This document shows, piece after piece, positions 1-64,000 of a stretch of DNA of 64,000 nt; positions within the stretch are counted from its first letter, which is position 1, and each line of letters starts with the position of its first letter. The translations under genes and the position numbers were made by a program. Below the pieces are notes generated by a model. The model was not told the origin of the DNA, ran no database searches, and saw only the letters and a program-made list of their open reading frames with translations. The stretch is from IMG/VR virus record IMGVR_UViG_3300024261_000006, positions 89,119-153,118 of that record, one strand, 5' to 3'. This DNA is from a virus.

Positions 1-217
1 GAAAAAGAGAGCTAGTTACTGCATTTGCGCCAGTTCCTGATACAAATACTTCATATTTCTTTCTTGTTTTAGTATTATTACTGCTACTTGGTGCATCATC
101 GTCATCGACACTGGCAACATCTACTTGCAAGATATCTACTAGTTGTTTTACTTGTGATGTTTTTCTAATAATATCTGCATCATTAATTTTAAAAAACGTA
201 TTAGTCAGTTCTGTCAT
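1..217 (-). CDS. Phage structural protein, N-terminal part only
   Basis: The open frame starts at an ATG at 217 on the minus strand and runs off the left edge, so only about 72 residues are visible (MTELTNTFFKINDAD...). An AGAGAGAT-like ribosome site lies just upstream. The visible end, KYEVFVSGTGANAVTSSLF, resembles a structural family I recall near baseplate genes of large marine phages, in which a TSSLFQ motif precedes the main domain. It lies directly downstream of the 232-981 gene in the same orientation, so it probably belongs to the same late operon. Family identity is a recollection, not a search result. Confidence 0.75.
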   Translation of the reverse strand, partial: MTELTNTFFKINDADIIRKTSQVKQLVDILQVDVASVDDDDAPSSSNNTKTRKKYEVFVSGTGANAVTSSLF

Positions 218-231
218 TCTTATCTCTCTTT

Positions 232-981
232 TTAAAGTTGTTGACTAGTTATAGTAATAGGGACTATCAATGAAGAATTAGTTCTATTTCCTATGATTTG
301 TATTTGTGTTTTAATAGTAGTTCTATCACTTGCCAGAGAATAATATCTATAACTACTGTCATTTGTAATACCAGCAGCAATAACTTCAATTTTTGCTACA
401 GATTGACCCCTGAATTCTCTTGTAGACTCTCTAGATTTTGCAAGAACATTGAATGTAGTAATATCACTACTATTAACTATATTATCAACAGAATCTGCGT
501 TTGTTACTTTAAGAAGCTTGTTAAAAACTTTAACTTTAAAAAACTCATCTACAAGTCTTGATTTATTAAGATTAAAGTCAACATCTTGATTAATTGATGT
601 TTTAATGTTAACAATAGCAACCTTTTTATTAGGTTGAGATTCTGAATGTGTTGTAATGCTTATTGGCAAAGTTGTACCATCTAGCACAATCTCAGGATAA
701 GCATAGACAACTTGCGTATTATTGTCTAAAGTAATTAATGGATATTTTAATGCTAAATTCTCAGATGTTAATGCTTCAAATATAGGTGTATTTTTTTCAA
801 TCTTTTCTTTGCCTAAAGGTATACCATACTGCTCTATTACAGAGTAGTCAACCTCGTCATCTGAAAGTCTAAATCTAGATATTTTAAATGAGCCATCATT
901 TCTAGACAACAACTCTCTACCCTTGTCAGTTAAAACAGCATCAATTATAACATTGTTTGTCGCGTGATTTAAAAATCCCAT
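232..981 (-). CDS. Tail/baseplate accessory protein (MGFLN family)
   Basis: This 249-residue protein begins MGFLNHATNNVIIDAVLTDK and continues GRELLSRNDGSFKISRFRLSDDEVDYS. The same opening plan (a GFL start, then a LT-x-x-GR-x-x-L segment and an FRLSDDE-like segment) recurs in the gene at 11497-12531, so the two are probably paralogues. I recall similar N-termini in structural proteins of large phages. The rest looks beta-rich, with no signal peptide or membrane segment. A perfect TATAAATA sits 19-26 nt upstream of the ATG with a GGAGAT ribosome site between, which makes this the first gene of a late transcript running left. Exact function is unknown. Confidence 0.8.
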   Translation of the reverse strand: MGFLNHATNNVIIDAVLTDKGRELLSRNDGSFKISRFRLSDDEVDYSVIEQYGIPLGKEKIEKNTPIFEALTSENLALKYPLITLDNNTQVVYAYPEIVLDGTTLPISITTHSESQPNKKVAIVNIKTSINQDVDFNLNKSRLVDEFFKVKVFNKLLKVTNADSVDNIVNSSDITTFNVLAKSRESTREFRGQSVAKIEVIAAGITNDSSYRYYSLASDRTTIKTQIQIIGNRTNSSLIVPITITSQQL

Positions 982-999
982 ATGTCAATCTCCTTCTTT

Positions 1000-1007
1000 T
1001 ATTTATA
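1000..1007 (-). promoter_or_regulatory. T4-type late promoter TATAAATA
   Basis: The minus strand reads TATAAATA here, followed by AAAGAAGGAGAT and the ATG of the gene ending at 981. This matches the T4 late promoter consensus recognised by gp55, and a gp55-like gene is present at 26074-26835. The sequence is AT-rich, so a chance match is possible, but its placement directly upstream of a gene supports it. Confidence 0.6.
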
Positions 1008-1025
1008 AATATATATTAAATAATA

Positions 1026-2651
1026 TTAACCAAAATTGTTTATTGTAAATTTATCACTTCTATAAATGTTGTCATTTAAGTTCATAAAAGTAAATTGATA
1101 CTCATCACCATCATTTATAATTTTTTCTTCTTCATTTTTCGTAGTGATACATGAGAAATCAGGAGTAACATAAAGCGTTATTTTTTTAGGCTGTTCAGCT
1201 AAAGGTAAATTATCAACAATATCTATTAGATTTTCAAAAAATAAAGATTTATTTAGTACTGTGCTATTAGGATATAGTACATCAGCACCTGATCTTCCAA
1301 CTAAACTAGTTATAAGTTTATCTCTTAGCATGTCATAATATACACCTATTTGTTCTCCATAGCTAGATATCATACCATGTGCATCTATTGATCTTATAGC
1401 ATATATTGACATCTTATTAACATCAAAAGTTTCTTCATGATAAGAAGTAACAACTTTTCCAGGAGTTTTTATCTTGTCAGAATTTCTAACGCTTTCTACG
1501 AAATCATATAAATCTGTAGGTAAATGACCTTCTAGTTGCTTAACTAACTTGAATGGCTCGTCTAAACTAGACCTTTTAAGTATCTGATATCCTTTAACAT
1601 CTCCTTCGTAATTAGTAGGAGATTGCCATCTTAACATCATTTTTTTACTATTTTTATTATAAGAAGCTTTAAGTGCTACAGGCGCAGGTGGAATATTAAA
1701 TTCCTTACATATGATATCGTTGCTTAAATAGGGATAGTCACATAGCAAATAATGGTTTAATACAAATCTATCACTAGGATCAACTGCTGTATATAGATAA
1801 ACATTGTAATGAACATATCTGTATGTTTTTCCATATTTTATTGCTTCATCTTCAATTGAGTTGTCAATATTATGTGGAGGTGCATTTATAAAAAACCTAG
1901 AACATAAAAATTTATATTTTCCATTTTCTTCTAAAGCAAATTTTTCCAAATATCTTCCACAATATACAGCATTCAATCTAGCATATAAATTTGGATCACC
2001 TGTATTAATACTTGTAGATAAAGGAATTAAACCAGGAAAAATGCTTCCTGATTCGAACTTTGATATAAAGTTATCTTTACTGTTTCTAGCTTCTATTATT
2101 TTTTCACTAGTAACAATATCTTCATAAGCAGTGATATTATTGTAGTTGAAATTTTCAACAAGTTCTTTTCTTTCAAATTTTTCAATATATTGATTAACAG
2201 GTAGAATAGATAAGTTGTTCGATCTATTAATCCTTGAAATTGTATCTTTTTCAATATCAGCATCAGATTTTTTGTTAATTTTAAAATAATTTTTTATTTC
2301 ATTAAACTTATAGTCTACTACTAGACTCCTTCTTGTAGGTATTAAATTATCAATTTTATTAAAAAGTTCACGCTCTGATTCATATAAATCACGATCTGTC
2401 AACTCGTCTATAAATCTTAATTGTTCAACTTCAGAAAAATCTTCACTATCTAAAACCTCTACAGTATTTTCAAGCTCTATTCTAATAAATTTATTTTTAG
2501 ATACGTTATTGGTATTCATTATAAACTCATCAGGAATTTGAGTTTCATTTTCATTATATAGATTATATATAAATGAAAAATTTGCTTCTTGATTTCTTTT
2601 TTTGCCGTAAGACAATGAAAAAACTAAATCTTTTATAGTATCAATATTCAA
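1026..2651 (-). CDS. Large structural protein with a fibronectin type III-like domain
   Basis: This 541-residue protein has a stretch from about residue 320 (PPAPVALKASYNKNSKKMML, then RW, and further on GYQILKRSS) with the P-x-P-x-x-L, L-x-W and GY-x-I/L-x-R spacing of a fibronectin type III domain. Such domains are common decorations on phage tail and baseplate proteins. The remainder is not recognised. The gene abuts the 1814-residue gene upstream (its ATG follows that gene's region with no gap) and belongs to the same run of structural genes. No signal peptide or membrane segment is seen. Confidence 0.75.
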   Translation of the reverse strand: MNIDTIKDLVFSLSYGKKRNQEANFSFIYNLYNENETQIPDEFIMNTNNVSKNKFIRIELENTVEVLDSEDFSEVEQLRFIDELTDRDLYESERELFNKIDNLIPTRRSLVVDYKFNEIKNYFKINKKSDADIEKDTISRINRSNNLSILPVNQYIEKFERKELVENFNYNNITAYEDIVTSEKIIEARNSKDNFISKFESGSIFPGLIPLSTSINTGDPNLYARLNAVYCGRYLEKFALEENGKYKFLCSRFFINAPPHNIDNSIEDEAIKYGKTYRYVHYNVYLYTAVDPSDRFVLNHYLLCDYPYLSNDIICKEFNIPPAPVALKASYNKNSKKMMLRWQSPTNYEGDVKGYQILKRSSLDEPFKLVKQLEGHLPTDLYDFVESVRNSDKIKTPGKVVTSYHEETFDVNKMSIYAIRSIDAHGMISSYGEQIGVYYDMLRDKLITSLVGRSGADVLYPNSTVLNKSLFFENLIDIVDNLPLAEQPKKITLYVTPDFSCITTKNEEEKIINDGDEYQFTFMNLNDNIYRSDKFTINNFG

Positions 2652-5600
2652 TTATAAAATCCTTACACCTACATAATACGTAAAGCATTTGTCAACATTT
2701 TCATCTTCTAAAACGTTACTTCCATATCTATATTCAATTACTTCTTCACTGTCATTTATTTTAAAGTCATCTCTATTTATCTTGATATTGTGAATATCGT
2801 AAAATACACTAGGCAACAAGCACTTAATCATCTCAGTACTCGCAATATCTTTATCTACTTCAATTAAAAATTTCTTGTAAAAATCATTGTTTTCTAATAT
2901 ATTTTTATTACTATCTAAATTGAAATAATTTCTATCGTCACTTATAAATTCAAATTCATTGATACTGTACGTATCAAAAATCTTTACTAAGTCGTCTTCT
3001 GTAAGAGAAGATGTCATACTTATAGTCTGTCCTGATATTAAATTTTCTGTATCTTCACTTGATAGTTTTACATTTTCATCTAAATGTTTTTGGCTTACAT
3101 AGTTAATAGATTTAATAGCACTTGACATAATTGAATCATCAACTAGCTTTCTTGCCACTTTTTCAACTTTTTCTGCTCTAAGTGAACCAGAAATTTCAGC
3201 ACTTCGACTTAAAGAATCATTAAGCACATTTTTAACTTCATTTAAAGCTGTTCTTTTATCAACTACGCTATAACGATTAGATATTTTTTGTGCATCATTG
3301 TAAAATCCTAAATAGTTCCCAGTAGATATTCCTGAATCAGAAAAGAAATTACTAGTAACATCTGTTAAAAAGGGAGTGTAATAATACTTTAACTCATCAT
3401 ACTCAATTTCAGGATACTTTACGTTAATAGGCAAAATTGAAATTTCCAGTATTCCTCTTTCTCCTATTTTACTTAAAAGTTCGTAATCAATAGGCAACCT
3501 TATTATATCTATTTTTTTGTTTGATTCAATTTCCCTGCGTAAAGCGATCCCGCTAGTGCTAACACCAAATGTATCGTAACTACTAATATCTCGAGAAATA
3601 ACTCCACAACCGTCAGATGCTTTTTTAAACATGTTACTAGCTAATAACTTTCTATGATTAAAAACGTTACCCTCATCATACTTTTCTGCTATTGTGTTAA
3701 AAGTATTGTTTCTTATAAATGTTTCGTTATAAATGTTTTTATAGTAGATTATTTCTTGTAAATCTTTTGAAATTTTATTCTGGTAAAACTCGTTGCCAAT
3801 CAGATTGTTAAAATTATCAAATATATCTAGACTAATGTTGTCTAATTCATTGCTTATAAAGTCCATAGACTGATCTAATTCTAAAGTGTTTTCTCCGGCA
3901 TTGATTAAGTTATTTTCGAAATTTAAAAAATATCCGTGTATCAAATCATGACAAATACTTTCAGAAATATCACTATTGCTTAATACTCTCATGACTTCTT
4001 TTAATTTTACATATCTTCCAGTATATACTTTTAAATTGCTATCATCTAAATCTGTTATTAAGCTGGTTTCTAATTCTTTATCTTGATATTTAAAATTTCC
4101 TTGACTTGCTATATTGTCATTGTATATTTTTTTAAGATCGTCAACTATCTTATTTCTAATCGAAGTATTATCGAAGCTGTAAAAGTTTTCTATGTTATTG
4201 AAAAAAGCTTTACTTTTTTCTTCGTCTTTGTCTTCAAGATTAATTTTAATTTCATCAACAAGCAAGTTATTAAAAATATTATATGACTCAACAAACATAC
4301 TGGAAAATGCTTCTAAAGAATCTTGTAATAGTCTTACGTAAAAGCTGTTATTGTCTACAAAGCTATCTATATCACCTATGTTATTCATTTTGCTAAAATC
4401 AACTTTGAAAACTTTCAACACATCTTCAGCAAACGAAGTTATCTTGTTTGAAAAAGTACCCGGTGTACTAGCTAAATAAAAATAGCTATAAGGTATTTTA
4501 AAATTATTACTTGTATAAGCTGAAAGGATTTTTTCATTATTTTCTAGTACTAAATTATCCCAAGATCCTGTATTTAGATCGATCTTAAAACCTAGCTCCT
4601 CTAGAGTCGACTCACCGATGTTTGGCAGGTATCTAAATAATGTAGACTCACCGGTGTCTGGCACGAATCTCAATAATGTAGACTTAAAAAATTCAGCTAA
4701 TTCTATAAAACTGCCAGAATTTTCTGTAAAATCAAAATCAAAATAGCTCAAATTTGCAATTATTCCTTTTTGAATTAAGTCATCATTAAAACTATAGCCG
4801 CCAATTATCTTTTCATCACCTTCAGATTTGTAAAAAACAATACCGGTATTATTTTCGTCAAAAAATATATCATGATTATAAGCCGACTTTGTCAATATTT
4901 TCAAATATTCTCTGTAAAATGAAGTATATGAGTTATCGTCATCACCAAAAAGAATATCACTCATGTACATAGCTGACTTTATTTTTCCTAAAACATTATC
5001 TTTAAAAAAATCATGTTTTTTAACTATGAACGGGAATTTTAGTGTACATAAATACCCGGGGATGTTTTTGAATTCACCAGCACTGTCAGAATTCTCAGAA
5101 TTTTTTATGTTTATACTCTGTTTTGTCATACTGAAATCTTCTACTGTTAAATCTTTCTTAGCAGTTGTTCTTATTATAAAATTTTCTTGATTTTTTATTG
5201 TATCTTTATTGAAAATACTAGATATTACTTTATCAATACTCTCTTTTTTAAATTCTTTCTTTAAGAACTTACTTAATTCATATTCTTTGCTATTACTAGC
5301 AAGATTATTTTTAATATTTTTATTAAAAAATGAAATATTGTCTACCGGTTGACTTTTCAAAAATGAAACTTGTTGATCAACTCCTGACATGTTCATTATT
5401 GCATTTTTCAATATTAATTTTACATTTTCAATATTGGAATTTTTATCTAAATTTGATTCATTAGAAAGAGAAGTTGCCAATAAAATATCAAAAGCAAAAT
5501 ACTCTTTATTAGTATAAAAACTGTTGTTTGTAGAAAAAATATCGATATTGTCTCTTATCATTCTTAACAATAAGCTTTTTTTATTTCTAAAAAATGATTT

Positions 5601-8096
5601 TGTATAGTACTTTGACAAAAACTCTCTGTAGTCTTTTGAACTAAAAATGTGATCTTGATCCTCTAGTCTTTCATTAAAAGAATCAGAGAAAACTTTGCTT
5701 GTATTTTTTACATTTCTATCAAATGATTTTGAAAAATTATTTTTGTAAACTAAACCTTTTGATATAAACTTGCTATTTTCAAAAGTATCCAAGCTGGTTT
5801 CTTCAATATCATCATATAAAAAAGCAAACTCTTCTCCTTGAGAAATTTTACTATTAGCTTTTTTAACAAAATCGTTAAATTTATCTATACTTTCTGCGCT
5901 TGCAAGATTTCTTCTTGCAATATTGCAGCTAGATGCTATTTTTATTATATAGTCATTAGTGTCACTACTATTAATCGTGGTTATATTTTTCAAGTTGTCG
6001 CTAGAATTTCTTCCATTGAGAAGCTTTTCGGAAAAAGTTTTAATATACTTTGAGCTTTGTCTATTTTCAGAAAATATTTCTCTCTCATAAGAAAACTTGT
6101 TTAGCTCTTTCTTGCTTAAAAACGAATTACTTGCTAAGAAAACAAAAGAGTCGCTTATGAAATTATCGCTGTTTAAGTCGTTAGTATAAATATCTGCAAT
6201 AGATTCATTGTACTCACTTGCCCAAGAACCTGTTTGTAAAGCATCCATCAAGTTTTCTTCTGAAGACAAACCTTTTTCATTGCTATGTGGGCCTTCAAAG
6301 TTATCACTATAAGAACTGTCTATTTCTCTCGTGATGTTGTAATGTTTATGATAGCTTTCAAGAAAACCGCCGGCGAAAGTTAACTCATTAGCGGGATAAA
6401 TATTAGTAAATTTTTTTATATTGTCAAGATATCTATTAGCTAAAGTATTAGCGAACATTTTGTCGAATATAACATTTATCATGCTATTTCGAGCTCTAGC
6501 AGTAGAATTGTCTTCGCTATCTTTTTTTATTTTTTCTTTAAAAACATTAGTTATTTCCTGCTTGTTTTTTTCATAATTATAACTGCTAAAACTTCTAAAA
6601 AAACTTGCATCGTCTCCTGTAACTTCTGCAACATTGTTAGCACTGTCTTCCGATCTACTATGGTTTGTTATCCATCTCGTTGGTAGCTGAATGAATGTTG
6701 GTGTAAAGTGATCAAAACTAGATTTAACGTCAAAGAATATATTTTCATAAAGTCTAATACTATTACCAGATTTTATAGTAAAACTGAAAATATTGTTATT
6801 AAAATTATTTTGTCTTTTAAATTTAGTGCCATAGAAACTACGTTTTTGCGAATAATCAACTTTTACTGGCATTTGATTTTTAATAATTAATCTTTTATCT
6901 TCTAAGTCATCATCAAATAATGAAATTTTTTGCCCTGATAGTGAAGATTTTAAAATATTTGAGTTGAATGAACTACCATTAATACCCAACACATCATAAT
7001 TATTACCTCTAAACATATCAGAGTTTGGACTCAAATTATAAACTTGAATTATAGGATATCTTTGCATAGCATTTGAATTAACTTTAATTCTTTTTGTTTC
7101 AAGATCATTATTGCTAATATTGTCAATATTAGGATATAAGCTATACATTGACACACCACAATTTAGCATTAGTTGACCAACTAGTCTATCTGAGTTTAAT
7201 ATTTCATAATTTAAAAAACTCTCGTCAAATTCTATATTTTTTCTAGATATTTTAAAGCCAGATATTTTTTCATAAAATATCTTTAAATCATCTACACTTA
7301 ACAAAGATGTTTCATTAGTTGTTTGTTCATCTAGCAATCTTTCATCGTCGCTGCCAGTAAAAAACAAAGAAGATTCATGAACTCCTAGCGTTAAGTTAGA
7401 TATTTTCCCGTTAATCTTGCTATGCCCAGAAGTAATAAAATTTTCTGCTATATTACCATAGTTAATTTCTTTTTCTAATTTATTAGAAAACGTTGTTAAA
7501 TTGTCAAGATTGTCATATATACTCAGACAATTGTCATAGCTACTACTTGCTAAATCATTGTGAATAGATGGGTCAACAAATTTAAAAAATCTATCGCATA
7601 TAGACTCTACTTTGTTAATCATTCCCAGTTTTAATTTTAAAAAAGTTTCATTTTCTATGTCGTCTTGATATAAAAAAGTAATGTTTGAATCAAAAGTGCC
7701 GGCTTTTGACGATAAATGTATTATTTCGTGTGAAAGTATATTTATTTCTAAATCATTAGTTCTCTTAAGTGACTTAGACAATAAAGTGCTTAAGCTAGAA
7801 GGAACAAATACTTTGTGATTATCTATGTAAGCATCATACACAGTAGGATGTAGATAAAAGTTTTCATCATTTTCTTCCAGGATAGGCTCAGATAATTCTT
7901 CTAACGACAAACTTACTTCAAAGTTATTATTTATTATTTTATTATTTGCGTTATATGAATTTATTTCACTTTCAGAAAACAAACTACTCAAGTTTTGTGA
8001 TAACTCGAGACTTGGTGCTAATGAAATATCATTTGATTCTTTTTTAACAATTATTTTATTAGACGAGTTTTTGCTTTGAAAAAGTTTAATAGTCAT
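2652..8096 (-). CDS. Giant virion structural protein (1814 aa)
   Basis: This very long Asn/Ser/Lys-rich protein has no recognisable enzyme domain over most of its length. It sits between other baseplate and tail genes and overlaps the next gene upstream by an ATGA junction, so it is almost certainly translated with them as a virion component. Two oddities are visible: an HEIIH sequence at residues 123-127, which fits the HExxH zinc-peptidase pattern but may be chance, and a 12-residue tandem repeat (STLLRFVPDTGE / STLFRYLPNIGE) around the middle. The size suggests an extended baseplate or fibre-attachment element. Function is inferred only from context. Confidence 0.75.
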   Translation of the reverse strand: MTIKLFQSKNSSNKIIVKKESNDISLAPSLELSQNLSSLFSESEINSYNANNKIINNNFEVSLSLEELSEPILEENDENFYLHPTVYDAYIDNHKVFVPSSLSTLLSKSLKRTNDLEINILSHEIIHLSSKAGTFDSNITFLYQDDIENETFLKLKLGMINKVESICDRFFKFVDPSIHNDLASSSYDNCLSIYDNLDNLTTFSNKLEKEINYGNIAENFITSGHSKINGKISNLTLGVHESSLFFTGSDDERLLDEQTTNETSLLSVDDLKIFYEKISGFKISRKNIEFDESFLNYEILNSDRLVGQLMLNCGVSMYSLYPNIDNISNNDLETKRIKVNSNAMQRYPIIQVYNLSPNSDMFRGNNYDVLGINGSSFNSNILKSSLSGQKISLFDDDLEDKRLIIKNQMPVKVDYSQKRSFYGTKFKRQNNFNNNIFSFTIKSGNSIRLYENIFFDVKSSFDHFTPTFIQLPTRWITNHSRSEDSANNVAEVTGDDASFFRSFSSYNYEKNKQEITNVFKEKIKKDSEDNSTARARNSMINVIFDKMFANTLANRYLDNIKKFTNIYPANELTFAGGFLESYHKHYNITREIDSSYSDNFEGPHSNEKGLSSEENLMDALQTGSWASEYNESIADIYTNDLNSDNFISDSFVFLASNSFLSKKELNKFSYEREIFSENRQSSKYIKTFSEKLLNGRNSSDNLKNITTINSSDTNDYIIKIASSCNIARRNLASAESIDKFNDFVKKANSKISQGEEFAFLYDDIEETSLDTFENSKFISKGLVYKNNFSKSFDRNVKNTSKVFSDSFNERLEDQDHIFSSKDYREFLSKYYTKSFFRNKKSLLLRMIRDNIDIFSTNNSFYTNKEYFAFDILLATSLSNESNLDKNSNIENVKLILKNAIMNMSGVDQQVSFLKSQPVDNISFFNKNIKNNLASNSKEYELSKFLKKEFKKESIDKVISSIFNKDTIKNQENFIIRTTAKKDLTVEDFSMTKQSINIKNSENSDSAGEFKNIPGYLCTLKFPFIVKKHDFFKDNVLGKIKSAMYMSDILFGDDDNSYTSFYREYLKILTKSAYNHDIFFDENNTGIVFYKSEGDEKIIGGYSFNDDLIQKGIIANLSYFDFDFTENSGSFIELAEFFKSTLLRFVPDTGESTLFRYLPNIGESTLEELGFKIDLNTGSWDNLVLENNEKILSAYTSNNFKIPYSYFYLASTPGTFSNKITSFAEDVLKVFKVDFSKMNNIGDIDSFVDNNSFYVRLLQDSLEAFSSMFVESYNIFNNLLVDEIKINLEDKDEEKSKAFFNNIENFYSFDNTSIRNKIVDDLKKIYNDNIASQGNFKYQDKELETSLITDLDDSNLKVYTGRYVKLKEVMRVLSNSDISESICHDLIHGYFLNFENNLINAGENTLELDQSMDFISNELDNISLDIFDNFNNLIGNEFYQNKISKDLQEIIYYKNIYNETFIRNNTFNTIAEKYDEGNVFNHRKLLASNMFKKASDGCGVISRDISSYDTFGVSTSGIALRREIESNKKIDIIRLPIDYELLSKIGERGILEISILPINVKYPEIEYDELKYYYTPFLTDVTSNFFSDSGISTGNYLGFYNDAQKISNRYSVVDKRTALNEVKNVLNDSLSRSAEISGSLRAEKVEKVARKLVDDSIMSSAIKSINYVSQKHLDENVKLSSEDTENLISGQTISMTSSLTEDDLVKIFDTYSINEFEFISDDRNYFNLDSNKNILENNDFYKKFLIEVDKDIASTEMIKCLLPSVFYDIHNIKINRDDFKINDSEEVIEYRYGSNVLEDENVDKCFTYYVGVRIL
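4609..4680 (-). repeat. Two tandem 36-bp units inside the giant structural gene
   Basis: Units 4609-4644 and 4645-4680 are direct repeats with about six differences, beginning GACTCACCG(A/G)TGT on the plus strand. They encode two 12-residue copies, S-T-L-[LF]-R-[FY]-[VL]-P-[DN]-[TI]-G-E, followed by a partial third (STLEEL). The unit is a multiple of three, so the reading frame is kept. Confidence 0.85.
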
Positions 8097-11000
8097 TGTC
8101 TAGTACTTCCTTTATATATTATGCTTGGCTTATAAATAACCTTGCTGCTATCAACTACATCTAAATTCAAGTAGTTTCTTTGAAAAGAAGGAGAATTTAA
8201 TCTAATATACTCTTTCATTTGCAAATCAGGCTCAACCGGTACATTGCACAACATTATATTTCGCTTTCCATTAATAGTTAAAATTATATAAATTCTAAGT
8301 ATAATATTTTTAACTATTAATGATGGATATGACTCAGAAGTATTATCTCTTCTTCTCGAAAGTCGCTTTCCAATTAAACTGGCAACAGAATCATAATAGT
8401 CGTTACTTGAAAACTTTTCAAAATATTCATTTTCTCTAATTATGTCACAGTGTATTGAGTCATCATGCATATTTACTGTAATCGGTAAAGAATTTTCTTC
8501 TTCTTCTTTGAATAAAAATATACAACTGCTATCATCATCACTTTCTAAGATTGTAAACCCTCGCCTTTCAATATCATTGATATTGAAAGTGGGGTTAGGT
8601 AAAGAGTTTTTGAATTTATACTCTAGCTTACAGTAAGATTTTAATATAGTTGAGTTTTCATATCTTCTAAAACTCCTTATTAGCCTAGATATATTGTTCC
8701 CTCTTATCTCTAAAAGCTTTTCGTTTTTTACTTCTTTTATAATTGAAAAGTTTCTATTTACATTGCTTAATTTAATGTTTGAAGAAAAAACTTGAACATT
8801 TTCAAAATTGAAGTCATTCAAACGTGAAATGTCAGATGTAAATATATTGTCTTCAACAGGCAGTTGATTAACATTATTGCTTCTCAATGAAACAAAGTCT
8901 TGTATTTGAGAAATTGCTTCGCTTTTATAATCAGTTGTGTCTAAAATATCAGATTGTCTATATATTTCTTCAAACATAGATGACTTGTTTTCAAAAAACG
9001 AATCACTAAACATAGCTTCTGTTAGTCGTATAGTTCTTGACATTTCAAAATTGTTATTATTAAAAGTTATAAAATCAATTAAGTTTTCTCTACTTTGATC
9101 AATGTTAGTATCTTCACCAAAGTTCACTACAGTATTATTTTCCAATACAGCAAAATCTAAAAGTACTTCATATTTAGCATTAAACTCATCGGTTATTTGT
9201 GAAAGTCTTTCAAGAGAATTTACATTTATTAATATGTCATATATATTTTTTATCGTACTGTTTCTTGATATACTTTGTCTAATATTGAAATCAGATATTT
9301 TTAGACTTGATGTATTAAGTTTGCAGTTTAAAGAATCATCAATATCTTTACATAGATCGCTTAATAAGTAATAGCCACTTTTTCTATTTAGCTCTAGATT
9401 GTTTATTTTAATTGATTTTGTTACCTTGACTAAGGTATTGTTAATAATTTCGTTTAATCTTTCTTTTTCTGATTCATTAGTTGATGTCGAAAAGTAACCT
9501 ATTTTTTTAAAACTAATATCACCCGATAGTTTTCCTATGCTTAATACAAAAGTATCATCTGGGTCAATATTGTTTATTATTATATCATAAGGGTAGTTTT
9601 TAAAGTTAGATTTTGGATTTATTAAATCACCAATTTTTGAAGCGCAATCTTCAAAAACATTTGTCACTAAAGAGTCAATATTATGAATTTTAGACTTAAA
9701 TATTCCAATAGAAATAGGATTAGGCGAAATATCAGAATGAAATAATAACTCACATTCTTTTATAAGATCTCTTTCAACGCTAGGATTTCTAATGTAAACT
9801 ATTGCAGTATTGTTTTCAAAAAATATATTATCTAAACTCAAAAGTCTTGATGACAACTTGTTGTTATCTGTTAAATTTTCATCAAAGTAAAAGTTTTCTA
9901 TTCCTACGATAGGCTCACCTGTTAAATTAAAAAAGTTAAAAGATATTGCGTTTTGCAAAATTTGCTCTCTTAAATAATTCTCTGTATTAAGATTAATTTT
10001 TATTTTGTAAATATTTTCTATTACGTTTATATCAATTTTTTCAATTTCTACGTTAATGACGTTGCCTGAACTTATGTCTTTTTCAAACTTATAGAATAAA
10101 ATATCGTTATAAATTTGATTTATAGATTCTTTGTCAATAATGCTTTCATTAAAGATGTTAATATCTTTGTTTTCTAGAATTACGTTAAAGCTATAAGCAA
10201 CATTTAAGAAGCTTAAATTATTGTTGTCTATATAGTTTTTTGATTCTATGACAAAATCTACAAAATCTGTATTTCCCAATAGAGCAATAGAAAAGTCTCT
10301 TTGAGATGTACTGTCTACAAGACTATTTGAGCCAGAAGTAAATGTTTTTACTTTAAAATTTTTGTTTATCAAGTCAGAGCTTAAAGTTACATCAATACTT
10401 TCTATATTTGAAAAATTGAAAAAGATACTGTTAAGTCTAGAATTACTATAGCTTAGTATTGGTCCATTTACAGGTATATTGTTGCTTATATTTGTTTGTA
10501 TAGGTAAAGAATAAGGTCGAAATTCCATTAAAAAATCTTCAGCAAAAAAACTCAATCTATTTTCAAGCATTAGAGATTTTTCTATTTCTGAATTTGTACT
10601 ATTACTATATCTGTCTATCGCAATAGATTTAATTTCTAGCTTATCTACAACTTCGCCTTTCTTATTTAAAGCATATACTTTTATTTTCATTCCAAAACAA
10701 ACATGGAAATTATCAGATTCTTTTCCACTAAATAGTTCTCTTATGTCTTTGTTTTCATCTTTGTCTAAGTCTATGCTAGGTTCTGTTGTATTTCCCACCT
10801 CACCAGCATCAGCGCTGTTAGCGATTCTATTTCTTGTCCATGCATCAAGTTCTCTTGATCCCCTGTCTAGTCTCCTACTTAAACCTTCTGTGTCTAAAGT
10901 TACTGTGAGATCTGGAAGTGTCAATGCATCTCCCGATCGATATTTTACTTGTCTTGGATTTGATTTAGGTGATGATTTAGGTGATGATATAGGTGTCATT

Positions 11001-11497
11001 ATGGGTGTCATAGACTCAGAATTTAAAGTACATGTTTTTTGCTTTATCAAGTCAATACTAGATCTACAAGCTACTGTAATATCTTCGCTATCATTGTTTG
11101 AAAAATTTATTGGTGTAGCATCTTCTAGAAAAATTTCTTGACCAAATGTTGATGCTATGTTTTTTGAATAAATTGTTCTATAAAGTCTGTTAGATGAAGA
11201 AAATTCTTCTATATCTTTTTCATCGAAATAATTTAAATTCTTAGATTTAGAATTGACGTACAGAGGTTTAGCACTTTTTTTAAAACCTTCGTTTTCTTTG
11301 CTTTCTAACATAGATACAGTAGTGTAATTTTGTATGAATGTATCCGGAATGTAAGAAACAATCAAGCTTTCAACATCAAAAAATTCAGCTGAAGGTTTGT
11401 GTATTTCTATAGGTAAATAAAAAACATTGCCGCTTTTAAAAGCATCTTCTTTTTTAATATTTTTTATTACTTGACCTTTTATTGCTTTTTTTAACAT
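8093..11497 (-). CDS. Large virion structural protein (1134 aa)
   Basis: An uncharacterised structural protein in the tail/baseplate run. It overlaps its downstream neighbour by 4 nt (ATGA) and shares a TAATG junction with its upstream neighbour, which points to translational coupling. Residues about 160-180 contain a low-complexity stretch of short proline repeats (TPIMTPISSPKSSPKSNP), probably a flexible linker. No catalytic motif, signal peptide or membrane span is seen. I do not recognise the family, and the structural role comes from position and size. Confidence 0.75.
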   Translation of the reverse strand: MLKKAIKGQVIKNIKKEDAFKSGNVFYLPIEIHKPSAEFFDVESLIVSYIPDTFIQNYTTVSMLESKENEGFKKSAKPLYVNSKSKNLNYFDEKDIEEFSSSNRLYRTIYSKNIASTFGQEIFLEDATPINFSNNDSEDITVACRSSIDLIKQKTCTLNSESMTPIMTPISSPKSSPKSNPRQVKYRSGDALTLPDLTVTLDTEGLSRRLDRGSRELDAWTRNRIANSADAGEVGNTTEPSIDLDKDENKDIRELFSGKESDNFHVCFGMKIKVYALNKKGEVVDKLEIKSIAIDRYSNSTNSEIEKSLMLENRLSFFAEDFLMEFRPYSLPIQTNISNNIPVNGPILSYSNSRLNSIFFNFSNIESIDVTLSSDLINKNFKVKTFTSGSNSLVDSTSQRDFSIALLGNTDFVDFVIESKNYIDNNNLSFLNVAYSFNVILENKDINIFNESIIDKESINQIYNDILFYKFEKDISSGNVINVEIEKIDINVIENIYKIKINLNTENYLREQILQNAISFNFFNLTGEPIVGIENFYFDENLTDNNKLSSRLLSLDNIFFENNTAIVYIRNPSVERDLIKECELLFHSDISPNPISIGIFKSKIHNIDSLVTNVFEDCASKIGDLINPKSNFKNYPYDIIINNIDPDDTFVLSIGKLSGDISFKKIGYFSTSTNESEKERLNEIINNTLVKVTKSIKINNLELNRKSGYYLLSDLCKDIDDSLNCKLNTSSLKISDFNIRQSISRNSTIKNIYDILINVNSLERLSQITDEFNAKYEVLLDFAVLENNTVVNFGEDTNIDQSRENLIDFITFNNNNFEMSRTIRLTEAMFSDSFFENKSSMFEEIYRQSDILDTTDYKSEAISQIQDFVSLRSNNVNQLPVEDNIFTSDISRLNDFNFENVQVFSSNIKLSNVNRNFSIIKEVKNEKLLEIRGNNISRLIRSFRRYENSTILKSYCKLEYKFKNSLPNPTFNINDIERRGFTILESDDDSSCIFLFKEEEENSLPITVNMHDDSIHCDIIRENEYFEKFSSNDYYDSVASLIGKRLSRRRDNTSESYPSLIVKNIILRIYIILTINGKRNIMLCNVPVEPDLQMKEYIRLNSPSFQRNYLNLDVVDSSKVIYKPSIIYKGSTRQ

Positions 11498-12531
11498 TAT
11501 TCAATCACCAACGTAAATAAATTAACAAAATAGTAATCATTAGATAAATCAACTATAGTTGTATTGTTTTCTAAGTTAAAAGATTCTTTAACAACTTCTT
11601 TTTTAATAAACTTTCCAATCAAGAAAACTTTTACAAATTTTTGATTGAATTTATCAAATATTCTACCTAGATTTATAAAAGGTAGTTTACTTAAATTATT
11701 ATCTTTTATTTTGTGCATTTCAAACACATAATTGTCATTTGCTCTAGAGAAAGAATTATCAAGATTATAATCTAAATAGAATAACTTGTCTCTATTTTTT
11801 GAAAGTAAGTTAACTACCTTAGCTATGGCATCTTCTCTTTCATCACCTATAAATATTTCATTTTTAAAATCTAGTGTTTTGTAGATGAAATGTATAGGAT
11901 TTCTAGGTGAGCTGTCTGTAACAAATCCATCCTCGCTTTGTGATCCTAAAATATTTCCTTGTGAATCTATAGGGTCTAACCTCTTGAACTTTAAATAATT
12001 AGAAAATCTATAGTCTTTTTTTACTTCTGGTAAATTTTCTACGTTTTCTTTTAGATAATGCACAGTTGGATATTTCCTAGAATAAGTTTCGTCTATAAAA
12101 TCAAACGAATCAGGTAAATCAGAGCTTTCTAGTGTTAAACTGTTATTATCTAAGTTTTTGTTTGCAAGAACCCTGTCAGAAATATATTCGCTAGATGAAA
12201 AATTTTCTGCAAATGTTTTTTGTGTCCTTGTAAAGTTGAAAATTGAATCATTTTCATAATTGTCGTATATAGCTTCGTTACTCAAGTAAAATTCTGGATT
12301 GTAGTACATCCCGGGATCTGTAGAAACCTCAGTAGGTAAATAAAAAAATTCTGACTCTGGAATGTTAGGTATTAATGAATCTAAAACAGATAGCTCTTTG
12401 TTATAGACTATTGAACTATCTGTAAATGCATAATACTTAAATCTAATATCACCTGTAGATAATTGACTTCTACCATGTTCAGTTAATTTGTAGTCTATTA
12501 ACCTTTTTTTCTTATCTAAAAATCCTGCCAT
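11497..12531 (-). CDS. Tail/baseplate protein, paralogue of the MGFLN-type gene
   Basis: This 344-residue protein opens MAGFLDKKKRLIDYKLTEHG, then RSQLSTGDIRFKYYAFTDSS. This follows the same plan as the 232-981 protein (GFL start, I-D-x-x-LT-x-x-GR, then a short segment leading to an F-x-[LT]-[ST]-D motif). I recall this opening in structural proteins of large phages. It is coupled by TAATG to the 1134-residue gene downstream. Exact role is unknown; a place in the baseplate periphery fits the neighbourhood. Confidence 0.75.
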   Translation of the reverse strand: MAGFLDKKKRLIDYKLTEHGRSQLSTGDIRFKYYAFTDSSIVYNKELSVLDSLIPNIPESEFFYLPTEVSTDPGMYYNPEFYLSNEAIYDNYENDSIFNFTRTQKTFAENFSSSEYISDRVLANKNLDNNSLTLESSDLPDSFDFIDETYSRKYPTVHYLKENVENLPEVKKDYRFSNYLKFKRLDPIDSQGNILGSQSEDGFVTDSSPRNPIHFIYKTLDFKNEIFIGDEREDAIAKVVNLLSKNRDKLFYLDYNLDNSFSRANDNYVFEMHKIKDNNLSKLPFINLGRIFDKFNQKFVKVFLIGKFIKKEVVKESFNLENNTTIVDLSNDYYFVNLFTLVIE

Positions 12532-12599
12532 TTAAAAGTCCTAGTTTTATCTTAGTATATCTAAATATTAAATCTAATTAAATTCTTTGAACTAATTTA

Positions 12600-14870
12600 C
12601 TATTCTTTAAATGTAACATCTAATATAGAATACTTGTTGCTATTATAAGACTTTGTTGATGTTATTTCATTAAAAGAACTATCTCTAAACTTTTTAATAA
12701 CAGTATAATATAATTTGTTTAAAGCCAAATCTTTGAATGGTGAAAATCTATTATAATTTAGTCTATTACTAGGGTTTCCAGACTTAAAATAACTCAAATA
12801 TTGATTAGTATAGTCTTTACTACCTTCCGGAAGTGTGTCTAAGTTTTCTTCGTTTTCATCACTTGCTTTTTTAAAATTTGTAAAAGTTTTTGCTGCAATT
12901 GTTGCAAGTGTAGTACCACTAATATTTTGTTTTTCAAAAACTGCTCCTGAGTTAACATTATCGAGGGTAAACGTATACTCTGTAGGACCTCCCGGGAAGA
13001 GTGGAGCAATCAAATTGATTGTGCGGGTAATTTTTTTATCATAATAAGCACCTTTGTTCAGGTAAATATTGTTCATTCCAACTTCATCTGTGTTACTTAC
13101 GCTGTCAAAATAATTTATTTTTTTATAAGAATTATTTTTGAAAGTAACTCTGTTTGTTTTTGTTTTCTTTTCTTTTTGATAATAATTCCCTATCAGAGAA
13201 ACTTCGACTATATCGTTTAATAAATAAACATCTCTACCTACTTTATTGTTACTTAAAAGCTTCATAGAGGGATTAAAACTAAACCCTAAAATAAGTTCAT
13301 CTGATGGTAAAAGAACGTAATGATTAGTCTTACTAGAATTTTTGCTAATGCTAAGTTCTTTACTCGCATCATCAGTTGATGTTGTTATATCATGAGAAAT
13401 TGTATAGTCTGATTTTTCTGATCTTTCTGTATTATACTCTGTTCCAGTTCTATTAACATACTTTGAAAATGGATAGATGTTAAAACTGCTAAAACTCTCA
13501 ATTTTTTCATTATATGAAGGAGTTTTTATGTCACCTATAACTTCTATAGTTTTGTCGTAGTTGCACTTTGCAAAAAAAGCTGCATCTGAAGGTTTTGATG
13601 AATCTTCATGGATATAGTCCGAATTATTTCTTATGCTTTCTATGTCTATATTCATTGCAGATTCATCAGTACCGCCAGAAGCAAAATTTACTATACTTAA
13701 ATAAGATATTAATTCTCTTTGTGAAGAAGAAAGTTCGCTATAAGTGTTATTTGAATCATGTGTATCTTTTAGACTTATACTTTCGCTAGAATTGCCAGTA
13801 TTTTGTATGCTAGAAAAAGCTGGAAATTCATCTACACTGTAAGTGATTGATTCTGTATTATGATTATAAACACCACTTCCAGAAACTTGTGTAACTGTAA
13901 AATAGTCAAAGCTCCCAGAGTCTAAACTAAGATTAGTAAAAGAATTCTTATTTAAATTCTTTCTTTGATTGATTATGAAAAAATTCAATGAGTTAAGAAT
14001 AGAAAGACTGAGATTTGAATCAGTTTCAGCTCTACTAGAACCTTTAAACTTTATTTTTATTTTTTCCAACAAAAAAGGTTTAGTTATATACTTGCTTGCT
14101 TTTAGTAAATGTCTATCTAGACCTTGATATCTATCATCAAAAGGAAAGCCGAAAGTATTAATAGGATAGCCTAAAGATTGATTGCTTATTTTGTTTGTTT
14201 TCGATGTATTGATTGAATTAAATGCTATAGGAGATTCTTTAAAATCTGTTATTGAATTATAATAGTTCTTTTCTATGTCACCTAAATAGTCCCATTTTTT
14301 GTCTGCAAAATTATAATATACAGTTGGAGCATTAATACAGTTATAATTTGTATTGTCAAGGTTTACAGCTTGATTACTATTACTGTCTTTATTAAAAGAA
14401 AGTCTACAAGGCTCAGAAAAACTTAGATTTATTCTTATTTCTTTTTCGTTATTACTTAACTCATCTCTACTTAGTATTGTAGAATCATTAAACAAGCTTT
14501 CATTGTCATCTATGTAATTTTCTTTTAAAAACATATTATAGTGTGTTGAAGTAACTATTTTATTAATCTTATTAGAAGTATCAAACTCATTAGGTGAATG
14601 CAATATCTTGTTATTTAATTTATATACTTCTTCAACAGGAAATGTATTGTTTACTGTTTTTTCTATAAAGTCAACAGTATTATTGTCATTATATGGCAAA
14701 GAGTTTATATGTTTGCCTAGGTTATTATGATAAAAGCTGTCTTTGAAAAAAGACTTATATTCATTTTCTTTTTTAATTGCACTTTTTAAAGATCTAGTTA
14801 ATATACCTGACTTTTTAATAAAGCTACCATCACTTGACTTGTAAATTTGTTTCGTTCTTATTTTCGGCAT
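12600..14870 (-). CDS. Structural protein, unknown family (756 aa)
   Basis: A serine/asparagine-rich protein with many short hydrophobic beta-like stretches and no recognised domain. It begins MPKIRTKQIYKSSDGSFIKK and ends with a basic tail. It is joined to the upstream gene by a TAATG overlap at 14870 and followed by a 68-nt gap with no gene. Being embedded in the baseplate block suggests a virion component. Nothing in the sequence allows a narrower call. Confidence 0.7.
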   Translation of the reverse strand: MPKIRTKQIYKSSDGSFIKKSGILTRSLKSAIKKENEYKSFFKDSFYHNNLGKHINSLPYNDNNTVDFIEKTVNNTFPVEEVYKLNNKILHSPNEFDTSNKINKIVTSTHYNMFLKENYIDDNESLFNDSTILSRDELSNNEKEIRINLSFSEPCRLSFNKDSNSNQAVNLDNTNYNCINAPTVYYNFADKKWDYLGDIEKNYYNSITDFKESPIAFNSINTSKTNKISNQSLGYPINTFGFPFDDRYQGLDRHLLKASKYITKPFLLEKIKIKFKGSSRAETDSNLSLSILNSLNFFIINQRKNLNKNSFTNLSLDSGSFDYFTVTQVSGSGVYNHNTESITYSVDEFPAFSSIQNTGNSSESISLKDTHDSNNTYSELSSSQRELISYLSIVNFASGGTDESAMNIDIESIRNNSDYIHEDSSKPSDAAFFAKCNYDKTIEVIGDIKTPSYNEKIESFSSFNIYPFSKYVNRTGTEYNTERSEKSDYTISHDITTSTDDASKELSISKNSSKTNHYVLLPSDELILGFSFNPSMKLLSNNKVGRDVYLLNDIVEVSLIGNYYQKEKKTKTNRVTFKNNSYKKINYFDSVSNTDEVGMNNIYLNKGAYYDKKITRTINLIAPLFPGGPTEYTFTLDNVNSGAVFEKQNISGTTLATIAAKTFTNFKKASDENEENLDTLPEGSKDYTNQYLSYFKSGNPSNRLNYNRFSPFKDLALNKLYYTVIKKFRDSSFNEITSTKSYNSNKYSILDVTFKE

Positions 14871-15907
14871 TAGTCTATACTTTCATGATAAAAAAAGGAC
14901 TCTTCACCAGTGTTTTTTGAATAGTCTATAGCTTTTCCTAGTTTAGAATATATCTTTTCTTCTTCAAGATCATAAATATTATTATTATTTCTGTTTAATA
15001 TTAATATATCATTTAAAGATTCATCTCTTAATTTATTATAGAAGAAATTTGAATCATTATTTACAAGAATATCTCTTTTATTAGAAGCTACATCTTTAAA
15101 AGGTTCTGTTTTCTGAGAATTAAAGGTTACAAATCTAGGTTCATTAGAATGTCTATTTGTTTTTACTTCTACTAACACAGGAGGAATATGATCGTTATAT
15201 TCAACTTTGTACTTATCATTACTGTTATAAAGTATTCCTTCTAATATGCCATCTTCAAAAAAACTGTTTGGCATTTGATCTTTTATAGTATAATTTTTAA
15301 TATGAACGTTTTCTTTTATTCCATTAACGCCATTACTAAAAGAGCTCCCTTTAATACCTTTTAAGCTGTCTACACCAAAACTATACTGTTGTATTCTCTT
15401 AACACTATCAAAAACTTCTATTCTTGCTCCCCTTCTATAAAAGTCTGAATCGTTAAATCTGATTGGGTGCGGATATTCTCCCATTTCAGACTCACTTATA
15501 CCTATGTAGTCTATTGTTTCAAACTTATGTCTATCTTTAAAGTAATCAAAGTCAATATTTAATTGTGATTCATTGTTGTCATAATGACCAATATTTTTTC
15601 TATAAAAAGAAGTATTCAAAGGTAAGTCGATATATTCGTTACTTGTATCATTATAAGGTTTTATATATATTTCTTTGTCTTCTTTGAAAAAATTTGAATA
15701 TTTTTGACTATTAATATTTCTTTTTACAAAATCAAGTGCATTGAAACTCATTCTAACTGTATAACTATTTGATTCTTTTTTTATATAGTTATTTGATTTT
15801 CTATTTAAAGTATTAGAATTTCTTCTTTTGTATTCTACGAAATAACCTGAGCCTTCTTTGAATAAATGTGACGGATAGCCTTCGATATTAACGATAATCA
15901 TGTCCAA
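14870..15907 (-). CDS. Structural protein, unknown family (345 aa)
   Basis: Begins MDMIIVNIEGYPSHLFKEGS; an alternative start two codons in is possible. The gene overlaps the end of the 1184-residue LamG-type gene by 10 nt and shares a TAATG junction with the 756-residue gene, so it is part of the same coupled set. It is rich in Asn and Asp, without a signal peptide or membrane segment. I do not recognise the family. Confidence 0.7.
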   Translation of the reverse strand: MDMIIVNIEGYPSHLFKEGSGYFVEYKRRNSNTLNRKSNNYIKKESNSYTVRMSFNALDFVKRNINSQKYSNFFKEDKEIYIKPYNDTSNEYIDLPLNTSFYRKNIGHYDNNESQLNIDFDYFKDRHKFETIDYIGISESEMGEYPHPIRFNDSDFYRRGARIEVFDSVKRIQQYSFGVDSLKGIKGSSFSNGVNGIKENVHIKNYTIKDQMPNSFFEDGILEGILYNSNDKYKVEYNDHIPPVLVEVKTNRHSNEPRFVTFNSQKTEPFKDVASNKRDILVNNDSNFFYNKLRDESLNDILILNRNNNNIYDLEEEKIYSKLGKAIDYSKNTGEESFFYHESID

Positions 15908-18900
15908 CTCTTTCTTATAATGCTATTGTCTGGATTCAAATCTGATATTGTGTTTCTTCTTGAAAAACCGTTGATATTAAATTCTGCAGAATATCTTTTG
16001 TTATAAGTATCAAAACTTACATAGCTTTCCAAGTCAACATATCCAATTCTACTATCAGACATTCTATATTGATACTTATTTCTTTCAGCAATCGAAGATT
16101 CATAAACAAAATTAAAGCCATGGTAGTGAACCTTGCTAGGTACTGCCTGATAGAGAATGTCTTCAAGAATATTATCATAATATTTGTAAATTTGGTATAG
16201 TATTTTTATATTTAGCTCTTTTTCAAGTTTTTCATAAAATACATTTCTTAGCTCATGTAAACTTTGGTAACTATCTTCAAACAAAGATGAAGCATTACTA
16301 AGGTTTTGAGTAAAATAATCGTTTACAAGTATTATTTTTGATATTTCTTTGTCAATAAAATTGGAAACAGAAAAGTCTATAGATAATCTTATATCTTCAA
16401 AGTTTGCAAATTTAGACTCTGTAGAGAAGTTAGGATTAACGTTAAAATTTTCATAATCTTCCATTAACTTTGTGTTGCTTAAAGAGTTTATGTTTACTCT
16501 ACTAAAATTTTCTGGATAATCAATTTTACTTGTTTGTTCTAGAACTATATAGTCAATTAACTTAAATATGTTTTTTGTCAACGTCAAGTAATTATTATCT
16601 ATATATATTTTAGATTTTATATCATTTGCAGTATTGTTTATTCTTGTTACTTCATTAAATAGCTCAAAATAATTATTATCAATTCCTACTAATCCATTTG
16701 AGTTAGTTTCTAATTTCTCTCTTAGATTTGTATGCAATATCAGCGTATCGTGAACATCTTTTATGTTTGATGAATCTACGCCTGAATTGGAAATATCAGT
16801 TTTATGTACTAATATTTCTTTTTTTGTCAACTCTTTTTGCCAAAGCCTAATTGTGCCAATTAATCCCTCAAACCTAGTATAATTTATATTTTCGCTTGTA
16901 ACTACATTATCATAAAAACCTGATTTGACAATGCCTGTTCTAACAAAAGGTTTATTTATAGAAAAGTCTTTATCTTTTATGTTAACTACAGACTCAACTT
17001 GATTAATTGCTTTGTTTTTAGATCCAAAATCTGAATTGCACTCAAACAAATTGTAACGAGAATAGCTATCAGTTAAATGTTTTCTGTTTATGCATATATA
17101 ATGTAACTTACCGTCAAACAAGTTAACGTCGTTCAAGCTAGATGCTACGATTTGACTATTATTATTTGTTTCCCTAACATACAATGTAAAAGTGCCTGAA
17201 ATGTCTGTAGATTTATCTCTAGAAAATACTAAGTTTATATAGGGAACTTTGCTATTAACATTGTCCTCTTTGTCTATTCTAAATATTGATTGTTTATTGT
17301 TGTAAGATTCTAGCTTAAGCTGATCAAATTTGACATACGCTTCTAACGACCAATTAGATGTAAAATCTAAAAATATATTATTGTTTGAGTCATACATTTG
17401 TGTCTCTAATAACAATCTATTAGCGGGATAACCGCTTACATTGTCAAAAGTTTCAGAAGTATTAATTATACCATTATCAAAAAAGTCTACAAGTTTCAGT
17501 GCTTTATTTTTTTCTATAAATGAAGTAGACATATTAAGCTTGTTTTGAGAGTTAAACTCTCTTATACTAACAAATGTATCAGGTTCTAATCCAAAGCTAT
17601 TGAAAACAGATTTTATAGAGTTTATTGTTCCTTTGCTTCTTATGAAATCTTGTGAATTAATTAAAAATCTTTTCCATAATACGTTTTGAATCTGTCTAAT
17701 TGATTTTTGACTAAATACTTCTTCATGAGTTAAATTTTTACCTTCCAGTTTGTCTAGAATAATATCTGGAAATATTTCTTTAAATTCAAATCCCATTTGT
17801 GACAAAGCAGTTGGCAATATTATGCTAGATTGTTTATTATTGTTTAAGTCGTCATAGTTTAAGTCAATAATCTTAGATATGTTATCTATATAGCATTTTA
17901 ATTGATCAAAAAACCTTGACCATATAGTAATTAGATTTATCAACGTAGAGTTTCCAGGTTCAGTAACTCCAAATAACACTTTAGTGTTTGTTTGATCTAT
18001 AGCAACTTCTTCTTTTGTTACAAATATATTGTCAACACCGTCATTATCAGATGATTCTACAAATAAATACTTGGGAAAAAGTTTCCAGAATACGTTAGGA
18101 TTTTGTTTATCATAAATTTCTGCATTTTCTAATAAAGATTTTTGGCTTAGCAAAGTATTGGAAAAATTAGGAAATATAACAGGTGATTTATTTAATACTT
18201 CATACTTTATTGGTGTATCAATATTTATGTCTTTTGTTCTATATTCACTTATTTCTGATTCTTGCCAAGCGCTACCACCAGAATTTTTCCTTATTAGCCC
18301 GTGAACTTTTTTGCCAGAAGAATCTAAACATATATTGTTATTAGTATATACTCCGGAAGGCTCATTGAACTTATAATATATATTTAGTGCTGGAACTGAA
18401 TGTATGTTTTTATTTTTTTCTACTACAATGTCTTTTCTTTTTCTAGAATTTACAAAGAATCTAAATTCATCTATATAACCTATTAGACCCGAAGTCCTTG
18501 TCACATTTAAAGTGTTATTTGCTAATATTGCGTGATTAGATCCATTTCCAATAAAAGCATTAGATTTAATAAAGTCATTTTGTAGCTTTTCGCTTACGTT
18601 TAAAGATCCATCTTGAGTTACACTTTTCTGTTTGCCGTTATAATAAAAATTTGTAAATCTTTTTCCTTGAACAATAATTGTTGTAAAGTTAACATGATTG
18701 AATTTTCCTAGCTCTACTTGCGAAACAGACTTATGGAAATTATTATTGTTTGATATTACTAGATTTAAATCGCAGTAATTAATGTTATCTAAAGTAGTAA
18801 AGTTATCTGCATATATTGTTATTCCATTATCTGAATCATCTTTTTTCTGGAATATTATTTGTGTTCCAAAAGCTGTACTATTTGCTTGAGAGTCAATATA

Positions 18901-19452
18901 TAACCAAAAGTCAAAGCTAAACTTGTTTCTATTTATATCAAAAAGACCTGATTTTACTTCGCCTTTGTAATCATTAAACAAGTTTCCATTTTTATCTTTT
19001 ATGAAAACTTCATTGTTTCCATCAAATCTTAAATATCCTAAGTTTTTAGGTATGTGATTGTCATAAATATGTTTTGTAAATCCATCTAAGTTTAGAAAAT
19101 ACTGATTAACATCGTATTCTGTTTTGTCATATGGAAATTCATTGAGTATTTTTCTGTATGCATAATGAACTTTACTTACTGCAGAATCAAAAAATACGTG
19201 ATTTTCAAATTTAGAAAAATCAACGTTTACAAGCTGTTGAGTTGTAAAAAGCCCTTCGTAATCGTCTATTCTACCAAAGTACTCAGATTTATCCTCGTTA
19301 AATAGAGTTTCACTATCCTTAGTAATATGTTTGTTTTTCGCTGTTCTTTCAACAGAAGTTAATTTCGTGTTGCTATTATACCCTTTTTTTTTAAAAATAG
19401 AATTATTAACATGTAATCTTCTTAAAGAAGCTGATCCTGCTTGTCTAGACAT
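15898..19452 (-). CDS. Baseplate/tail protein with LamG-like domains (1184 aa)
   Basis: Two segments have the look of concanavalin/LamG jelly-roll domains: about residues 150-340 (FSFDFWLYIDSQANS..., NHVNFTTIIVQG, GLIGYIDEFRFFVNSRKRKD) and about 690-890 (WSLEAYVKFDQLKL..., GLIGTIRLWQKELTKKE). The W/F-S-[LF]-[ED]-x-[WY] starts and GxIGxIxxxR/L ends are typical. Between them, WKRFLINSQDFIRSKGTINS followed by a FGLEPDTF segment matches a motif I associate with tail protein I/baseplate proteins (LLxNLxxLxKSKGT). It probably links the baseplate to a carbohydrate-contacting element. The gene is joined by TAATG to the DNRLRE-like gene upstream. Confidence 0.75.
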   Translation of the reverse strand: MSRQAGSASLRRLHVNNSIFKKKGYNSNTKLTSVERTAKNKHITKDSETLFNEDKSEYFGRIDDYEGLFTTQQLVNVDFSKFENHVFFDSAVSKVHYAYRKILNEFPYDKTEYDVNQYFLNLDGFTKHIYDNHIPKNLGYLRFDGNNEVFIKDKNGNLFNDYKGEVKSGLFDINRNKFSFDFWLYIDSQANSTAFGTQIIFQKKDDSDNGITIYADNFTTLDNINYCDLNLVISNNNNFHKSVSQVELGKFNHVNFTTIIVQGKRFTNFYYNGKQKSVTQDGSLNVSEKLQNDFIKSNAFIGNGSNHAILANNTLNVTRTSGLIGYIDEFRFFVNSRKRKDIVVEKNKNIHSVPALNIYYKFNEPSGVYTNNNICLDSSGKKVHGLIRKNSGGSAWQESEISEYRTKDINIDTPIKYEVLNKSPVIFPNFSNTLLSQKSLLENAEIYDKQNPNVFWKLFPKYLFVESSDNDGVDNIFVTKEEVAIDQTNTKVLFGVTEPGNSTLINLITIWSRFFDQLKCYIDNISKIIDLNYDDLNNNKQSSIILPTALSQMGFEFKEIFPDIILDKLEGKNLTHEEVFSQKSIRQIQNVLWKRFLINSQDFIRSKGTINSIKSVFNSFGLEPDTFVSIREFNSQNKLNMSTSFIEKNKALKLVDFFDNGIINTSETFDNVSGYPANRLLLETQMYDSNNNIFLDFTSNWSLEAYVKFDQLKLESYNNKQSIFRIDKEDNVNSKVPYINLVFSRDKSTDISGTFTLYVRETNNNSQIVASSLNDVNLFDGKLHYICINRKHLTDSYSRYNLFECNSDFGSKNKAINQVESVVNIKDKDFSINKPFVRTGIVKSGFYDNVVTSENINYTRFEGLIGTIRLWQKELTKKEILVHKTDISNSGVDSSNIKDVHDTLILHTNLREKLETNSNGLVGIDNNYFELFNEVTRINNTANDIKSKIYIDNNYLTLTKNIFKLIDYIVLEQTSKIDYPENFSRVNINSLSNTKLMEDYENFNVNPNFSTESKFANFEDIRLSIDFSVSNFIDKEISKIILVNDYFTQNLSNASSLFEDSYQSLHELRNVFYEKLEKELNIKILYQIYKYYDNILEDILYQAVPSKVHYHGFNFVYESSIAERNKYQYRMSDSRIGYVDLESYVSFDTYNKRYSAEFNINGFSRRNTISDLNPDNSIIRKSWT

Positions 19453-21365
19453 TATTCAAACCTTATAATTAAACTTTTGTCAAATATTTGTTTTTCAAGA
19501 CCAGAAAAATAGTCTGTATAATAGAAAACAAAGCTTGCTCTTTTATTCTTGTAATTTTTAGATGCATATAGATTCAAATGATAATATTCTCCATTGTAAA
19601 TAAGCTTTGTGTAATAACCATCTTTTGAAATTATCTCTTCACCTGTGTCAACATCAAACATTGAGTAATTAACATTCCCAATATTTTCTGATATTAAGTC
19701 TACAGGAACCTTAACAGCATCATATTGTTTCTTCGTATCAATAAAACTTAACTTAAGCTGCTTGAAGTCATTGTTAACTTTCATAGACTTGTGATCTGAG
19801 TCAACAACAACTCTTACATTTCTAAATACCTCAAGATTACTATCAGGCAAGTAAAACTTAACTGTTTCTGTTTTCAGTATTATTTCGTCACTATCAACGT
19901 CACCATCTGTGTTGCTGTCATAAAAATATTTTAAAGTTATATCTACATAACCATTTTTAATCAGCTCAGCTTTAAATTTTGAATTTGATTCTGTGCTTTG
20001 AATAACATTATTTGTCAAAGCAAACTTTTTAATTCCCGGGATGTCTGAACCTTTGTAATTTTTAACTGCAGTGGCATCTATTACATTATTACTCAGTATA
20101 TTTGTTGAACCATCTGTATCTAAATATGAAAACTCTAACTTTAAGTTTGCACTAAAAGCTGTTGGAGACTTATCGATTATATTTGTTAAATAAAAATTTT
20201 CTGTATTATCTAGATATCTTTTTTTATCTTTATATGTGATAATGTCAAAGACTGTGTCTTTTATTTTCATTTCAATTTTTGGATGGTAGTTTTTATTAAA
20301 GTTATTTCTACTAGCAAACCTTTTTAAAAAATAAGTATTTGCATCAAACATGTTTTCATGATCAAAATCAATTACAAAACACTGACTTAAACTACTACCT
20401 GTATTAAGATAATGTTGAATATATGAAGTTATATCAAAAACTATGTCTTCGCTCCCATCTTCTATGTCTAATGTTGAAAAGACAGCTTGTGCTAGTAATG
20501 ATGTATCTGTCGAAGTAACAATACCTTCTTTTGTCCAGACTTTGCTTGTTTTAGTGTTAATTGTTTTAAAGTTAGCATCACCTAAATCTGAAAAGTGGAC
20601 TGTGTCCCTGCCTAAACCTTCATTAAAATCTTCATTTAAAACTCTTAGTCTTAACTTAAAGTCTTTTGGTCTTACAGATGAACTCCCAACATCTTTTAGC
20701 TTTAACTGTGCTTTAAAATTACTATTAAATGCAGAGCTTCCATAAGTAGTAACATTGTTTGTTTTAAAAGAGGCAAGATCAAATTTAAGTAATATTGACG
20801 AGTGCTCAAATCTTCTAAAAGGTGTAATGCTAAAATTGCCAGATGCATCATGTGTAACTACTCCATCACCTGATTTTCCTGCTATATTCTGTTCTAGCAG
20901 AATTTTTGAATCCTCTAATTTTGTTGCAGTAATATTAAGCTTTAAGTTTTGTTGACCATCTGGAGCAGGAGCGCCTTGATCAGATTGATTAAAGCTAGAA
21001 ACACTATTTATAGCATTTATTACTTTCTGAAGTTGATTAACACCAGCAGAAACGTTGTTAATTCCTATGATAACTCTTCCACTAGCATCAACTCTACCGT
21101 CTTCATGCGTTGAGCCACTATCTATAATAAAAACTACACTATTGTCACTACTATCTTTTAAAGTAAACGTTTTACTAGCTACAAGATCACTAGTGACATC
21201 TAATATTGTAAAAAGTGACCTAGGCTTAACGTTTTTATTTTCACCTACGATTTTAAATAAGTCAAGTGTTGATGCTTGACCAAAGTTAGCATCTACTCCT
21301 TTATTATATTGCGTTGAAAGATCTGTAACGTATGTGTCTTTTACAGCATTTTCTGTTATTATCAT
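19452..21365 (-). CDS. Baseplate protein with a DNRLRE-like module (637 aa)
   Basis: The first 45 residues (AVKDTYVTDLSTQYNKGVDA, then NFGQASTLDLF) carry the D-[ST]-Y-V ... N-x-G ... L start of a DNRLRE-type beta domain. The matching R-S/H-x-L-L-K-F-D-L core appears only near residue 190 (FEHSSILLKFDLASFK), so about 130 residues seem to be inserted within the domain. Later segments look like further beta-sandwich units. The gene starts 3 nt after the gp6-like gene ends, which supports a baseplate wedge or periphery role. The domain call is by eye. Confidence 0.65.
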   Translation of the reverse strand: MIITENAVKDTYVTDLSTQYNKGVDANFGQASTLDLFKIVGENKNVKPRSLFTILDVTSDLVASKTFTLKDSSDNSVVFIIDSGSTHEDGRVDASGRVIIGINNVSAGVNQLQKVINAINSVSSFNQSDQGAPAPDGQQNLKLNITATKLEDSKILLEQNIAGKSGDGVVTHDASGNFSITPFRRFEHSSILLKFDLASFKTNNVTTYGSSAFNSNFKAQLKLKDVGSSSVRPKDFKLRLRVLNEDFNEGLGRDTVHFSDLGDANFKTINTKTSKVWTKEGIVTSTDTSLLAQAVFSTLDIEDGSEDIVFDITSYIQHYLNTGSSLSQCFVIDFDHENMFDANTYFLKRFASRNNFNKNYHPKIEMKIKDTVFDIITYKDKKRYLDNTENFYLTNIIDKSPTAFSANLKLEFSYLDTDGSTNILSNNVIDATAVKNYKGSDIPGIKKFALTNNVIQSTESNSKFKAELIKNGYVDITLKYFYDSNTDGDVDSDEIILKTETVKFYLPDSNLEVFRNVRVVVDSDHKSMKVNNDFKQLKLSFIDTKKQYDAVKVPVDLISENIGNVNYSMFDVDTGEEIISKDGYYTKLIYNGEYYHLNLYASKNYKNKRASFVFYYTDYFSGLEKQIFDKSLIIRFE

Positions 21366-21368
21366 CTT

Positions 21369-23231
21369 TTATCCATTTCTAACAACAATATCATAGTTGT
21401 CATGCTTGAACTCAAATATTCCGCCTCTTAAGGGATAAATAAAACCATCCTGAAATTGTTGCTTTGGAGAAAAATTACTATTTGAATACTCTATGTCTAT
21501 TTCTTCTTCTTCGTCAAAGAAGTCATCCTGGAAGCTTTTTGAATTAACAATATTTTCAGGTAACGTTACTATACTAGAAACGCCATCAGTATTTAAGACT
21601 ATATTAATAATATCGTTAACATTTATAGCTTCGTTAATCTGTAAAGTTTCGAATCTCATATTCTGTATAATTCTTGATATAACGTTATCTAAAACATTTT
21701 CAACAACAAATGATGATTTTACTTTAATAGTTAATTCTATTCCAAAATTATAAATAGACGTATCTAATATATTAAAACTATCACCTAGGACTCTGTAGTT
21801 ATTTATGAAATTCTTGAGATTCATTTTTAATGCATCATTTGCATGAACGTAAAAGCCCACATTGTTTTTGCATATAACAAAAAGATCTTTTGACAGGTTA
21901 GTATATTGATTTTCTAATAATGCAATTTTATGAACTTTACCATAGTCTGATGGCATTGTATAGATTCTAGATATTAAATCTTTTTCATTTACAATTCTAT
22001 TTTGTGATACCAAAGTATTTGGTATTTGTAGTCTTAGTTCTTCTAATGTCAAGCTATTCGTTCCACCAACAGCTTCTTCTTCGTTAAAAGCATCTAGAGT
22101 TTCTGTGACACTTGAAATTATTCCATCAATATCCGCATTGCCATCACCCACATTAGGGAAAACTAATATCGGGTTGACAATTGTTTCAATTGATCCTGCT
22201 GCAACATTATGGTCTTCTCCACCTCCATAAATATACTCAATCGTCAACGTTTTGCCTGCAGGAGAAACACCTAGAGAATTAGATTTAATCAAGCTATTTG
22301 GATCTAATGATATACTCTCGCTATAACTTCTATTTTTTAAAGGAACAAGCAAATCTTCAGGGTTAGTCAAGATATTATCTTCAATTGTTTTTCCACTTCC
22401 ATTTCCAAATCTAACTGTAGAAGTATTATTTTGAAAGTTTCTTTCTACAACGTATCTAAAAGGTGCTGAAGTTGGGTACAAATAATTTTCTTTTGCATCT
22501 TCTACTTTTAAATAGACAGTATTTTGGCTTAAAAATTCAACTTCATAATATTCATTTAAATCGCTATCAACTATTTTAACAATATTTTGTACGTTTTCGT
22601 TCTGTATATTATATGATAAGAAAAAGTTTTGATTGTCTGAGTCAAAAGAAACAGTTTCAGAAGTAAAAATTCCTGACGTACATAAACCTTTCTTCTCAAG
22701 TATTAGCTTTATAGCAGCGCCATTCTCACCTTCTTCTGATATTTCTTTTACATAGTTTGATCTGAAATCAACATCTTCAGATAGTATAAAATCAATACCG
22801 TCATCAGAAATTAAAGTCGTACCTGCTTTGATTATTGGAAGCTGATTAGCATCTGGAAGCATATCATTTATGCTTGCGTCTGTATCAATGTCAACTTCAA
22901 TAAAAAATGTTACATATACACTAGACGGTGAAGCATTTCCACCTTTAACGCCTGCTTTTCTTAGATGCTTAACAATATTTGATGTACTTGTAGCTGTTTC
23001 ATAACTTAATTCGCTAAATTGTTGTTCAACATAAAAAGACAAAGAGTCACCTACAATAGCAGCAAAGTCTAACAGCATTCCTCCCAACGAACTTTCAGAA
23101 AAGTCTTGTATTTGATTTGAAAAGTTTGTATTTGCATAGTTAATCAGCTCATTTCTAAAATCTTCGAATGTTTTGTTTATATATTGATTTTTTCTTTGAT
23201 TGATTAATTTTTTAGATACGTTTATAGACAT
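21369..23231 (-). CDS. Baseplate wedge protein, baseplate-J / gp6-like
   Basis: This 620-residue protein has the features of the baseplate J/gp6 family. Its N-terminal motif FSESSLGGMLLDFAAIVGDS precedes a segment containing SFYVEQQFSELSYETATS, and a central domain reads FGNGSGKTIEDN. Further on comes LRLQIPNTLVSQNRIVNEKD, then LISRIYTMPSDYGKVHKIAL, the usual 'vtxxDye' region. In T4, gp6 forms the wedge ring that surrounds the hub. The gene is joined by TAATG to the gp25-like gene upstream, which is the common gp25-gp6 order in contractile tails. Confidence 0.85.
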   Translation of the reverse strand: MSINVSKKLINQRKNQYINKTFEDFRNELINYANTNFSNQIQDFSESSLGGMLLDFAAIVGDSLSFYVEQQFSELSYETATSTSNIVKHLRKAGVKGGNASPSSVYVTFFIEVDIDTDASINDMLPDANQLPIIKAGTTLISDDGIDFILSEDVDFRSNYVKEISEEGENGAAIKLILEKKGLCTSGIFTSETVSFDSDNQNFFLSYNIQNENVQNIVKIVDSDLNEYYEVEFLSQNTVYLKVEDAKENYLYPTSAPFRYVVERNFQNNTSTVRFGNGSGKTIEDNILTNPEDLLVPLKNRSYSESISLDPNSLIKSNSLGVSPAGKTLTIEYIYGGGEDHNVAAGSIETIVNPILVFPNVGDGNADIDGIISSVTETLDAFNEEEAVGGTNSLTLEELRLQIPNTLVSQNRIVNEKDLISRIYTMPSDYGKVHKIALLENQYTNLSKDLFVICKNNVGFYVHANDALKMNLKNFINNYRVLGDSFNILDTSIYNFGIELTIKVKSSFVVENVLDNVISRIIQNMRFETLQINEAINVNDIINIVLNTDGVSSIVTLPENIVNSKSFQDDFFDEEEEIDIEYSNSNFSPKQQFQDGFIYPLRGGIFEFKHDNYDIVVRNG

Positions 23232-23728
23232 TAAACAGATCTCCTAATTCTTAGCTCTAAACTATTTTTTCTATTTTCGAAGCCCTGAATAAAATATCTT
23301 ATAGTAACAAGCATATAATTTGCATCATTGCTATTATTTGTAACTTCTTTTGACTCAAAATCTATTAAATTAATAAAAGGAAAAAACTCTGAAACACTGC
23401 TTTGTATTTCTTCCATAACAATATTTTCTATATCGTCTAGTTCTAAGTCAGTCTTATTATATATTTCATGTAATATAGTTCCGAAGTTAGGTTTGCAAAG
23501 TAATTCGCCTTTTTTTGTCATCAAAAAAGTTTTGAAGTTGTTTGAAACTTGATCAAAAATATTTGTATTCATCTTGAATAACGATTCATATGATTTTGAA
23601 CCTCTTTCAAGCGGCATTTTAATACCTAATGGTAAAATATCACTTTTGATACTCTTTGAGTCGAGTAGTTCTTTCTCGTTTTTTTCTTGTAATGTTTGCC
23701 CTGTATTTAAAAATTTAATTTCTGACAT
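23231..23728 (-). CDS. Baseplate wedge protein, gp25-like
   Basis: A short protein of the gp25/GPW family. It carries the segments GIKMPLERGS, TFLMTKKGELLCKPNFGTIL and then HEIYNKTDLELDD, which correspond to the conserved T-x-xGE-r-x-x-p-x-F-G-x-x-L core, and ends in a beta strand with RIRR. The ATG at 23728 is preferred because a GAGGTG ribosome site precedes it. An upstream TTG in frame would add four residues but would overlap that site. In contractile tails this protein joins wedge to sheath. It lies directly upstream of the gp6-like gene. Confidence 0.85.
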   Translation of the reverse strand: MSEIKFLNTGQTLQEKNEKELLDSKSIKSDILPLGIKMPLERGSKSYESLFKMNTNIFDQVSNNFKTFLMTKKGELLCKPNFGTILHEIYNKTDLELDDIENIVMEEIQSSVSEFFPFINLIDFESKEVTNNSNDANYMLVTIRYFIQGFENRKNSLELRIRRSV

Positions 23729-23769
23729 GTTACACCTCAAACATAAATATTTAGCTTAATAAATAATAC

Positions 23770-25677
23770 TTAAGATGTTTTACTAATTTTACTTAAAATT
23801 TTATCAATATTATCTGAAATCTTTAACATTCTACTAGAAAGCTCTTCGTCTTTTTTAAGTTTTGATAAAACTATTTCGTCTGATAGCTTTTGTAATCTAT
23901 CTAAATTTGCACTATTTGCACTATTTATTGCAGACAGTAAATCTGTTACTAGACTATTTATAGTTGCTAATATTTGTGTAACTGCACCAGAAGCTGGACC
24001 AGCTGCGCCAATAATACTTGCAGATTCGCCTAACAAACTTTGAACTGTTCCGTTTAATGCAAATTCAAGTTCAGCAAAAGTATTGCTATCCATGTCAGCC
24101 TGTGTATTTTTAACTTCTTCAAAGAGCTTTTTTGTAAGATCCATGTCTTCTCTATTTACATATATCATTTCTTGAATGTACTCTTTTAGTTGTTCACCCA
24201 GCACAAGTGATTGGCTTTCTTCTCCTAAACCAATATTAACAATTGTTCCTTTACCGTTTTCAAATGTTCCTTTTTCTTTTTCTAGAGATTCGCTACCTAT
24301 AAAAATTCTATTTCCATCTATATATATGTTACCATCTTTATCTAATCTTATATATGAGTTTAATTGTCTTTCAAGATCATAAGAGAAATACTCTTTTATA
24401 AAAGAAATACTACCGGCACCCATTCTTGAAAATGTGTTGATACTATTAGATATTAAACTAATAGAAGGCATATTAAAATCTGAAATGTTTGCATAGTTAT
24501 TTTGAAAGTTATTTATATTAAACGTTAAATCTTCTTCAGATAATAAACTTGATGGTATTCCAAAAGTCATTTTTTCTAAAGAAAAACTACTCAAATTTAA
24601 ATAAATATCAAAATTGTCATTTAGGACATTATTATAATTTGCATTCTCTGAAACTAGTATTTTTGAAGAGTCATCTAATATGTCAAATGCTCCTTCATCT
24701 TTTCTATTTTTTTCAATGTTTTCTAAAGAGTACAAGTTAACATTTTTTATATTTTCTTCAAAATTTTCTTTTTCGTGAATTAACTTCGTTGGAGAAGGTG
24801 AATCACTAGAAACTAAAAGATTATAAGGTGAGTCTAAATACTTCTGGCCTTTTTGATTTATAAACAAACCAGATTTAGAATATTCGTAACCTTTACTATA
24901 TTTTCCTGGGCCGGAAACTATTTTTATTTCACCACTTCCTGCAGCGTTTCTAGCATAACTTCCATATACATCAACACCATCAGAAGTCATTTTTATAAAT
25001 GTATTATTAGATCCTTGAACAAGCAAATCTTCAGACTGATTTGTGATTTTTGGTACACAGTTATTTGTATATGAAGACAAATTATTTTCCAAGTACTCAA
25101 TTTCTCTTTTATCAAGTTCAAATGTAGATTCGCCAAAGTTTATTGAAGGTTTAACAATATTGTTTTTTTGATCAGACTTGTATGCTTTCAAGACTTTCTT
25201 TTTTCTAGCTCTTGATTCTTTTTCTTCTTCAAAGTCTTTACTCAGACGCTTGCTTGAAAAGTTTGATATAAAATCTCTATCGTTAAATGTAAAATTAGCA
25301 TCTTCAGAATGATCTAGACCATGCACTCTACTTACCCAGTATGAGTTAATAGAAAAAGCAGAATATAATTGTGAGCTTGACTCATATGGATATACCCAAA
25401 TATATTCACCACATTTTACTGGCATTTTCAAATGAGAACTGAAAAGTGGTAAGCTTATATAGTAGCCCGTTGAATCTTTTTCAACATTAGCAACTTTTTT
25501 TGAAAAAACTGTCTGATCTGGTAAAAGCTGCAAAAAGCCATGAATAGCATCAATACTATCTTCGCTTTTAGAAAATAGCTTGTTAATTAATCCTAGATTA
25601 TCAAGACTAGAATAGATTTTTTGACTATTTTGTCTGTCACTCCCTACAACATATAAACATCTTGTTTGTATAAACAT
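23770..25677 (-). CDS. Baseplate hub protein with OB-fold-like N-terminus (635 aa)
   Basis: Residues about 75-135 (STGYYISLPLFSSHLKMPVK, then CGEYIWVYPYE, and YWVSRVHGLD) look like the OB-fold of gp5/gpV-type hub spikes, with the P-x-x-G-E-x-[IV]-W-V core. The middle contains GNNTFIKMTSDGVDVYGSYA and DGNIYIDGNRIFIGS, short beta repeats seen in spike stems. The C-terminal 150 residues contain a long coiled-coil with an Ala-Gly-rich break. It neighbours gp25 and gp6 homologues. A hub/spike role fits, but the lysozyme domain of T4 gp5 is absent. Confidence 0.65.
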   Translation of the reverse strand: MFIQTRCLYVVGSDRQNSQKIYSSLDNLGLINKLFSKSEDSIDAIHGFLQLLPDQTVFSKKVANVEKDSTGYYISLPLFSSHLKMPVKCGEYIWVYPYESSSQLYSAFSINSYWVSRVHGLDHSEDANFTFNDRDFISNFSSKRLSKDFEEEKESRARKKKVLKAYKSDQKNNIVKPSINFGESTFELDKREIEYLENNLSSYTNNCVPKITNQSEDLLVQGSNNTFIKMTSDGVDVYGSYARNAAGSGEIKIVSGPGKYSKGYEYSKSGLFINQKGQKYLDSPYNLLVSSDSPSPTKLIHEKENFEENIKNVNLYSLENIEKNRKDEGAFDILDDSSKILVSENANYNNVLNDNFDIYLNLSSFSLEKMTFGIPSSLLSEEDLTFNINNFQNNYANISDFNMPSISLISNSINTFSRMGAGSISFIKEYFSYDLERQLNSYIRLDKDGNIYIDGNRIFIGSESLEKEKGTFENGKGTIVNIGLGEESQSLVLGEQLKEYIQEMIYVNREDMDLTKKLFEEVKNTQADMDSNTFAELEFALNGTVQSLLGESASIIGAAGPASGAVTQILATINSLVTDLLSAINSANSANLDRLQKLSDEIVLSKLKKDEELSSRMLKISDNIDKILSKISKTS

Positions 25678-25685
25678 AGTCTTCT

Positions 25686-26063
25686 CTAAATGCTAATTTT
25701 ACTAAAAATATCATCGTCTGATATTGTTTCTTCTTTTTCTTCTTCTTTTGCAATTAATTCAGCTAACTTAAGTATCTGATCGTTTGACTTACTCATTCTC
25801 TCAATGTACTTAGACATAATACCTCCTATATTCATATGCTCGTTTATTCCACCTTGCATTCCAATATATGCATCATTAAACATTAGCTTTGACTTCTCTC
25901 TATCTTCAAGCGCATTTTCGTATATCTCTTTCCACAGCATCTTCTTTTTGTTTTCTAGCGTGTCAATGCTGTCAAGTATGTCTGCAAAGTTCTTTATAGC
26001 ATTTTCTTTTTTTTCATTTTTGTCTAAGTTATTAGATACTTTTTCTACATCTTTATCGTTCAT
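25686..26063 (-). CDS. Small helical protein between baseplate and sigma genes
   Basis: A 125-residue, highly charged, mostly helical protein. The segment KKKMLWKEIYENALEDREKS, followed at a distance by MSKYIERMSKSNDQILKLAE, matches a small family I recall next to late-sigma genes in large phages. Cysteine is absent and there is no membrane segment. It lies 10 nt from the sigma-factor gene in the same direction and 8 nt from the hub gene, so co-transcription is likely. No biochemical role is known to me. Confidence 0.75.
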   Translation of the reverse strand: MNDKDVEKVSNNLDKNEKKENAIKNFADILDSIDTLENKKKMLWKEIYENALEDREKSKLMFNDAYIGMQGGINEHMNIGGIMSKYIERMSKSNDQILKLAELIAKEEEKEETISDDDIFSKISI

Positions 26064-26073
26064 TTAATACCTC

Positions 26074-26835
26074 TCAAAAGAAATCAAAGTCAATCTCTGA
26101 CCCGATTATTTTTCTGTAATGTTTTCTAATATTTGACAAGCTTGAAGATAATTCTGTGCTATTTAGACCTGATATTTCTCTCAAATATACGAAAACAGCC
26201 CTTTTATTTAGATAATCCAAATTTTCAACGTTGTCAAATACTTGTTGTATAGCATCAATACATCTAAAGTCTCTGTTATCTTTTAACTTAACTTTAACTT
26301 GACTTAGTATGTTTCGAAATGTAGTAGGAAATGCCTCTATTTTTATTGCATCTTCATACTCTTCAGCAACATCTTTGTCTATTTTGTTGAGCTGAGATTT
26401 TTCATAAGATGTAAAATCTGTAGGATTATCTGTAGAGACACTTCGCCTAGAATGTTTTAATAATCTTCTTGAATGAATTGTCAACCAGTTTTTAGCAACT
26501 ACATTAAAATATGAAAAAGCTTTAGTACCATTCTCAGGCTTCCACTTATATAGAGTTTCATATAAAAAAACAACACAATCATGTTTTAAATGATTAATGT
26601 CCTCTATAGAAGATTTAAACTTATAAACTGATACGAGATTGTGTACTAATTCTGTAAAAGCTGGCTGAATATGTTCAGTATAAATTTTGTCTTGTCTTCT
26701 TTTATTTTTTAACTGCTGATATTCTACAATTTTATTTTGTGTATCAAGTGTAAAATAATAATTAGACTTCTTCTTTTTCTTCTTTTTTGGTTCCTCTTTT
26801 TTGTTAGATGGTAAATCTTTCTTTTTCAAAGTCAA
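26074..26835 (-). CDS. Late-transcription sigma factor, gp55-like
   Basis: This 253-residue protein starts with a very basic tail (KKKKKKK within residues 17-23). Residues about 78-125, with HLKHDCVVFLYETLYKWKPE followed by NGTKAFSYFNVVAKNWLTIH, correspond to sigma region 2 and closely match the plan of T4 gp55. Residues about 220-245 (YLREISGLNSTELSSSLSNI, then RKHYRKI) look like a reduced region-4 helix-turn-helix. T4 gp55 directs RNA polymerase to TATAAATA late promoters, and such sequences occur at 1000, 45081 and 54384. The long central insert is not recognised. Confidence 0.8.
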   Translation of the reverse strand: MTLKKKDLPSNKKEEPKKKKKKKSNYYFTLDTQNKIVEYQQLKNKRRQDKIYTEHIQPAFTELVHNLVSVYKFKSSIEDINHLKHDCVVFLYETLYKWKPENGTKAFSYFNVVAKNWLTIHSRRLLKHSRRSVSTDNPTDFTSYEKSQLNKIDKDVAEEYEDAIKIEAFPTTFRNILSQVKVKLKDNRDFRCIDAIQQVFDNVENLDYLNKRAVFVYLREISGLNSTELSSSLSNIRKHYRKIIGSEIDFDFF

Positions 26836-26844
26836 CTCTTTTCA

Positions 26845-27162
26845 TTAAGATTCTAAATCTTCTTCACTTTCGCTTGTAATTCCTGTTTTTGTTTTTTTGT
26901 TAACTGAATTTGAAAGTCTATCTGCAACATAAATGATTGATTCTCTTACATCATAAATTTCGCTAACTATTCTTTTAACTTCTGGGCTATCAAAAAATAC
27001 AGGTATCTGCAAAATTCTACTTATGCTATTGTATTTTGCGTCTATTTCATCTAACGCATCTTCTATTGCTTCTTGTACTCTAATTAATGCAATTGCAAAT
27101 TTTATACAAAAAAACCCAAAAAAAACAATAAAAAATACAAGTACTGCTATTAAAAAACTCAT
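26845..27162 (-). CDS. Small membrane-anchored protein
   Basis: 105 residues. Residues 1-27 are a strong membrane segment (MSFLIAVLVFFIVFFGFFCI...), followed by a helical cytoplasmic-looking part (RVQEAIEDALDEIDAKYNSI) and a Lys/Ser/Glu tail. It overlaps the glycosyltransferase gene upstream by 4 nt (ATGA). A role in anchoring or membrane modification is possible but not shown by the sequence. Confidence 0.7.
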   Translation of the reverse strand: MSFLIAVLVFFIVFFGFFCIKFAIALIRVQEAIEDALDEIDAKYNSISRILQIPVFFDSPEVKRIVSEIYDVRESIIYVADRLSNSVNKKTKTGITSESEEDLES

Positions 27163-28337
27163 TGTTGTTCAATTTTCTCAAAAAATAATTTATAAGTATT
27201 CATTATAGACTCAATGCTATATTTTTGTTTAATAATTTTTGATCTTTTTACAGCAATTTCTTTGTAAAAATCATAATTATTTGCTAATTTATTCAATTCT
27301 TCAAGCATGCTTTCTCCTCTAAACTCTGCCCACTTAGGTGAAGAGTCACTATCAGTAAACATTTCATCATCTAATTTTATATCTACTAAGTCATAGTCAA
27401 CTCCAAGCAAATCTTCTTCTAAAAACTCTAAATATGATGAGTAATTTGTTGAAATTATAGGTAAACCACAAGAACTTGCTTCGACAAAAGGTAAGCCCCA
27501 ACCTTCTCCTCTAGTTCCTGAAAGCATGCACTTTACTTTTTGAGAAGAATATAAGTGCATTAAACCTTCTATGCTCAAGCTTTCACTTATAATAGATACT
27601 TTGTCTTTACATAAGTCACCAAAATTATCAAATATATCTTTGTCAATCTTTTCAAAGCACTTTTGAGAATAATTGCCCGTATTAATCTTAAGCAATAATC
27701 CAAAGTCTTTTTTGTCTCTTATAAACTCTAAAGCTGTTGATATAGTCTTATATGCATTTTTTCTATCAGATAACGTACTACTAGCTGTTATTTGACACAT
27801 TACCAATATATTGTTTTCATGTCTTAAGCAGTCAAAAATATCTTCTTTTAACTCAATTTTATCAAAGTTATCGTAATACCACTCGTTTATCACTTCAATA
27901 TCTGCATTTATGTTTACACCTTTTTCTAAAGAAGTTCTAACAAAAGCATTTCTGGTAAACATAGATGGTACTATTACATGGTCCATTTCGTTTACTTTAG
28001 AGATCCAAGATAATTTAACAATATCTGACTCAAAACCAGCTGTAATGCCTATATTTTTATTTGCTAATAAGCTCCACTCGTTCGGAATTAAAACCTGATA
28101 TGACTCATCAAAAGAAATATTGTTTTTGCTTTTAAGGCATATGTCAAATATTTCTCCAATCAAGCCATTATTAAATTCTCTGTCTAGAATCCATGAAGTA
28201 TTGCCCCATCTTGTAGGTATTGCATACAAATCTATGTCTTTTCTACTGATTAAAGCACTAAATACTTGTCTAGAATGAACACCATAACCGCTGTTAGTAA
28301 GTAGAGGCCCCTTTAATAAAACTTTTTTCTTTTTCAT
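27159..28337 (-). CDS. GT-B glycosyltransferase, family 4-like
   Basis: A 392-residue glycosyltransferase. The N-terminal segment LLKGPLLTNSGYGVHSRQVF is the acceptor-side Rossmann start with its Gly-rich loop. The C-terminal segment MLSGTRGEGWGLPFVEASSC, then GLPIISTNYS, is the E-x7-E-type donor-binding motif of GT4 enzymes. There is no signal peptide, so it acts in the cytoplasm. It overlaps the second glycosyltransferase gene by ATGA and is probably expressed with it. Phage glycosyltransferases commonly modify DNA, virion proteins or host surface sugars; the substrate cannot be told here. Confidence 0.85.
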   Translation of the reverse strand: MKKKKVLLKGPLLTNSGYGVHSRQVFSALISRKDIDLYAIPTRWGNTSWILDREFNNGLIGEIFDICLKSKNNISFDESYQVLIPNEWSLLANKNIGITAGFESDIVKLSWISKVNEMDHVIVPSMFTRNAFVRTSLEKGVNINADIEVINEWYYDNFDKIELKEDIFDCLRHENNILVMCQITASSTLSDRKNAYKTISTALEFIRDKKDFGLLLKINTGNYSQKCFEKIDKDIFDNFGDLCKDKVSIISESLSIEGLMHLYSSQKVKCMLSGTRGEGWGLPFVEASSCGLPIISTNYSSYLEFLEEDLLGVDYDLVDIKLDDEMFTDSDSSPKWAEFRGESMLEELNKLANNYDFYKEIAVKRSKIIKQKYSIESIMNTYKLFFEKIEQQ

Positions 28338-29581
28338 AAATTAGTAATTCTCGCAGATTTTTGCGTTTTTTTGATTTTATGAATATCAATAACATCTTGA
28401 ATTGATTTATGCCACAATTCTATTGTCTTTTTATAAGAAAACTCTTCTTTTACATATAGCTCTACCTTTTTACTAATCTTATCTTTTTCACGATCATTTA
28501 GTCTATAGATGTTTTTTAATGCTATAGCAGTATCTTCACAGCTGACGTATTCTTCAAAGATATAAGGTATATTTTGACTGCCTACAAGAGTTTTAAGTTT
28601 AGGTTCTAAACCTATACCATTCATAGTACCATCTCTATAATTTATTACTTGCCTATATAGCCCACCAGTTTTAGATGCTATAATTGGATTTCCTACTTGC
28701 ATTGATCCTAATGTTGCAAGCCCAAAGCCTTCATTGAAGCTTATATTTAAACATACATCTGATATGTTGTGAATTATATTAATTAGCTTCTCTTCTAAGA
28801 CTTCAGTTGAAAAAGCTAAAGAATCAAGTATATCAAGCATTTTGCCTACTTCGTATAAATCGTTACCAGCTTTATCTTCTGGGTTAGTATGCATTAGCAA
28901 CGTTACATTGTTTCTTTCTTTTTCTGGAATCATATTTAAAAACAGTTTCCAAGAACGCAGAACATCTGCAGGTCTTTTTCTTTTGCAGTTTCTGTTCATC
29001 CATAGGCATACAAAATTATCTTTTCTTTCTTCACCTAGTATTCTACTCTTCTCATCTAAAATTTCGCGCTTATTGAGTCTATAAAATATATTGCTAGGAA
29101 GAGCATGCGGTATAAAAGTAGTTTTTTCTGGAAAGTTATCTTTGCACATGCTATACGTCAAATAAGAGTGACAATTAATTGCATCAACTGATTTATACAT
29201 CCATTCGTTAAACTTTGGGTAAGGGAGATTATCCCACACATGCCACCACAATATAGGACAAAGCTTTCTAACTTCGTCTTCTATTTCAAATAACCAAGTA
29301 AAAAATCTTGGGTCTGAAAATATTATTATTGCTGAAGGTTGTTCTTTTAGCAGCACAGTTCTTAACAAATTTGCATTCCCAAAGCCGTCTATAGGTTTAA
29401 TTATGAAATCTTCTGATACTTTTTTTGTTCTATAATCATAGTGTTTCAAAGCGCAACCAAGCTGAATGAACTTGTATTTGTTTTTGTCTAAAAGACCTTC
29501 TATTAAGTATTTTGTTTGAACACCTACTCCACTTGGAGAATATGCATGATCAGAAATAACTAATATTTTTTTCTTTTCCAA
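28334..29581 (-). CDS. GT-B glycosyltransferase, second copy
   Basis: A 415-residue GT-B protein. It begins KKKILVISDHAYSPSGVGVQ, with the Gly-loop of the N-terminal Rossmann domain, and contains ILWWHVWDNLPYP. Its C-terminal donor-site segment is SFNEGFGLATLGSMQVGNPI, then IASKTGGL. The catalytic-domain plan matches GT1/GT4 enzymes. The sequence is clearly different from its 27159-28337 neighbour, so this is not a recent duplication. It is 7 nt from the nuclease gene upstream and coupled to the other transferase downstream. Substrate unknown. Confidence 0.85.
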   Translation of the reverse strand: MEKKKILVISDHAYSPSGVGVQTKYLIEGLLDKNKYKFIQLGCALKHYDYRTKKVSEDFIIKPIDGFGNANLLRTVLLKEQPSAIIIFSDPRFFTWLFEIEDEVRKLCPILWWHVWDNLPYPKFNEWMYKSVDAINCHSYLTYSMCKDNFPEKTTFIPHALPSNIFYRLNKREILDEKSRILGEERKDNFVCLWMNRNCKRKRPADVLRSWKLFLNMIPEKERNNVTLLMHTNPEDKAGNDLYEVGKMLDILDSLAFSTEVLEEKLINIIHNISDVCLNISFNEGFGLATLGSMQVGNPIIASKTGGLYRQVINYRDGTMNGIGLEPKLKTLVGSQNIPYIFEEYVSCEDTAIALKNIYRLNDREKDKISKKVELYVKEEFSYKKTIELWHKSIQDVIDIHKIKKTQKSARITNL

Positions 29582-29588
29582 TTAAAAC

Positions 29589-30422
29589 CTACTTACAATG
29601 ATCTGTATCTTTAAATATACAAAATTTACAAGACATTCTATTTTTCAAATATATGCTTTTGCTTACATTTTTTATCATACTTCTTATAATTTTGCTTGCT
29701 TTTTCAATACTCTTAGGCCCACTAGAAACCTTTATTAATTGACATGCTTTTCCTTGCTTTTTAACTTTTTTTAGTAGTACAAAGCCACATTGTATTTTTT
29801 TCATATCAATATTGTTTTTGTTTCCCCAGAAGTGCTTATATAAAATTATTTGTGATTGAGTTAAAAAGTCTCTTTGCTTTTCAATAGACCAGCCTCTACC
29901 GTTAGAAGTTTTCCAGTCGATAATCCAGTACTTGTAGTCATTCTTATATGGTATCTTTATAATGCAGTCTATGTATCCTTTAAATTTAGTGGATATATTA
30001 TCTATGCTCTCATAAAGTGGGTCTTCTGCTGATACTAGCTCCCAATCAGGAAATGTATCATCAAGAAACTCTTCTAAAGAATTCAAAGAAGCCTCAGTCC
30101 ATTTGAGCCAGTCTTCTAATTTACTGTGATTATAATTCCAACCTTGCAACTTTGATTTTTGACTCTGCAACTGTATAAAGTCGTCAGAGTCAAAACCATT
30201 TTCATCCCAAGCTTTTTTTATCTTAGCTTTTGCTTCGTCTATTTTTAGCTCTCTAGTTTTTAAAAAATGCTCACATGCATCGTGGATTATTGTTCCATAA
30301 TGCAAGTGAGGTGATTCTTCAAAAGTAGATAGTTTATCAATATATAATAATTTGTGCCGCCAAGAACATTCTTTCCATTGCTTCATTTCAGAAAATGAAA
30401 CATGTTCTTTCAATACAGTCAT
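29589..30422 (-). CDS. PD-(D/E)XK nuclease with four-cysteine (Fe-S type) cluster
   Basis: A 277-residue RecB/Cas4-like nuclease. It starts VSFSEMKQWKECSWRHKLLY with the usual S-x-[ST]/S-x-x-x-W start. H48 lies in YGTIIHDACEHFL. D152 in KGYIDCIIK and the D169-x-K171 pair in WIIDWKTS form the metal site, and Q189 follows in LTQSQIILYKH. C19 plus C265, C268 and C276 have the spacing seen in Fe-S-stabilised AddB/Cas4 nucleases. It probably processes DNA ends in recombination or packaging. It is a stand-alone nuclease; no helicase partner is adjacent. Confidence 0.85.
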   Translation of the reverse strand: MTVLKEHVSFSEMKQWKECSWRHKLLYIDKLSTFEESPHLHYGTIIHDACEHFLKTRELKIDEAKAKIKKAWDENGFDSDDFIQLQSQKSKLQGWNYNHSKLEDWLKWTEASLNSLEEFLDDTFPDWELVSAEDPLYESIDNISTKFKGYIDCIIKIPYKNDYKYWIIDWKTSNGRGWSIEKQRDFLTQSQIILYKHFWGNKNNIDMKKIQCGFVLLKKVKKQGKACQLIKVSSGPKSIEKASKIIRSMIKNVSKSIYLKNRMSCKFCIFKDTDHCK

Positions 30423-30431
30423 AACAGACCT

Positions 30432-30458
30432 CTCTTTCTATTATATTATATGAAAGAG
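30432..30458 (-). promoter_or_regulatory. Hairpin touching the ribosome site of the nuclease gene
   Basis: CTCTTTC (30432-30438) and GAAAGAG (30452-30458) form a 7-bp stem with a 13-nt AT-only loop. On the minus-strand transcript the second arm runs directly into the GAGAGG ribosome site ahead of the nuclease ATG at 30422. It could partly mask that site or be a weak termination signal. A near-consensus late box (TATAAATT on the minus strand) lies about 20 nt upstream of the hairpin. Confidence 0.4.
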
Positions 30459-30488
30459 ATATCCAATTTATAACTTAATTAATTAATA

Positions 30489-33400
30489 TTAGATAATCAA
30501 CCAATTTGTACCGTCTGAAATCATTGTTACAGAGCTATATTGTGTTGTCAATACAAACGTTGCTGATCCATCAATTGTTTCTGAACTGTGTCCGTCAACT
30601 GTGACATTAGCAGTTGCAAGCCTCTTAACATGGATCTTCTTACCTTCAATACTTGCAGCTGTAGGTAGTGTAACTGTATAAGCACTTGATCCTGTTGTAG
30701 TGTAAATTACTTCAATTGCATTGTATGTAGAAGCATTTGAAGGTGTTAGCGAAATAGTTGCAGTTGTTGAGACTGTCTTTACTTCTGGCGGTAATTGAGA
30801 TCCACCACCACTAGCTGCAGACCAAACTACTTTTGAGTTTGAGTTGTCCCAAGTTAATACCTGTCCGTCTGAAGGTGAATCTTGTCCAATCTTAGTCACT
30901 TCACCAGAAGCATCAATTGTAATAGCAGCAGTTCCGCCTGCTTCCTTAATAGATCCGCCGTCATCAAGAATAATGTCGCCAGTTACAGTAACGTTTCTAT
31001 TAAATGTTGCGTCACCAGCTTCTGAACCATCTAAGGTTAACATTGTAATGTCAGAATTGTTATCTGTTCCCTTGAATATGATATCTGTGTCATTACCTTG
31101 AGCATCAATTGTAATATTACCTGAAGATGTTGCTAAAGTAACTGCTGCGTCACCTGTAGTCAGATCATCTGCAGCGCCAGCTCCTATATACGTCTTAACA
31201 TCTGAAAGTGCTACCTGCTTCATTGTTCCTGCATCATTAACAATAACCCTGTCAGCATCAACTAAAGTTGTCGAAGTAGCTGAAGTAGCGCCATCAAGTA
31301 AGTTTAATTCAGCTGCTGTCGAAGTTACTAGTGTATTATTTAAGTATAATCCATACCCAGCTCCGTGGTCAATATTTACTTTTGACAATAGTGCGGTTCC
31401 ATCGTTGATCGCTGATACGTGTAATCCACGAGTATTACCTGATGCTGGCCACGCAAGTATTGAAATCGTACCTGCTTCTGAACTGTCTGCAGGGTCTGAT
31501 ATTTTACCATGAATATAACCGTAATCTTGTAAATTACCAGCACTGTCATGACCTTGAAAAAGAATTTGACCTAATTTATCATGAGCTGCTGGAGAAGCAC
31601 TTTCCTGTGTAAATGTTAAACGAGGGCCAGCACTTGATGCGTTATTGCTTTTAAGTTGAAGCTGTGGATCGTGTGAACCTTCAGACCCTCCTAAATCAAA
31701 ACGAAGACCATCATCTGGGTCATGAGTTAATCTTACGTCTTGATCATTACCAAAGTATATGACGCTTGAATCACCAAGATATAAATCCGACCACTCAGCC
31801 GAAGATGAACCTAAAGTGCGATTATTTGCAGTTGAAGGTAGCAATGAGCCGCCTACAGTAACACTTGAGTTAAATGTTGCAGCACCTGCATTAGAACCAT
31901 CCAAGGTTAACATTGTAATATCTGAATTGTTATCTGTTCCCTTGAATATAATATCTGTATCATTACCTTGGGCATCAATTGTAATATTACCTGAAGATGT
32001 TGCTAAAGTAACAGCAGCGTCACCTGTTGTAATATCATCTGCAGCTGCACCGCCACTCAAGCCACTAACGAAATTAGCTTTTGTCATCTTTCTTAACGCT
32101 GTTGCTGAAGTATCATAGATAAGTACAAGATCATCATCAGCAATAGACGTTTCTGCAGTTTGGCCTGTCAAAACGTTAGCATTAACCATTGCAGTCTCAA
32201 CAGCACCAGAAGCAATTGTAAGCGCGCCTCCTGCTGCTACTGTAGCATCACCACTCACGTCGTTAAAGACTGCGTCTCTTACAACGCTAAAGTCAGCTCG
32301 CTTTAATGTACCAGCATCAGAGATCATAAGCTCGTCTGTATCTGCAACATCGCCCGTCATCTCAGTTTGACCTGAAATAGCATTATTATTAAGCATTGAA
32401 CCTTCTACAGCATTAGCTGCAATTGTTAACGCGCCTGCATCAGAAGCTGTAGCATCACCACTAATTGAAGAGTAAACATATTTCTTCATTCTAGAAAGTG
32501 CTGCCTTACGATTAGTACCACCTGCACCATCATCAACAACGATAAGATCAGCATCAGCAAGATCTGCACCAATGTCTGTACCACCGTCTAGATCAAGCGA
32601 AGAAAGAGCAACCTTATTAGCAGTTGTAATTGCGTTAAGCTTAGAGTTTGCAATTGAACCAGCAAGCATTGCGCTTGTAATTCCTGATGCCTTTACTCTA
32701 ATTGCATCTGAGCTAACTTCGATTGAGCTGTCATCTACAGCTACATTGAGTGTATTGCCGCTCTTTGTCAAAGCTGAGCCTGCAGTAATGTCACCTGCAC
32801 CACTAAACTGTGTAAACGCTAAAGATGTAGAACCTAAAGTAATTGCTCCGTCTGTAGTCAATACAAAGCCAGCATCAGCGTTTGTTGTTCCTTCTTCTAC
32901 GAAGATAAATGCTCCTTTAGCTACTTCTGCATTTGCGTCAAAGTCTACAGCTCGTGTCGGAGCGCCTGAAGCATTAACTGTATAAATACCGTTTTCTGAA
33001 GCAGTTGATTGATCCTTAATGAGAATTCTATCACCAGTTGCTAAAGTTACACCATCGATAGCCTGACTGTTAGCAAACGCAGAACCTAGAGTTCCGTTGG
33101 CAGTTGTTGCTGCTCTAACTGAGTCTTTAGCTGATAGGCCTTGTGCTACAGAGTCTACATAGCTCTTTGTTGCAGCATCACCGTCAGCTGTAGGTGTTGC
33201 CAATCCAGTAATTTTCTGGCTGTTCATTGCAAGAGCTGCTGCTTGACCTGAAAGTGCCAAGCTAGTAAATGTAGGACTGTCACCTGTTCCTAAACCTAAC
33301 GAAGTTCTTGCTGTATTTGCGCTTTCGTAAGCAAAAGCACCCGAACCTGTTGCTACAATAAATTGTCCATCAGATGCTGGAGCACCGAGAGTTTCAAGAT

Positions 33401-35588
33401 CAGCAAATATTGCATTGTTCATCTTTGCAGCTGTAATTGAACCAGCAAGCATGCTGTTCTCAACAGAAGTAGCAGCAATTGTTAAAGCACCACCTGATGC
33501 TACTGTAGCGTCTCCGCTAACATCGTTAAATACTGCATCTCGTACAACACTGAAATCCGCTCTCTTTAATGTACCAGCATCAGAAATTAGAAGTTCATCA
33601 GCATCGGCGACGTCACCTGTCATTTCAGTTTGTCCTGAAATAGTGTTGTTGTTAAGCATTGAACCTTCTACAGCATTTGCACCAACTGTTAGAGCTCCAC
33701 CAGCAGCAATTGTAGCATCACCAGAAATGTTTGCAAAGATTGCATCCTCAAGATTTGAAAAAGTAATCTTCTTCTCTGTACCATTATCAGATAAAACAAA
33801 GTGATCTTGAGTTTGATGAACTCCAGATCCGCCTAAAGCACTATATCCATCAATATTAAGACCACCACCAGCAACCTGTGCATCAACGTAAGCCTTGATT
33901 GATTGCTGTGTTGCAAGCTTTGTAGCGCTGTTAGAATTCATATCATCTTCATCAAGAACTGCAGTACCTGAAACACCTGTATTAAGCGCTGGGCTTGTAA
34001 GCGTCTTATTGGTCAATGTTTGAGAACCTGCTAAAGTAGTTACTGTTCCATCAATTGATAACTGACCGCTTGAAGCGCTTAATCCTGTACCTGCTACACC
34101 TGCAACAAGATCAACAACTGATTCTTTCTTTGAAGCATTACTATCATTAGCATCAATAATAACAATACTGTCATTAGCAACATCAACAACTGCAGCAGTT
34201 AATTCATTAAGATCTAATGCTAATGAAGTTGAAGCACCTAATGCAACTGAACCGCCGCCTGAAAGTCCATCACCTGCAGTTACCGTTAATGCAGAGTTAG
34301 CTAACTTAGCATTTGCAATAGATCCAGCAAGCATTGTATTTGAAACTGATCCTGTATCTCCAGTTCCTACTAAAGTACCCGTTGTTGCTGGTAAAGTTAA
34401 GGTAACATTGCCACTATAGCTTGCATGTGCTGCAGATTGCAATTGTGTGTAGTGTGAATTACTAGACTCACAATAAAGTTTAATGTTTGAAACTGATCCG
34501 CTATTCTTTACTGAGATTGATCCGCTCTCCATGTCAATGCCAGAAGTACCATCAATTCTAACTACTCCGGATCCATTTGGTATAAGCGTAATATTTCCGT
34601 TTGACAAAGAAACAATATCTTTACCATTAACATCTAAAGCTCCACCAAGCTGTGGTGTTGTATCTTCTACAACATTAGCTAATGTGCCACCACCTAGCCC
34701 ACTAACAAAGTTTGCCTTTGTCATTTTTCTTAATGCACCTGATGCAGAAGTATCTGAAATTAGAATTAAGTCATCATCGGCAATAGAAGCCTCTGCAGTT
34801 TGTCCTGTAATTGATGCTGAAGCAATTGTAAGAGCTCCACCAGCTGCTACTGTAGCATTTCCAGATATGTCGTTGAATATAGCATCACGTATAACACTAA
34901 AGCCAGCTCGCTTCAACGTACCACCATCAGATACTAAAAGCTCATCTGTGTCTGCGACGTCACCGGTCATCTCAGCGGATCCAGGAATATCAACTGAAAG
35001 TGTGTTTGCTGCTTTTGATAAACCACTGCCAGCAGTAATTTGACCTGCACCAGAAAACTGTACAAATGCTAAACTGTGTGTACCAACAGTATCAGCACTA
35101 TCATTAGTAGTACATACAAATCCATGATCAGCGCTTGTAGAGCCTTCTTCGACAAAGACAAAAACACCGGCAGCTTCTGAAGAAGCTGCCATGTCTGCTG
35201 ATCTTGCTGGTGATGCACCTGCTACATAAATGCCATTTTGTGATGCTGTCGATTGATCTTTAACTAAGACACGATCACCATCAGCAAGAGTTACTCCATC
35301 AATAGCATCACCAACATTAAGTGCTGTTGCTATTGTAATGTTTGCTGTTGTAGCAACCCTTACAGATGCTTTAACGTCTAGTCCTTGTGAAGTTTGATCA
35401 ACATATTGTTTTGTTGCAGCATCATTTGCTGATGTTGGTGCTGCCAAGTCTGTTATTTTTTGAGAATTCAAGCTCAGCGACGAAGCTTGAGCGCTTGGTG
35501 TTAAAGTTGTAGCATGAACGTTTGCCCACTTTTTAGCGCTTGTGCCTAGCGTGCCACTGTTGTCCACCTTTGGTACTAAATTTGCCAT
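30489..35588 (-). CDS. Giant modular tail fibre protein (1699 aa)
   Basis: The start MANLVPKVDNSGTLGTSAKK resembles the start of the 37446-42557 protein (NLVPRADNEGKLG), suggesting a common attachment end. A module of about 130 residues then occurs twice (near residues 55-200 and 825-960). It runs DAATK-x-YVD, then SVR-x-ATT, DGVTL-x-x-GDR-x-L-[VI]-KDQSTA, NGIY, FVEEG and GAG-x-ITAG. I recall this module from marine phage fibres. GDATVA-x-GGALTIA motifs occur many times. The C-terminus is a short beta unit. The gene is less AT-rich than its neighbours, with alanine- and glycine-rich codons, consistent with module exchange. Confidence 0.85.
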   Translation of the reverse strand: MANLVPKVDNSGTLGTSAKKWANVHATTLTPSAQASSLSLNSQKITDLAAPTSANDAATKQYVDQTSQGLDVKASVRVATTANITIATALNVGDAIDGVTLADGDRVLVKDQSTASQNGIYVAGASPARSADMAASSEAAGVFVFVEEGSTSADHGFVCTTNDSADTVGTHSLAFVQFSGAGQITAGSGLSKAANTLSVDIPGSAEMTGDVADTDELLVSDGGTLKRAGFSVIRDAIFNDISGNATVAAGGALTIASASITGQTAEASIADDDLILISDTSASGALRKMTKANFVSGLGGGTLANVVEDTTPQLGGALDVNGKDIVSLSNGNITLIPNGSGVVRIDGTSGIDMESGSISVKNSGSVSNIKLYCESSNSHYTQLQSAAHASYSGNVTLTLPATTGTLVGTGDTGSVSNTMLAGSIANAKLANSALTVTAGDGLSGGGSVALGASTSLALDLNELTAAVVDVANDSIVIIDANDSNASKKESVVDLVAGVAGTGLSASSGQLSIDGTVTTLAGSQTLTNKTLTSPALNTGVSGTAVLDEDDMNSNSATKLATQQSIKAYVDAQVAGGGLNIDGYSALGGSGVHQTQDHFVLSDNGTEKKITFSNLEDAIFANISGDATIAAGGALTVGANAVEGSMLNNNTISGQTEMTGDVADADELLISDAGTLKRADFSVVRDAVFNDVSGDATVASGGALTIAATSVENSMLAGSITAAKMNNAIFADLETLGAPASDGQFIVATGSGAFAYESANTARTSLGLGTGDSPTFTSLALSGQAAALAMNSQKITGLATPTADGDAATKSYVDSVAQGLSAKDSVRAATTANGTLGSAFANSQAIDGVTLATGDRILIKDQSTASENGIYTVNASGAPTRAVDFDANAEVAKGAFIFVEEGTTNADAGFVLTTDGAITLGSTSLAFTQFSGAGDITAGSALTKSGNTLNVAVDDSSIEVSSDAIRVKASGITSAMLAGSIANSKLNAITTANKVALSSLDLDGGTDIGADLADADLIVVDDGAGGTNRKAALSRMKKYVYSSISGDATASDAGALTIAANAVEGSMLNNNAISGQTEMTGDVADTDELMISDAGTLKRADFSVVRDAVFNDVSGDATVAAGGALTIASGAVETAMVNANVLTGQTAETSIADDDLVLIYDTSATALRKMTKANFVSGLSGGAAADDITTGDAAVTLATSSGNITIDAQGNDTDIIFKGTDNNSDITMLTLDGSNAGAATFNSSVTVGGSLLPSTANNRTLGSSSAEWSDLYLGDSSVIYFGNDQDVRLTHDPDDGLRFDLGGSEGSHDPQLQLKSNNASSAGPRLTFTQESASPAAHDKLGQILFQGHDSAGNLQDYGYIHGKISDPADSSEAGTISILAWPASGNTRGLHVSAINDGTALLSKVNIDHGAGYGLYLNNTLVTSTAAELNLLDGATSATSTTLVDADRVIVNDAGTMKQVALSDVKTYIGAGAADDLTTGDAAVTLATSSGNITIDAQGNDTDIIFKGTDNNSDITMLTLDGSEAGDATFNRNVTVTGDIILDDGGSIKEAGGTAAITIDASGEVTKIGQDSPSDGQVLTWDNSNSKVVWSAASGGGSQLPPEVKTVSTTATISLTPSNASTYNAIEVIYTTTGSSAYTVTLPTAASIEGKKIHVKRLATANVTVDGHSSETIDGSATFVLTTQYSSVTMISDGTNWLII
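31024..31175 (-). repeat. 152-bp direct repeat inside the fibre gene, copy A
   Basis: This stretch reappears at 31894-32045 with only scattered third-position differences. It encodes the TTGDAAVTLATSSGNITIDA / QGNDTDIIFKGTDNNSDITM module. Its high nucleotide identity within one gene makes it a likely recombination or slippage target. Confidence 0.85.
31894..32045 (-). repeat. 152-bp direct repeat inside the fibre gene, copy B
   Basis: Partner of 31024-31175, exactly 870 bp away, so the frame is preserved. A looser repeat pair of about 180 bp (about 32222-32400 and 33487-33665) also exists in the same gene. Confidence 0.85.
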
Positions 35589-35637
35589 TAATTAATATCC
35601 TTTTGATCTGTAAATACGTTATTATATATTATATAAG

Positions 35638-35913
35638 CTATGTTTTTGGTGTAATATCATTATTTGAATCTAGTTCAAAATTAGAATCTAAATTTGTTAA
35701 TACACTCACTGGAGGACTTACAGTAAGTACGCCAGAAGAATTTGTTGTTGTAATATCAACCAAGAATATTCCCGTTCCGTTTCTAAGATCATCTTGAAGG
35801 ATATAATCATCACCACTTTTTATGAAAACACTACCATCACCTGCAACTTTTGTTGTTGTAGCAAATGCGTTATTGTTTTCGTCAACGTTTATTTTTTTTA
35901 TACCTGTAGACAT
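35638..35913 (-). CDS. Small tail-fibre-associated protein (91 aa)
   Basis: A short beta-rich protein (MSTGIKKINVDENNNAFATT, then SGDDYILQDDLRNGTG). It sits between two fibre genes in the same orientation, 15 nt from the 495-residue fibre gene. No catalytic motif or membrane segment is visible. It is probably a virion accessory or adaptor protein. I recall similar short proteins near fibres but cannot name a family. Confidence 0.65.
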   Translation of the reverse strand: MSTGIKKINVDENNNAFATTTKVAGDGSVFIKSGDDYILQDDLRNGTGIFLVDITTTNSSGVLTVSPPVSVLTNLDSNFELDSNNDITPKT

Positions 35914-35928
35914 GTGTTTTTCCTTTGA

Positions 35929-37416
35929 TTAAATTATTTCCCAAGCTGTAGATCCGTTTGAAACAAGAGTTATACTCTGTCCAGGCGCTGCTGAATCAGT
36001 TAAGATTAGATTGTTTAAACCTTCTATTGTATTACCTGAGTAAGGTGTCATTGTTAAAAAGTTTGTTCCTGCTCTAAATTTAATAGTAATACTTTCACCT
36101 GAAGTTGTTGCTGAAAGTTGTGGTAAACTAACAGTAATCGCACCACTTGTTGTATTAACACTATAATGATAGTTTACAGCAGCTGTGAAGTTTGATGTTT
36201 TAGAAGAATAAGTTTTGTTTGCCGTTAAACCATCAACAAAATTTGCTCTTGTCATCTTCTTTAGATTATTTGAGTCTTGTGAGTCTGCTAAAATTACTAA
36301 GTCATCATTATGTACTGTTGTTTTTGCTGTTTGACCAGTAATATCTGTAGAAGTTAAACCACCTGATACTGTTGACCAACTTAAAACACCACTTCCGTTA
36401 GTTGTAAGAGCTTGGCCATTTGAACCCGTGCCATCAGGAAGTACTAGAGTTATGTCTGCTGTAACAGAATCTGGTGCCTTGATAGAAACAGTATGCGAGC
36501 CATTAGAATCTAACTCACTTAATTTAAGTGACTTTGCGTTATCTATGACTACGTCTGAAGTTGTTGTTACTGTTCCACTAAAATCTGCAGCACCAAATGT
36601 AACATCACCTGCTGAACCACTAAATACTTCTGATGAATTTGTAGCGTCTGGAATAAATGTAAACTTTGATGCTGAATCATCATATCCAAAGAAGCCAACT
36701 TTAGCTGATGAACCGTTGTGCCACTTAAACTCTACACCTCTGTCTTTGTTATCGTCTGAAGAAGGAGCTGTATCACCGCCGAGCGTAATGATCGGGTCGT
36801 CTAATGTTGTTACAGTAGAGTTAACTGTAGTTGTTGTACCATTAACTGTTAAGTTACCAGTTACAGTTAAGTTATCACCAATTGTGACCTCAGACGTTTC
36901 ATGACCTATTTGAACTGCAATTCCACTAGTTTCTGTTGCAAGCTTTAGAGTGCCTGTAGAGTTTGTGATATATGAGTCTGTACCGTCGTGATATAACGTC
37001 ATGTCTAGCCCGGCACCAAACAGGAATTTATCACTATCTGGTATGATTAAATCTCCACTTGCATTAACAGTAATTGCTTTGCCAGCTTCAGAAGTACCTA
37101 ATGTTGTTACATCTAAATAGTTAAGTTCAGCAGCTGTTGCAGTAATGCCTAAAGATATTATAGCATCTGAAGGTTGTTTATTTATCCAATTTGATGATGC
37201 ATTATCGTATACAAAGAAATGACTATCAGCTATGCTTGTTATACTTACGTCGCCTAAGCTTTCAATATCACCTAATTTCAGTACTTCTGATACATCATAA
37301 TATTCAGAGTTTAGATCATCATAATCACCGCTGTATCCTTCTATTTCATAGAAAACTCTTCCGTCGTCGTCTGTAAATTCTATATTATCAGTTATCTTTA
37401 AAAAATTTATGTTCAT
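35929..37416 (-). CDS. Tail fibre / baseplate-attached protein (495 aa)
   Basis: The N-terminal 60 residues are acidic and unique. These are followed by fibre-type modules: SLGDVSITSIADSHFFVYDN, ITATAAELNYLDVTTLGTSE, NLTVNGTTTTVNSTVTTLDD and WHNGSSAKVGFFGYDDSASK, which recur in many marine phage fibres and are partly shared with the 1699-residue protein (TATAAELN, TAKTTV-HNDDLVILAD). The C-terminal 100 residues (TSGAITVSLPQLSATTSGES, TIKFRAGTNFLTMTP) form a short beta-unit also found at the end of the 1699-residue protein. It is likely a short fibre. Confidence 0.8.
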   Translation of the reverse strand: MNINFLKITDNIEFTDDDGRVFYEIEGYSGDYDDLNSEYYDVSEVLKLGDIESLGDVSITSIADSHFFVYDNASSNWINKQPSDAIISLGITATAAELNYLDVTTLGTSEAGKAITVNASGDLIIPDSDKFLFGAGLDMTLYHDGTDSYITNSTGTLKLATETSGIAVQIGHETSEVTIGDNLTVTGNLTVNGTTTTVNSTVTTLDDPIITLGGDTAPSSDDNKDRGVEFKWHNGSSAKVGFFGYDDSASKFTFIPDATNSSEVFSGSAGDVTFGAADFSGTVTTTSDVVIDNAKSLKLSELDSNGSHTVSIKAPDSVTADITLVLPDGTGSNGQALTTNGSGVLSWSTVSGGLTSTDITGQTAKTTVHNDDLVILADSQDSNNLKKMTRANFVDGLTANKTYSSKTSNFTAAVNYHYSVNTTSGAITVSLPQLSATTSGESITIKFRAGTNFLTMTPYSGNTIEGLNNLILTDSAAPGQSITLVSNGSTAWEII

Positions 37417-37445
37417 TTCTTTACCTTTAGTCTTAGTATAATTTC

Positions 37446-40400
37446 TTATGATATTGTGCTTGGTATTTCAACGACTTCAGCAAGCATAAATCTCCATGTT
37501 ACGCCAAGATTTCTTTCATGAACTAGTTCATAAGTATTTTTAACGCAATGCGTGTTTTGTTGCGTTGATGATGGAAATCTCCTCGGCGCGCCCATACCTG
37601 GGCCTCTGAAGTATTGTATATATCCTGAATCAGCACCATTGTTTCGACTATAACTGCTTGAATGGTGATTTGTGAGACCCATTAAACCTGACTGATATGG
37701 CAATCTCCCCGTATAGCTCCTAATAAACGTCGCTTCTTTTAGATTAGAAGTTATCAAACTAGTATCTGAAAAGTCTCTGAAGCCTTTAGGTACCATTATT
37801 GATTGCATTGCATTATAAGTATTATAAACATGTAAACCCGTTCTTGGCAAATTTATGCTAGTAATAGCACTTTTAATACTGTTATATATTGTAATCATGT
37901 TTTCTTGTTCAGACTTGCTAGAATCATAAATGCTAGAATCACTTAGATCTACTTGAAATTTATCACTGTAACCATGAGTATTATTAGGATTATGAAGGTT
38001 ATATGCTACATATTTTTCATTAAAATTTTGGTATATTTTATCGTTTTTGTTTGTAAACAGCTTTATATTACCGGGAATGTGTGTGTAAGATCCAGTTAAG
38101 CTTGTGTCAAGTGAAGACGTATTTATTGTAGAAATATAGTAGAAGCATATTTTTATTCCGGGAGTAATATTAGAAGTTTTAGGCAGTTCTATACCCATTA
38201 ATTGTTGATAACCACCTGACATTACTGGGTAAACAGGGTATCTGCCTTGAAAAAATCCATCTGTGCTTGTATCTTTATACCTTGCGGTCGGAGCTTTGTT
38301 TGCCCATGATTCTGAACTAGGATTTATTTTATTGACTGAAAGGTTCCTTCTCCATCGTTCGTTTTTAACTACTACATGTGCTGTATCACCTATAAAATCG
38401 TTAGCAGATACTGAGTAAATTTGTCCCGGAGGTGTGCTTTCATTAAATGTTATATATTTGTATTGGTCGCTAGTAGCAGATGGTTGAAAGTCTTGTAGTT
38501 TTTGAATAACATAAGATTTTATAGCTCTCGTAGTTGCTATTGAAGAGTGATTTCCAGCAACATTTTGTGCATCTAGTTCTACATCAACAGTCGTTTCTAG
38601 TGGGTTTGCATTTGAATTTGATACTGTAGGATCTTGTGGTACATTTCCTAAAATCTTATATGGACTTATCTTTTCTATTTTCGCTTTTGTAATATTGTCG
38701 TCAAGAATCTTTGATGTCACAACAGCATTGTCTGCAATTTTACTAGCAATAACTGCACTATCTGATATCTTTGCAGTTACAACTGCACTGGATTGTAGTT
38801 TGCCTGAACTTATTGCATCATCTAAAATTTTACCTGTTGTTATTGCACTGTCTTCTATTAAGTTTGTGTATACTTTTCTAGCTTCAATTACTGTAGGCGA
38901 ATTACTTTGAAATGTTGGAATCTTATCATTTAATCCTGAATCTCCACTTTGAGGTGATCCCTTCATTGCTGTAAGGAAAGTTTGTGTTGTAAATGTTCCG
39001 GATTCAGGGTAAGAAATTACCCAACATTGAAAATTATGTGTACCATTGCTGCCTGCTGTAATATTTAAATTACTATAAATAATTTCTATTATTCCTGGGC
39101 CAGAATTTATTGTTATACTTTTTGAAAGGCTTGGCGAGACTGAATTGCCTGGAGAGTTTTTATGATCAAGAATAGACTCAGAACCGTCTCCTGTATTAAT
39201 TGTAAATGTCTGGCTTTTACCCCAAGAAATAATTCGCATAGAAGACTTGCCATGAATGGCAAAGTCTGGCGGAGGAAGATAAATTGTTCTAGGCGTTTCT
39301 TGTTCTGCTGTAAATAAGACTGTCTTTCCCCACAAAGATACCCCGCCAGTCGCTAAAATTAATGTAGTAGCGGGTGTATGATGTATTTCTTCTTTAGTTA
39401 CAGTACTTGGTAATAGCCATTCAGTGCCATTAAATCTTAATAAAACTTCACCGTTTACTAGCTTGTTAATGTCATATGAAGCTAATGTACCACTACCACT
39501 TTTGGGCCTAATATCTAATCTTCCATGAAGGCCAAAACTATGTTTATCACCATACTTTGTTTGAAAAGTGCTTGTTGTAGTACTTATATTATTGCTTTGA
39601 TTAGGGTGATCTTTTATTTGAAATCTTATTATTATAAGATCACCAGTTTTTGAGTGTATATTGTTAATAGCAGGAAGATTAAATCTATGAACATAACCTC
39701 CACTTGCTGTAGAAAAGCCGGCATTACTTCTTTGTATTACTGTATGAACTCTATTAGAAATTAAATCTTCACCGTCTGTGCTAAGTGGTTCATTATTAGA
39801 GTAATTATTTGTGCCAGGAAGATGATTATTACTATAGTCAAATGTTTCAAACGTTAGATTGCTTGTGCTTGTTATAGCATCTGCAGCTGCAGAAACTATT
39901 TCAGAAACTGATGCCTTTCTATGCACTTGCTTGTCTAGATCATAAACAACAAGCATATCATTGTCTTTTGATATCGTTTGACTAGCTGATGCGTATGTAG
40001 GATAACTATCTATATTCAACACGTCAGTTAATAAATCAGATATTGTAGGCTTATATAAAGCATTATTATATTCTACTAAAAGCCTTGTTGATGATCTGTT
40101 AATTTTTAAATTAGTTGCTGTTATTGTATTAGTAATGCCAGTTATTAAATTGCTATTAAGCTTTGAACTTGATACAGAGCCATCAGCTAGCTTAGAAGTA
40201 GTTACTTTACTATCAACAATTTTTAATAAAGGTGAAGAACCTCCAGAGTCTAAGTAAACTTCTCCGCCACTTCCTATATTTAAACCCCAAGAAGAAACAT
40301 TATTTGAGCTGCTTCCAAATATAACATTAGATAGTTCTGATATTTTTACTTTTCTATTGTTTCCTTGCCCATCAATGTCAGCAATAATAAGCCCAGTAGA

Positions 40401-42557
40401 CTTAAGTGTATCAGACGATAGCTCAGTACCACCGTCTATATCAATAGCAGTAATTCCTATTTTATCTGATGTTGTTATCTTACTTAATTTTGTATCAGCA
40501 ATAGATCCAGCTAACATTGCATTTGTAACACCTGATGTTGCTATTGATAAACCATCTGTAGATACTGCTAAACCACCTGCTGATTTTAATTTTGCTGATA
40601 TTGTGTTCCCAATTTGACTTAATCCTAGTCCAGCAGAAAAGTTTGCTGCTGAAGAGAATTTTCTAAATTCAAGGTCAACAGCGCCTACGTTTCCAGTTCC
40701 TGACGATATAAAACCAGAATCTTTATTAGACGCACCATCTTCTACAAAAACAAATTTTGTATCTATTGCAGCTGCTGGGTTAGATACAAAATCTGCTCTT
40801 GTTAATACTACTGCAGGCGTTAAAGCTGTTACTGTATAGACGCCATTATGTTTCTTGTCTGCCTGATTTTTAACAAGTATTCTATCACCAGCTGAAACTG
40901 TGTAACTCGTATCAACTACAAGTGAAGTGCCTGATCCTGTGAGAGTTTGTGATGAATTATTATATGTAAAACCTAGATTCTGTTCTGTTGCAGCTTTTAC
41001 CGGGGTTAGTATTTCATCAAATCCAGATATTTTACTATCAATTGCTGCATTCATCTGTGTTGTAGTTGAATAGTTGGTCAAGTTTGTTATGAATCCTTGA
41101 CTACCTACCCATGATTCTGTAGCATAACCATTAAGCGAAGAGCTTGTTATAAATCCTTGAATACCTACCCATGATTCTGTAGCATAACCTCTTAAATCAA
41201 CCCATTCTTCTGTTGCTAAAGTATTATTATTAGAGCCATCATGGGTAGGTAGATTTAGAGTGATGTTGCTATTATTTGCAAATATGCTGTTTGAGCTATT
41301 TTCCGGTGCTTTTATGCTAACATATAAGTTAGAACTAGAAGAGTTATTTGTATAAAGCCTTAACTCTGAACCAGATGTACTGTTATTGTTTATTGAAACT
41401 AAGCCATCAGAAATCTCTGTGCCGTTTAAAGTTTGACTTCCAGGTAAAAATTTAATGCTGCTAGATGATGATTTTATTGAATTTGTTCCTACATTTAAAT
41501 CACCACCCAGTGACGGAGCAGTATCTTCGCTAACAGACTCAATTCCTCTTGAAGTAGTTGTAGACCAATTTAAATTATGAGACCCTACAGTGTTTGCTGT
41601 CACTCCGTCAGGACGAGAAATAAAGCATGTTCCACTATTTTTTGTTCCTTGTAAAGCAAAAACTATAATGTTTTCAAAGTCTTCGCCTACTTTTAAATCA
41701 ATATCTCTTTCTAGGACAACAGATGAACTAGTTGTCATTGTTTTTACTTTATATAAGCCATTATGAACTGAACTTGTTTGATTTTTAACAAGAATTCTAT
41801 CGCCGACAACAAAAGAAGTTATACCGTCAATACTTAATGTACCTGTTGTCGCAACTTCAGTTAACTCTCCTGTAGAAGAGTTATAAGTATAGTTTAAGTT
41901 TTCTTTTGTCGCAACTTTAACAGGCTCTTTAAAAACTGGTATGTTATCAAATACTAAATTGCTGCCATCTTTTGTGCTAGAAAATCTTAGTCTATTTGTA
42001 GAACTTAAGCTTAAGTTTGACTTCCATTCAGTTCCATCAGAAAAGTTTATACCAAATGATTCTCCTGAAGAAGCTGTGTTTTTGACGTATAAAGATCTTA
42101 CTTCATTTGTTATGCTACCTAAATCGCTAGCATCTGTCATAGGCAAGAATGGGAACTCATTACTACTAGTTTTTGAGATTCTCCACTGATCATTTCCGTC
42201 TAACTTAAAATTAATAAAAGTATTACTTTGTGTATTGTCATCTGATACTAAAACTTCGCTTCTTGTTCCAGTATCATCTGCAAATATCCTATGAGTTTCA
42301 GCTGAACTTCCGCCTGAAGCTGTTGAAGATATTTTGTATCTCCAGCCTTCATTTGCATCTTCCTCTCTAGCAATCGTTATATTGTCACCAGCTTCTAATA
42401 AATCAAAATTGCTTAAGTTTTTTAATTCATCTGTTCTTAAATAATCAAAAGAACCACTTACAGCGTTTGACTCTAGCCATCTTCTTTTAGGCGTTGTATC
42501 TCTTAGGCCTAATTTACCTTCATTGTCTGCTCTTGGTACTAAATTTTTTGTTGCCAT
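37446..42557 (-). CDS. Giant tail fibre protein (1703 aa)
   Basis: Begins MATKNLVPRADNEGKLGLRD, similar to the other giant fibre. It contains three versions of the ATxxNLxxTYN ... GDRILVKNQ ... NGxYxV module (near residues 220-330 and 520-640), and two close copies of a 20-residue unit, ATESWVG-x-QGFIT. It also has a run of seven IxDSAxxxxKIxDxAxxxxK repeats near residue 1230-1290 (SAVVTAKISDSAVIASKIAD), which looks like a trimeric coiled stem. The last 300 residues are not repetitive and carry a distinct receptor-binding-like tip (SGYIQYFRGPGMGAPRRFPS). Host-recognition role is inferred from this plan. Confidence 0.85.
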   Translation of the reverse strand: MATKNLVPRADNEGKLGLRDTTPKRRWLESNAVSGSFDYLRTDELKNLSNFDLLEAGDNITIAREEDANEGWRYKISSTASGGSSAETHRIFADDTGTRSEVLVSDDNTQSNTFINFKLDGNDQWRISKTSSNEFPFLPMTDASDLGSITNEVRSLYVKNTASSGESFGINFSDGTEWKSNLSLSSTNRLRFSSTKDGSNLVFDNIPVFKEPVKVATKENLNYTYNSSTGELTEVATTGTLSIDGITSFVVGDRILVKNQTSSVHNGLYKVKTMTTSSSVVLERDIDLKVGEDFENIIVFALQGTKNSGTCFISRPDGVTANTVGSHNLNWSTTTSRGIESVSEDTAPSLGGDLNVGTNSIKSSSSSIKFLPGSQTLNGTEISDGLVSINNNSTSGSELRLYTNNSSSSNLYVSIKAPENSSNSIFANNSNITLNLPTHDGSNNNTLATEEWVDLRGYATESWVGIQGFITSSSLNGYATESWVGSQGFITNLTNYSTTTQMNAAIDSKISGFDEILTPVKAATEQNLGFTYNNSSQTLTGSGTSLVVDTSYTVSAGDRILVKNQADKKHNGVYTVTALTPAVVLTRADFVSNPAAAIDTKFVFVEDGASNKDSGFISSGTGNVGAVDLEFRKFSSAANFSAGLGLSQIGNTISAKLKSAGGLAVSTDGLSIATSGVTNAMLAGSIADTKLSKITTSDKIGITAIDIDGGTELSSDTLKSTGLIIADIDGQGNNRKVKISELSNVIFGSSSNNVSSWGLNIGSGGEVYLDSGGSSPLLKIVDSKVTTSKLADGSVSSSKLNSNLITGITNTITATNLKINRSSTRLLVEYNNALYKPTISDLLTDVLNIDSYPTYASASQTISKDNDMLVVYDLDKQVHRKASVSEIVSAAADAITSTSNLTFETFDYSNNHLPGTNNYSNNEPLSTDGEDLISNRVHTVIQRSNAGFSTASGGYVHRFNLPAINNIHSKTGDLIIIRFQIKDHPNQSNNISTTTSTFQTKYGDKHSFGLHGRLDIRPKSGSGTLASYDINKLVNGEVLLRFNGTEWLLPSTVTKEEIHHTPATTLILATGGVSLWGKTVLFTAEQETPRTIYLPPPDFAIHGKSSMRIISWGKSQTFTINTGDGSESILDHKNSPGNSVSPSLSKSITINSGPGIIEIIYSNLNITAGSNGTHNFQCWVISYPESGTFTTQTFLTAMKGSPQSGDSGLNDKIPTFQSNSPTVIEARKVYTNLIEDSAITTGKILDDAISSGKLQSSAVVTAKISDSAVIASKIADNAVVTSKILDDNITKAKIEKISPYKILGNVPQDPTVSNSNANPLETTVDVELDAQNVAGNHSSIATTRAIKSYVIQKLQDFQPSATSDQYKYITFNESTPPGQIYSVSANDFIGDTAHVVVKNERWRRNLSVNKINPSSESWANKAPTARYKDTSTDGFFQGRYPVYPVMSGGYQQLMGIELPKTSNITPGIKICFYYISTINTSSLDTSLTGSYTHIPGNIKLFTNKNDKIYQNFNEKYVAYNLHNPNNTHGYSDKFQVDLSDSSIYDSSKSEQENMITIYNSIKSAITSINLPRTGLHVYNTYNAMQSIMVPKGFRDFSDTSLITSNLKEATFIRSYTGRLPYQSGLMGLTNHHSSSYSRNNGADSGYIQYFRGPGMGAPRRFPSSTQQNTHCVKNTYELVHERNLGVTWRFMLAEVVEIPSTIS

Positions 42558-42641
42558 CTTATGAAGACTCCTAATATATTATTGTTTTATTTTAATTATT
42601 CTAGCCAATTGTATTATTTAAAAAGAATTAAAAATATTGAC

Positions 42642-43169
42642 CTATGAAGTTTGACATAAAGCTGCATCTGCAACTAAGTCTCTAGGCATTACATTACCAT
42701 CACTATCAAATTCAAAATACTTATCAGCTGCTTCTCTTCTATTCGTCATTGTATACTGAGAATATATAAATGTACTGTCAATATCAGTAAACTCATTAAA
42801 ATCAATAGCAAACAATCCTGTATCACCATCAAGTATATTTGTAGGTGTTAAACTGTCATCAAACACAGAATCTATTTCCCATAAAGTAGCATCAGACTTC
42901 AAACCATAAAGTGATCCACTTACTACAACGTCACCACCAAATACCGTTACTGACTTTGGTATATTGTTTTGTTTGCCACAAATTGATCCACTAACAAATA
43001 AAAATACGTCGTTGCCAACATTGTTTAGCATGTCAGTGTTAATGCCACCAACACTGTCAGTTGAACTAGAGTCTCCATAAACAATCAGCTTAGGCTCATC
43101 GCTAGAGTTTAAACCTGAAGCTATTATTTTTTTTACTTTAACTTGATTACTCTTAAAGTCTTTTGCCAT
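42642..43169 (-). CDS. Virion protein near fibres (175 aa)
   Basis: Begins MAKDFKSNQVKVKKIIASGL and contains GNDVFLFVSGSICGKQ followed by SVTVFGGDVVVSGSLYGLK. I associate the VFLFVSG ... VFGGDVVVSGSLY pattern with structural proteins near tail fibres of large marine phages. It is beta-rich with no signal peptide. It lies 2 nt upstream of the stop-start region of the next small protein and belongs to the fibre block. Confidence 0.7.
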   Translation of the reverse strand: MAKDFKSNQVKVKKIIASGLNSSDEPKLIVYGDSSSTDSVGGINTDMLNNVGNDVFLFVSGSICGKQNNIPKSVTVFGGDVVVSGSLYGLKSDATLWEIDSVFDDSLTPTNILDGDTGLFAIDFNEFTDIDSTFIYSQYTMTNRREAADKYFEFDSDGNVMPRDLVADAALCQTS

Positions 43170-43171
43170 TT

Positions 43172-43381
43172 TTAGTTTCCTTCTATTACTACATAATAAA
43201 TATCTGAACTAACTTCAGAACTAGAACTAATTTTAAAATAACTATTAGTCACTTCAGACAAGTAAACATTAATATCTTCACTCGGTGTTATTTTTATAAC
43301 GGGTTTAATGTACGTCTTATTGAGATTTACAGTTATCTCAGACACATTATTTAAGGTAACTTTACCTTTTTCAGATTTCAT
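43172..43381 (-). CDS. Small beta-rich protein (69 aa)
   Basis: A short protein (MKSEKGKVTLNNVSEITVNL...) of alternating hydrophobic strands. Its ATG overlaps the stop of the gene upstream (TAATG at 43381), which indicates coupled translation. It resembles half of the neighbouring 108-residue protein in strand pattern (K-T-Y-I-x-P-V-I-x-I compared with K-T-Y-T-S-I-P-I-I-A), so the two may form one sandwich. It is likely a fibre accessory. Confidence 0.7.
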   Translation of the reverse strand: MKSEKGKVTLNNVSEITVNLNKTYIKPVIKITPSEDINVYLSEVTNSYFKISSSSEVSSDIYYVVIEGN

Positions 43382-43707
43382 TACTCGTCATCCTTAAATA
43401 CTTGTAGATGTACTTTACCAGTAAATTCTGCCGAAGATTCTATTGTTACTGAAGTTAGATTTAATGATGTCACAAAAACATTGACATTTTCATCAGCAGC
43501 TGTAGCAGCAATTATTGGTATAGACGTATAAGTCTTTTTAAAAGTATATGATCCAGTATGTGTATTGTCAAAGTTTAAAATTTCTACTTCAGCGTCAATT
43601 CCTGATGAAACAGTACCATCACTATCACACAATTGCTTATAAATAGGCTTTTCTCTCAACAGAGGATAAGTCTTTTTAATTCTACTTAAATCATATATTT
43701 TTGTCAT
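43381..43707 (-). CDS. Small beta-sandwich virion protein (108 aa)
   Basis: Residues 45-105 (TGSYTFKKTYTSIPIIAATA, NVNVFVTSLNLTSVTIESSA, GKVHLQVF) follow the F-x-x-x-[FY]-x-x-x-P-x-[IV] ... V-x-x-x-x-F-x-[VI] pattern of the H-type-lectin-like domain found on fibre tips and adhesins. It is small enough to be a stand-alone tip or chaperone-like adaptor. It lies 8 nt downstream of the PhoH gene. Confidence 0.65.
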   Translation of the reverse strand: MTKIYDLSRIKKTYPLLREKPIYKQLCDSDGTVSSGIDAEVEILNFDNTHTGSYTFKKTYTSIPIIAATAADENVNVFVTSLNLTSVTIESSAEFTGKVHLQVFKDDE

Positions 43708-43715
43708 AATAACTC

Positions 43716-45047
43716 CTACAGCTTTAATGCTGCAATATTTGCAAGATCTGATCTGTAACCTTTTTCAAAGTTAACATGACCAGTTAAAGTCTCGTTTTTT
43801 AATTTTTCAGCAACAATAGTCAAACCATTTGAATACTTATTTACATATGGCAGATCTACTTGTTCAATATCGCCTAATAGTATTATTTTTGAATTTCTTC
43901 CTGTTCTTGTAATAACAGTCTTTAACTCATGGACAGTAGCATTCTGCGCTTCATCAACTATAATTATAGCATCATTAAAGCTTCTTCCTCTTATGTAAGA
44001 TAAAGGTGCTACATCTATCAATCCTTTTTCTATCATTATGTCAAAATAAGACAGATCACCAAACTGATTTCTGAAGTTGTCAACAATAGGTGCTAACCAT
44101 GGTGCCATTTTTTCATTAAGTGTTCCTGGAAGAAAACCAATATCTTTGCCCACAGTCTGTATAGGCCTTGTAAATATTATTCTTTTTTTAGTTTCTTTTT
44201 CAATTTCTTTCAAAGCTGTCATCAAAGTCAAATAAGTTTTACCACTGCCAGGAACACCTGTAAGAGTAACAAGTGATATATCTTTGTCTAGTAATAAATT
44301 CAAAGCAAATATCTGCTCTTTGTTTTTTGGCTCAATCCCAGTCTTTTTCTGTATTTCACTTTTGCTAAGTACTAGCTTTAAATGATCTCTTTTCTTTATG
44401 CATAGCGCTGAAGACGAAATGCTTTCATTTGACTTTACTACAAGACACTCGTTTTCACAAAGATCAGAAGACTGCATTTCTAGTTTTTCTATTCTAATTA
44501 CTTTATTAGAGTATAGACCGTTTATAACATCAAGAGAAGAGTCTACGCTAGCCATGCCTTTGAATAAATTATCTTCTTCAATAAATTCATAATCAGCGTA
44601 ATAATCATTGGCTGCAATATTTGCTGCATCACATTTAACTCTAAGATTGATATCTTTTGTTATAAGAATAATATCTGAATATTGTTCTGAAAAATTGTTT
44701 TGCAAATAATTTACATTAGACATAATAATATTATCATTAAGGCTTCTATCTAGAACTTCTATTTTATCCCAGCTCTGATTTGCCTCAACTTTTATTGAAG
44801 CATTTGTCTCTTTTATGTAAATACCTTTCTGTAAGTTTCCATGTGCCCTTGCTTCATCTAGAAATCTATTGAAATATCTAGAGTTCTCGCCCAATATTCC
44901 TTCTCTTGACTTAAACTTATCAAGCTCTTCTAAAACAATCATAGGGATTACTATATCATTGTTTTTTAAATTATTGATACAATTTTTATCATACAATAAA
45001 ACGCTCGTATCGACAATAAAAAGTTTTTTGCTTTTATTTGGTATCAT
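43716..45047 (-). CDS. PhoH-family ATPase with N-terminal PIN nuclease domain
   Basis: 443 residues. The N-terminal PIN domain has acidic residues in the expected places: D13 (FIVDTSVLL), E40/E41, D105 (LNDNII) and D132 (ITKDINLR). The C-terminal PhoH domain has Walker A GVPGSGKT (264-271), then the motifs RPIQTVGKDIGFLPGTLNEK and IIIVDEAQN (Walker B), and LLGDIEQVD. Many phages carry PhoH alone; this is the longer PIN-PhoH form seen in bacteria. It is thought to couple RNA unwinding to cleavage, but its phage role is unclear. It is divergently oriented from the plus-strand gene at 45115. Confidence 0.9.
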   Translation of the reverse strand: MIPNKSKKLFIVDTSVLLYDKNCINNLKNNDIVIPMIVLEELDKFKSREGILGENSRYFNRFLDEARAHGNLQKGIYIKETNASIKVEANQSWDKIEVLDRSLNDNIIMSNVNYLQNNFSEQYSDIILITKDINLRVKCDAANIAANDYYADYEFIEEDNLFKGMASVDSSLDVINGLYSNKVIRIEKLEMQSSDLCENECLVVKSNESISSSALCIKKRDHLKLVLSKSEIQKKTGIEPKNKEQIFALNLLLDKDISLVTLTGVPGSGKTYLTLMTALKEIEKETKKRIIFTRPIQTVGKDIGFLPGTLNEKMAPWLAPIVDNFRNQFGDLSYFDIMIEKGLIDVAPLSYIRGRSFNDAIIIVDEAQNATVHELKTVITRTGRNSKIILLGDIEQVDLPYVNKYSNGLTIVAEKLKNETLTGHVNFEKGYRSDLANIAALKL

Positions 45048-45080
45048 TTATAAAACCTTTCAAATGATTCTAAGATAATA

Positions 45081-45088
45081 TATAAATA
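45081..45088 (+). promoter_or_regulatory. Late promoter TATAAATA ahead of the Zn-Cys HTH gene
   Basis: A perfect TATAAATA is followed after 26 nt by the ATG at 45115, with GAAAGG as ribosome site. It lies in the divergent gap between the PhoH gene and this gene. Confidence 0.5.
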
Positions 45089-45114
45089 TTTTTCAATTTA
45101 GAAAGGTTAAAAAT

Positions 45115-45363
45115 ATGTCAACAAATAAATTAGCATGCTTTGCTGCTCACGAAGAGAATAACAAATCGTGCCAAAATAAATCGTGCAGATTTTGGCACGA
45201 TTTAAATGATTCATCTAATTGCATTCTAAACAAAGTCAAAAAGCAAGAAGATTTTACACTACAGGAAGTTGGTAATCTATTTGGTATTACTAGAATGAGA
45301 GTGTGTCAAATAGAAAAACAATCAATAGCTAAGATAAGAAAAAAAGCTACTTTTGCAATGTAA
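45115..45363 (+). CDS. Cysteine-cluster protein with sigma region 4-like HTH
   Basis: 82 residues. Four cysteines (C8, C19, C24, C36) in the first half (CFAAHEENNKSCQNKSCRFW ... NC) could bind zinc. Residues 48-68 (TLQEVGNLFGITRMRVCQIE) are a textbook sigma-70 region 4 helix-turn-helix with its R-x-R-V-x-Q-I-E ending. It is therefore probably a small transcription regulator that binds DNA near -35 elements. It stands alone on the plus strand with its own late-type promoter, and its 3' end overlaps the convergent Hc1-like gene by 17 nt. Confidence 0.8.
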   Translation: MSTNKLACFAAHEENNKSCQNKSCRFWHDLNDSSNCILNKVKKQEDFTLQEVGNLFGITRMRVCQIEKQSIAKIRKKATFAM

Positions 45364-45568
45364 ACTTAACAAAGTCCCCTGAAAAACCTTTTAGGTGACG
45401 AAGACCTTTTCTCAATCTAATTCCAGCAGCTTTGTTACCTTTGTTTGACTTCAAAGCGTCAGATTCCATTGACTCAACTAACAGTCTTAGCCTACCATAA
45501 TAAGCCTCTACAGAATCAGGAGTGGGTAGAGTAGTATCTTCTTCGATTAGTGTTTCTTCAATACTCAT
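45347..45568 (-). CDS. Histone H1-like (Hc1-like) small basic protein
   Basis: 73 residues with an acidic first third and a basic second half. The segment SNKGNKAAGIRLRKGLRHLK corresponds to the K-GNKAAG-x-R-[AL]-RK-x-L-x-x-L core of Hc1-type bacterial histone H1 homologues, which compact DNA. The usual long Lys/Ala tail is missing, so it may be a reduced form or act as a subunit partner. It lies in a run of small minus-strand genes and overlaps a convergent gene at its 3' end. Confidence 0.65.
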   Translation of the reverse strand: MSIEETLIEEDTTLPTPDSVEAYYGRLRLLVESMESDALKSNKGNKAAGIRLRKGLRHLKGFSGDFVKFTLQK

Positions 45569-45596
45569 GTAAGTATTCCTTTCATATAATATTGCA

Positions 45597-45833
45597 TTAT
45601 AATATCAGCTGTTCAGCTTTCTGTAAATCTTTTTTGTTTTCTTTATCCTCTTCTTTTTTAATAATAGAAATAATATCTTTCATCGTAGATACATCTTCTA
45701 GCTCTAAAGATAAAAGTTCTATTATTTTTATAATTTCTTTTTGGTTGATGCCAAAGTCAATTATTTCTTTGTGTATGCTTCTACATTTTTCAAAGGAAGC
45801 AAAGTCGTCTGGATTATTTGGATCTAAATTCAT
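45597..45833 (-). CDS. Small helical phage protein (78 aa)
   Basis: MNLDPNNPDDFASFEKCRSI, then GINQKEIIKIIELLSLELED. I recall a family of short phage proteins with this [QE]-x-x-I-[LI]-x-[IL]-I-x-LLSLELED core but no known function. It is mostly helical and charged. It shares a TAATG junction with the zinc-ribbon-like gene upstream, so the two are probably translated together. Confidence 0.7.
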   Translation of the reverse strand: MNLDPNNPDDFASFEKCRSIHKEIIDFGINQKEIIKIIELLSLELEDVSTMKDIISIIKKEEDKENKKDLQKAEQLIL

Positions 45834-46315
45834 TACAAATACCTTTGTACAATCTCTTTTTTTATTTTAAATTTTCCTTTGTCTATTGACAACATGTTAA
45901 TTATTATATTATTATCTGTTTCGTTTTTTTCTAGGACAATGTTTCCTGATTGTTCGTTTTCAATCAAGAATTCTGTCAATTCCCAGTCTGAAACGTGGAG
46001 TTGATTTTTTTCTAAAACATCGACAAGTCTTTCATAACCTTGTGATACTAAATTAAACTTTACGTCTTCTTTTGTCAATACTAAGCTGTTTAATCCTTCT
46101 ATTCCCCACTTAAGATCACTTTTAAAAACCTCGTGTACTTTATGAACAATATCACAATTTTCACAGATAATATACTTTTCTTCTATTTCATCGTTTTCAT
46201 CTAAAACTTTAGAAAAAACAGGGATCTTGTGGTATACAGGAGCTGTTTTGTTTTTAAAAATAGGTAATGTGCATTGACATTCTACTAAATGTTTAACGTA
46301 TTGATTATTATTCAT
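45833..46315 (-). CDS. Zinc-ribbon-like phage protein (160 aa)
   Basis: Starts YVKHLVECQCTLPIFKN (C-x-C) and has ICENCDIVHKVHEV (C-x2-C) near residue 62, giving a four-cysteine metal site. The second half is alpha/beta, with WELTEFLIENEQSG then NIVLEKNE. I recall this architecture in proteins of large marine phages, without an assigned function. It overlaps the chaperonin-like gene upstream by 8 nt and is coupled to the 78-residue gene downstream. Confidence 0.7.
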   Translation of the reverse strand: MNNNQYVKHLVECQCTLPIFKNKTAPVYHKIPVFSKVLDENDEIEEKYIICENCDIVHKVHEVFKSDLKWGIEGLNSLVLTKEDVKFNLVSQGYERLVDVLEKNQLHVSDWELTEFLIENEQSGNIVLEKNETDNNIIINMLSIDKGKFKIKKEIVQRYL

Positions 46316-47501
46316 CTTCTTTAATCTTTAAGACATATCCAATATTATTGAAATTTTTCTTCATGCTAATTGATAAGTTTTTCATTGCGTTTATTACGTT
46401 TTTTGGGTATAAAAAACCATTATATACTGTAAAGCCTGAAATTGCTGCATTATTATAATACCTTATAATTGATTTTATTTCATTTATAAGTCTAATATCA
46501 CTTTCAGGAATCTTTACTTCAACAATATTAGGTGATATCCTTTTCTTTCTTTTATGTAAATACTTTAATAAGTCTTTATCACTAACTACAGCTAGCTTTT
46601 CATTTATTTCTTTTGACAAATCATCTTCTGGCTCGAATATTTCAATGAAAGCTGTGCTTAATCTTAATTTTTTAATAGAAGAGTTTCCGACTAAATCTTT
46701 ATTAAAAGACCCGCCAGACTCTACAGACAATAGCTTTGAGCCCAAGGCTTTAGATATGTCGCTTAATAAAAAAGGATCATTATTATCAAACTTTATCAAA
46801 TAAGGATATAGCTTTATGTTATTTTTTAATAATATACTTTTTATATTTCTAATCGCACTATCTGATATTCCTCTGCAGAACAAAACTATAGGAAGATTGT
46901 TTAATTTTGCATGTTCAAATATTTCATTTATTTCTGATTCTCGCTCTATGTAAGAATCCATTGCTACAGTTATAAAATCTTTGGTTGTAGTTTTTTGATT
47001 AGAAAAGTATATTCCTCTAAAATCTTCGTGTATGTTAATGCTTATCTTAGGCTGATTGCTCTTTTTAATTTCTATTTCATTGTTCTTACTAGGAATACAA
47101 ACAATAGAAGCATCGGGACCAGAGAAATTCAGTATATTGAAAATTAGCCTTCTATTTTTTTCTTCCATTACGAATTGATCGAGCAACTTTTTAAATGTTT
47201 CTATTTTTTTACCAGTTAATCTTTTTTCTTCAATGTTATTGTTACTATTAAAAATTTCTAAAAACATTTCTGACAGTATATAAGATCCTCCTGGAACATA
47301 ATTCTCAGCCTTTAAAAGATAATTAAATAATAAATTTCTATACGGATTATCTTTTATTCTTTCGTCTAACAAAATATTGTTAAAAAACAAAAACTTGCTG
47401 TTATATACATTTTTGTTTGTATAATACCTAAACTTATTTTCTTTGTTTTTTTTGCATAAAACTTTTAATGCACTATGTAATGATAATAAGTTGCTATTCA
47501 T
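46308..47501 (-). CDS. Diverged chaperonin (Cpn60/GroEL)-like protein
   Basis: 397 residues. Residues 152-290 follow the order of a GroEL apical domain: EDFRGIYFSNQ (GroEL RGYLSPYFxN), LPIVLFCRGISDSAIRNIKS (PLLIIAEDVEGEALxTLV), YLIKFDNNDPFLLSDISKAL (VKAPGFGDRRKxMLxDIAxL) and GSKLLSVESG (GGTVISEE). Residues 63-82 (LKAENYVPGGSYILSEMFLE) align with the GroEL ATP-site helix but have GGSY where the DGTTT motif should be. ATP hydrolysis is therefore doubtful, and the equatorial domain is much reduced. It may assist capsid or fibre folding, or modify a host chaperonin. The assignment is by eye. Confidence 0.65.
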   Translation of the reverse strand: MNSNLLSLHSALKVLCKKNKENKFRYYTNKNVYNSKFLFFNNILLDERIKDNPYRNLLFNYLLKAENYVPGGSYILSEMFLEIFNSNNNIEEKRLTGKKIETFKKLLDQFVMEEKNRRLIFNILNFSGPDASIVCIPSKNNEIEIKKSNQPKISINIHEDFRGIYFSNQKTTTKDFITVAMDSYIERESEINEIFEHAKLNNLPIVLFCRGISDSAIRNIKSILLKNNIKLYPYLIKFDNNDPFLLSDISKALGSKLLSVESGGSFNKDLVGNSSIKKLRLSTAFIEIFEPEDDLSKEINEKLAVVSDKDLLKYLHKRKKRISPNIVEVKIPESDIRLINEIKSIIRYYNNAAISGFTVYNGFLYPKNVINAMKNLSISMKKNFNNIGYVLKIKEDE

Positions 47502-47527
47502 TTTTACTCTTTTTTTATTTTATTATA

Positions 47528-48007
47528 TTATTCTAGAGCATCACGTATAATATAATCTGCCCATTTTAGAGAATCTATTAGATAACTGTAAAGTCTTTGT
47601 TTGCCTAGAATTTCATCTTTTTTTAATATACTTTCAATAGTAAGAAACTTAAATCCCGTATGTTCGTATATTTTAATTTTAGGATTCATTTTTATCTTTA
47701 TGCTCTTTATAGAACTTGACTTTATCTCTCCTAGAAACATGAACAATCCTCTTCCACACTGAAAGCTGTAGTCAGATAAACTTGCAAAGTCAAAAAGATC
47801 TAAATTACACTCTTCATATGTTTCTCTAAGCGCGCATGCTTCAATTTCTTCTTTATAGTCAATCGCTCCTTTAGGGAAGTCGTATCTTCCTTTATGAGTT
47901 GTTAAACATAGATATAGAATATCTTTTTCATGTTTTTTTATATCACCAGACCTATTATCAAAGTAACATACTATTCCTGCACCTGAAGGCTTTTGTTTTT
48001 TTTCCAT
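47528..48007 (-). CDS. Nudix hydrolase
   Basis: The Nudix box is clear: G-A-I-D-Y-K-E-E-I-E-A-C-A-L-R-E-T-Y-E-E followed by C-N-L, matching G-x5-E-x7-REUxEExGU except that Cys replaces the late Gly. Flanking strands (GIVCYFDN, YLCLTTHKGRYDFPKGAIDY) are typical. The start at 48007 (MEKKQKPSGAG) is chosen because the upstream helicase stop lies directly before it (TAATATG). An upstream start would overlap the helicase by about 100 nt. Phage Nudix enzymes hydrolyse nucleoside diphosphate derivatives or RNA caps; the substrate is unknown. Confidence 0.85.
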   Translation of the reverse strand: MEKKQKPSGAGIVCYFDNRSGDIKKHEKDILYLCLTTHKGRYDFPKGAIDYKEEIEACALRETYEECNLDLFDFASLSDYSFQCGRGLFMFLGEIKSSSIKSIKIKMNPKIKIYEHTGFKFLTIESILKKDEILGKQRLYSYLIDSLKWADYIIRDALE

Positions 48008-48008
48008 A

Positions 48009-49634
48009 TTAATACTCGTGATAGTTTTTATAAAAGTTGCTTGGAAGCATACCTGATGATTTTGATTTGATTCTTTTCCAGTCACCATCAAGTATATATG
48101 TGACTGCTTTGTCATCTTCAGATCTTATGCTTCTTCCAATACTTTGTATAATAGTTCTAACAGTTTCCGTGTTATACCACCAACTCCACTTGTTCATCTT
48201 CTTTTTTACGACTTTGTCGCCAAGAAACGGAAAAGGTATTTTACATAATACTTGAAACTCTGAAAGCTCACCTTTTAAATCGACACCTTCAGACATAGAA
48301 GAAGAAATCAAAACAGTTTTCTGATTAGAGTTCTTATGTTTTAATAACATTTTTTCTCGATCTTCACCAAATGCAAGCAGTATTCTTCTCTTATACTTTT
48401 TGTTTATATTATTCTTAATGTAATAAGCAATTTTATTGCTATGTGTATGAACAATACCTTTTTCTTCTTTGTGATTATCAAATATTGCTTCTAACATTTT
48501 TACTAAATTAGGCAAAGTCTTATCTATAGCTCTATATGACATGCTGCCTGCAGGACAAAACAAAACAGGTCTATTTTCTACTGGAAAAGGTGATTCTTCT
48601 TTGATAAATACAGTTTTTTCATAAGACAAACCTAAAGATATACTAAATCCTTCGTGTGATATAATTGTAGCAGACATAAAGATTACATAGTCTGCAAAAT
48701 CAAGCAAATATTGTTTTGCATAAGAAGATATATCTATAGGCTTAAAAATAAACTTGAAATTGTCTTTTGATGATTTTTCAAAATCAAAAACCCAGTTGTC
48801 TTTGTCATATATCTCTATAAATTGACTTATTTTCTTTTGATGTGAAGATAACATATCAAGCCTAGCTGTTATCTTTTTAAAGTCGTCTAGCTTAGAAGAG
48901 GTAATTCCAAATTTTTCTATTTGTGCATTAATAAAATTAACTTTTGAAGTAACTTTATCTAAATAAACATCTTTAATCCACTTAAATGCTTTAAACTGAG
49001 TGTTAATCTCACTAGGTATTTTTGTTTTTAATATTTTGTCTGAAAAGTGGGAAGATACACTAATCTCTATAAATCTAGAAAGTTCGTTCTCTAAATTATG
49101 CGCTTCATCAACTATTAAAACTTTCTTATGCGGTAATTTTTTACTATAATTCTTCTCTGTAAGAAAGTAACTGAAGTTTGTTATTCCTAAATCTTTCTCT
49201 ATAAAACTTTTCTTTTTTTGTTTATAAACACAATTATAACTACAAGACTTATACTTTTCAGGAAGACTGTTAGATCTAATTCCAGTCTGTATTTCTTTGC
49301 AAGAAGCTTTTTTATCTGTAGTACAAGTATAATTAGAAGAAGAATAAAGAGAAATTAATCCGTTTTTTGAAAAATCTTTTTCATACTGATTTTGTAGTAT
49401 CTTTTGTGTCGTTAAAAAATATGCACCATTTTCATAATTTCCTTCAAAATTAGAAGAATTGTTTATTTTGCTTGCAATAGTTAAACCAATTGCAGACTTA
49501 CCAACTCCTGTTCCGCAATCTATAACAGCATATTTTTTGCCACTCTCAAATTCTTTAAGCACTTTATCAATAACATTAGTTTGTTGCTCTCTAGGTTTCT
49601 CATAAGGAAAATATTTAATCCATGTATTGCTCAT
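48009..49634 (-). CDS. DinG/XPD-like superfamily 2 DNA helicase
   Basis: 541 residues. Walker A is DCGTGVGKSAIG (39-50). Four cysteines (C104, C112, C131, C135) sit where XPD/DinG proteins bind a 4Fe-4S cluster. DEAH is at 176-179 (VLIVDEAHNLENE). Late motifs include VLISSSMSEGVDLKGEL and TIIQSIGRSIRSEDDKAVTY. It is predicted to unwind DNA 5' to 3' in replication or repair. The Nudix gene follows with one base between stop and start. This is a full-length member of the family. Confidence 0.9.
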   Translation of the reverse strand: MSNTWIKYFPYEKPREQQTNVIDKVLKEFESGKKYAVIDCGTGVGKSAIGLTIASKINNSSNFEGNYENGAYFLTTQKILQNQYEKDFSKNGLISLYSSSNYTCTTDKKASCKEIQTGIRSNSLPEKYKSCSYNCVYKQKKKSFIEKDLGITNFSYFLTEKNYSKKLPHKKVLIVDEAHNLENELSRFIEISVSSHFSDKILKTKIPSEINTQFKAFKWIKDVYLDKVTSKVNFINAQIEKFGITSSKLDDFKKITARLDMLSSHQKKISQFIEIYDKDNWVFDFEKSSKDNFKFIFKPIDISSYAKQYLLDFADYVIFMSATIISHEGFSISLGLSYEKTVFIKEESPFPVENRPVLFCPAGSMSYRAIDKTLPNLVKMLEAIFDNHKEEKGIVHTHSNKIAYYIKNNINKKYKRRILLAFGEDREKMLLKHKNSNQKTVLISSSMSEGVDLKGELSEFQVLCKIPFPFLGDKVVKKKMNKWSWWYNTETVRTIIQSIGRSIRSEDDKAVTYILDGDWKRIKSKSSGMLPSNFYKNYHEY

Positions 49635-49672
49635 ATAATAAATTTGCTTTCAACTTTAAAGGTTTATAATAA

Positions 49673-49921
49673 ATGATTAATGAAGATTTGACAAGAAAAG
49701 ATATATCAAAAATAAAAAAAATGATTAAAAAAGAAATAAAAGATTTCAAGAAAAAAGAGTTGGAGAAAAAAATAAAATCAATTGTTAAAAAAGAATTTAA
49801 AGATTTAAAAGATATAGACAAAAACTATGAAAAAAAAATTGAAGAAGTATCTAAAGAAGTAATGCAAGCATTTTTTGATTTAATGTATAAAGAAAGAAAT
49901 ATTTGGAAATCTAAGATTTAA
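49673..49921 (+). CDS. Lysine-rich coiled-coil protein (82 aa)
   Basis: Mostly a long charged helix (LTRKDISKIKKMIKKEIKDF ... KKIKSIVKKEF). The C-terminal segment AFFDLMYKERNIWKSKI matches a small family I recall in large marine phages, ending in a [LF]-x-x-x-x-[WY]-x-x-R-x-x-W pattern. Function unknown. It stands alone on the plus strand, divergent from the helicase gene 38 nt upstream, and its stop overlaps the stop of the convergent gene by 4 nt. Confidence 0.75.
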   Translation: MINEDLTRKDISKIKKMIKKEIKDFKKKELEKKIKSIVKKEFKDLKDIDKNYEKKIEEVSKEVMQAFFDLMYKERNIWKSKI

Positions 49922-50415
49922 AATTTCCTTAAATTCTGAATGAATAAATTTGATTCTGCTTCTGTATTGAAGTATTTTACTTCTCTTGATGTGTCAATTA
50001 TATATGTTACAGTCCACTTTCCCGTATTAGGACATATTGTGGCTTCTATGCTTTTAAATACAGGAACAGCGTCATCAGCTGACTTTAAAGTATTTAAAGT
50101 AAGAATTGCTTCATTGCCTATAGGATCTGTATTTACAGTATGCAAATTTCTTCCAACTGCTTCACTTAGTTTTTTTTTAACTCTATCCAATATGTCTTTA
50201 GATATAGCAGTAATATGACTACTATTAAAATATCTTATATCGTTATTAATATAGATGTTTTCTATTAATTGTTCAATTCTAGTTAGGTTTAGATTCTTTT
50301 CTTTTGCTAGTCTATTGATTTCTTCATTTAAATATTTATTGCTAACTTCATCCAATAGAATAGAACACCTATTATATCTTAACTCATTTAAGATAATTTT
50401 ATTATTTTTTTTCAT
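49918..50415 (-). CDS. Unknown protein (165 aa)
   Basis: The first 95 residues are helical and basic (IILNELRYNRCSILLDEVSN...). The rest is beta-rich (KSIEATICPNTGKWTVTYII, then DTSREVKYFNTEAESNLFIQ). The last part has the shape of a small antiparallel sheet with two cysteines. I do not recognise a family. It overlaps the small membrane protein gene upstream by 14 nt. Confidence 0.65.
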   Translation of the reverse strand: MKKNNKIILNELRYNRCSILLDEVSNKYLNEEINRLAKEKNLNLTRIEQLIENIYINNDIRYFNSSHITAISKDILDRVKKKLSEAVGRNLHTVNTDPIGNEAILTLNTLKSADDAVPVFKSIEATICPNTGKWTVTYIIDTSREVKYFNTEAESNLFIQNLRKF

Positions 50416-50683
50416 TTTTTTGTTGCTCTATTGGCTTTTCTTCGTCTTTATCAAATATTTCTACTGCAGCATTAACATATTTGTCCAGCGCTGCCTGTCC
50501 TAGTATATAACCTATCTGAATGAATCCAGATACTATGACAGTTGTAACTAAAAGCGCAAGTGAATAATGATCAATCTTTCCTTGTATTTGATACAACAGG
50601 AATAAAATTATTAACTTCCATCCAAACTCTGCTAATAGATAAGCAATGAACTTTTTTGATTTCAAGGGCATTTTGTCTTGCAT
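50402..50683 (-). CDS. Small two-span membrane protein (93 aa)
   Basis: Two hydrophobic segments, about residues 12-32 (LLAEFGWKLIILFLLYQIQG) and 38-60 (LALLVTTVIVSGFIQIGYIL), are followed by a charged Glu/Lys tail. It could be a holin-like or membrane-adaptor protein; the size and two spans fit, but nothing proves it. It is divergent from the cyclase gene, with a 50-nt gap. Confidence 0.65.
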   Translation of the reverse strand: MQDKMPLKSKKFIAYLLAEFGWKLIILFLLYQIQGKIDHYSLALLVTTVIVSGFIQIGYILGQAALDKYVNAAVEIFDKDEEKPIEQQKNEKK

Positions 50684-50733
50684 GTAAGACTCCTACATTA
50701 TAATTATAACTATACATTTAAGAAGTAATAAGT

Positions 50734-51600
50734 ATGTCACCTATAACTTTAAAAGAAAAAAATCTTGCTATAGTTCTATTAGATATAATAGACTCAACTG
50801 CTTTTGTTCAAAAGTATGGCGCTGTAAAAGCTGCTGAGTGGTTTCAATATCACGACAGAATGGCAAGAAATCTATGCTATAAATTTCAAGGAAGAGAAAT
50901 AGATAGAAGTGACGGCTTCTTAATGTCTTTTGACACTACAATAGACGCTGTTAATTTTGCCTTGCACTACCAAAAAACTATACCACAAAAAACAAAATTA
51001 GATACAAGAATAGGTATTCACTGGGGTAAAGTAATAGAAGTTCAACAAGATGAACTATATGCACTTATGGGTGCTAAGGGCGTTGAACTCGAAGGAATTG
51101 GCAAAAATATCGCTGCTCGAACTATGAGCATTTGTGGTCCAAAGCAAGTTCTTTTGACTAAAGAAGCATTTTCAGCAATTAAGAATAGAACTAATCATTG
51201 GACACCAAAAGGCACTAGATATGTAATGGTGGGTCTATATAAGTTTAAAGGTGTAGCAGAGACTCAAGTTATATACGCTGTAGGAGAATTAATCGAATCA
51301 CTACAACCTCCAGAGGGCAACGAAAAAGCTAAAAGACTTGGTGGACCAAAAAAAGTAAAAAGTAAGCTGCGAGATAAAAAAATAAAAGAATTGACACTAT
51401 GGTTGCTACCAAAACTTGCTGTTATATCAATATTTTATATTATATGCATAACTTGGCCTTTTATCTCTAACAGCGAATCGAAAAATCTCTGGGGTGTCGA
51501 CTATTTAATATTAAAACCTTTCGAATACTTAGATGTAGTAAGGGATTTCATTGTTGAAAATTTAAAACCTCTAATAAGAAAAATAAAAGACATAATATAA
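50734..51600 (+). CDS. Class III nucleotidyl cyclase with C-terminal membrane anchor
   Basis: 288 residues. The cyclase domain is complete at motif level: D17 in VLLDIIDSTAF and D60 in DRSDGFLMSF are the two metal-binding aspartates, and N125/R129 in GIGKNIAARTMS is the transition-state pair. RIGIHWGKV gives the core beta strand. The position that is Lys in adenylyl cyclases (four before the second Asp) appears to be Ile56, so the base specificity is open. Residues about 222-247 (LWLLPKLAVISIFYIICITW) are a membrane span, leaving a 40-residue tail. The enzyme may make a cyclic nucleotide signal at the membrane. It is unusual in a phage. Confidence 0.85.
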   Translation: MSPITLKEKNLAIVLLDIIDSTAFVQKYGAVKAAEWFQYHDRMARNLCYKFQGREIDRSDGFLMSFDTTIDAVNFALHYQKTIPQKTKLDTRIGIHWGKVIEVQQDELYALMGAKGVELEGIGKNIAARTMSICGPKQVLLTKEAFSAIKNRTNHWTPKGTRYVMVGLYKFKGVAETQVIYAVGELIESLQPPEGNEKAKRLGGPKKVKSKLRDKKIKELTLWLLPKLAVISIFYIICITWPFISNSESKNLWGVDYLILKPFEYLDVVRDFIVENLKPLIRKIKDII

Positions 51601-51609
51601 AGAAAAAAA

Positions 51610-51681
51610 ATGATTTCTATAAAGAAGCAAAAAAATAAAACAGGAATAGATGGATATGCTACGGCTGTAGGTGAAAAATGA
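51610..51681 (+). CDS. Micro-ORF (23 aa), possible remnant of a neighbour
   Basis: MISIKKQKNKTGIDGYATAV and a short end (GEK). Its stop overlaps the start of the next gene (ATGA). The stretch TGIDGYATAV is similar at DNA and protein level to VGIDGSVAAV in the 52593-53027 gene, so it looks like the tail fragment of a fourth copy. It may still be translated for coupling. Confidence 0.4.
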   Translation: MISIKKQKNKTGIDGYATAVGEK

Positions 51682-52094
51682 CTTATATAAAAAATACTGC
51701 TAGAGAAGTTTCACCTTTCGATATAGGAAAAATATCAGGAACTACAGACGCCACGTTTAATACTTTTAATGTTAACTGGTTAAGCTTGAGTGGAGACAAT
51801 ATACTATCCTCTGATAATAGCAGCTATTATAGTGAGGCTTGTTTTTCTCCAAACTCAAATGCTTACGGACTAGCTAGAATTCATTACAGCGGCAATACTA
51901 GTAATTTACATCTAATGGGATCAAATATGCCTGAAAGTTCTATTACTGGTGCTGGCGCATCTGTAAGAAGCGATGACATTGCTATTTATAACGGTAATTC
52001 ACACTATCCAAAATATCAAAACTCTCTTTCAATAACACTAGCACAAGATGTTGAAAGAGCAAATATGAAAATAATAAGAATAGATCTGTCATGA
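51678..52094 (+). CDS. Small beta-rich protein, first of a tandem triplet (138 aa)
   Basis: Starts MTYIKNTAREVSPFDIGKIS and is rich in Ser, Asn, Gly and short strands, as in virion decoration or C1q-like jelly-roll proteins. No signal peptide is seen. The neighbours at 52091 (MTYIKD) and 52593 (MTHISV) begin in a similar way, so all three may share a docking end. It overlaps the next gene by ATGA. Role on the capsid or fibre is inferred. Confidence 0.65.
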   Translation: MTYIKNTAREVSPFDIGKISGTTDATFNTFNVNWLSLSGDNILSSDNSSYYSEACFSPNSNAYGLARIHYSGNTSNLHLMGSNMPESSITGAGASVRSDDIAIYNGNSHYPKYQNSLSITLAQDVERANMKIIRIDLS

Positions 52095-52591
52095 CTTATA
52101 TTAAAGACATTATTAACAAAAAAATAAATGGAAATCTAAATATTTATCACAGCGGTTCAGCGACAATAGGGCAAGATGAACCTGTTACATGGTCTAGTTT
52201 AGACTCTAGTTTTAGCAATAATTTTTCTTTAACAAAAAACGGAGCACAATTTACATTGCCAAATGACAGCAAAACATATATTTTAGAAGCTAATTTGACT
52301 TCTAATACACATCTAGCTAGTGGAGGACTTGATTCATATGTAACATACCAGTGGTATGACGTAACAAATGCTGCTTATGTAGGAATAAAAGCTTTTATCG
52401 CTGGATCTTATAATTATAATGAAGGCAGAACGTTCGGTACTGTAGCTGATGAAAAAGCAATATTTATAACAAATCAAAACAACGCATATGAGCTAAGAAT
52501 ACTAAACGCAGTTGGTATAGATGATATTGACGATGATGACTCGAGTCAAATCTACGCAGGAAGAGCAAGATGTTGTATATGGAGACTTTAA
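52091..52591 (+). CDS. Small beta-rich protein, second of a tandem triplet (166 aa)
   Basis: Begins MTYIKDIINKKINGNLNIYH. The middle, NFSLTKNGAQFTLPNDSKTY then ILEANLT, and the end AGRARCCIWRL have the strand layout of TNF/C1q-like jelly rolls (F-x-L-P-x-x-x-x-Y-x-[IL]). It is the middle member of the MT-[YH]-I triplet, coupled by ATGA to the one before and only 1 nt from the next. Confidence 0.65.
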   Translation: MTYIKDIINKKINGNLNIYHSGSATIGQDEPVTWSSLDSSFSNNFSLTKNGAQFTLPNDSKTYILEANLTSNTHLASGGLDSYVTYQWYDVTNAAYVGIKAFIAGSYNYNEGRTFGTVADEKAIFITNQNNAYELRILNAVGIDDIDDDDSSQIYAGRARCCIWRL

Positions 52592-52592
52592 C

Positions 52593-53027
52593 ATGACACA
52601 TATATCTGTAGAATATAAAACGATGAAGGTTGCGTTTATAAAAACAAACAACTCAGGCAATTTGTCTTTAAATGACTTAGTTGACTTTAATACTGCAGCT
52701 ATTTATAATAATACCAATGGAACAACAATAAATTCAGATAATATTGTTATATCCTCTGGACACTATCTTATAGAGTGTTGTCTAGGTATAAATAATTCAA
52801 ACAATATTTCAAACTATGCTGAATGGAACATACTAGTAGACAATGTTGAGCAAGACACTAAAGGTTCATCTACACAAGACAATAAAGTAGGAATAGATGG
52901 ATCTGTTGCAGCTGTAACAGTTGAGTCAGGTACAAAGACCGTTAAAGTAAAAGTTACTGCTGTAGGTGGTACATGTTCTATAAACAACGACTTCTCTTAT
53001 CTTCTAATTAAAAAAGTTGACATATAA
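52593..53027 (+). CDS. Small beta-rich protein, third of a tandem triplet (144 aa)
   Basis: The ATG at 52593 is chosen rather than the longer frame from 52521. It follows the previous stop by 1 nt, is preceded by GGAGAC, and gives the same MT[HY]I start as its neighbours. The body (NIVISSGHYLIECCLGINNS, TKTVKVKVTAVGGT, YLLIKKVDI) is again jelly-roll-like. It may be a trimer-forming tip or capsid decoration protein. Confidence 0.65.
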   Translation: MTHISVEYKTMKVAFIKTNNSGNLSLNDLVDFNTAAIYNNTNGTTINSDNIVISSGHYLIECCLGINNSNNISNYAEWNILVDNVEQDTKGSSTQDNKVGIDGSVAAVTVESGTKTVKVKVTAVGGTCSINNDFSYLLIKKVDI

Positions 53028-53039
53028 AGAGATTTACTA

Positions 53040-53525
53040 ATGAACGATCAAAAAGAAGAAAAAACAAATAAACAGTTTAATCAGATAGAAAAAGCTAAAA
53101 GGGGATGGTGGGCGTCTGTAGTCTTTATGCTTTTAATAGTCGCATTGATCATATTTTTAACGTACGTTAAAATACAAGAAGAAAACCGTGATATACTAAT
53201 AGGTATAATAGGAATGTTAACTGGCAGCATTTCAAGCATGCTCTCGATTGCTGCAGGTAAAGACCCAGCAGAAATAGATGAGCTAAAAGACAAGCTATCA
53301 GCTGCTAATGCTGATCGAGAAGCACTAATAGGAAGACTTAGAGATGCTCAAATACAAATCCAACTTAAAACTGAGCAGTTGAATGACATTCAAACTGCGC
53401 TAGTTGAAAAACTGCCTATATGGAACGGAAAAAAAATAATAAAACACAATACAGAAGAAGATATCATATTGAATAAACACGTCGCTGAATGGTTGCCAGA
53501 AACTGATAGAGAAAAAGATATTTAA
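53040..53525 (+). CDS. Membrane protein with coiled coil, holin-like
   Basis: 161 residues. Membrane spans lie at about residues 24-44 (WASVVFMLLIVALIIFLTYV) and 52-72 (ILIGIIGMLTGSISSMLSIA). GKDPAEIDELKDKLSAANAD then REALIGRLRDAQIQIQLKTE forms a coiled coil. I recall this combination (SISSM ... GKDP-x-EI followed by DREALxGRLRDAQIQ) in proteins of large phages annotated as holin-like. It lies in front of a CHAP-like hydrolase gene (54402), with two minus-strand genes between. A lysis or envelope role is plausible. Confidence 0.7.
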   Translation: MNDQKEEKTNKQFNQIEKAKRGWWASVVFMLLIVALIIFLTYVKIQEENRDILIGIIGMLTGSISSMLSIAAGKDPAEIDELKDKLSAANADREALIGRLRDAQIQIQLKTEQLNDIQTALVEKLPIWNGKKIIKHNTEEDIILNKHVAEWLPETDREKDI

Positions 53526-53543
53526 AAGGTTACTTGATATTGA

Positions 53544-54018
53544 TCATCTGATCACTACTGAGACAAGCTCTGAGTCTGCATAGTCATTCAATAATGGATA
53601 AGCTCGAGGCGCTAGCATTGCAACAACATCACGTGATGCAGACGCTGTCAATAGACCTGTTGATGTAGCATACAAGTCACAGCCGCTTGCACTAGCAGCA
53701 CCGCTCAACTTTGCAATACAGTCACCTGAGATAGTAACATCGCAAATGTAGTATGTGCTGATCTCAGATGATGAGTCCCTATCAGACAAACCTCCTATAT
53801 AATCAGCTTTATTACATGCTTCTATAAAATTTTCTCTACTTTTTATATCTTCTAGGCCTTCTAAAGGTTGAATTGCAATATCTATTTTTATTTTATCTTG
53901 TAAAGAAGCCTGTGACCTTATAAAATTTTCTTTATCTACAAGGTAAGCTTTATCAAAATGTGCATGATGACATGAAAAGCCGCCTCTTTTACGAATTTCT
54001 TCTAAAAAAAACTTTCAT
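53544..54018 (-). pseudogene. Frameshifted, shortened amidohydrolase (cytosine-deaminase-like)
   Basis: From an ATG at 54018, with AAGGA ribosome site, the frame breaks at once in a run of eight T. Dropping one T gives M-K-V-F-L-E-E-I-R and then GGFSCHHAHFDKAYLVDKEN, whose H-x-H-x-DKA is the metal motif of cytosine-deaminase-type amidohydrolases. DYIGGLSDRD farther on matches their later GG-x-x-x-x-D motif. A middle part of the enzyme is missing, and the last ~70 residues (GCDLYATSTGLLTASASRDV...) do not resemble that family and are more GC-rich. It is probably a decayed or chimeric gene; phase switching at the T run is the alternative. The in-frame distal part alone could start at 53789. Confidence 0.6.
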
Positions 54019-54039
54019 TAAGATTCCTTTCTTTTAAAG

Positions 54040-54342
54040 CTAAATATTACTTTCCCACCAATTATCAAAAGATCCCCAATTTATTTTTTCATAAATACTA
54101 TCAGGTATACTTCCTACGCAACTATAACTAAACCATTCGCCTTGCAATCTAAACTTTTCTAATCTTTCATGTAATATTTTTTCTTTCCATCCTTCACCTT
54201 CAAAACAAGCGATCAATTTTAGTTTATTAGGATTACCAGTTTGAAGCTGTTTTAATCTTTTCGCTGGATCTTTAGATCTACCTATTTTTATCATTCCAGT
54301 TAAATCAGACTGTATTATATATAAATTATCTTTTACTTTCAT
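54040..54342 (-). CDS. GIY-YIG family nuclease (T5orf172-like)
   Basis: 100 residues. DNLYIIQSDLTGMIKIGRSK, then DPAKRLKQLQTGNPNKLKLI, contains the variant YII ... IKIG strand pair, the R in GRS-x-DP-x-x-R-L and the LQTGNP motif. LHERLEKFRLQGEWFSYS supplies the conserved H, Glu and GEWF. This is the compact T5orf172/MUG113 type of GIY-YIG domain with no extra DNA-binding domain. Such genes can be homing endonucleases. It lies immediately upstream of the broken amidohydrolase gene, on the strand opposite to its wider neighbours. Confidence 0.85.
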   Translation of the reverse strand: MKVKDNLYIIQSDLTGMIKIGRSKDPAKRLKQLQTGNPNKLKLIACFEGEGWKEKILHERLEKFRLQGEWFSYSCVGSIPDSIYEKINWGSFDNWWESNI

Positions 54343-54383
54343 TTTCCATTCTTTGTTTAATAATTAAAGTATTGTATTAAAAT

Positions 54384-54391
54384 TATTTATA
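54384..54391 (-). promoter_or_regulatory. Late promoter TATAAATA ahead of the GIY-YIG gene
   Basis: The minus strand reads TATAAATA here, about 42 nt upstream of the ATG at 54342. The sequence sits in the divergent gap between the GIY-YIG gene and the CHAP-like gene. It is a perfect match to the T4-type late consensus. Confidence 0.5.
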
Positions 54392-54401
54392 AAGGAATAA
54401 A

Positions 54402-55796
54402 ATGAAAGTAAAAAGTCTAGAAATAGAAACATATAAAAAGCTATTGTCAATGAAAAAAAATAATGTTTCATATAAAAGTGATAAGCTGTTTGAACAAATA
54501 GAAGAAGATCTTTTGTTAAATGAAGGAACAAAAGAGTTAGCTTTGGCAGCTCTACTCTCAGGTATAGGAACTGGTATATTAGCTGGTAATTCTACGAGCG
54601 ATATCAGTAGTGAAATGCCTAAGGATTCTATAAAGCATTTAGAAAAAATAGCTTCTGTTGACGGTGATTCAGGTACTGTTGACAAGAGCAAGAAGTCACC
54701 AAAAGAGTTAATTGACGAAATAAAAAAAGACATAGAAAAATATTCTGAAAGAGGCAAAGTAAAAGGTGCTTCATTAAAAAGCAAGTTAAACAAAGCAAAA
54801 GAAATAGAGGAACAAGTAGAAAAAGTTAGAAAAGTCTTGTCAGCGGCCAAAGGACAAACTTCTGATTATCAAGAGTATCAAAACGACCCTTATCTTAAAT
54901 CTATATGGATAACTACACTTTTTGCAAAAAACAAATTACTTTACCAGACAATAGGTAGCGCTAAAAAGGGTCAAAGAGCATTAGAGCTAAATAGAGAAAA
55001 TAGATACAAGTTGTTCTATAAGTATACAGTTAACGATGGGAAATCAATAGAATCAAACAAAGAAATGTCAGAAATTAAAAAAGAATGTCAGTCTCACCCT
55101 AAATGGAAAGAATATTCAGCAATGGTTTCATCTATTGCTTCAACTGCAAGAACTAACACAATTACAGTATGGCTCACAGAAGACCTTTATAAAAATATAA
55201 AAAATGATTTAGGAATAAGCACAGATAAAGTTCCAGACAGTCTAGAGAAAGTATCTTGGTGTGGTGTAATGATTGCTGGAATTCTATCTAGAGGTGAAAT
55301 AGATACGAAAATATCATCTTTTGCTAGCGCTCGCCGAGTATATAAAAATTATATAGATAGCGAAGATATGGCTTATAATCATGAAGATTTTAAAGACAGA
55401 TCTATTAAAGAAAAATCAAATGCAATTAAAAAAGTATTGTTCGTTGGGAGCATAGTTGCACTTTATCCTAAAAAACATTCTCCTTATGCACAACATTTTG
55501 CTATTGTCAAAGATGTAGGAATAGACAACAAATCAGGTAGAATGTGGTATGAAACTGTAGAAGGAAATACAGAAGGTGGTGGGGGCACAGTTTATTCACA
55601 TAAAAAATATATTGATGGGAGTAAAAAAGGTGTGCCAGAAATTGCACAAATACTTAATCTTAAAGAAATATTTGGATCTGCTCCTAAAGCCATAACTTTG
55701 TCTAAAGAAGTTATAGATCAAATTAAAAACAGTAGTAGAGTTAAACTACCTAAAAACTTAAAAGCTGTATTTCCCAAATTGCAGAGAAACTTATAA
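54402..55796 (+). CDS. CHAP/NlpC-like peptidoglycan hydrolase (464 aa)
   Basis: The C-terminal third has a Cys-His hydrolase layout: C287 in KVSWCGVMIAGIL, H365 in YAQHFAIVKDVG and the acidic third residue in WYETVEGNTEGGGG (E387/N389). These match the CHAP motifs W-C, G-H-V-[GA]-I-V and EGN. The N-terminal 280 residues are mostly charged helix with an Ala/Gly-rich hydrophobic stretch at 46-62. It probably cuts peptidoglycan at lysis or infection. A leader-like LLLNE at 37-41 has the [IL]-x-E form but is not like the 56-63 kb leaders. It is divergent from the GIY-YIG gene. Confidence 0.65.
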   Translation: MKVKSLEIETYKKLLSMKKNNVSYKSDKLFEQIEEDLLLNEGTKELALAALLSGIGTGILAGNSTSDISSEMPKDSIKHLEKIASVDGDSGTVDKSKKSPKELIDEIKKDIEKYSERGKVKGASLKSKLNKAKEIEEQVEKVRKVLSAAKGQTSDYQEYQNDPYLKSIWITTLFAKNKLLYQTIGSAKKGQRALELNRENRYKLFYKYTVNDGKSIESNKEMSEIKKECQSHPKWKEYSAMVSSIASTARTNTITVWLTEDLYKNIKNDLGISTDKVPDSLEKVSWCGVMIAGILSRGEIDTKISSFASARRVYKNYIDSEDMAYNHEDFKDRSIKEKSNAIKKVLFVGSIVALYPKKHSPYAQHFAIVKDVGIDNKSGRMWYETVEGNTEGGGGTVYSHKKYIDGSKKGVPEIAQILNLKEIFGSAPKAITLSKEVIDQIKNSSRVKLPKNLKAVFPKLQRNL

Positions 55797-55813
55797 GATC
55801 AAATGGAATTTAA

Positions 55814-56581
55814 ATGAAAAGCATAATATCAACATTAATAATAGTATTGCTTTCTTGCAATACTTTGTTTGCGCAAGTAAACATTGAATCTTTTAGGAAC
55901 TCAGCAACTAAAACAGGCTTTTACGGAGAGTTTAAAGTAAATATTCAATTTCAAAAAGGCAATGTTAATTCTCAAGTATACGAAATTAAAAAAGACTTAC
56001 ACTATAAATTAAACAAAAATCATATCTTGCTAAAGGGTTCAGCAAGCAAAGGATTTCAAGACAAAGAGATTTACAAGAATAACGCTTTTGTCCACTTTAG
56101 ATATACTATTATGTTGCATGAATTTTTAGGATATGAAATATTTACTCAAACTCAGTATAATGAATTTAGAGACTTAAGCTTAAGACAACTCAATGGTGTC
56201 GGTATAAGATTTGAAAAGCCTCTACAAAACAATAATCTTTTCCAAATATCTTCAGGTTTAGGCATAATGTCAGATCATGAGCAATTATCTTATGAAACAA
56301 CAACACACTCAAGAATAACTTCTTATTTTACTTTAACAAAATATTTCAATGAAAATGATTCCAGTTTTGTCTCTGTTGTAACTTACTATCAGCCCTTATT
56401 GTTTAATCATAGTGACTATAGAATTAATAGCGAGATTAAACTTAGATCTTCTATTGTTAATAGAAGTGAATATAGTCTAGGAATAGATACAGCTATTACT
56501 TATTTGTACGACACAGTACCGTCAGAAAAAGTAGAAAATACAGACTTTATGCTGAAAGGTGGAATAATTTTTAGTTGGTAA
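55814..56581 (+). CDS. Exported outer-membrane barrel-like protein (DUF481-like)
   Basis: Residues 1-21 are a clean signal peptide (MKSIISTLIIVLLSCNTLFA, then Q). The mature part, FYGEFKVNIQFQKGNVNSQV, then YEIKKDLHYKLNKNHILLKG and many alternating strands to a final aromatic (GGIIFSW), fits the DUF481-type outer-membrane barrel with its [GS]-x-x-x-x-x-x-x-x-x-x-x-KGNxxxxxY start. The C-terminal W is typical of outer-membrane proteins. It follows the CHAP gene by 17 nt. A phage-encoded barrel could alter the host surface, for example against superinfection. The gene probably came from a host. Confidence 0.75.
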   Translation: MKSIISTLIIVLLSCNTLFAQVNIESFRNSATKTGFYGEFKVNIQFQKGNVNSQVYEIKKDLHYKLNKNHILLKGSASKGFQDKEIYKNNAFVHFRYTIMLHEFLGYEIFTQTQYNEFRDLSLRQLNGVGIRFEKPLQNNNLFQISSGLGIMSDHEQLSYETTTHSRITSYFTLTKYFNENDSSFVSVVTYYQPLLFNHSDYRINSEIKLRSSIVNRSEYSLGIDTAITYLYDTVPSEKVENTDFMLKGGIIFSW

Positions 56582-56583
56582 CT

Positions 56584-56826
56584 TTACTTGCCAAGAATAT
56601 ATTCTAATAACTGATCACATGAATTTAGTCTGTTAACTTCATTTATTTCTACTTTTCCACATGAATTAATATAACTAAATGCTCCTCTGTGTAAATTCAT
56701 GCAATCTTCAACTTTTTCTATTATTTTTTGACACTCAGAAGACTTTTTATCTTCGTTGTTATTTTTGTCATCACAATTAATTGTAAAAGAAAACAAAACT
56801 ATCAATAATATATAAAACTTTTTCAT
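56584..56826 (-). CDS. Small probable lipoprotein (80 aa)
   Basis: MKKFYILLIVLFSFTINCDD has a basic start, a hydrophobic core and a cysteine at residue 18 followed by an acidic linker (DDKNNNEDKKSS). The box TINC departs from the [LVI]-[AST]-[GA]-C rule because of Asn before Cys, so lipid attachment is likely but not certain. Four further cysteines may form two disulfides. It ends 2 nt from the end of the DUF481 gene, tail to tail. It could be a superinfection-exclusion protein acting in the envelope. Confidence 0.65.
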   Translation of the reverse strand: MKKFYILLIVLFSFTINCDDKNNNEDKKSSECQKIIEKVEDCMNLHRGAFSYINSCGKVEINEVNRLNSCDQLLEYILGK

Positions 56827-56844
56827 AACAATAAAATAAATATC

Positions 56845-57000
56845 ATGACAAAAATAAATTTATATGTTATAAACCACAATCAAGTTAAATGTGTTAACAT
56901 ATTAATAGCTATTCTAGAAGAAGCTGTTAAAAGAAATACATTCACAGCTGAAGAGCGTCTTAAAATAGACAAGTCAGTAAATGTATTATGCAATAATTAA
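56845..57000 (+). CDS. Small protein (51 aa), unknown
   Basis: MTKINLYVINHNQVKCVNIL, then AEERLKIDKSVNVLCNN. The frame fills the gap between two minus-strand genes almost exactly: it ends 2 nt before the end of the 57003 gene and starts 18 nt after the start of the lipoprotein gene on the opposite strand. The ribosome site is weak, and an AAATAAATA stretch is just upstream. Such tight fit favours a real gene, but no family is recognised. Confidence 0.45.
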   Translation: MTKINLYVINHNQVKCVNILIAILEEAVKRNTFTAEERLKIDKSVNVLCNN

Positions 57001-57002
57001 AC

Positions 57003-57383
57003 TTAGTTTTCAAAATAATCAGTATCTTCTGCATCCATATACATAGGGTCTTCAATTAAATCTAGATTATAATCATCTGGTTGTAATTCTTCATCATCTA
57101 AACCCCTGTATGAATCTGTATTTCTCCAATCATCTAGGTCATCTGGTACTATTCCAGAAGTACCAGATGAATTTAAATCAGAAGATTCCATGTCAGACAT
57201 GTAGTGTTCTTCAGCGTACATGTCATTATCTTCTAGCTCGTCATCTTCACTCCCAATAGCTGCAGAATCTCCAAAATCTCTAAATCTAGGGTCTGAGCTA
57301 TACTCGTCATAATCTGACTCCCTCATTGTTGACTCTATTGTTTCTCTTATTAGCTTTCTTAATTTTTTCTCTGTAATTCTCAT
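57003..57383 (-). CDS. Acidic protein with capsid-targeting-like leader (126 aa)
   Basis: The leader MRITEKKLRKLIRETIES is followed by an extremely acidic body (many Asp, Glu, Tyr and Ser, no cysteine and few Lys). The I-R-E at 12-14 fits the [IL]-x-E cleavage form, though here it lies four residues earlier than in the sister genes. After cleavage a polyanion of about 110 residues would remain, comparable in character to small acidic internal head peptides. It lies 14 nt downstream of the next leader gene and may be co-transcribed with it. Function otherwise unknown. Confidence 0.75.
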   Translation of the reverse strand: MRITEKKLRKLIRETIESTMRESDYDEYSSDPRFRDFGDSAAIGSEDDELEDNDMYAEEHYMSDMESSDLNSSGTSGIVPDDLDDWRNTDSYRGLDDEELQPDDYNLDLIEDPMYMDAEDTDYFEN

Positions 57384-57397
57384 ATTTAGTATCCTTT

Positions 57398-58138
57398 TTA
57401 TTGTTCTTCGTAAGTATCTATTTTAGGTAATCTATTTCCCCAGCTATCAACGCCTGAAGAAGCAGCTTGATCTGAAAAGTAGTTTGCTAGTGCTCTTTTG
57501 TCATTAAAGTCAATTCCAATTAATTTGCAAAATCTCTTGAGCACTTCATCACTATCATCATTATACATATCATTGTCAATATGAGTTTTATCTTGTAAAT
57601 TATTAAGATCAAGTCTTTCATTTCCGTACTTTTCTCTAACTGACTTTAACATATCCCAACCCAATACATCAATTTCAATAGCAAAATCTTTAGAAGAAGC
57701 AGTAGATGAAGGAATTTTATTTTTATTGAATTTGCTAAAATCTTTTTTAGGTTTAATAAAATATTTCAAATAATAAAATATATCATAAGGATTAACATCA
57801 TTATCCATGAAAAAGTCACCTAGCATTTCTTTTTTAAAAAGATCTCCATTGTTTTCTACTCTATTGCTAATATATTCATAAAATACTTCTAATGGTTCGT
57901 TAGTTTGATTCTTTTTACTCTTAAGCAGCATCCATCTCGCTAAAAGCCTGTCTTGCTTTGATTTTGTCTTATATACAGCTTTGACGTAAGGTCTAAAATT
58001 ATCTTCAACACCTAAAAATACAGTGTGCAACCATTGATCGAACATAAATTTATGATCTACTCTAGCTTTTGGTCGCACAACAGCTTCAGCCAAAACATAT
58101 CTTATGATATTTCTTAGTTTCTTTTCAGTAATACGCAT
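57398..58138 (-). CDS. Leader-carrying protein, unknown cargo (246 aa)
   Basis: The leader MRITEKKLRNIIRYVLAEA has L-A-E at 16-18. The body is alpha-helical and moderately basic (WLHTVFLGVEDNFRPYVKAV, FLMDNDVNPYDIFYYLKYF-like segments) with an acidic DDSDE patch, and it ends with GNRLPKIDTYEEQ. No enzyme motif is recognised. The AAAGGAG ribosome site and promoter region are part of a 69-bp repeat shared with the 58200-59015 gene, so the two genes are likely regulated alike. Confidence 0.75.
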   Translation of the reverse strand: MRITEKKLRNIIRYVLAEAVVRPKARVDHKFMFDQWLHTVFLGVEDNFRPYVKAVYKTKSKQDRLLARWMLLKSKKNQTNEPLEVFYEYISNRVENNGDLFKKEMLGDFFMDNDVNPYDIFYYLKYFIKPKKDFSKFNKNKIPSSTASSKDFAIEIDVLGWDMLKSVREKYGNERLDLNNLQDKTHIDNDMYNDDSDEVLKRFCKLIGIDFNDKRALANYFSDQAASSGVDSWGNRLPKIDTYEEQ

Positions 58139-58175
58139 AAATAAACTCCTTTTATCTATTATATATTTATCAACA
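58107..58175 (-). repeat. 69-bp direct repeat, promoter plus leader start, copy 1
   Basis: Matches 58984-59052 with one internal mismatch and a different last base (offset 877 bp). It covers the first ~10 codons of the leader, the ribosome site, and a GATAAATA box at 58164-58171 one base away from the TATAAATA late consensus. The identity beyond the coding part implies a recent duplication or gene conversion of the whole 5' cassette. Confidence 0.9.
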
Positions 58176-58199
58176 TAATCTATCTATACTTAATTAATG

Positions 58200-59015
58200 T
58201 CAACATTTAAATATTAAATCTTTAGAATGTAACAGCTTAATAACTCTACCTTTATTGTTAAAAAAACCTCTTGTCAAAGGTGATTTAAACCAACTTTTTA
58301 CAAATTCAGACTTTTTTAAATTCAAAGTGTAATTTAAGTTGTTCAAACCAAATCCAATATCATCACTATCATCTTCAGGTGTTATTTGAGAAATATTTTT
58401 TGTTAAATTATTTTCCTCTCTCTTGTTACCCTTAAAGTCTTCGTAATCTAAATCTATATCAAATTGATATTTTTCAAAGTCTTCTCTGTTGTCAAATTTT
58501 TCCCAGACTCTAAAAGCATGTTTAGATGAACCACCATTAAAATGAGCACCAACAGCACAGTTTTTATGCCTACTTATATACTCTATACCAACTTCATACA
58601 TGATAGGCCCTAAACCTAATTCATCATGATTTTTAAGCTCTGATAAACCAACGCACCAAACACCTTTTCTTTTACTACCACCAACTTTAACCCCTAAAGG
58701 AATTACTTTACCTTCTTTTCTGGTGTATTTATCAAAAATAACAGAACCAACTTTTTTGCCAGGCTTTCTTTTAAATCTTCCAATTGTATTTAATTTACGT
58801 TCTTCTTGGCTTTTACGAACTCTATCCATCTTATGCATAGCTACAATTAATTGGTTTTCTTTGTCTTCTACAAAAATAGAATAATTATATTCAAACATAT
58901 ATTCTACTTGTTTTAGTATTCGTCTATCAATTTCAACATTTAATTTCTTATTACTCCTTTTTTCACAAATAATACTTTTTATAATATTTCTTAGTTTCCT
59001 TTCAGTAATACGCAT
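58200..59015 (-). CDS. Leader-carrying GNAT acetyltransferase-like protein (271 aa)
   Basis: The leader MRITERKLRNIIKSIICEK has I-C-E at 16-18. The body contains HDELGLGPIMYEVGIEYIS (residues 130-148), which matches the x-x-GxG-P-[LI]-[LM]-Y-[DE]-[VI] motif A of a GNAT-like family I recall from phages. GGSSKHAFRVWEKFDNREDF is the later [AS]-x-x-V-W-x-x-[FY] region of that family. A basic stretch (RFKRKPGKKVG) lies between leader and domain. It may acetylate a host or phage target after delivery. The upstream region is copy 2 of the 69-bp repeat. Confidence 0.7.
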   Translation of the reverse strand: MRITERKLRNIIKSIICEKRSNKKLNVEIDRRILKQVEYMFEYNYSIFVEDKENQLIVAMHKMDRVRKSQEERKLNTIGRFKRKPGKKVGSVIFDKYTRKEGKVIPLGVKVGGSKRKGVWCVGLSELKNHDELGLGPIMYEVGIEYISRHKNCAVGAHFNGGSSKHAFRVWEKFDNREDFEKYQFDIDLDYEDFKGNKREENNLTKNISQITPEDDSDDIGFGLNNLNYTLNLKKSEFVKSWFKSPLTRGFFNNKGRVIKLLHSKDLIFKC

Positions 59016-59052
59016 AAATAAACTCCTTTTATCTATTATATATTTATCAACA
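58984..59052 (-). repeat. 69-bp direct repeat, promoter plus leader start, copy 2
   Basis: Partner of 58107-58175. It carries the GATAAATA box at 59041-59048, the AAAGGAG ribosome site and the first codons of the GNAT-like gene. Confidence 0.9.
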
Positions 59053-59129
59053 CATTATTTAAAAATATCTTTAATACAATTTATCTATCCACGCTTCACA
59101 ACCGCCTATTTCTTCAATTATTTTTTAAA

Positions 59130-60425
59130 CTATAGATTTTCTAATTTTTGCTTGTTACGTGCAAAAATAGCAGGTGTATATTTATAGCTCAAATCATGAA
59201 AATCTATTACGACATTTTTATTCCATATACATCCAGAACTAATATCATATTTTGATAGCCAGTTTTGTCCTGTTTGCATATTTTTTATTGCTTTATACAT
59301 TAAAGTATCCCAGTTTTTTATTTGAAAACCAGAATACCCGTCATTTTCAACTTTTCCCCAATCAATATAATCTAAACCAATCTCATCAGGTTCAATATAA
59401 TATAAGCTTTCAAATTGCTTAAGATCACTTTCATCACTAATTGTAAAAATTTTAGATTCATCAACTTCTATAAGATACTTGAAATTATATTTATTAGTAT
59501 TAAATCTATTTTGCTGACAGAAATCATCCCAATCATTACCAAAAGAATACCAAACACCATCAGGTTTTAATCCTTGCTTCAGCGCTATGCTAGAAATCCT
59601 ACTCAAATCAAAAGGCTGCTCTGTATAAATCACTTTATCTTCTGATTCTATGGTTTTAGTAAAAATCATCCATTTTCGTTGTAATATAAAACCTTTTTCA
59701 AATATTTCTTGAGCTTCTATGTCAACGCTCTTTGGTAATTTCTCTAAATATCTGTCTATGACTTTTAAAACTTTGACAATATTTGTTCTTCCTTCTGAAG
59801 GGAAATCTTTTTTATTTTTATCTAAAAGCTTGTTTACTTTAGAAAAGTAATTTAAAAACTCTGTTGCTGTATTGATTAATTGTTTTCCTTTGACATTGTT
59901 AATATTAAACTCATCAAAAATAGATATAGACTTTAACCTTTTTTTTAAAACGTTTAGGCACTTTTGAAAATTTGCATTGCTTTTCAAATACAAAACTAAA
60001 CTAAAATATTTCTCCAAAGCTATTCTACTATCACTTCTAAAAGAATAATTTTCGTCTAAATAATTTGAAACATTAATATTTTTTTCATCAAGTAAGTCAT
60101 CATCTAGACTGTTTTTATATACTGAAAATACTTCACCAATTGCTTTTAAAAATTCTTTAGACTTTGATATAAAGTTTTCATTAATATAAATAGGTTCATG
60201 AGTTTTTCTTAAAATTTTACTTGCAATAAAAAAAAACACACTGTGAGAAGCATCTTCATTAAGCAAAGCATTCTTAAGATAAAAAGTTAGTTCACAAAAA
60301 GTAGTAAACATATCAACATGGATGCTTTTTTTTAATCCATTACTTTCTTTTAAAATACTATTCTTTCTGTTTTCAATCAAAACGCTTCTTATAATCTGTC
60401 TCAGTCTACACTCTGTCATGTACAT
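59130..60425 (-). CDS. Leader-carrying protein, possible ADP-ribosyltransferase-like domain (431 aa)
   Basis: The leader MYMTECRLRQIIRSVLIEN has L-I-E at 16-18. The start at 60425 is preferred to the ATG two codons later because GGAGT lies 5 nt upstream. The first 270 residues are helical. The last 150 contain LKPDGVWYSFGNDWDDFCQQ (from 287), then KYLIEVDESKIFTI and IDWGKVENDGYSGFQI, ending with SGCIWN at 397-402. I recall the K-P-x-G-[LV]-W-Y-[SG] ... SGCIW layout in phage proteins of unknown function that look ADP-ribosyltransferase-like. That label is tentative; no R-S-E triad was confirmed. Confidence 0.65.
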   Translation of the reverse strand: MYMTECRLRQIIRSVLIENRKNSILKESNGLKKSIHVDMFTTFCELTFYLKNALLNEDASHSVFFFIASKILRKTHEPIYINENFISKSKEFLKAIGEVFSVYKNSLDDDLLDEKNINVSNYLDENYSFRSDSRIALEKYFSLVLYLKSNANFQKCLNVLKKRLKSISIFDEFNINNVKGKQLINTATEFLNYFSKVNKLLDKNKKDFPSEGRTNIVKVLKVIDRYLEKLPKSVDIEAQEIFEKGFILQRKWMIFTKTIESEDKVIYTEQPFDLSRISSIALKQGLKPDGVWYSFGNDWDDFCQQNRFNTNKYNFKYLIEVDESKIFTISDESDLKQFESLYYIEPDEIGLDYIDWGKVENDGYSGFQIKNWDTLMYKAIKNMQTGQNWLSKYDISSGCIWNKNVVIDFHDLSYKYTPAIFARNKQKLENL

Positions 60426-60465
60426 ACTAACTCCTGTTTAATCTTTCAATATATCTATATATGTT

Positions 60466-61263
60466 TCAAGATATTAGATAATCAAGAATAACAATGTCTT
60501 TTGGGCTAGGTTGGCTTGAAGGTATTATTCCAATATTACCGCTATGCATGTCATCTGGCCTGCTATATGCACATGCTCTAGCAATTATATAAAAATCTTC
60601 ACTAAATCTAATTGCTTCAAAAGGCATGATGTTTAATTCTGAGATTGCTGCTTCCTTCATTGCAATATAAAATGCTTCAGCATTTAAGCCGCTAGCATTT
60701 TGCTCTGGCTCAGATTCTATACTAAGCTCACGCAAAGTATCAGCAACAAAATCACAGAAAAAGCTGACAGAAGTTTTTTCGTTTGCATCATTATATAACG
60801 CATCCCAAAAAGTAGGAAATATTTTCTTTAAGACTGAAAATGACATTGATCTTCCAGCTGCTGATAATGTTATCACTTTTTCTGCAATAATCCATTCTGG
60901 ATTTTCACTTATCTTGTCCCATTCAAATATCTTAACAAATAAATCTCGCGCTCCTATTCCGTGACTTCCAACACTAATTGCAACCTCTTCAGCATTTGCC
61001 CACTCGCCTCCACTACCTTCATAAGAAAACTTTAAAACCCAATCCTCTTCTGGTATAGAATATACATGACGATAAACTCCAGCGCCTATAGGCTTAAGAC
61101 CAAACTTGTCAACAACTTTAACTAAATCATAATATATATGATGATTATTATTCGAAACTTTATAATTTTTCGTTATATTATTCAACTCTGTTGAAACTAA
61201 ATTTAACAAGCTATATGATATAGCTTCTTTAATATATCGCGAAACATATTCTCTTAACAACAT
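60466..61263 (-). CDS. Kinase-like protein with short leader (265 aa)
   Basis: Starts MLLREYVSRYIKEAIS, with I-K-E at 11-13, a shorter form of the leader seen in neighbouring genes. The kinase-like plan is: Gly loop PIGAGVYRHVY (58-68), K78 in WVLKFSYE, E92/E93 as the helix-C acid, a hinge-like WIIAEKVITL at 124-133, a catalytic loop DDMHSGNIGI with D238, H240 and N243, and D261 in VILDYLIS as the DFG-type aspartate. The order DxHxGN is closest to APH/ABC1-like kinases. It could phosphorylate host proteins early in infection. It ends shortly after the last motif, so the C-lobe is short. Confidence 0.7.
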   Translation of the reverse strand: MLLREYVSRYIKEAISYSLLNLVSTELNNITKNYKVSNNNHHIYYDLVKVVDKFGLKPIGAGVYRHVYSIPEEDWVLKFSYEGSGGEWANAEEVAISVGSHGIGARDLFVKIFEWDKISENPEWIIAEKVITLSAAGRSMSFSVLKKIFPTFWDALYNDANEKTSVSFFCDFVADTLRELSIESEPEQNASGLNAEAFYIAMKEAAISELNIMPFEAIRFSEDFYIIARACAYSRPDDMHSGNIGIIPSSQPSPKDIVILDYLIS

Positions 61264-61276
61264 ATTTTATCTCTAC

Positions 61277-61678
61277 TTAATTAATATTATTAATATTCTT
61301 CCATTTTAAAATACAATCATCAGCACAGTCTCTTATAGACATGCTATTTTTAAAACAATTATTCAAAACATCTCTAATATCAACTAAGTCTCTATAAGAT
61401 TTTCCAATCTGTATTGGCTCTTTCAAAAACATTGAATCATCATCAACAAATGTCCTAGTATAGTCTAAGCTTGAACATCTATCTAAAACTCTAATAGCAT
61501 AGTCATATAATCCTACGCCCAAGACCGTCTCATCATCATCAACAGTATACTGAGACTCTATATTTCTATTTGCTTTATTTATATTGTCTCTCTGGATTTT
61601 TACCCAAGGATCAACCTCTCCACTCTCAATAATAATTTCTCTTATCATGCATCTTAATCTTCTTTCAGATATTCTCAT
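61277..61678 (-). CDS. Leader-carrying small protein, unknown cargo (133 aa)
   Basis: The leader MRISERRLRCMIREIIIES has I-I-E at 16-18 (and I-R-E at 12-14). The cargo (EVDPWVKIQRDNINKANRNI, VLGVGLYDYAIRVLDRCSSL, SMSIRDCADDCILKWKNINN) is helical with five cysteines and is not recognised. The ribosome site GCAGGAGA precedes the ATG. The upstream region contains copy 1 of a 61-bp repeat that is also found upstream of the 62019-62522 gene. Confidence 0.75.
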   Translation of the reverse strand: MRISERRLRCMIREIIIESGEVDPWVKIQRDNINKANRNIESQYTVDDDETVLGVGLYDYAIRVLDRCSSLDYTRTFVDDDSMFLKEPIQIGKSYRDLVDIRDVLNNCFKNSMSIRDCADDCILKWKNINNIN

Positions 61679-61720
61679 ATTGTCTCCTGCTTAAACTTAT
61701 AGCATAACTATATATATACA

Positions 61721-61781
61721 ATCAAATCAATATAAAACATTTAACAAGCATAAACGTCGTGACTCAGGAGGCACCCAGCTC
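61721..61781 (-). repeat. 61-bp upstream repeat, copy 1
   Basis: About 87% identical to 62567-62627 (8 differences, no gaps). Core on the minus strand: GAGCTGGGTG-C/T-CTCCTGAGTCA followed by a GACGTTTATG block. It lies 43-103 nt upstream of the 61277-61678 gene, so it is a candidate regulatory site or short RNA. Confidence 0.85.
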
Positions 61782-61882
61782 TATAAATTAACAATAAGAT
61801 CAATAATCGTCAGGATTCCCGGGCGTGTTGTAACCACCACTTGTCTTATAAGACTTCTCAATCTTCTCTCAGTTATTTTCAT
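61781..61882 (-). pseudogene. Degraded capsid-targeting leader gene (33 codons)
   Basis: MKITERRLRSLIRQ is a clear leader start with an AAGGA ribosome site, but the [IL]-x-E ending is lost and the frame stops after 33 codons. Shifting frame just after the leader gives GGYNTPGNPDDY and a stop, which reads more like a natural coding end. The region looks like a former gene with a frameshift and a deleted body. It fills part of the 340-bp gap between the 61277 and 62019 genes; the rest of that gap is repeat and promoter sequence. Confidence 0.6.
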
Positions 61883-61966
61883 TCCTTAAGCCTCTCTTTG
61901 TTTAACAATATTGTATAACTCTATTTATTACTAAACATACAAAAAGTTTTCCGAAATTTCTCCCGA

Positions 61967-61983
61967 AGTTTTTTTCACAAATT
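61967..61983 (-). repeat. 17-bp upstream repeat, copy 1
   Basis: AATTTGTGAAAAAAACT on the minus strand, identical to 63429-63445. Both lie 80-100 nt upstream of a leader-gene ATG (61882 and 63349) and are followed by a CGGGAGA- or CAGGAGA-like stretch. Confidence 0.75.
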
Positions 61984-62018
61984 CAGCAAAACAGTTTAAC
62001 AAACTCAAAACTATTCTG

Positions 62019-62522
62019 TTACGTCTGTGACTCTAGAGACACCCTACTCCACACAGTCGCTTCCCAACCATCACTTTTATCAACATACTTCTTTCCTGTA
62101 TCTTCAAATCCAGCATTACTAAACGCTCTCTGCGAAGAAATATTATCGACTCCAATAAGCAAATCAGCAGCTTCTCTACACTCGAAAAACTTCGATATCG
62201 CTATACTCCCTATACCCTTGACTCTCTCTCTCGCTTCACTATCAATATAAACAGCTCCAACTCTCCACCCGCCTTTCTCTTCTCTAGGCGTCATAAACCC
62301 AACTAAGTCACCTCTCCAATATATTCCCCCTCGAGCTCTACTCACATCATGAGGATAAACAAAACCACTTATCTCACCATCAGAATCTCCCTTCATTAAC
62401 AAGTCTTCCGGTATGCCATCAGGAAATACCACTTCAACATCACTAGCTATTGCAGTCTCACGCGTCTCTTTTAATAGATTTCTCCAACCTTCAACCAATA
62501 ATTTTGTTTCTTTTCGATTCAT
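62019..62522 (-). CDS. GNAT acetyltransferase with leader-like N-terminus (167 aa)
   Basis: GNAT motif A is RVKGIGSIAI (100-109, R-x-x-G-x-G) and motif B is DNISSQRAFSNAGFEDTG (126-143, N-x-x-[AS]-x-x-x-[YF]-x-x-x-GF). Strands VGFMTPRE and GWRVGAVYIDSEARER lead into the CoA site. The start MNRKETKLLVEGWRNLLKET contains L-V-E and L-K-E triplets; it differs from the MRIT leader but resembles another short phage leader type (x-x-LxExWRxxLxE) that I recall. It is the second acetyltransferase-like gene in the array. The region is less AT-rich than its neighbours. Confidence 0.8.
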   Translation of the reverse strand: MNRKETKLLVEGWRNLLKETRETAIASDVEVVFPDGIPEDLLMKGDSDGEISGFVYPHDVSRARGGIYWRGDLVGFMTPREEKGGWRVGAVYIDSEARERVKGIGSIAISKFFECREAADLLIGVDNISSQRAFSNAGFEDTGKKYVDKSDGWEATVWSRVSLESQT

Positions 62523-62566
62523 AATGTTATCCCTGTTAAATATTTCAACACAACTACATATGTTTA

Positions 62567-62627
62567 ATCATGTCAATATAAAATATTTAACTCACATAAA
62601 CGTCATGACTCAGGAGACACCCAGCTC
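62567..62627 (-). repeat. 61-bp upstream repeat, copy 2
   Basis: Partner of 61721-61781. It lies 45-105 nt upstream of the GNAT gene start at 62522, nearly the same distance as copy 1 from its gene. Confidence 0.85.
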
Positions 62628-62653
62628 GACAAGAATTAAATTATTTGCAAATA

Positions 62654-63349
62654 CTAAAGCATTTCTTTTCTAATTTTTCTTAGATGATCACGCTCAGTAT
62701 CATCTCTTCGAAGTCTTGCTCTAGTTTCTGCTTCTGTCTCTCCTGAGTAAGGATTAGCATAGACTCCTCGACCAAATTCTCGATCTAATCTATCTCTTCT
62801 TTTTGCCTGCTCTTCTCTTTCTCTAGAATGAATCATTGATTCATATTCAACTCCTGATGAATTGATTTGACCAAACTCATTATTACATCTTCTTTCAAAC
62901 TTTTGCGTATCTATAGGTAAACTAAACCAAACATTTCCTTCACCCTCTGATGTATTAAAGGTACCTTTTGTACAGTATACTAAACGACCACCATCATTAG
63001 AATCATAAAAAACTTTTAAAGGCATAATACTACTAACAAAACCAGAACTACTAACAACACGTTCAGCTTCTTCGTTTCCTTCGCCTATGTCAATTTGATT
63101 AACACAATTTTCAAAAGCATCTATGAAAAAACCATGATCATCTTCAAAAGGTCTATAACTATCATAACTGTCAACATTTCCAACAGATATAAATTCACAT
63201 TCTCTAGAAGGACATAAGTTTTTAATATCTCTTGATGATATTCCTCTTTTAGGCATCATATACATTGCGGCAAATTTTCCTACGTGATCAAATGTTTCTT
63301 TAATCACACTCCTTATCAAACTTCGTAATTTACTCTCAGTTATTCTCAT
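62654..63349 (-). CDS. Leader-carrying protein, unknown cargo (231 aa)
   Basis: The leader MRITESKLRSLIRSVIKET has I-K-E at 16-18. The middle is alpha/beta with NLCPSRECEFISVGNVDSYD and VWFSLPIDTQKFERRCNNEF. The last 60 residues are highly charged and Arg-rich (SREREEQAKRRDRLDREFGR ... ETEAETRARLRRDDTERDHL), suited to binding nucleic acid or packing in the head. No enzyme motif is recognised. It is the outermost gene of the leader array. Confidence 0.75.
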   Translation of the reverse strand: MRITESKLRSLIRSVIKETFDHVGKFAAMYMMPKRGISSRDIKNLCPSRECEFISVGNVDSYDSYRPFEDDHGFFIDAFENCVNQIDIGEGNEEAERVVSSSGFVSSIMPLKVFYDSNDGGRLVYCTKGTFNTSEGEGNVWFSLPIDTQKFERRCNNEFGQINSSGVEYESMIHSREREEQAKRRDRLDREFGRGVYANPYSGETEAETRARLRRDDTERDHLRKIRKEML

Positions 63350-63428
63350 ATTTAAAACTCTTTCTATTAATATAACTAAATATAAATATATCTCTAAATA
63401 TCAAAAAGTTATTAAAAAAGTCTCCTGG

Positions 63429-63445
63429 AGTTTTTTTCACAAATT
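63429..63445 (-). repeat. 17-bp upstream repeat, copy 2
   Basis: Partner of 61967-61983, placed 80-96 nt upstream of the ATG at 63349. Confidence 0.75.
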
Positions 63446-63473
63446 AGATGTATTCAAATGTGATACCTAAAAG

Positions 63474-63495
63474 CTTTTCGAAAAGTTCCCGGGAA
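63474..63495. repeat. Two adjoining perfect palindromes
   Basis: CTTTTCGAAAAG (63474-63485) is followed without a gap by TTCCCGGGAA (63486-63495). They mark the border between the AT-rich leader-gene array and the GC-rich region, and might be protein-binding sites or a recombination scar. Confidence 0.7.
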
Positions 63496-63600
63496 GAAAA
63501 TGCTGGTAGCGGACTAAACCCCCCCTGGGCCGGAGTCCCACTGAGTTTTAGATACACGCAGAGGGGGCCTAAAAGGGGCCCTCTAGAGCCCCGGGGCCTA

Positions 63601-63630
63601 CGTGTAACCGGCGACGTGGCATATTATAAT
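63601..63630 (+). promoter_or_regulatory. Repeated promoter, copy 1
   Basis: CGTGTAAC at 63601-63608, 16 nt, then TATAAT at 63625-63630. The upstream element, spacer length and -10 box are the same in copies 2 and 3. The -10 fits sigma-70, and the upstream element resembles the GTTTAC-type -35 of T4 early promoters. Confidence 0.75.
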
Positions 63631-63649
63631 AAGAACATAAGGGGGGATA

Positions 63650-63663
63650 GGAACGGTGGTTCC
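63650..63663 (+). promoter_or_regulatory. Hairpin in the leader of transcript 1
   Basis: GGAAC (63650-63654), loop GGTG, GTTCC (63659-63663), followed by AAAA. It lies about 20 nt downstream of the -10 box of promoter copy 1, so it would be near the 5' end of the RNA. Confidence 0.5.
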
Positions 63664-63665
63664 AA

Positions 63666-63681
63666 AAGAGGCATGCCTCTT
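63666..63681. promoter_or_regulatory. 16-bp perfect palindrome, possible operator
   Basis: AAGAGGCATGCCTCTT is a perfect two-fold symmetric site about 35 nt downstream of promoter copy 1. A dimeric regulator could bind here; no regulator is known. Confidence 0.5.
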
Positions 63682-63782
63682 CCCTTCAGATCTTTGACAT
63701 CGTTGGTTTCCCGGTCAGTTGAATTACCAAGTTACACGTTTCTTGGTGATGATGTGAGAACTCTGGCGTCCGGCGTATTAAT

Positions 63783-63812
63783 CGTGTAACTATCGCCTGA
63801 AGGTTATATAAT
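63783..63812 (+). promoter_or_regulatory. Repeated promoter, copy 2
   Basis: CGTGTAAC at 63783-63790, exactly 16 nt, then TATAAT at 63807-63812, starting 182 nt after copy 1. Copies 2 and 3 share the longer ATCGTGTAACTA. The RNA would begin with a short hairpin around GAGGCCTTCGTCCTC. Confidence 0.75.
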
Positions 63813-63967
63813 AACAGGTCAGGCAAAAACGAGGCCTTCGTCCTCATGTTAGAGCCTTAAGTTGAAAGGCATCATATGCTTACCTTGATTATTCTCTTCT
63901 TAGCTGCATCGATCATCATTGATCTCGAGAACTTGCGTTGACAGCCCTTCGGGTCGTCGAGTTGGAT

Positions 63968-63997
63968 CGTGTAACTAATTGAGACAGATGGTATAAT
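63968..63997 (+). promoter_or_regulatory. Repeated promoter, copy 3
   Basis: CGTGTAAC at 63968-63975, exactly 16 nt, then TATAAT at 63992-63997, starting 185 nt after copy 2. It would drive transcription out of the right edge of the window. Confidence 0.75.
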
Positions 63998-64000
63998 AAA

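What the first reader, a model, noticed from the sequence alone, without database searches (positions are those of the whole stretch)
50734..51600. Phage-encoded class III nucleotidyl cyclase with a membrane anchor
Both metal aspartates (D17, D60) and the N125/R129 pair are intact, so it should be active. The base-specificity position is not the usual Lys, leaving open cGMP or pyrimidine products. Bacteria use related cyclases (Pycsar) against phages, so a phage-borne one might set host second-messenger levels, act as a decoy, or serve defence against competing phages. No effector protein is obvious nearby.
Basis: partly seen in the sequence, partly recalled or inferred. Interest (0 to 1): 0.8.

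Follow-up and report, generated by a model that had tools for sequence, protein, structure and literature searches.

The report
Phage cyclase–membrane protein gene pair
This phage gene is an intact second-messenger-making enzyme (a class III nucleotidyl cyclase) tethered to the membrane, and in more than a hundred distinct uncultured phages it always travels with one particular small membrane protein, which suggests an undescribed phage signalling module.

Summary
ORF 50734-51600 (+, 288 aa) encodes a class III nucleotidyl cyclase domain (AlphaFold pLDDT 94; Rv1900c and Ma1120 at TM-score 0.90-0.92), with both metal aspartates (D17, D60), N125/R129 and a C-terminal transmembrane anchor. The base-site lysine is an invariant Asp (D57) and the usual Asp is Glu (E118). 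A 161-aa, two-transmembrane coiled-coil protein at 53040-53525 (called c0 here) is an obligate partner. Among 144 sequence-unique viral loci, 133 carry both genes and the 11 with one gene are cut at a contig or fetched end, so there is no counterexample. Median spacing is 5 bp. The pair occurs in at least three unrelated phage backbones of about 36 to 312 kb, is under purifying selection, and is absent from 50,697 isolate phages. In two cases c0 is conserved while the cyclase is strongly diverged or exchanged. It is not Pycsar: no PycC match, no cyclic-nucleotide-binding receptor. The nearest named family is the cyclase domain of TIGR04510. c0 resembles SLATT pore-type domains, but below cut-off. 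Best reading: a phage-encoded, membrane-localised nucleotide-signalling module. Product, direction of signalling and benefit to the phage remain inferred.

The parts
50734..51600 (+). CYC: phage class III nucleotidyl cyclase, 288 aa (cytoplasmic catalytic domain, about residues 8-185)
50782..50784 (+). D17, first metal-binding Asp (invariant)
50902..50904 (+). D57, base-recognition position that is Lys in Ma1120 and Asn in Rv1900c (invariant Asp in the family)
50911..50913 (+). D60, second metal-binding Asp (invariant)
51085..51087 (+). E118, second base-recognition position (Asp in canonical adenylyl cyclases; Asn in the alternative phage subfamily)
51106..51120 (+). N125 to R129, transition-state pair in the KNIAAR motif
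51298..51348 (+). conserved juxtamembrane linker SLQPP..EK.KRLGGP; its PP...K is shared with bacterial cyclase-STAND proteins
51382..51468 (+). transmembrane helix, residues 217-245
53040..53525 (+). c0: obligate partner, 161 aa; two TM helices (about 22-44, 50-72) then a cytoplasmic coiled coil (76-128) and a conserved C-terminal motif
51678..53027 (+). three small ORFs (138, 166, 168 aa; one weakly tail-fibre-like) between CYC and c0 in this phage; usually absent in other loci
50402..50683 (-). 93-aa membrane protein, weakly holin-like; homologues near the module in 15 other fetched loci, mostly large phages

Best explanation
CYC and c0 form a phage-encoded two-gene, membrane-localised nucleotide-signalling module. 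Shown: CYC has a complete class III fold with all catalytic residues under strong purifying selection; it carries one C-terminal TM helix; it is obligately linked, usually with a gap of a few bases or an overlap, to c0, a two-TM protein with a cytoplasmic coiled coil. Inferred: CYC dimerises at the cytoplasmic face of the host membrane and makes a 3',5'-cyclic nucleotide, probably not by canonical ATP recognition because Lys/Asp are Asp/Glu. CYC and c0 work together in the membrane, with c0 as the membrane effector or switch controlled by the cyclase. By analogy with other cyclase plus membrane-effector pairs, the module most likely acts on the infected cell's membrane, for example to shut out or punish a second infecting phage.
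For: Reciprocal obligate linkage: 133 of 144 unique loci have both genes, the 11 with one are cut at an end, median gap 5 bp. Catalytic and base-site residues invariant; omega <= 0.11 where dS is measurable. Good class III fold plus TM. c0 topology: hairpin of two TM helices plus coiled coil, with TM2 and the start of the coil the most conserved part. c0 weakly matches SLATT_fungal in 20 of 22 members, best 2.1e-5, against 0.0027 for the best match of reversed controls. SLATT proteins were predicted to be nucleotide-responsive pores and accompany nucleotide-handling effectors (PMC7159879). Module found in at least three unrelated backbones, and c0 retained when the cyclase is diverged or exchanged.
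Against: No enzymatic or interaction data. c0 has no recognisable nucleotide-binding domain. SLATT similarity is below curated cut-offs and a profile-profile test with three bacterial SLATTs failed. c0 that is 85% identical pairs with cyclases that differ at the base pocket, which argues against c0 being a receptor specific for one nucleotide. In one large phage group the pair sits in the head-gene block of every locus long enough to check, which is unusual for an optional defence or competition gene.
Confidence: 0.45

Rival explanations
1. c0 is not the effector but the regulator: its membrane hairpin and coiled coil act in trans as the sensor and transducing helix of the cyclase, which has no coiled coil of its own. 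The cyclic nucleotide then acts on host receptors to reprogramme the host during infection.
For: The CYC catalytic domain starts at about residue 8 with no N-terminal transducing helix; c0 offers a conserved cytoplasmic coiled coil. Tight coupling of the genes. No phage-encoded cNMP receptor in ten carrier records. The same c0 type works with divergent cyclases. An adenylate cyclase was reported in pelagiphage curli clusters and discussed in terms of cAMP-driven responses (PMC9599517).
Against: TM2 of c0 is more conserved than expected of a mere anchor. Host identity and host receptors are unknown.
Confidence: 0.3
2. The module times lysis or lysis inhibition: c0 is holin-like and the cyclase sets when it fires.
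For: c0 has a 2TM topology. In the window clade the module lies beside a holin-like 93-aa protein and a hydrolase-like protein. In the L059/L077 clade it adjoins a TIGR02594-like hydrolase.
Against: Small carrier phages (L238/L239) appear to have a separate lysis set (hydrolase plus adjacent small TM protein, spanin-like pair; read by eye, Pfam silent), while CYC-c0 sits between dCMP deaminase and portal. c0 matches no holin family.
Confidence: 0.12
3. Decoy or sponge: the protein binds NTPs or cyclic nucleotides without making a messenger, to blunt host cyclic-nucleotide immunity such as Pycsar.
For: Non-canonical base-site residues.
Against: Metal and transition-state residues conserved across 133 unique sequences, purifying selection, and no reason for an obligate membrane partner.
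Confidence: 0.05
4. A true Pycsar system carried by phages (PycC plus PycTM).
For: Same gene-level architecture: class III cyclase beside a membrane protein.
Against: No PADLOC match; no CNBD in c0 or in ten carrier records; PycC structures are not among the nearest solved relatives.
Confidence: 0.03

Closest known systems
TIGR04510 (mod_pep_cyc, putative peptide modification system cyclase; cyclase-STAND-TPR proteins of e.g. Rubrivivax)
   Same: Best named match, E 2.4e-44 over residues 12-201. Bacterial relatives L018-L025 share GREIDR(S/T)DG, the AK..E..G..K..AAR motif and the PP...K linker.
   Different: The phage protein lacks the STAND and TPR parts (288 aa against an 814-position model, 152 against a cut-off of 400 bits), has a TM anchor instead, keeps N125 where most bacterial relatives have Pro, and is paired with c0, which was not found in the three such genomes searched.
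Rv1900c (M. tuberculosis) and Ma1120 (M. avium) class III adenylyl cyclases
   Same: Nearest solved structures, TMt 0.90-0.92. Same metal and Arg positions. Rv1900c also lacks the Lys, and Ma1120 lacks the Asn yet is active (PMC4215837).
   Different: About 22% identity; D57/E118 replace the base-site pair; membrane-anchored; phage-encoded; partner protein.
Pycsar (PycC plus PycTM/PycTIR)
   Same: Two-gene architecture: class III cyclase plus membrane protein.
   Different: No PycC model match, no cyclic-nucleotide-binding domain in the partner, carried by phages.
SLATT 2TM effector domains (PF18142, NF033635)
   Same: Two TM helices plus cytoplasmic helix; weak profile match in 20 of 22 c0 members.
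   Different: Below curated cut-offs (13.3 against 26.5 bits for the window protein); profile-profile comparison with bacterial SLATTs negative.
Adenylate cyclase of pelagiphage curli (T8SS) clusters (PMC9599517)
   Same: A phage-encoded cyclase.
   Different: Reported next to CsgF/CsgG, histidine kinase and FecR; no such partners near the window gene in the Pfam scan of its neighbours. The sequences were not compared.

Membership tests
class III nucleotidyl cyclase | class III catalytic fold | tested here: met
   AF2 pLDDT 94; Foldseek TMt 0.90-0.92 to Ma1120 and Rv1900c
class III nucleotidyl cyclase | two metal-binding aspartates | tested here: met
   D17, D60; invariant in 133 unique homologues wherever the motif was read
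class III nucleotidyl cyclase | transition-state Asn/Arg | tested here: met
   N125 in 123 of 125 and R129 in 125 of 125 parsed homologues
class III nucleotidyl cyclase | Pfam Guanylate_cyc curated cut-off | tested here: inconclusive
   21.5 against 21.9 bits for the single sequence; profile and structure searches are clear
class III nucleotidyl cyclase | cyclic nucleotide production | not testable with these tools
   needs biochemistry
Pycsar | cyclase of the PycC clades | tested here: not met
   no PADLOC hit at E <= 1; no PycC among profile hits in PDB at E <= 0.01
Pycsar | effector with a cyclic-nucleotide-binding domain (PycTM, PycTIR) | tested here: not met
   c0 has no PF00027 match; none in 10 large carrier records
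Pycsar | two-gene operon of cyclase plus membrane protein | tested here: met
   133 loci with both genes, median gap 5 bp; architecture only
Pycsar | pyrimidine cyclase activity and antiphage effect | not testable with these tools
   needs assays
TIGR04510 | N-terminal cyclase domain of this family | tested here: met
   E 2.4e-44
TIGR04510 | full-length architecture with STAND NTPase and TPR, score of at least 400 bits | tested here: not met
   152 bits, 288 aa, TM anchor instead
SLATT (for c0) | two TM helices followed by a cytoplasmic helix | tested here: met
   (prediction)
SLATT (for c0) | profile score above the curated cut-off | tested here: not met
   window protein 13.3 against 26.5 bits; best member E 2.1e-5; NCBIfam 14.9 against 35 bits; hhalign negative
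phage holin (for c0) | match to a holin family | tested here: not met
   no holin family among Pfam or PHROGs matches

The most novel reading that the evidence does not exclude
A widespread phage-encoded second-messenger system: a near-universal gene pair in several lineages of uncultured phages in which a membrane-tethered class III cyclase with non-canonical base recognition drives a dedicated two-TM coiled-coil protein, letting phages run their own cyclic-nucleotide signalling (to exclude rivals or time lysis) without any cyclic-nucleotide-binding receptor domain. c0 would be the constant core, and cyclases with different pockets would be exchanged onto it.
Probability: 0.35. Interest if true: 0.9.

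Novelty: new variant of a known kind. Interest (0 to 1): 0.72.

Why it matters
Phages are known to destroy or sponge host cyclic nucleotides. A conserved phage gene pair that makes a nucleotide signal and brings its own membrane partner would put the phage on the signalling side. It is found in hundreds of uncultured phage contigs (at least 281 with the cyclase, at least 289 with the partner) but the cyclase is in none of 50,697 isolate records, so it has escaped annotation. The two-gene unit is small and directly testable, and the invariant Asp/Glu base site gives a sharp question about the product.

Tried and rejected
Pycsar membership: rejected. Isolate phages: no cyclase match with two different members and only a 29% partial c0 match at E 0.03. 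MBL-fold partner (PF12706): none in 10 carrier records. c0 as a confirmed SLATT: not established; reversed sequences gave best E 0.0027, and hhalign with three bacterial SLATTs failed. c0 fold search in PDB: nothing. c0 in 399 Pseudomonadota genomes: one short weak match in an unrelated 535-aa frame. Host inference: no tRNAs in the window, TerL without close isolate relatives, capsid only distantly like Mu-type capsids; host left unknown. Two apparent exceptions to TerL-cyclase linkage (L187, L228) are contigs that end before the site. A per-position count after residue about 90 was misregistered by an indel and replaced by motif-based counts. TIGR04510 literature: none in the library. Literature on phage-encoded cyclases: only the pelagiphage curli case.

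Full report
The window is the last 64 kb of a 153,118-bp IMG/VR virus record. Its phage nature is clear from PHROG matches: baseplate wedge, structural protein, PhoH, DinG-like helicase. ORF 50734-51600 (+) is open and encodes 288 aa; the reverse strand of the same stretch is full of stops.

The cyclase is real. Single-sequence phmmer gives Rv1900c at 4e-8 and Ma1120 at about 2e-4, and a family profile gives 1.2e-21 and 8e-17. The AlphaFold2 model has mean pLDDT 94 and Foldseek places it on Ma1120 and Rv1900c with TMt 0.90-0.92. Pfam Guanylate_cyc misses its cut-off by 0.4 bits for this one sequence. The best named family is TIGR04510, E 2.4e-44, over the cyclase domain only.

Catalytic state. 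D17 and D60 (metal) and N125 and R129 (transition state) are present. Over 133 unique homologues from viral contigs the metal aspartates and D57 are invariant wherever the motif was read. In the 125 that the automatic motif fits, R129 is invariant, N125 is N in 123 and A in two, and E118 is invariant. Eight members of an alternative subfamily, not fitted by that motif, have Asn at the E118 position and a D(A/N/S)SDG loop. In the profile alignment the lysine of Ma1120 (K101, paired with D157; PMC4215837) corresponds to D57, which is Asn in Rv1900c, and the second base residue corresponds to E118. The base pocket is therefore neither the canonical ATP nor the canonical GTP pair, and it does not copy the published Pycsar residue sets (PMC11224242). 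Substrate is undecided. dN/dS is at most 0.11 in the pairs where dS is not saturated.

Topology (predicted). CYC has an N-terminal cytoplasmic catalytic domain, a conserved basic linker (SLQPP..EK.KRLGGP), one TM helix at 217-245 and a variable C-terminal tail that many homologues lack.

The partner. Clustering all ORFs of 90 cyclase loci shows one other gene everywhere: a protein of about 160 aa, here 53040-53525 (+), called c0. A reciprocal search with c0 (at least 289 viral contigs) finds the cyclase in all loci except two that begin at c0. Over all fetched loci, 144 are unique by sequence: 133 have both genes, nine only the cyclase and two only c0, and all eleven are cut at a contig or fetched end. 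The order is cyclase then c0 in 132 and reversed in one; median gap 5 bp, 127 within 100 bp. In the window three small ORFs lie between them. c0 has two TM helices, then a coiled coil of about 50 residues and a short conserved tail. TM2 and the beginning of the coil are the most conserved stretch. The mean pLDDT of the c0 model is 75, so only the helices are trusted.

Distribution. At least 281 viral contigs encode the cyclase; none of 50,697 isolate phage records does. In a group with Mu-like portal (contigs of about 36 kb), a TerL search returned 80 loci, 60 with the cyclase, 18 too short downstream and two that end before the site, so within that group the module looks universal. It also occurs beside a hydrolase in a second backbone (L059/L077) and in large phages up to 312 kb. 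The mean divergence is higher for the cyclase than for c0 (0.43 against 0.33) and the distance matrices correlate moderately (Mantel r 0.49, p 2e-4).

Exchange. L101 and L102 are close relatives of the window phage (helicase 65-68% identical, same gene order) and carry c0 85% identical to the window's, but their cyclase at the same place is only 46-47% identical and belongs to the Asn118 subfamily. The window cyclase is 60-70% identical to cyclases of other backbones. L149 has a cyclase that groups with the bacterial proteins in the tree, on a long branch, yet a typical c0 directly behind it. So c0 is the constant element and cyclases appear to be exchanged. If the two cyclase types make different nucleotides, c0 cannot be a receptor specific for one of them.

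Bacterial relatives are the N-terminal domains of cyclase-STAND-TPR proteins (31-37% identity). Apart from L149 the phage proteins separate from them with full support (midpoint rooting only). Shared GREIDR(S/T)DG and PP...K features suggest that the phage gene derives from such a domain with the STAND part replaced by a TM anchor (inference).

What it does. Shown: intact conserved enzyme, predicted membrane anchor, obligate 2TM partner. Inferred: nucleotide product, complex formation, c0 as effector or regulator. For the effector reading: the 2TM plus coil layout, a weak SLATT match in 20 of 22 members (best 2.1e-5; reversed controls best 0.0027), and the prediction in the literature that SLATT proteins are nucleotide-responsive pores (PMC7159879). 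Against: below curated cut-offs, profile-profile test negative, no nucleotide-binding domain. For the regulator reading: CYC has no transducing helix of its own and c0 supplies a cytoplasmic coil. I give the effector/switch form a modest lead (0.45 against 0.30). Lysis timing (0.12) has some positional support in two clades, but small carriers appear to hold separate lysis genes, judged by eye.

Novelty. Class III cyclases, cyclase plus membrane-effector pairs (Pycsar) and at least one phage cyclase (pelagiphage curli clusters, PMC9599517) are known. An obligate phage cyclase-c0 pair of this kind was not found in the searched literature (open-access library only). I file it as a new variant of a known kind.

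Noticed in passing
L101, L102, L103, L104, L105, L138, L147, L167, L173: An alternative cyclase subfamily (D(A/N/S)SDG loop; Asn at the E118 position) sits beside c0, in most of these loci in the same phage lineage as the window, with c0 up to 85% identical to the window's: apparent allele exchange of the cyclase.
   Followed up: partly
L149:4142-5516: A cyclase resembling the bacterial TIGR04510-type proteins (EIDKTDG, Ala at N125) directly in front of a typical c0 in a 168-kb phage contig.
   Followed up: partly
window 50402-50683 (-): A 93-aa membrane protein, weakly holin-like, has homologues near the module in 15 other fetched loci; possible third component or lysis gene.
   Followed up: partly
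window 55814-56581 (+): A phage-encoded DUF481 protein (Pfam 1e-14), seen also near the module in L036, L101, L104, L106, L149 and L167.
   Followed up: no
window 46308-47501 (-): A protein with a weak GroEL-like PHROG match (phrog_5725, 1.5e-8) next to a Nudix-like ORF and a DinG-like helicase.
   Followed up: no
window 54402-55796 (+); L101:3827-4939: A 464-aa protein that reads by eye like a peptidoglycan hydrolase (no Pfam match); in L101 its homologue lies between cyclase and c0.
   Followed up: no
L238:7918-9065: ThyX and a dCMP-deaminase-like gene lie between TerL and the cyclase in many of the Mu-like-headed phages, an unusual place for nucleotide metabolism genes.
   Followed up: no
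L165:639-2799: Genes that read by eye as phage-encoded adenylosuccinate synthase and lyase (PurA, PurB) close to a module with reversed gene order (c0 first).
   Followed up: no
L044, L045: The ORF table listed no cyclase in these two loci although tblastn found one; the reason was not examined.
   Followed up: no
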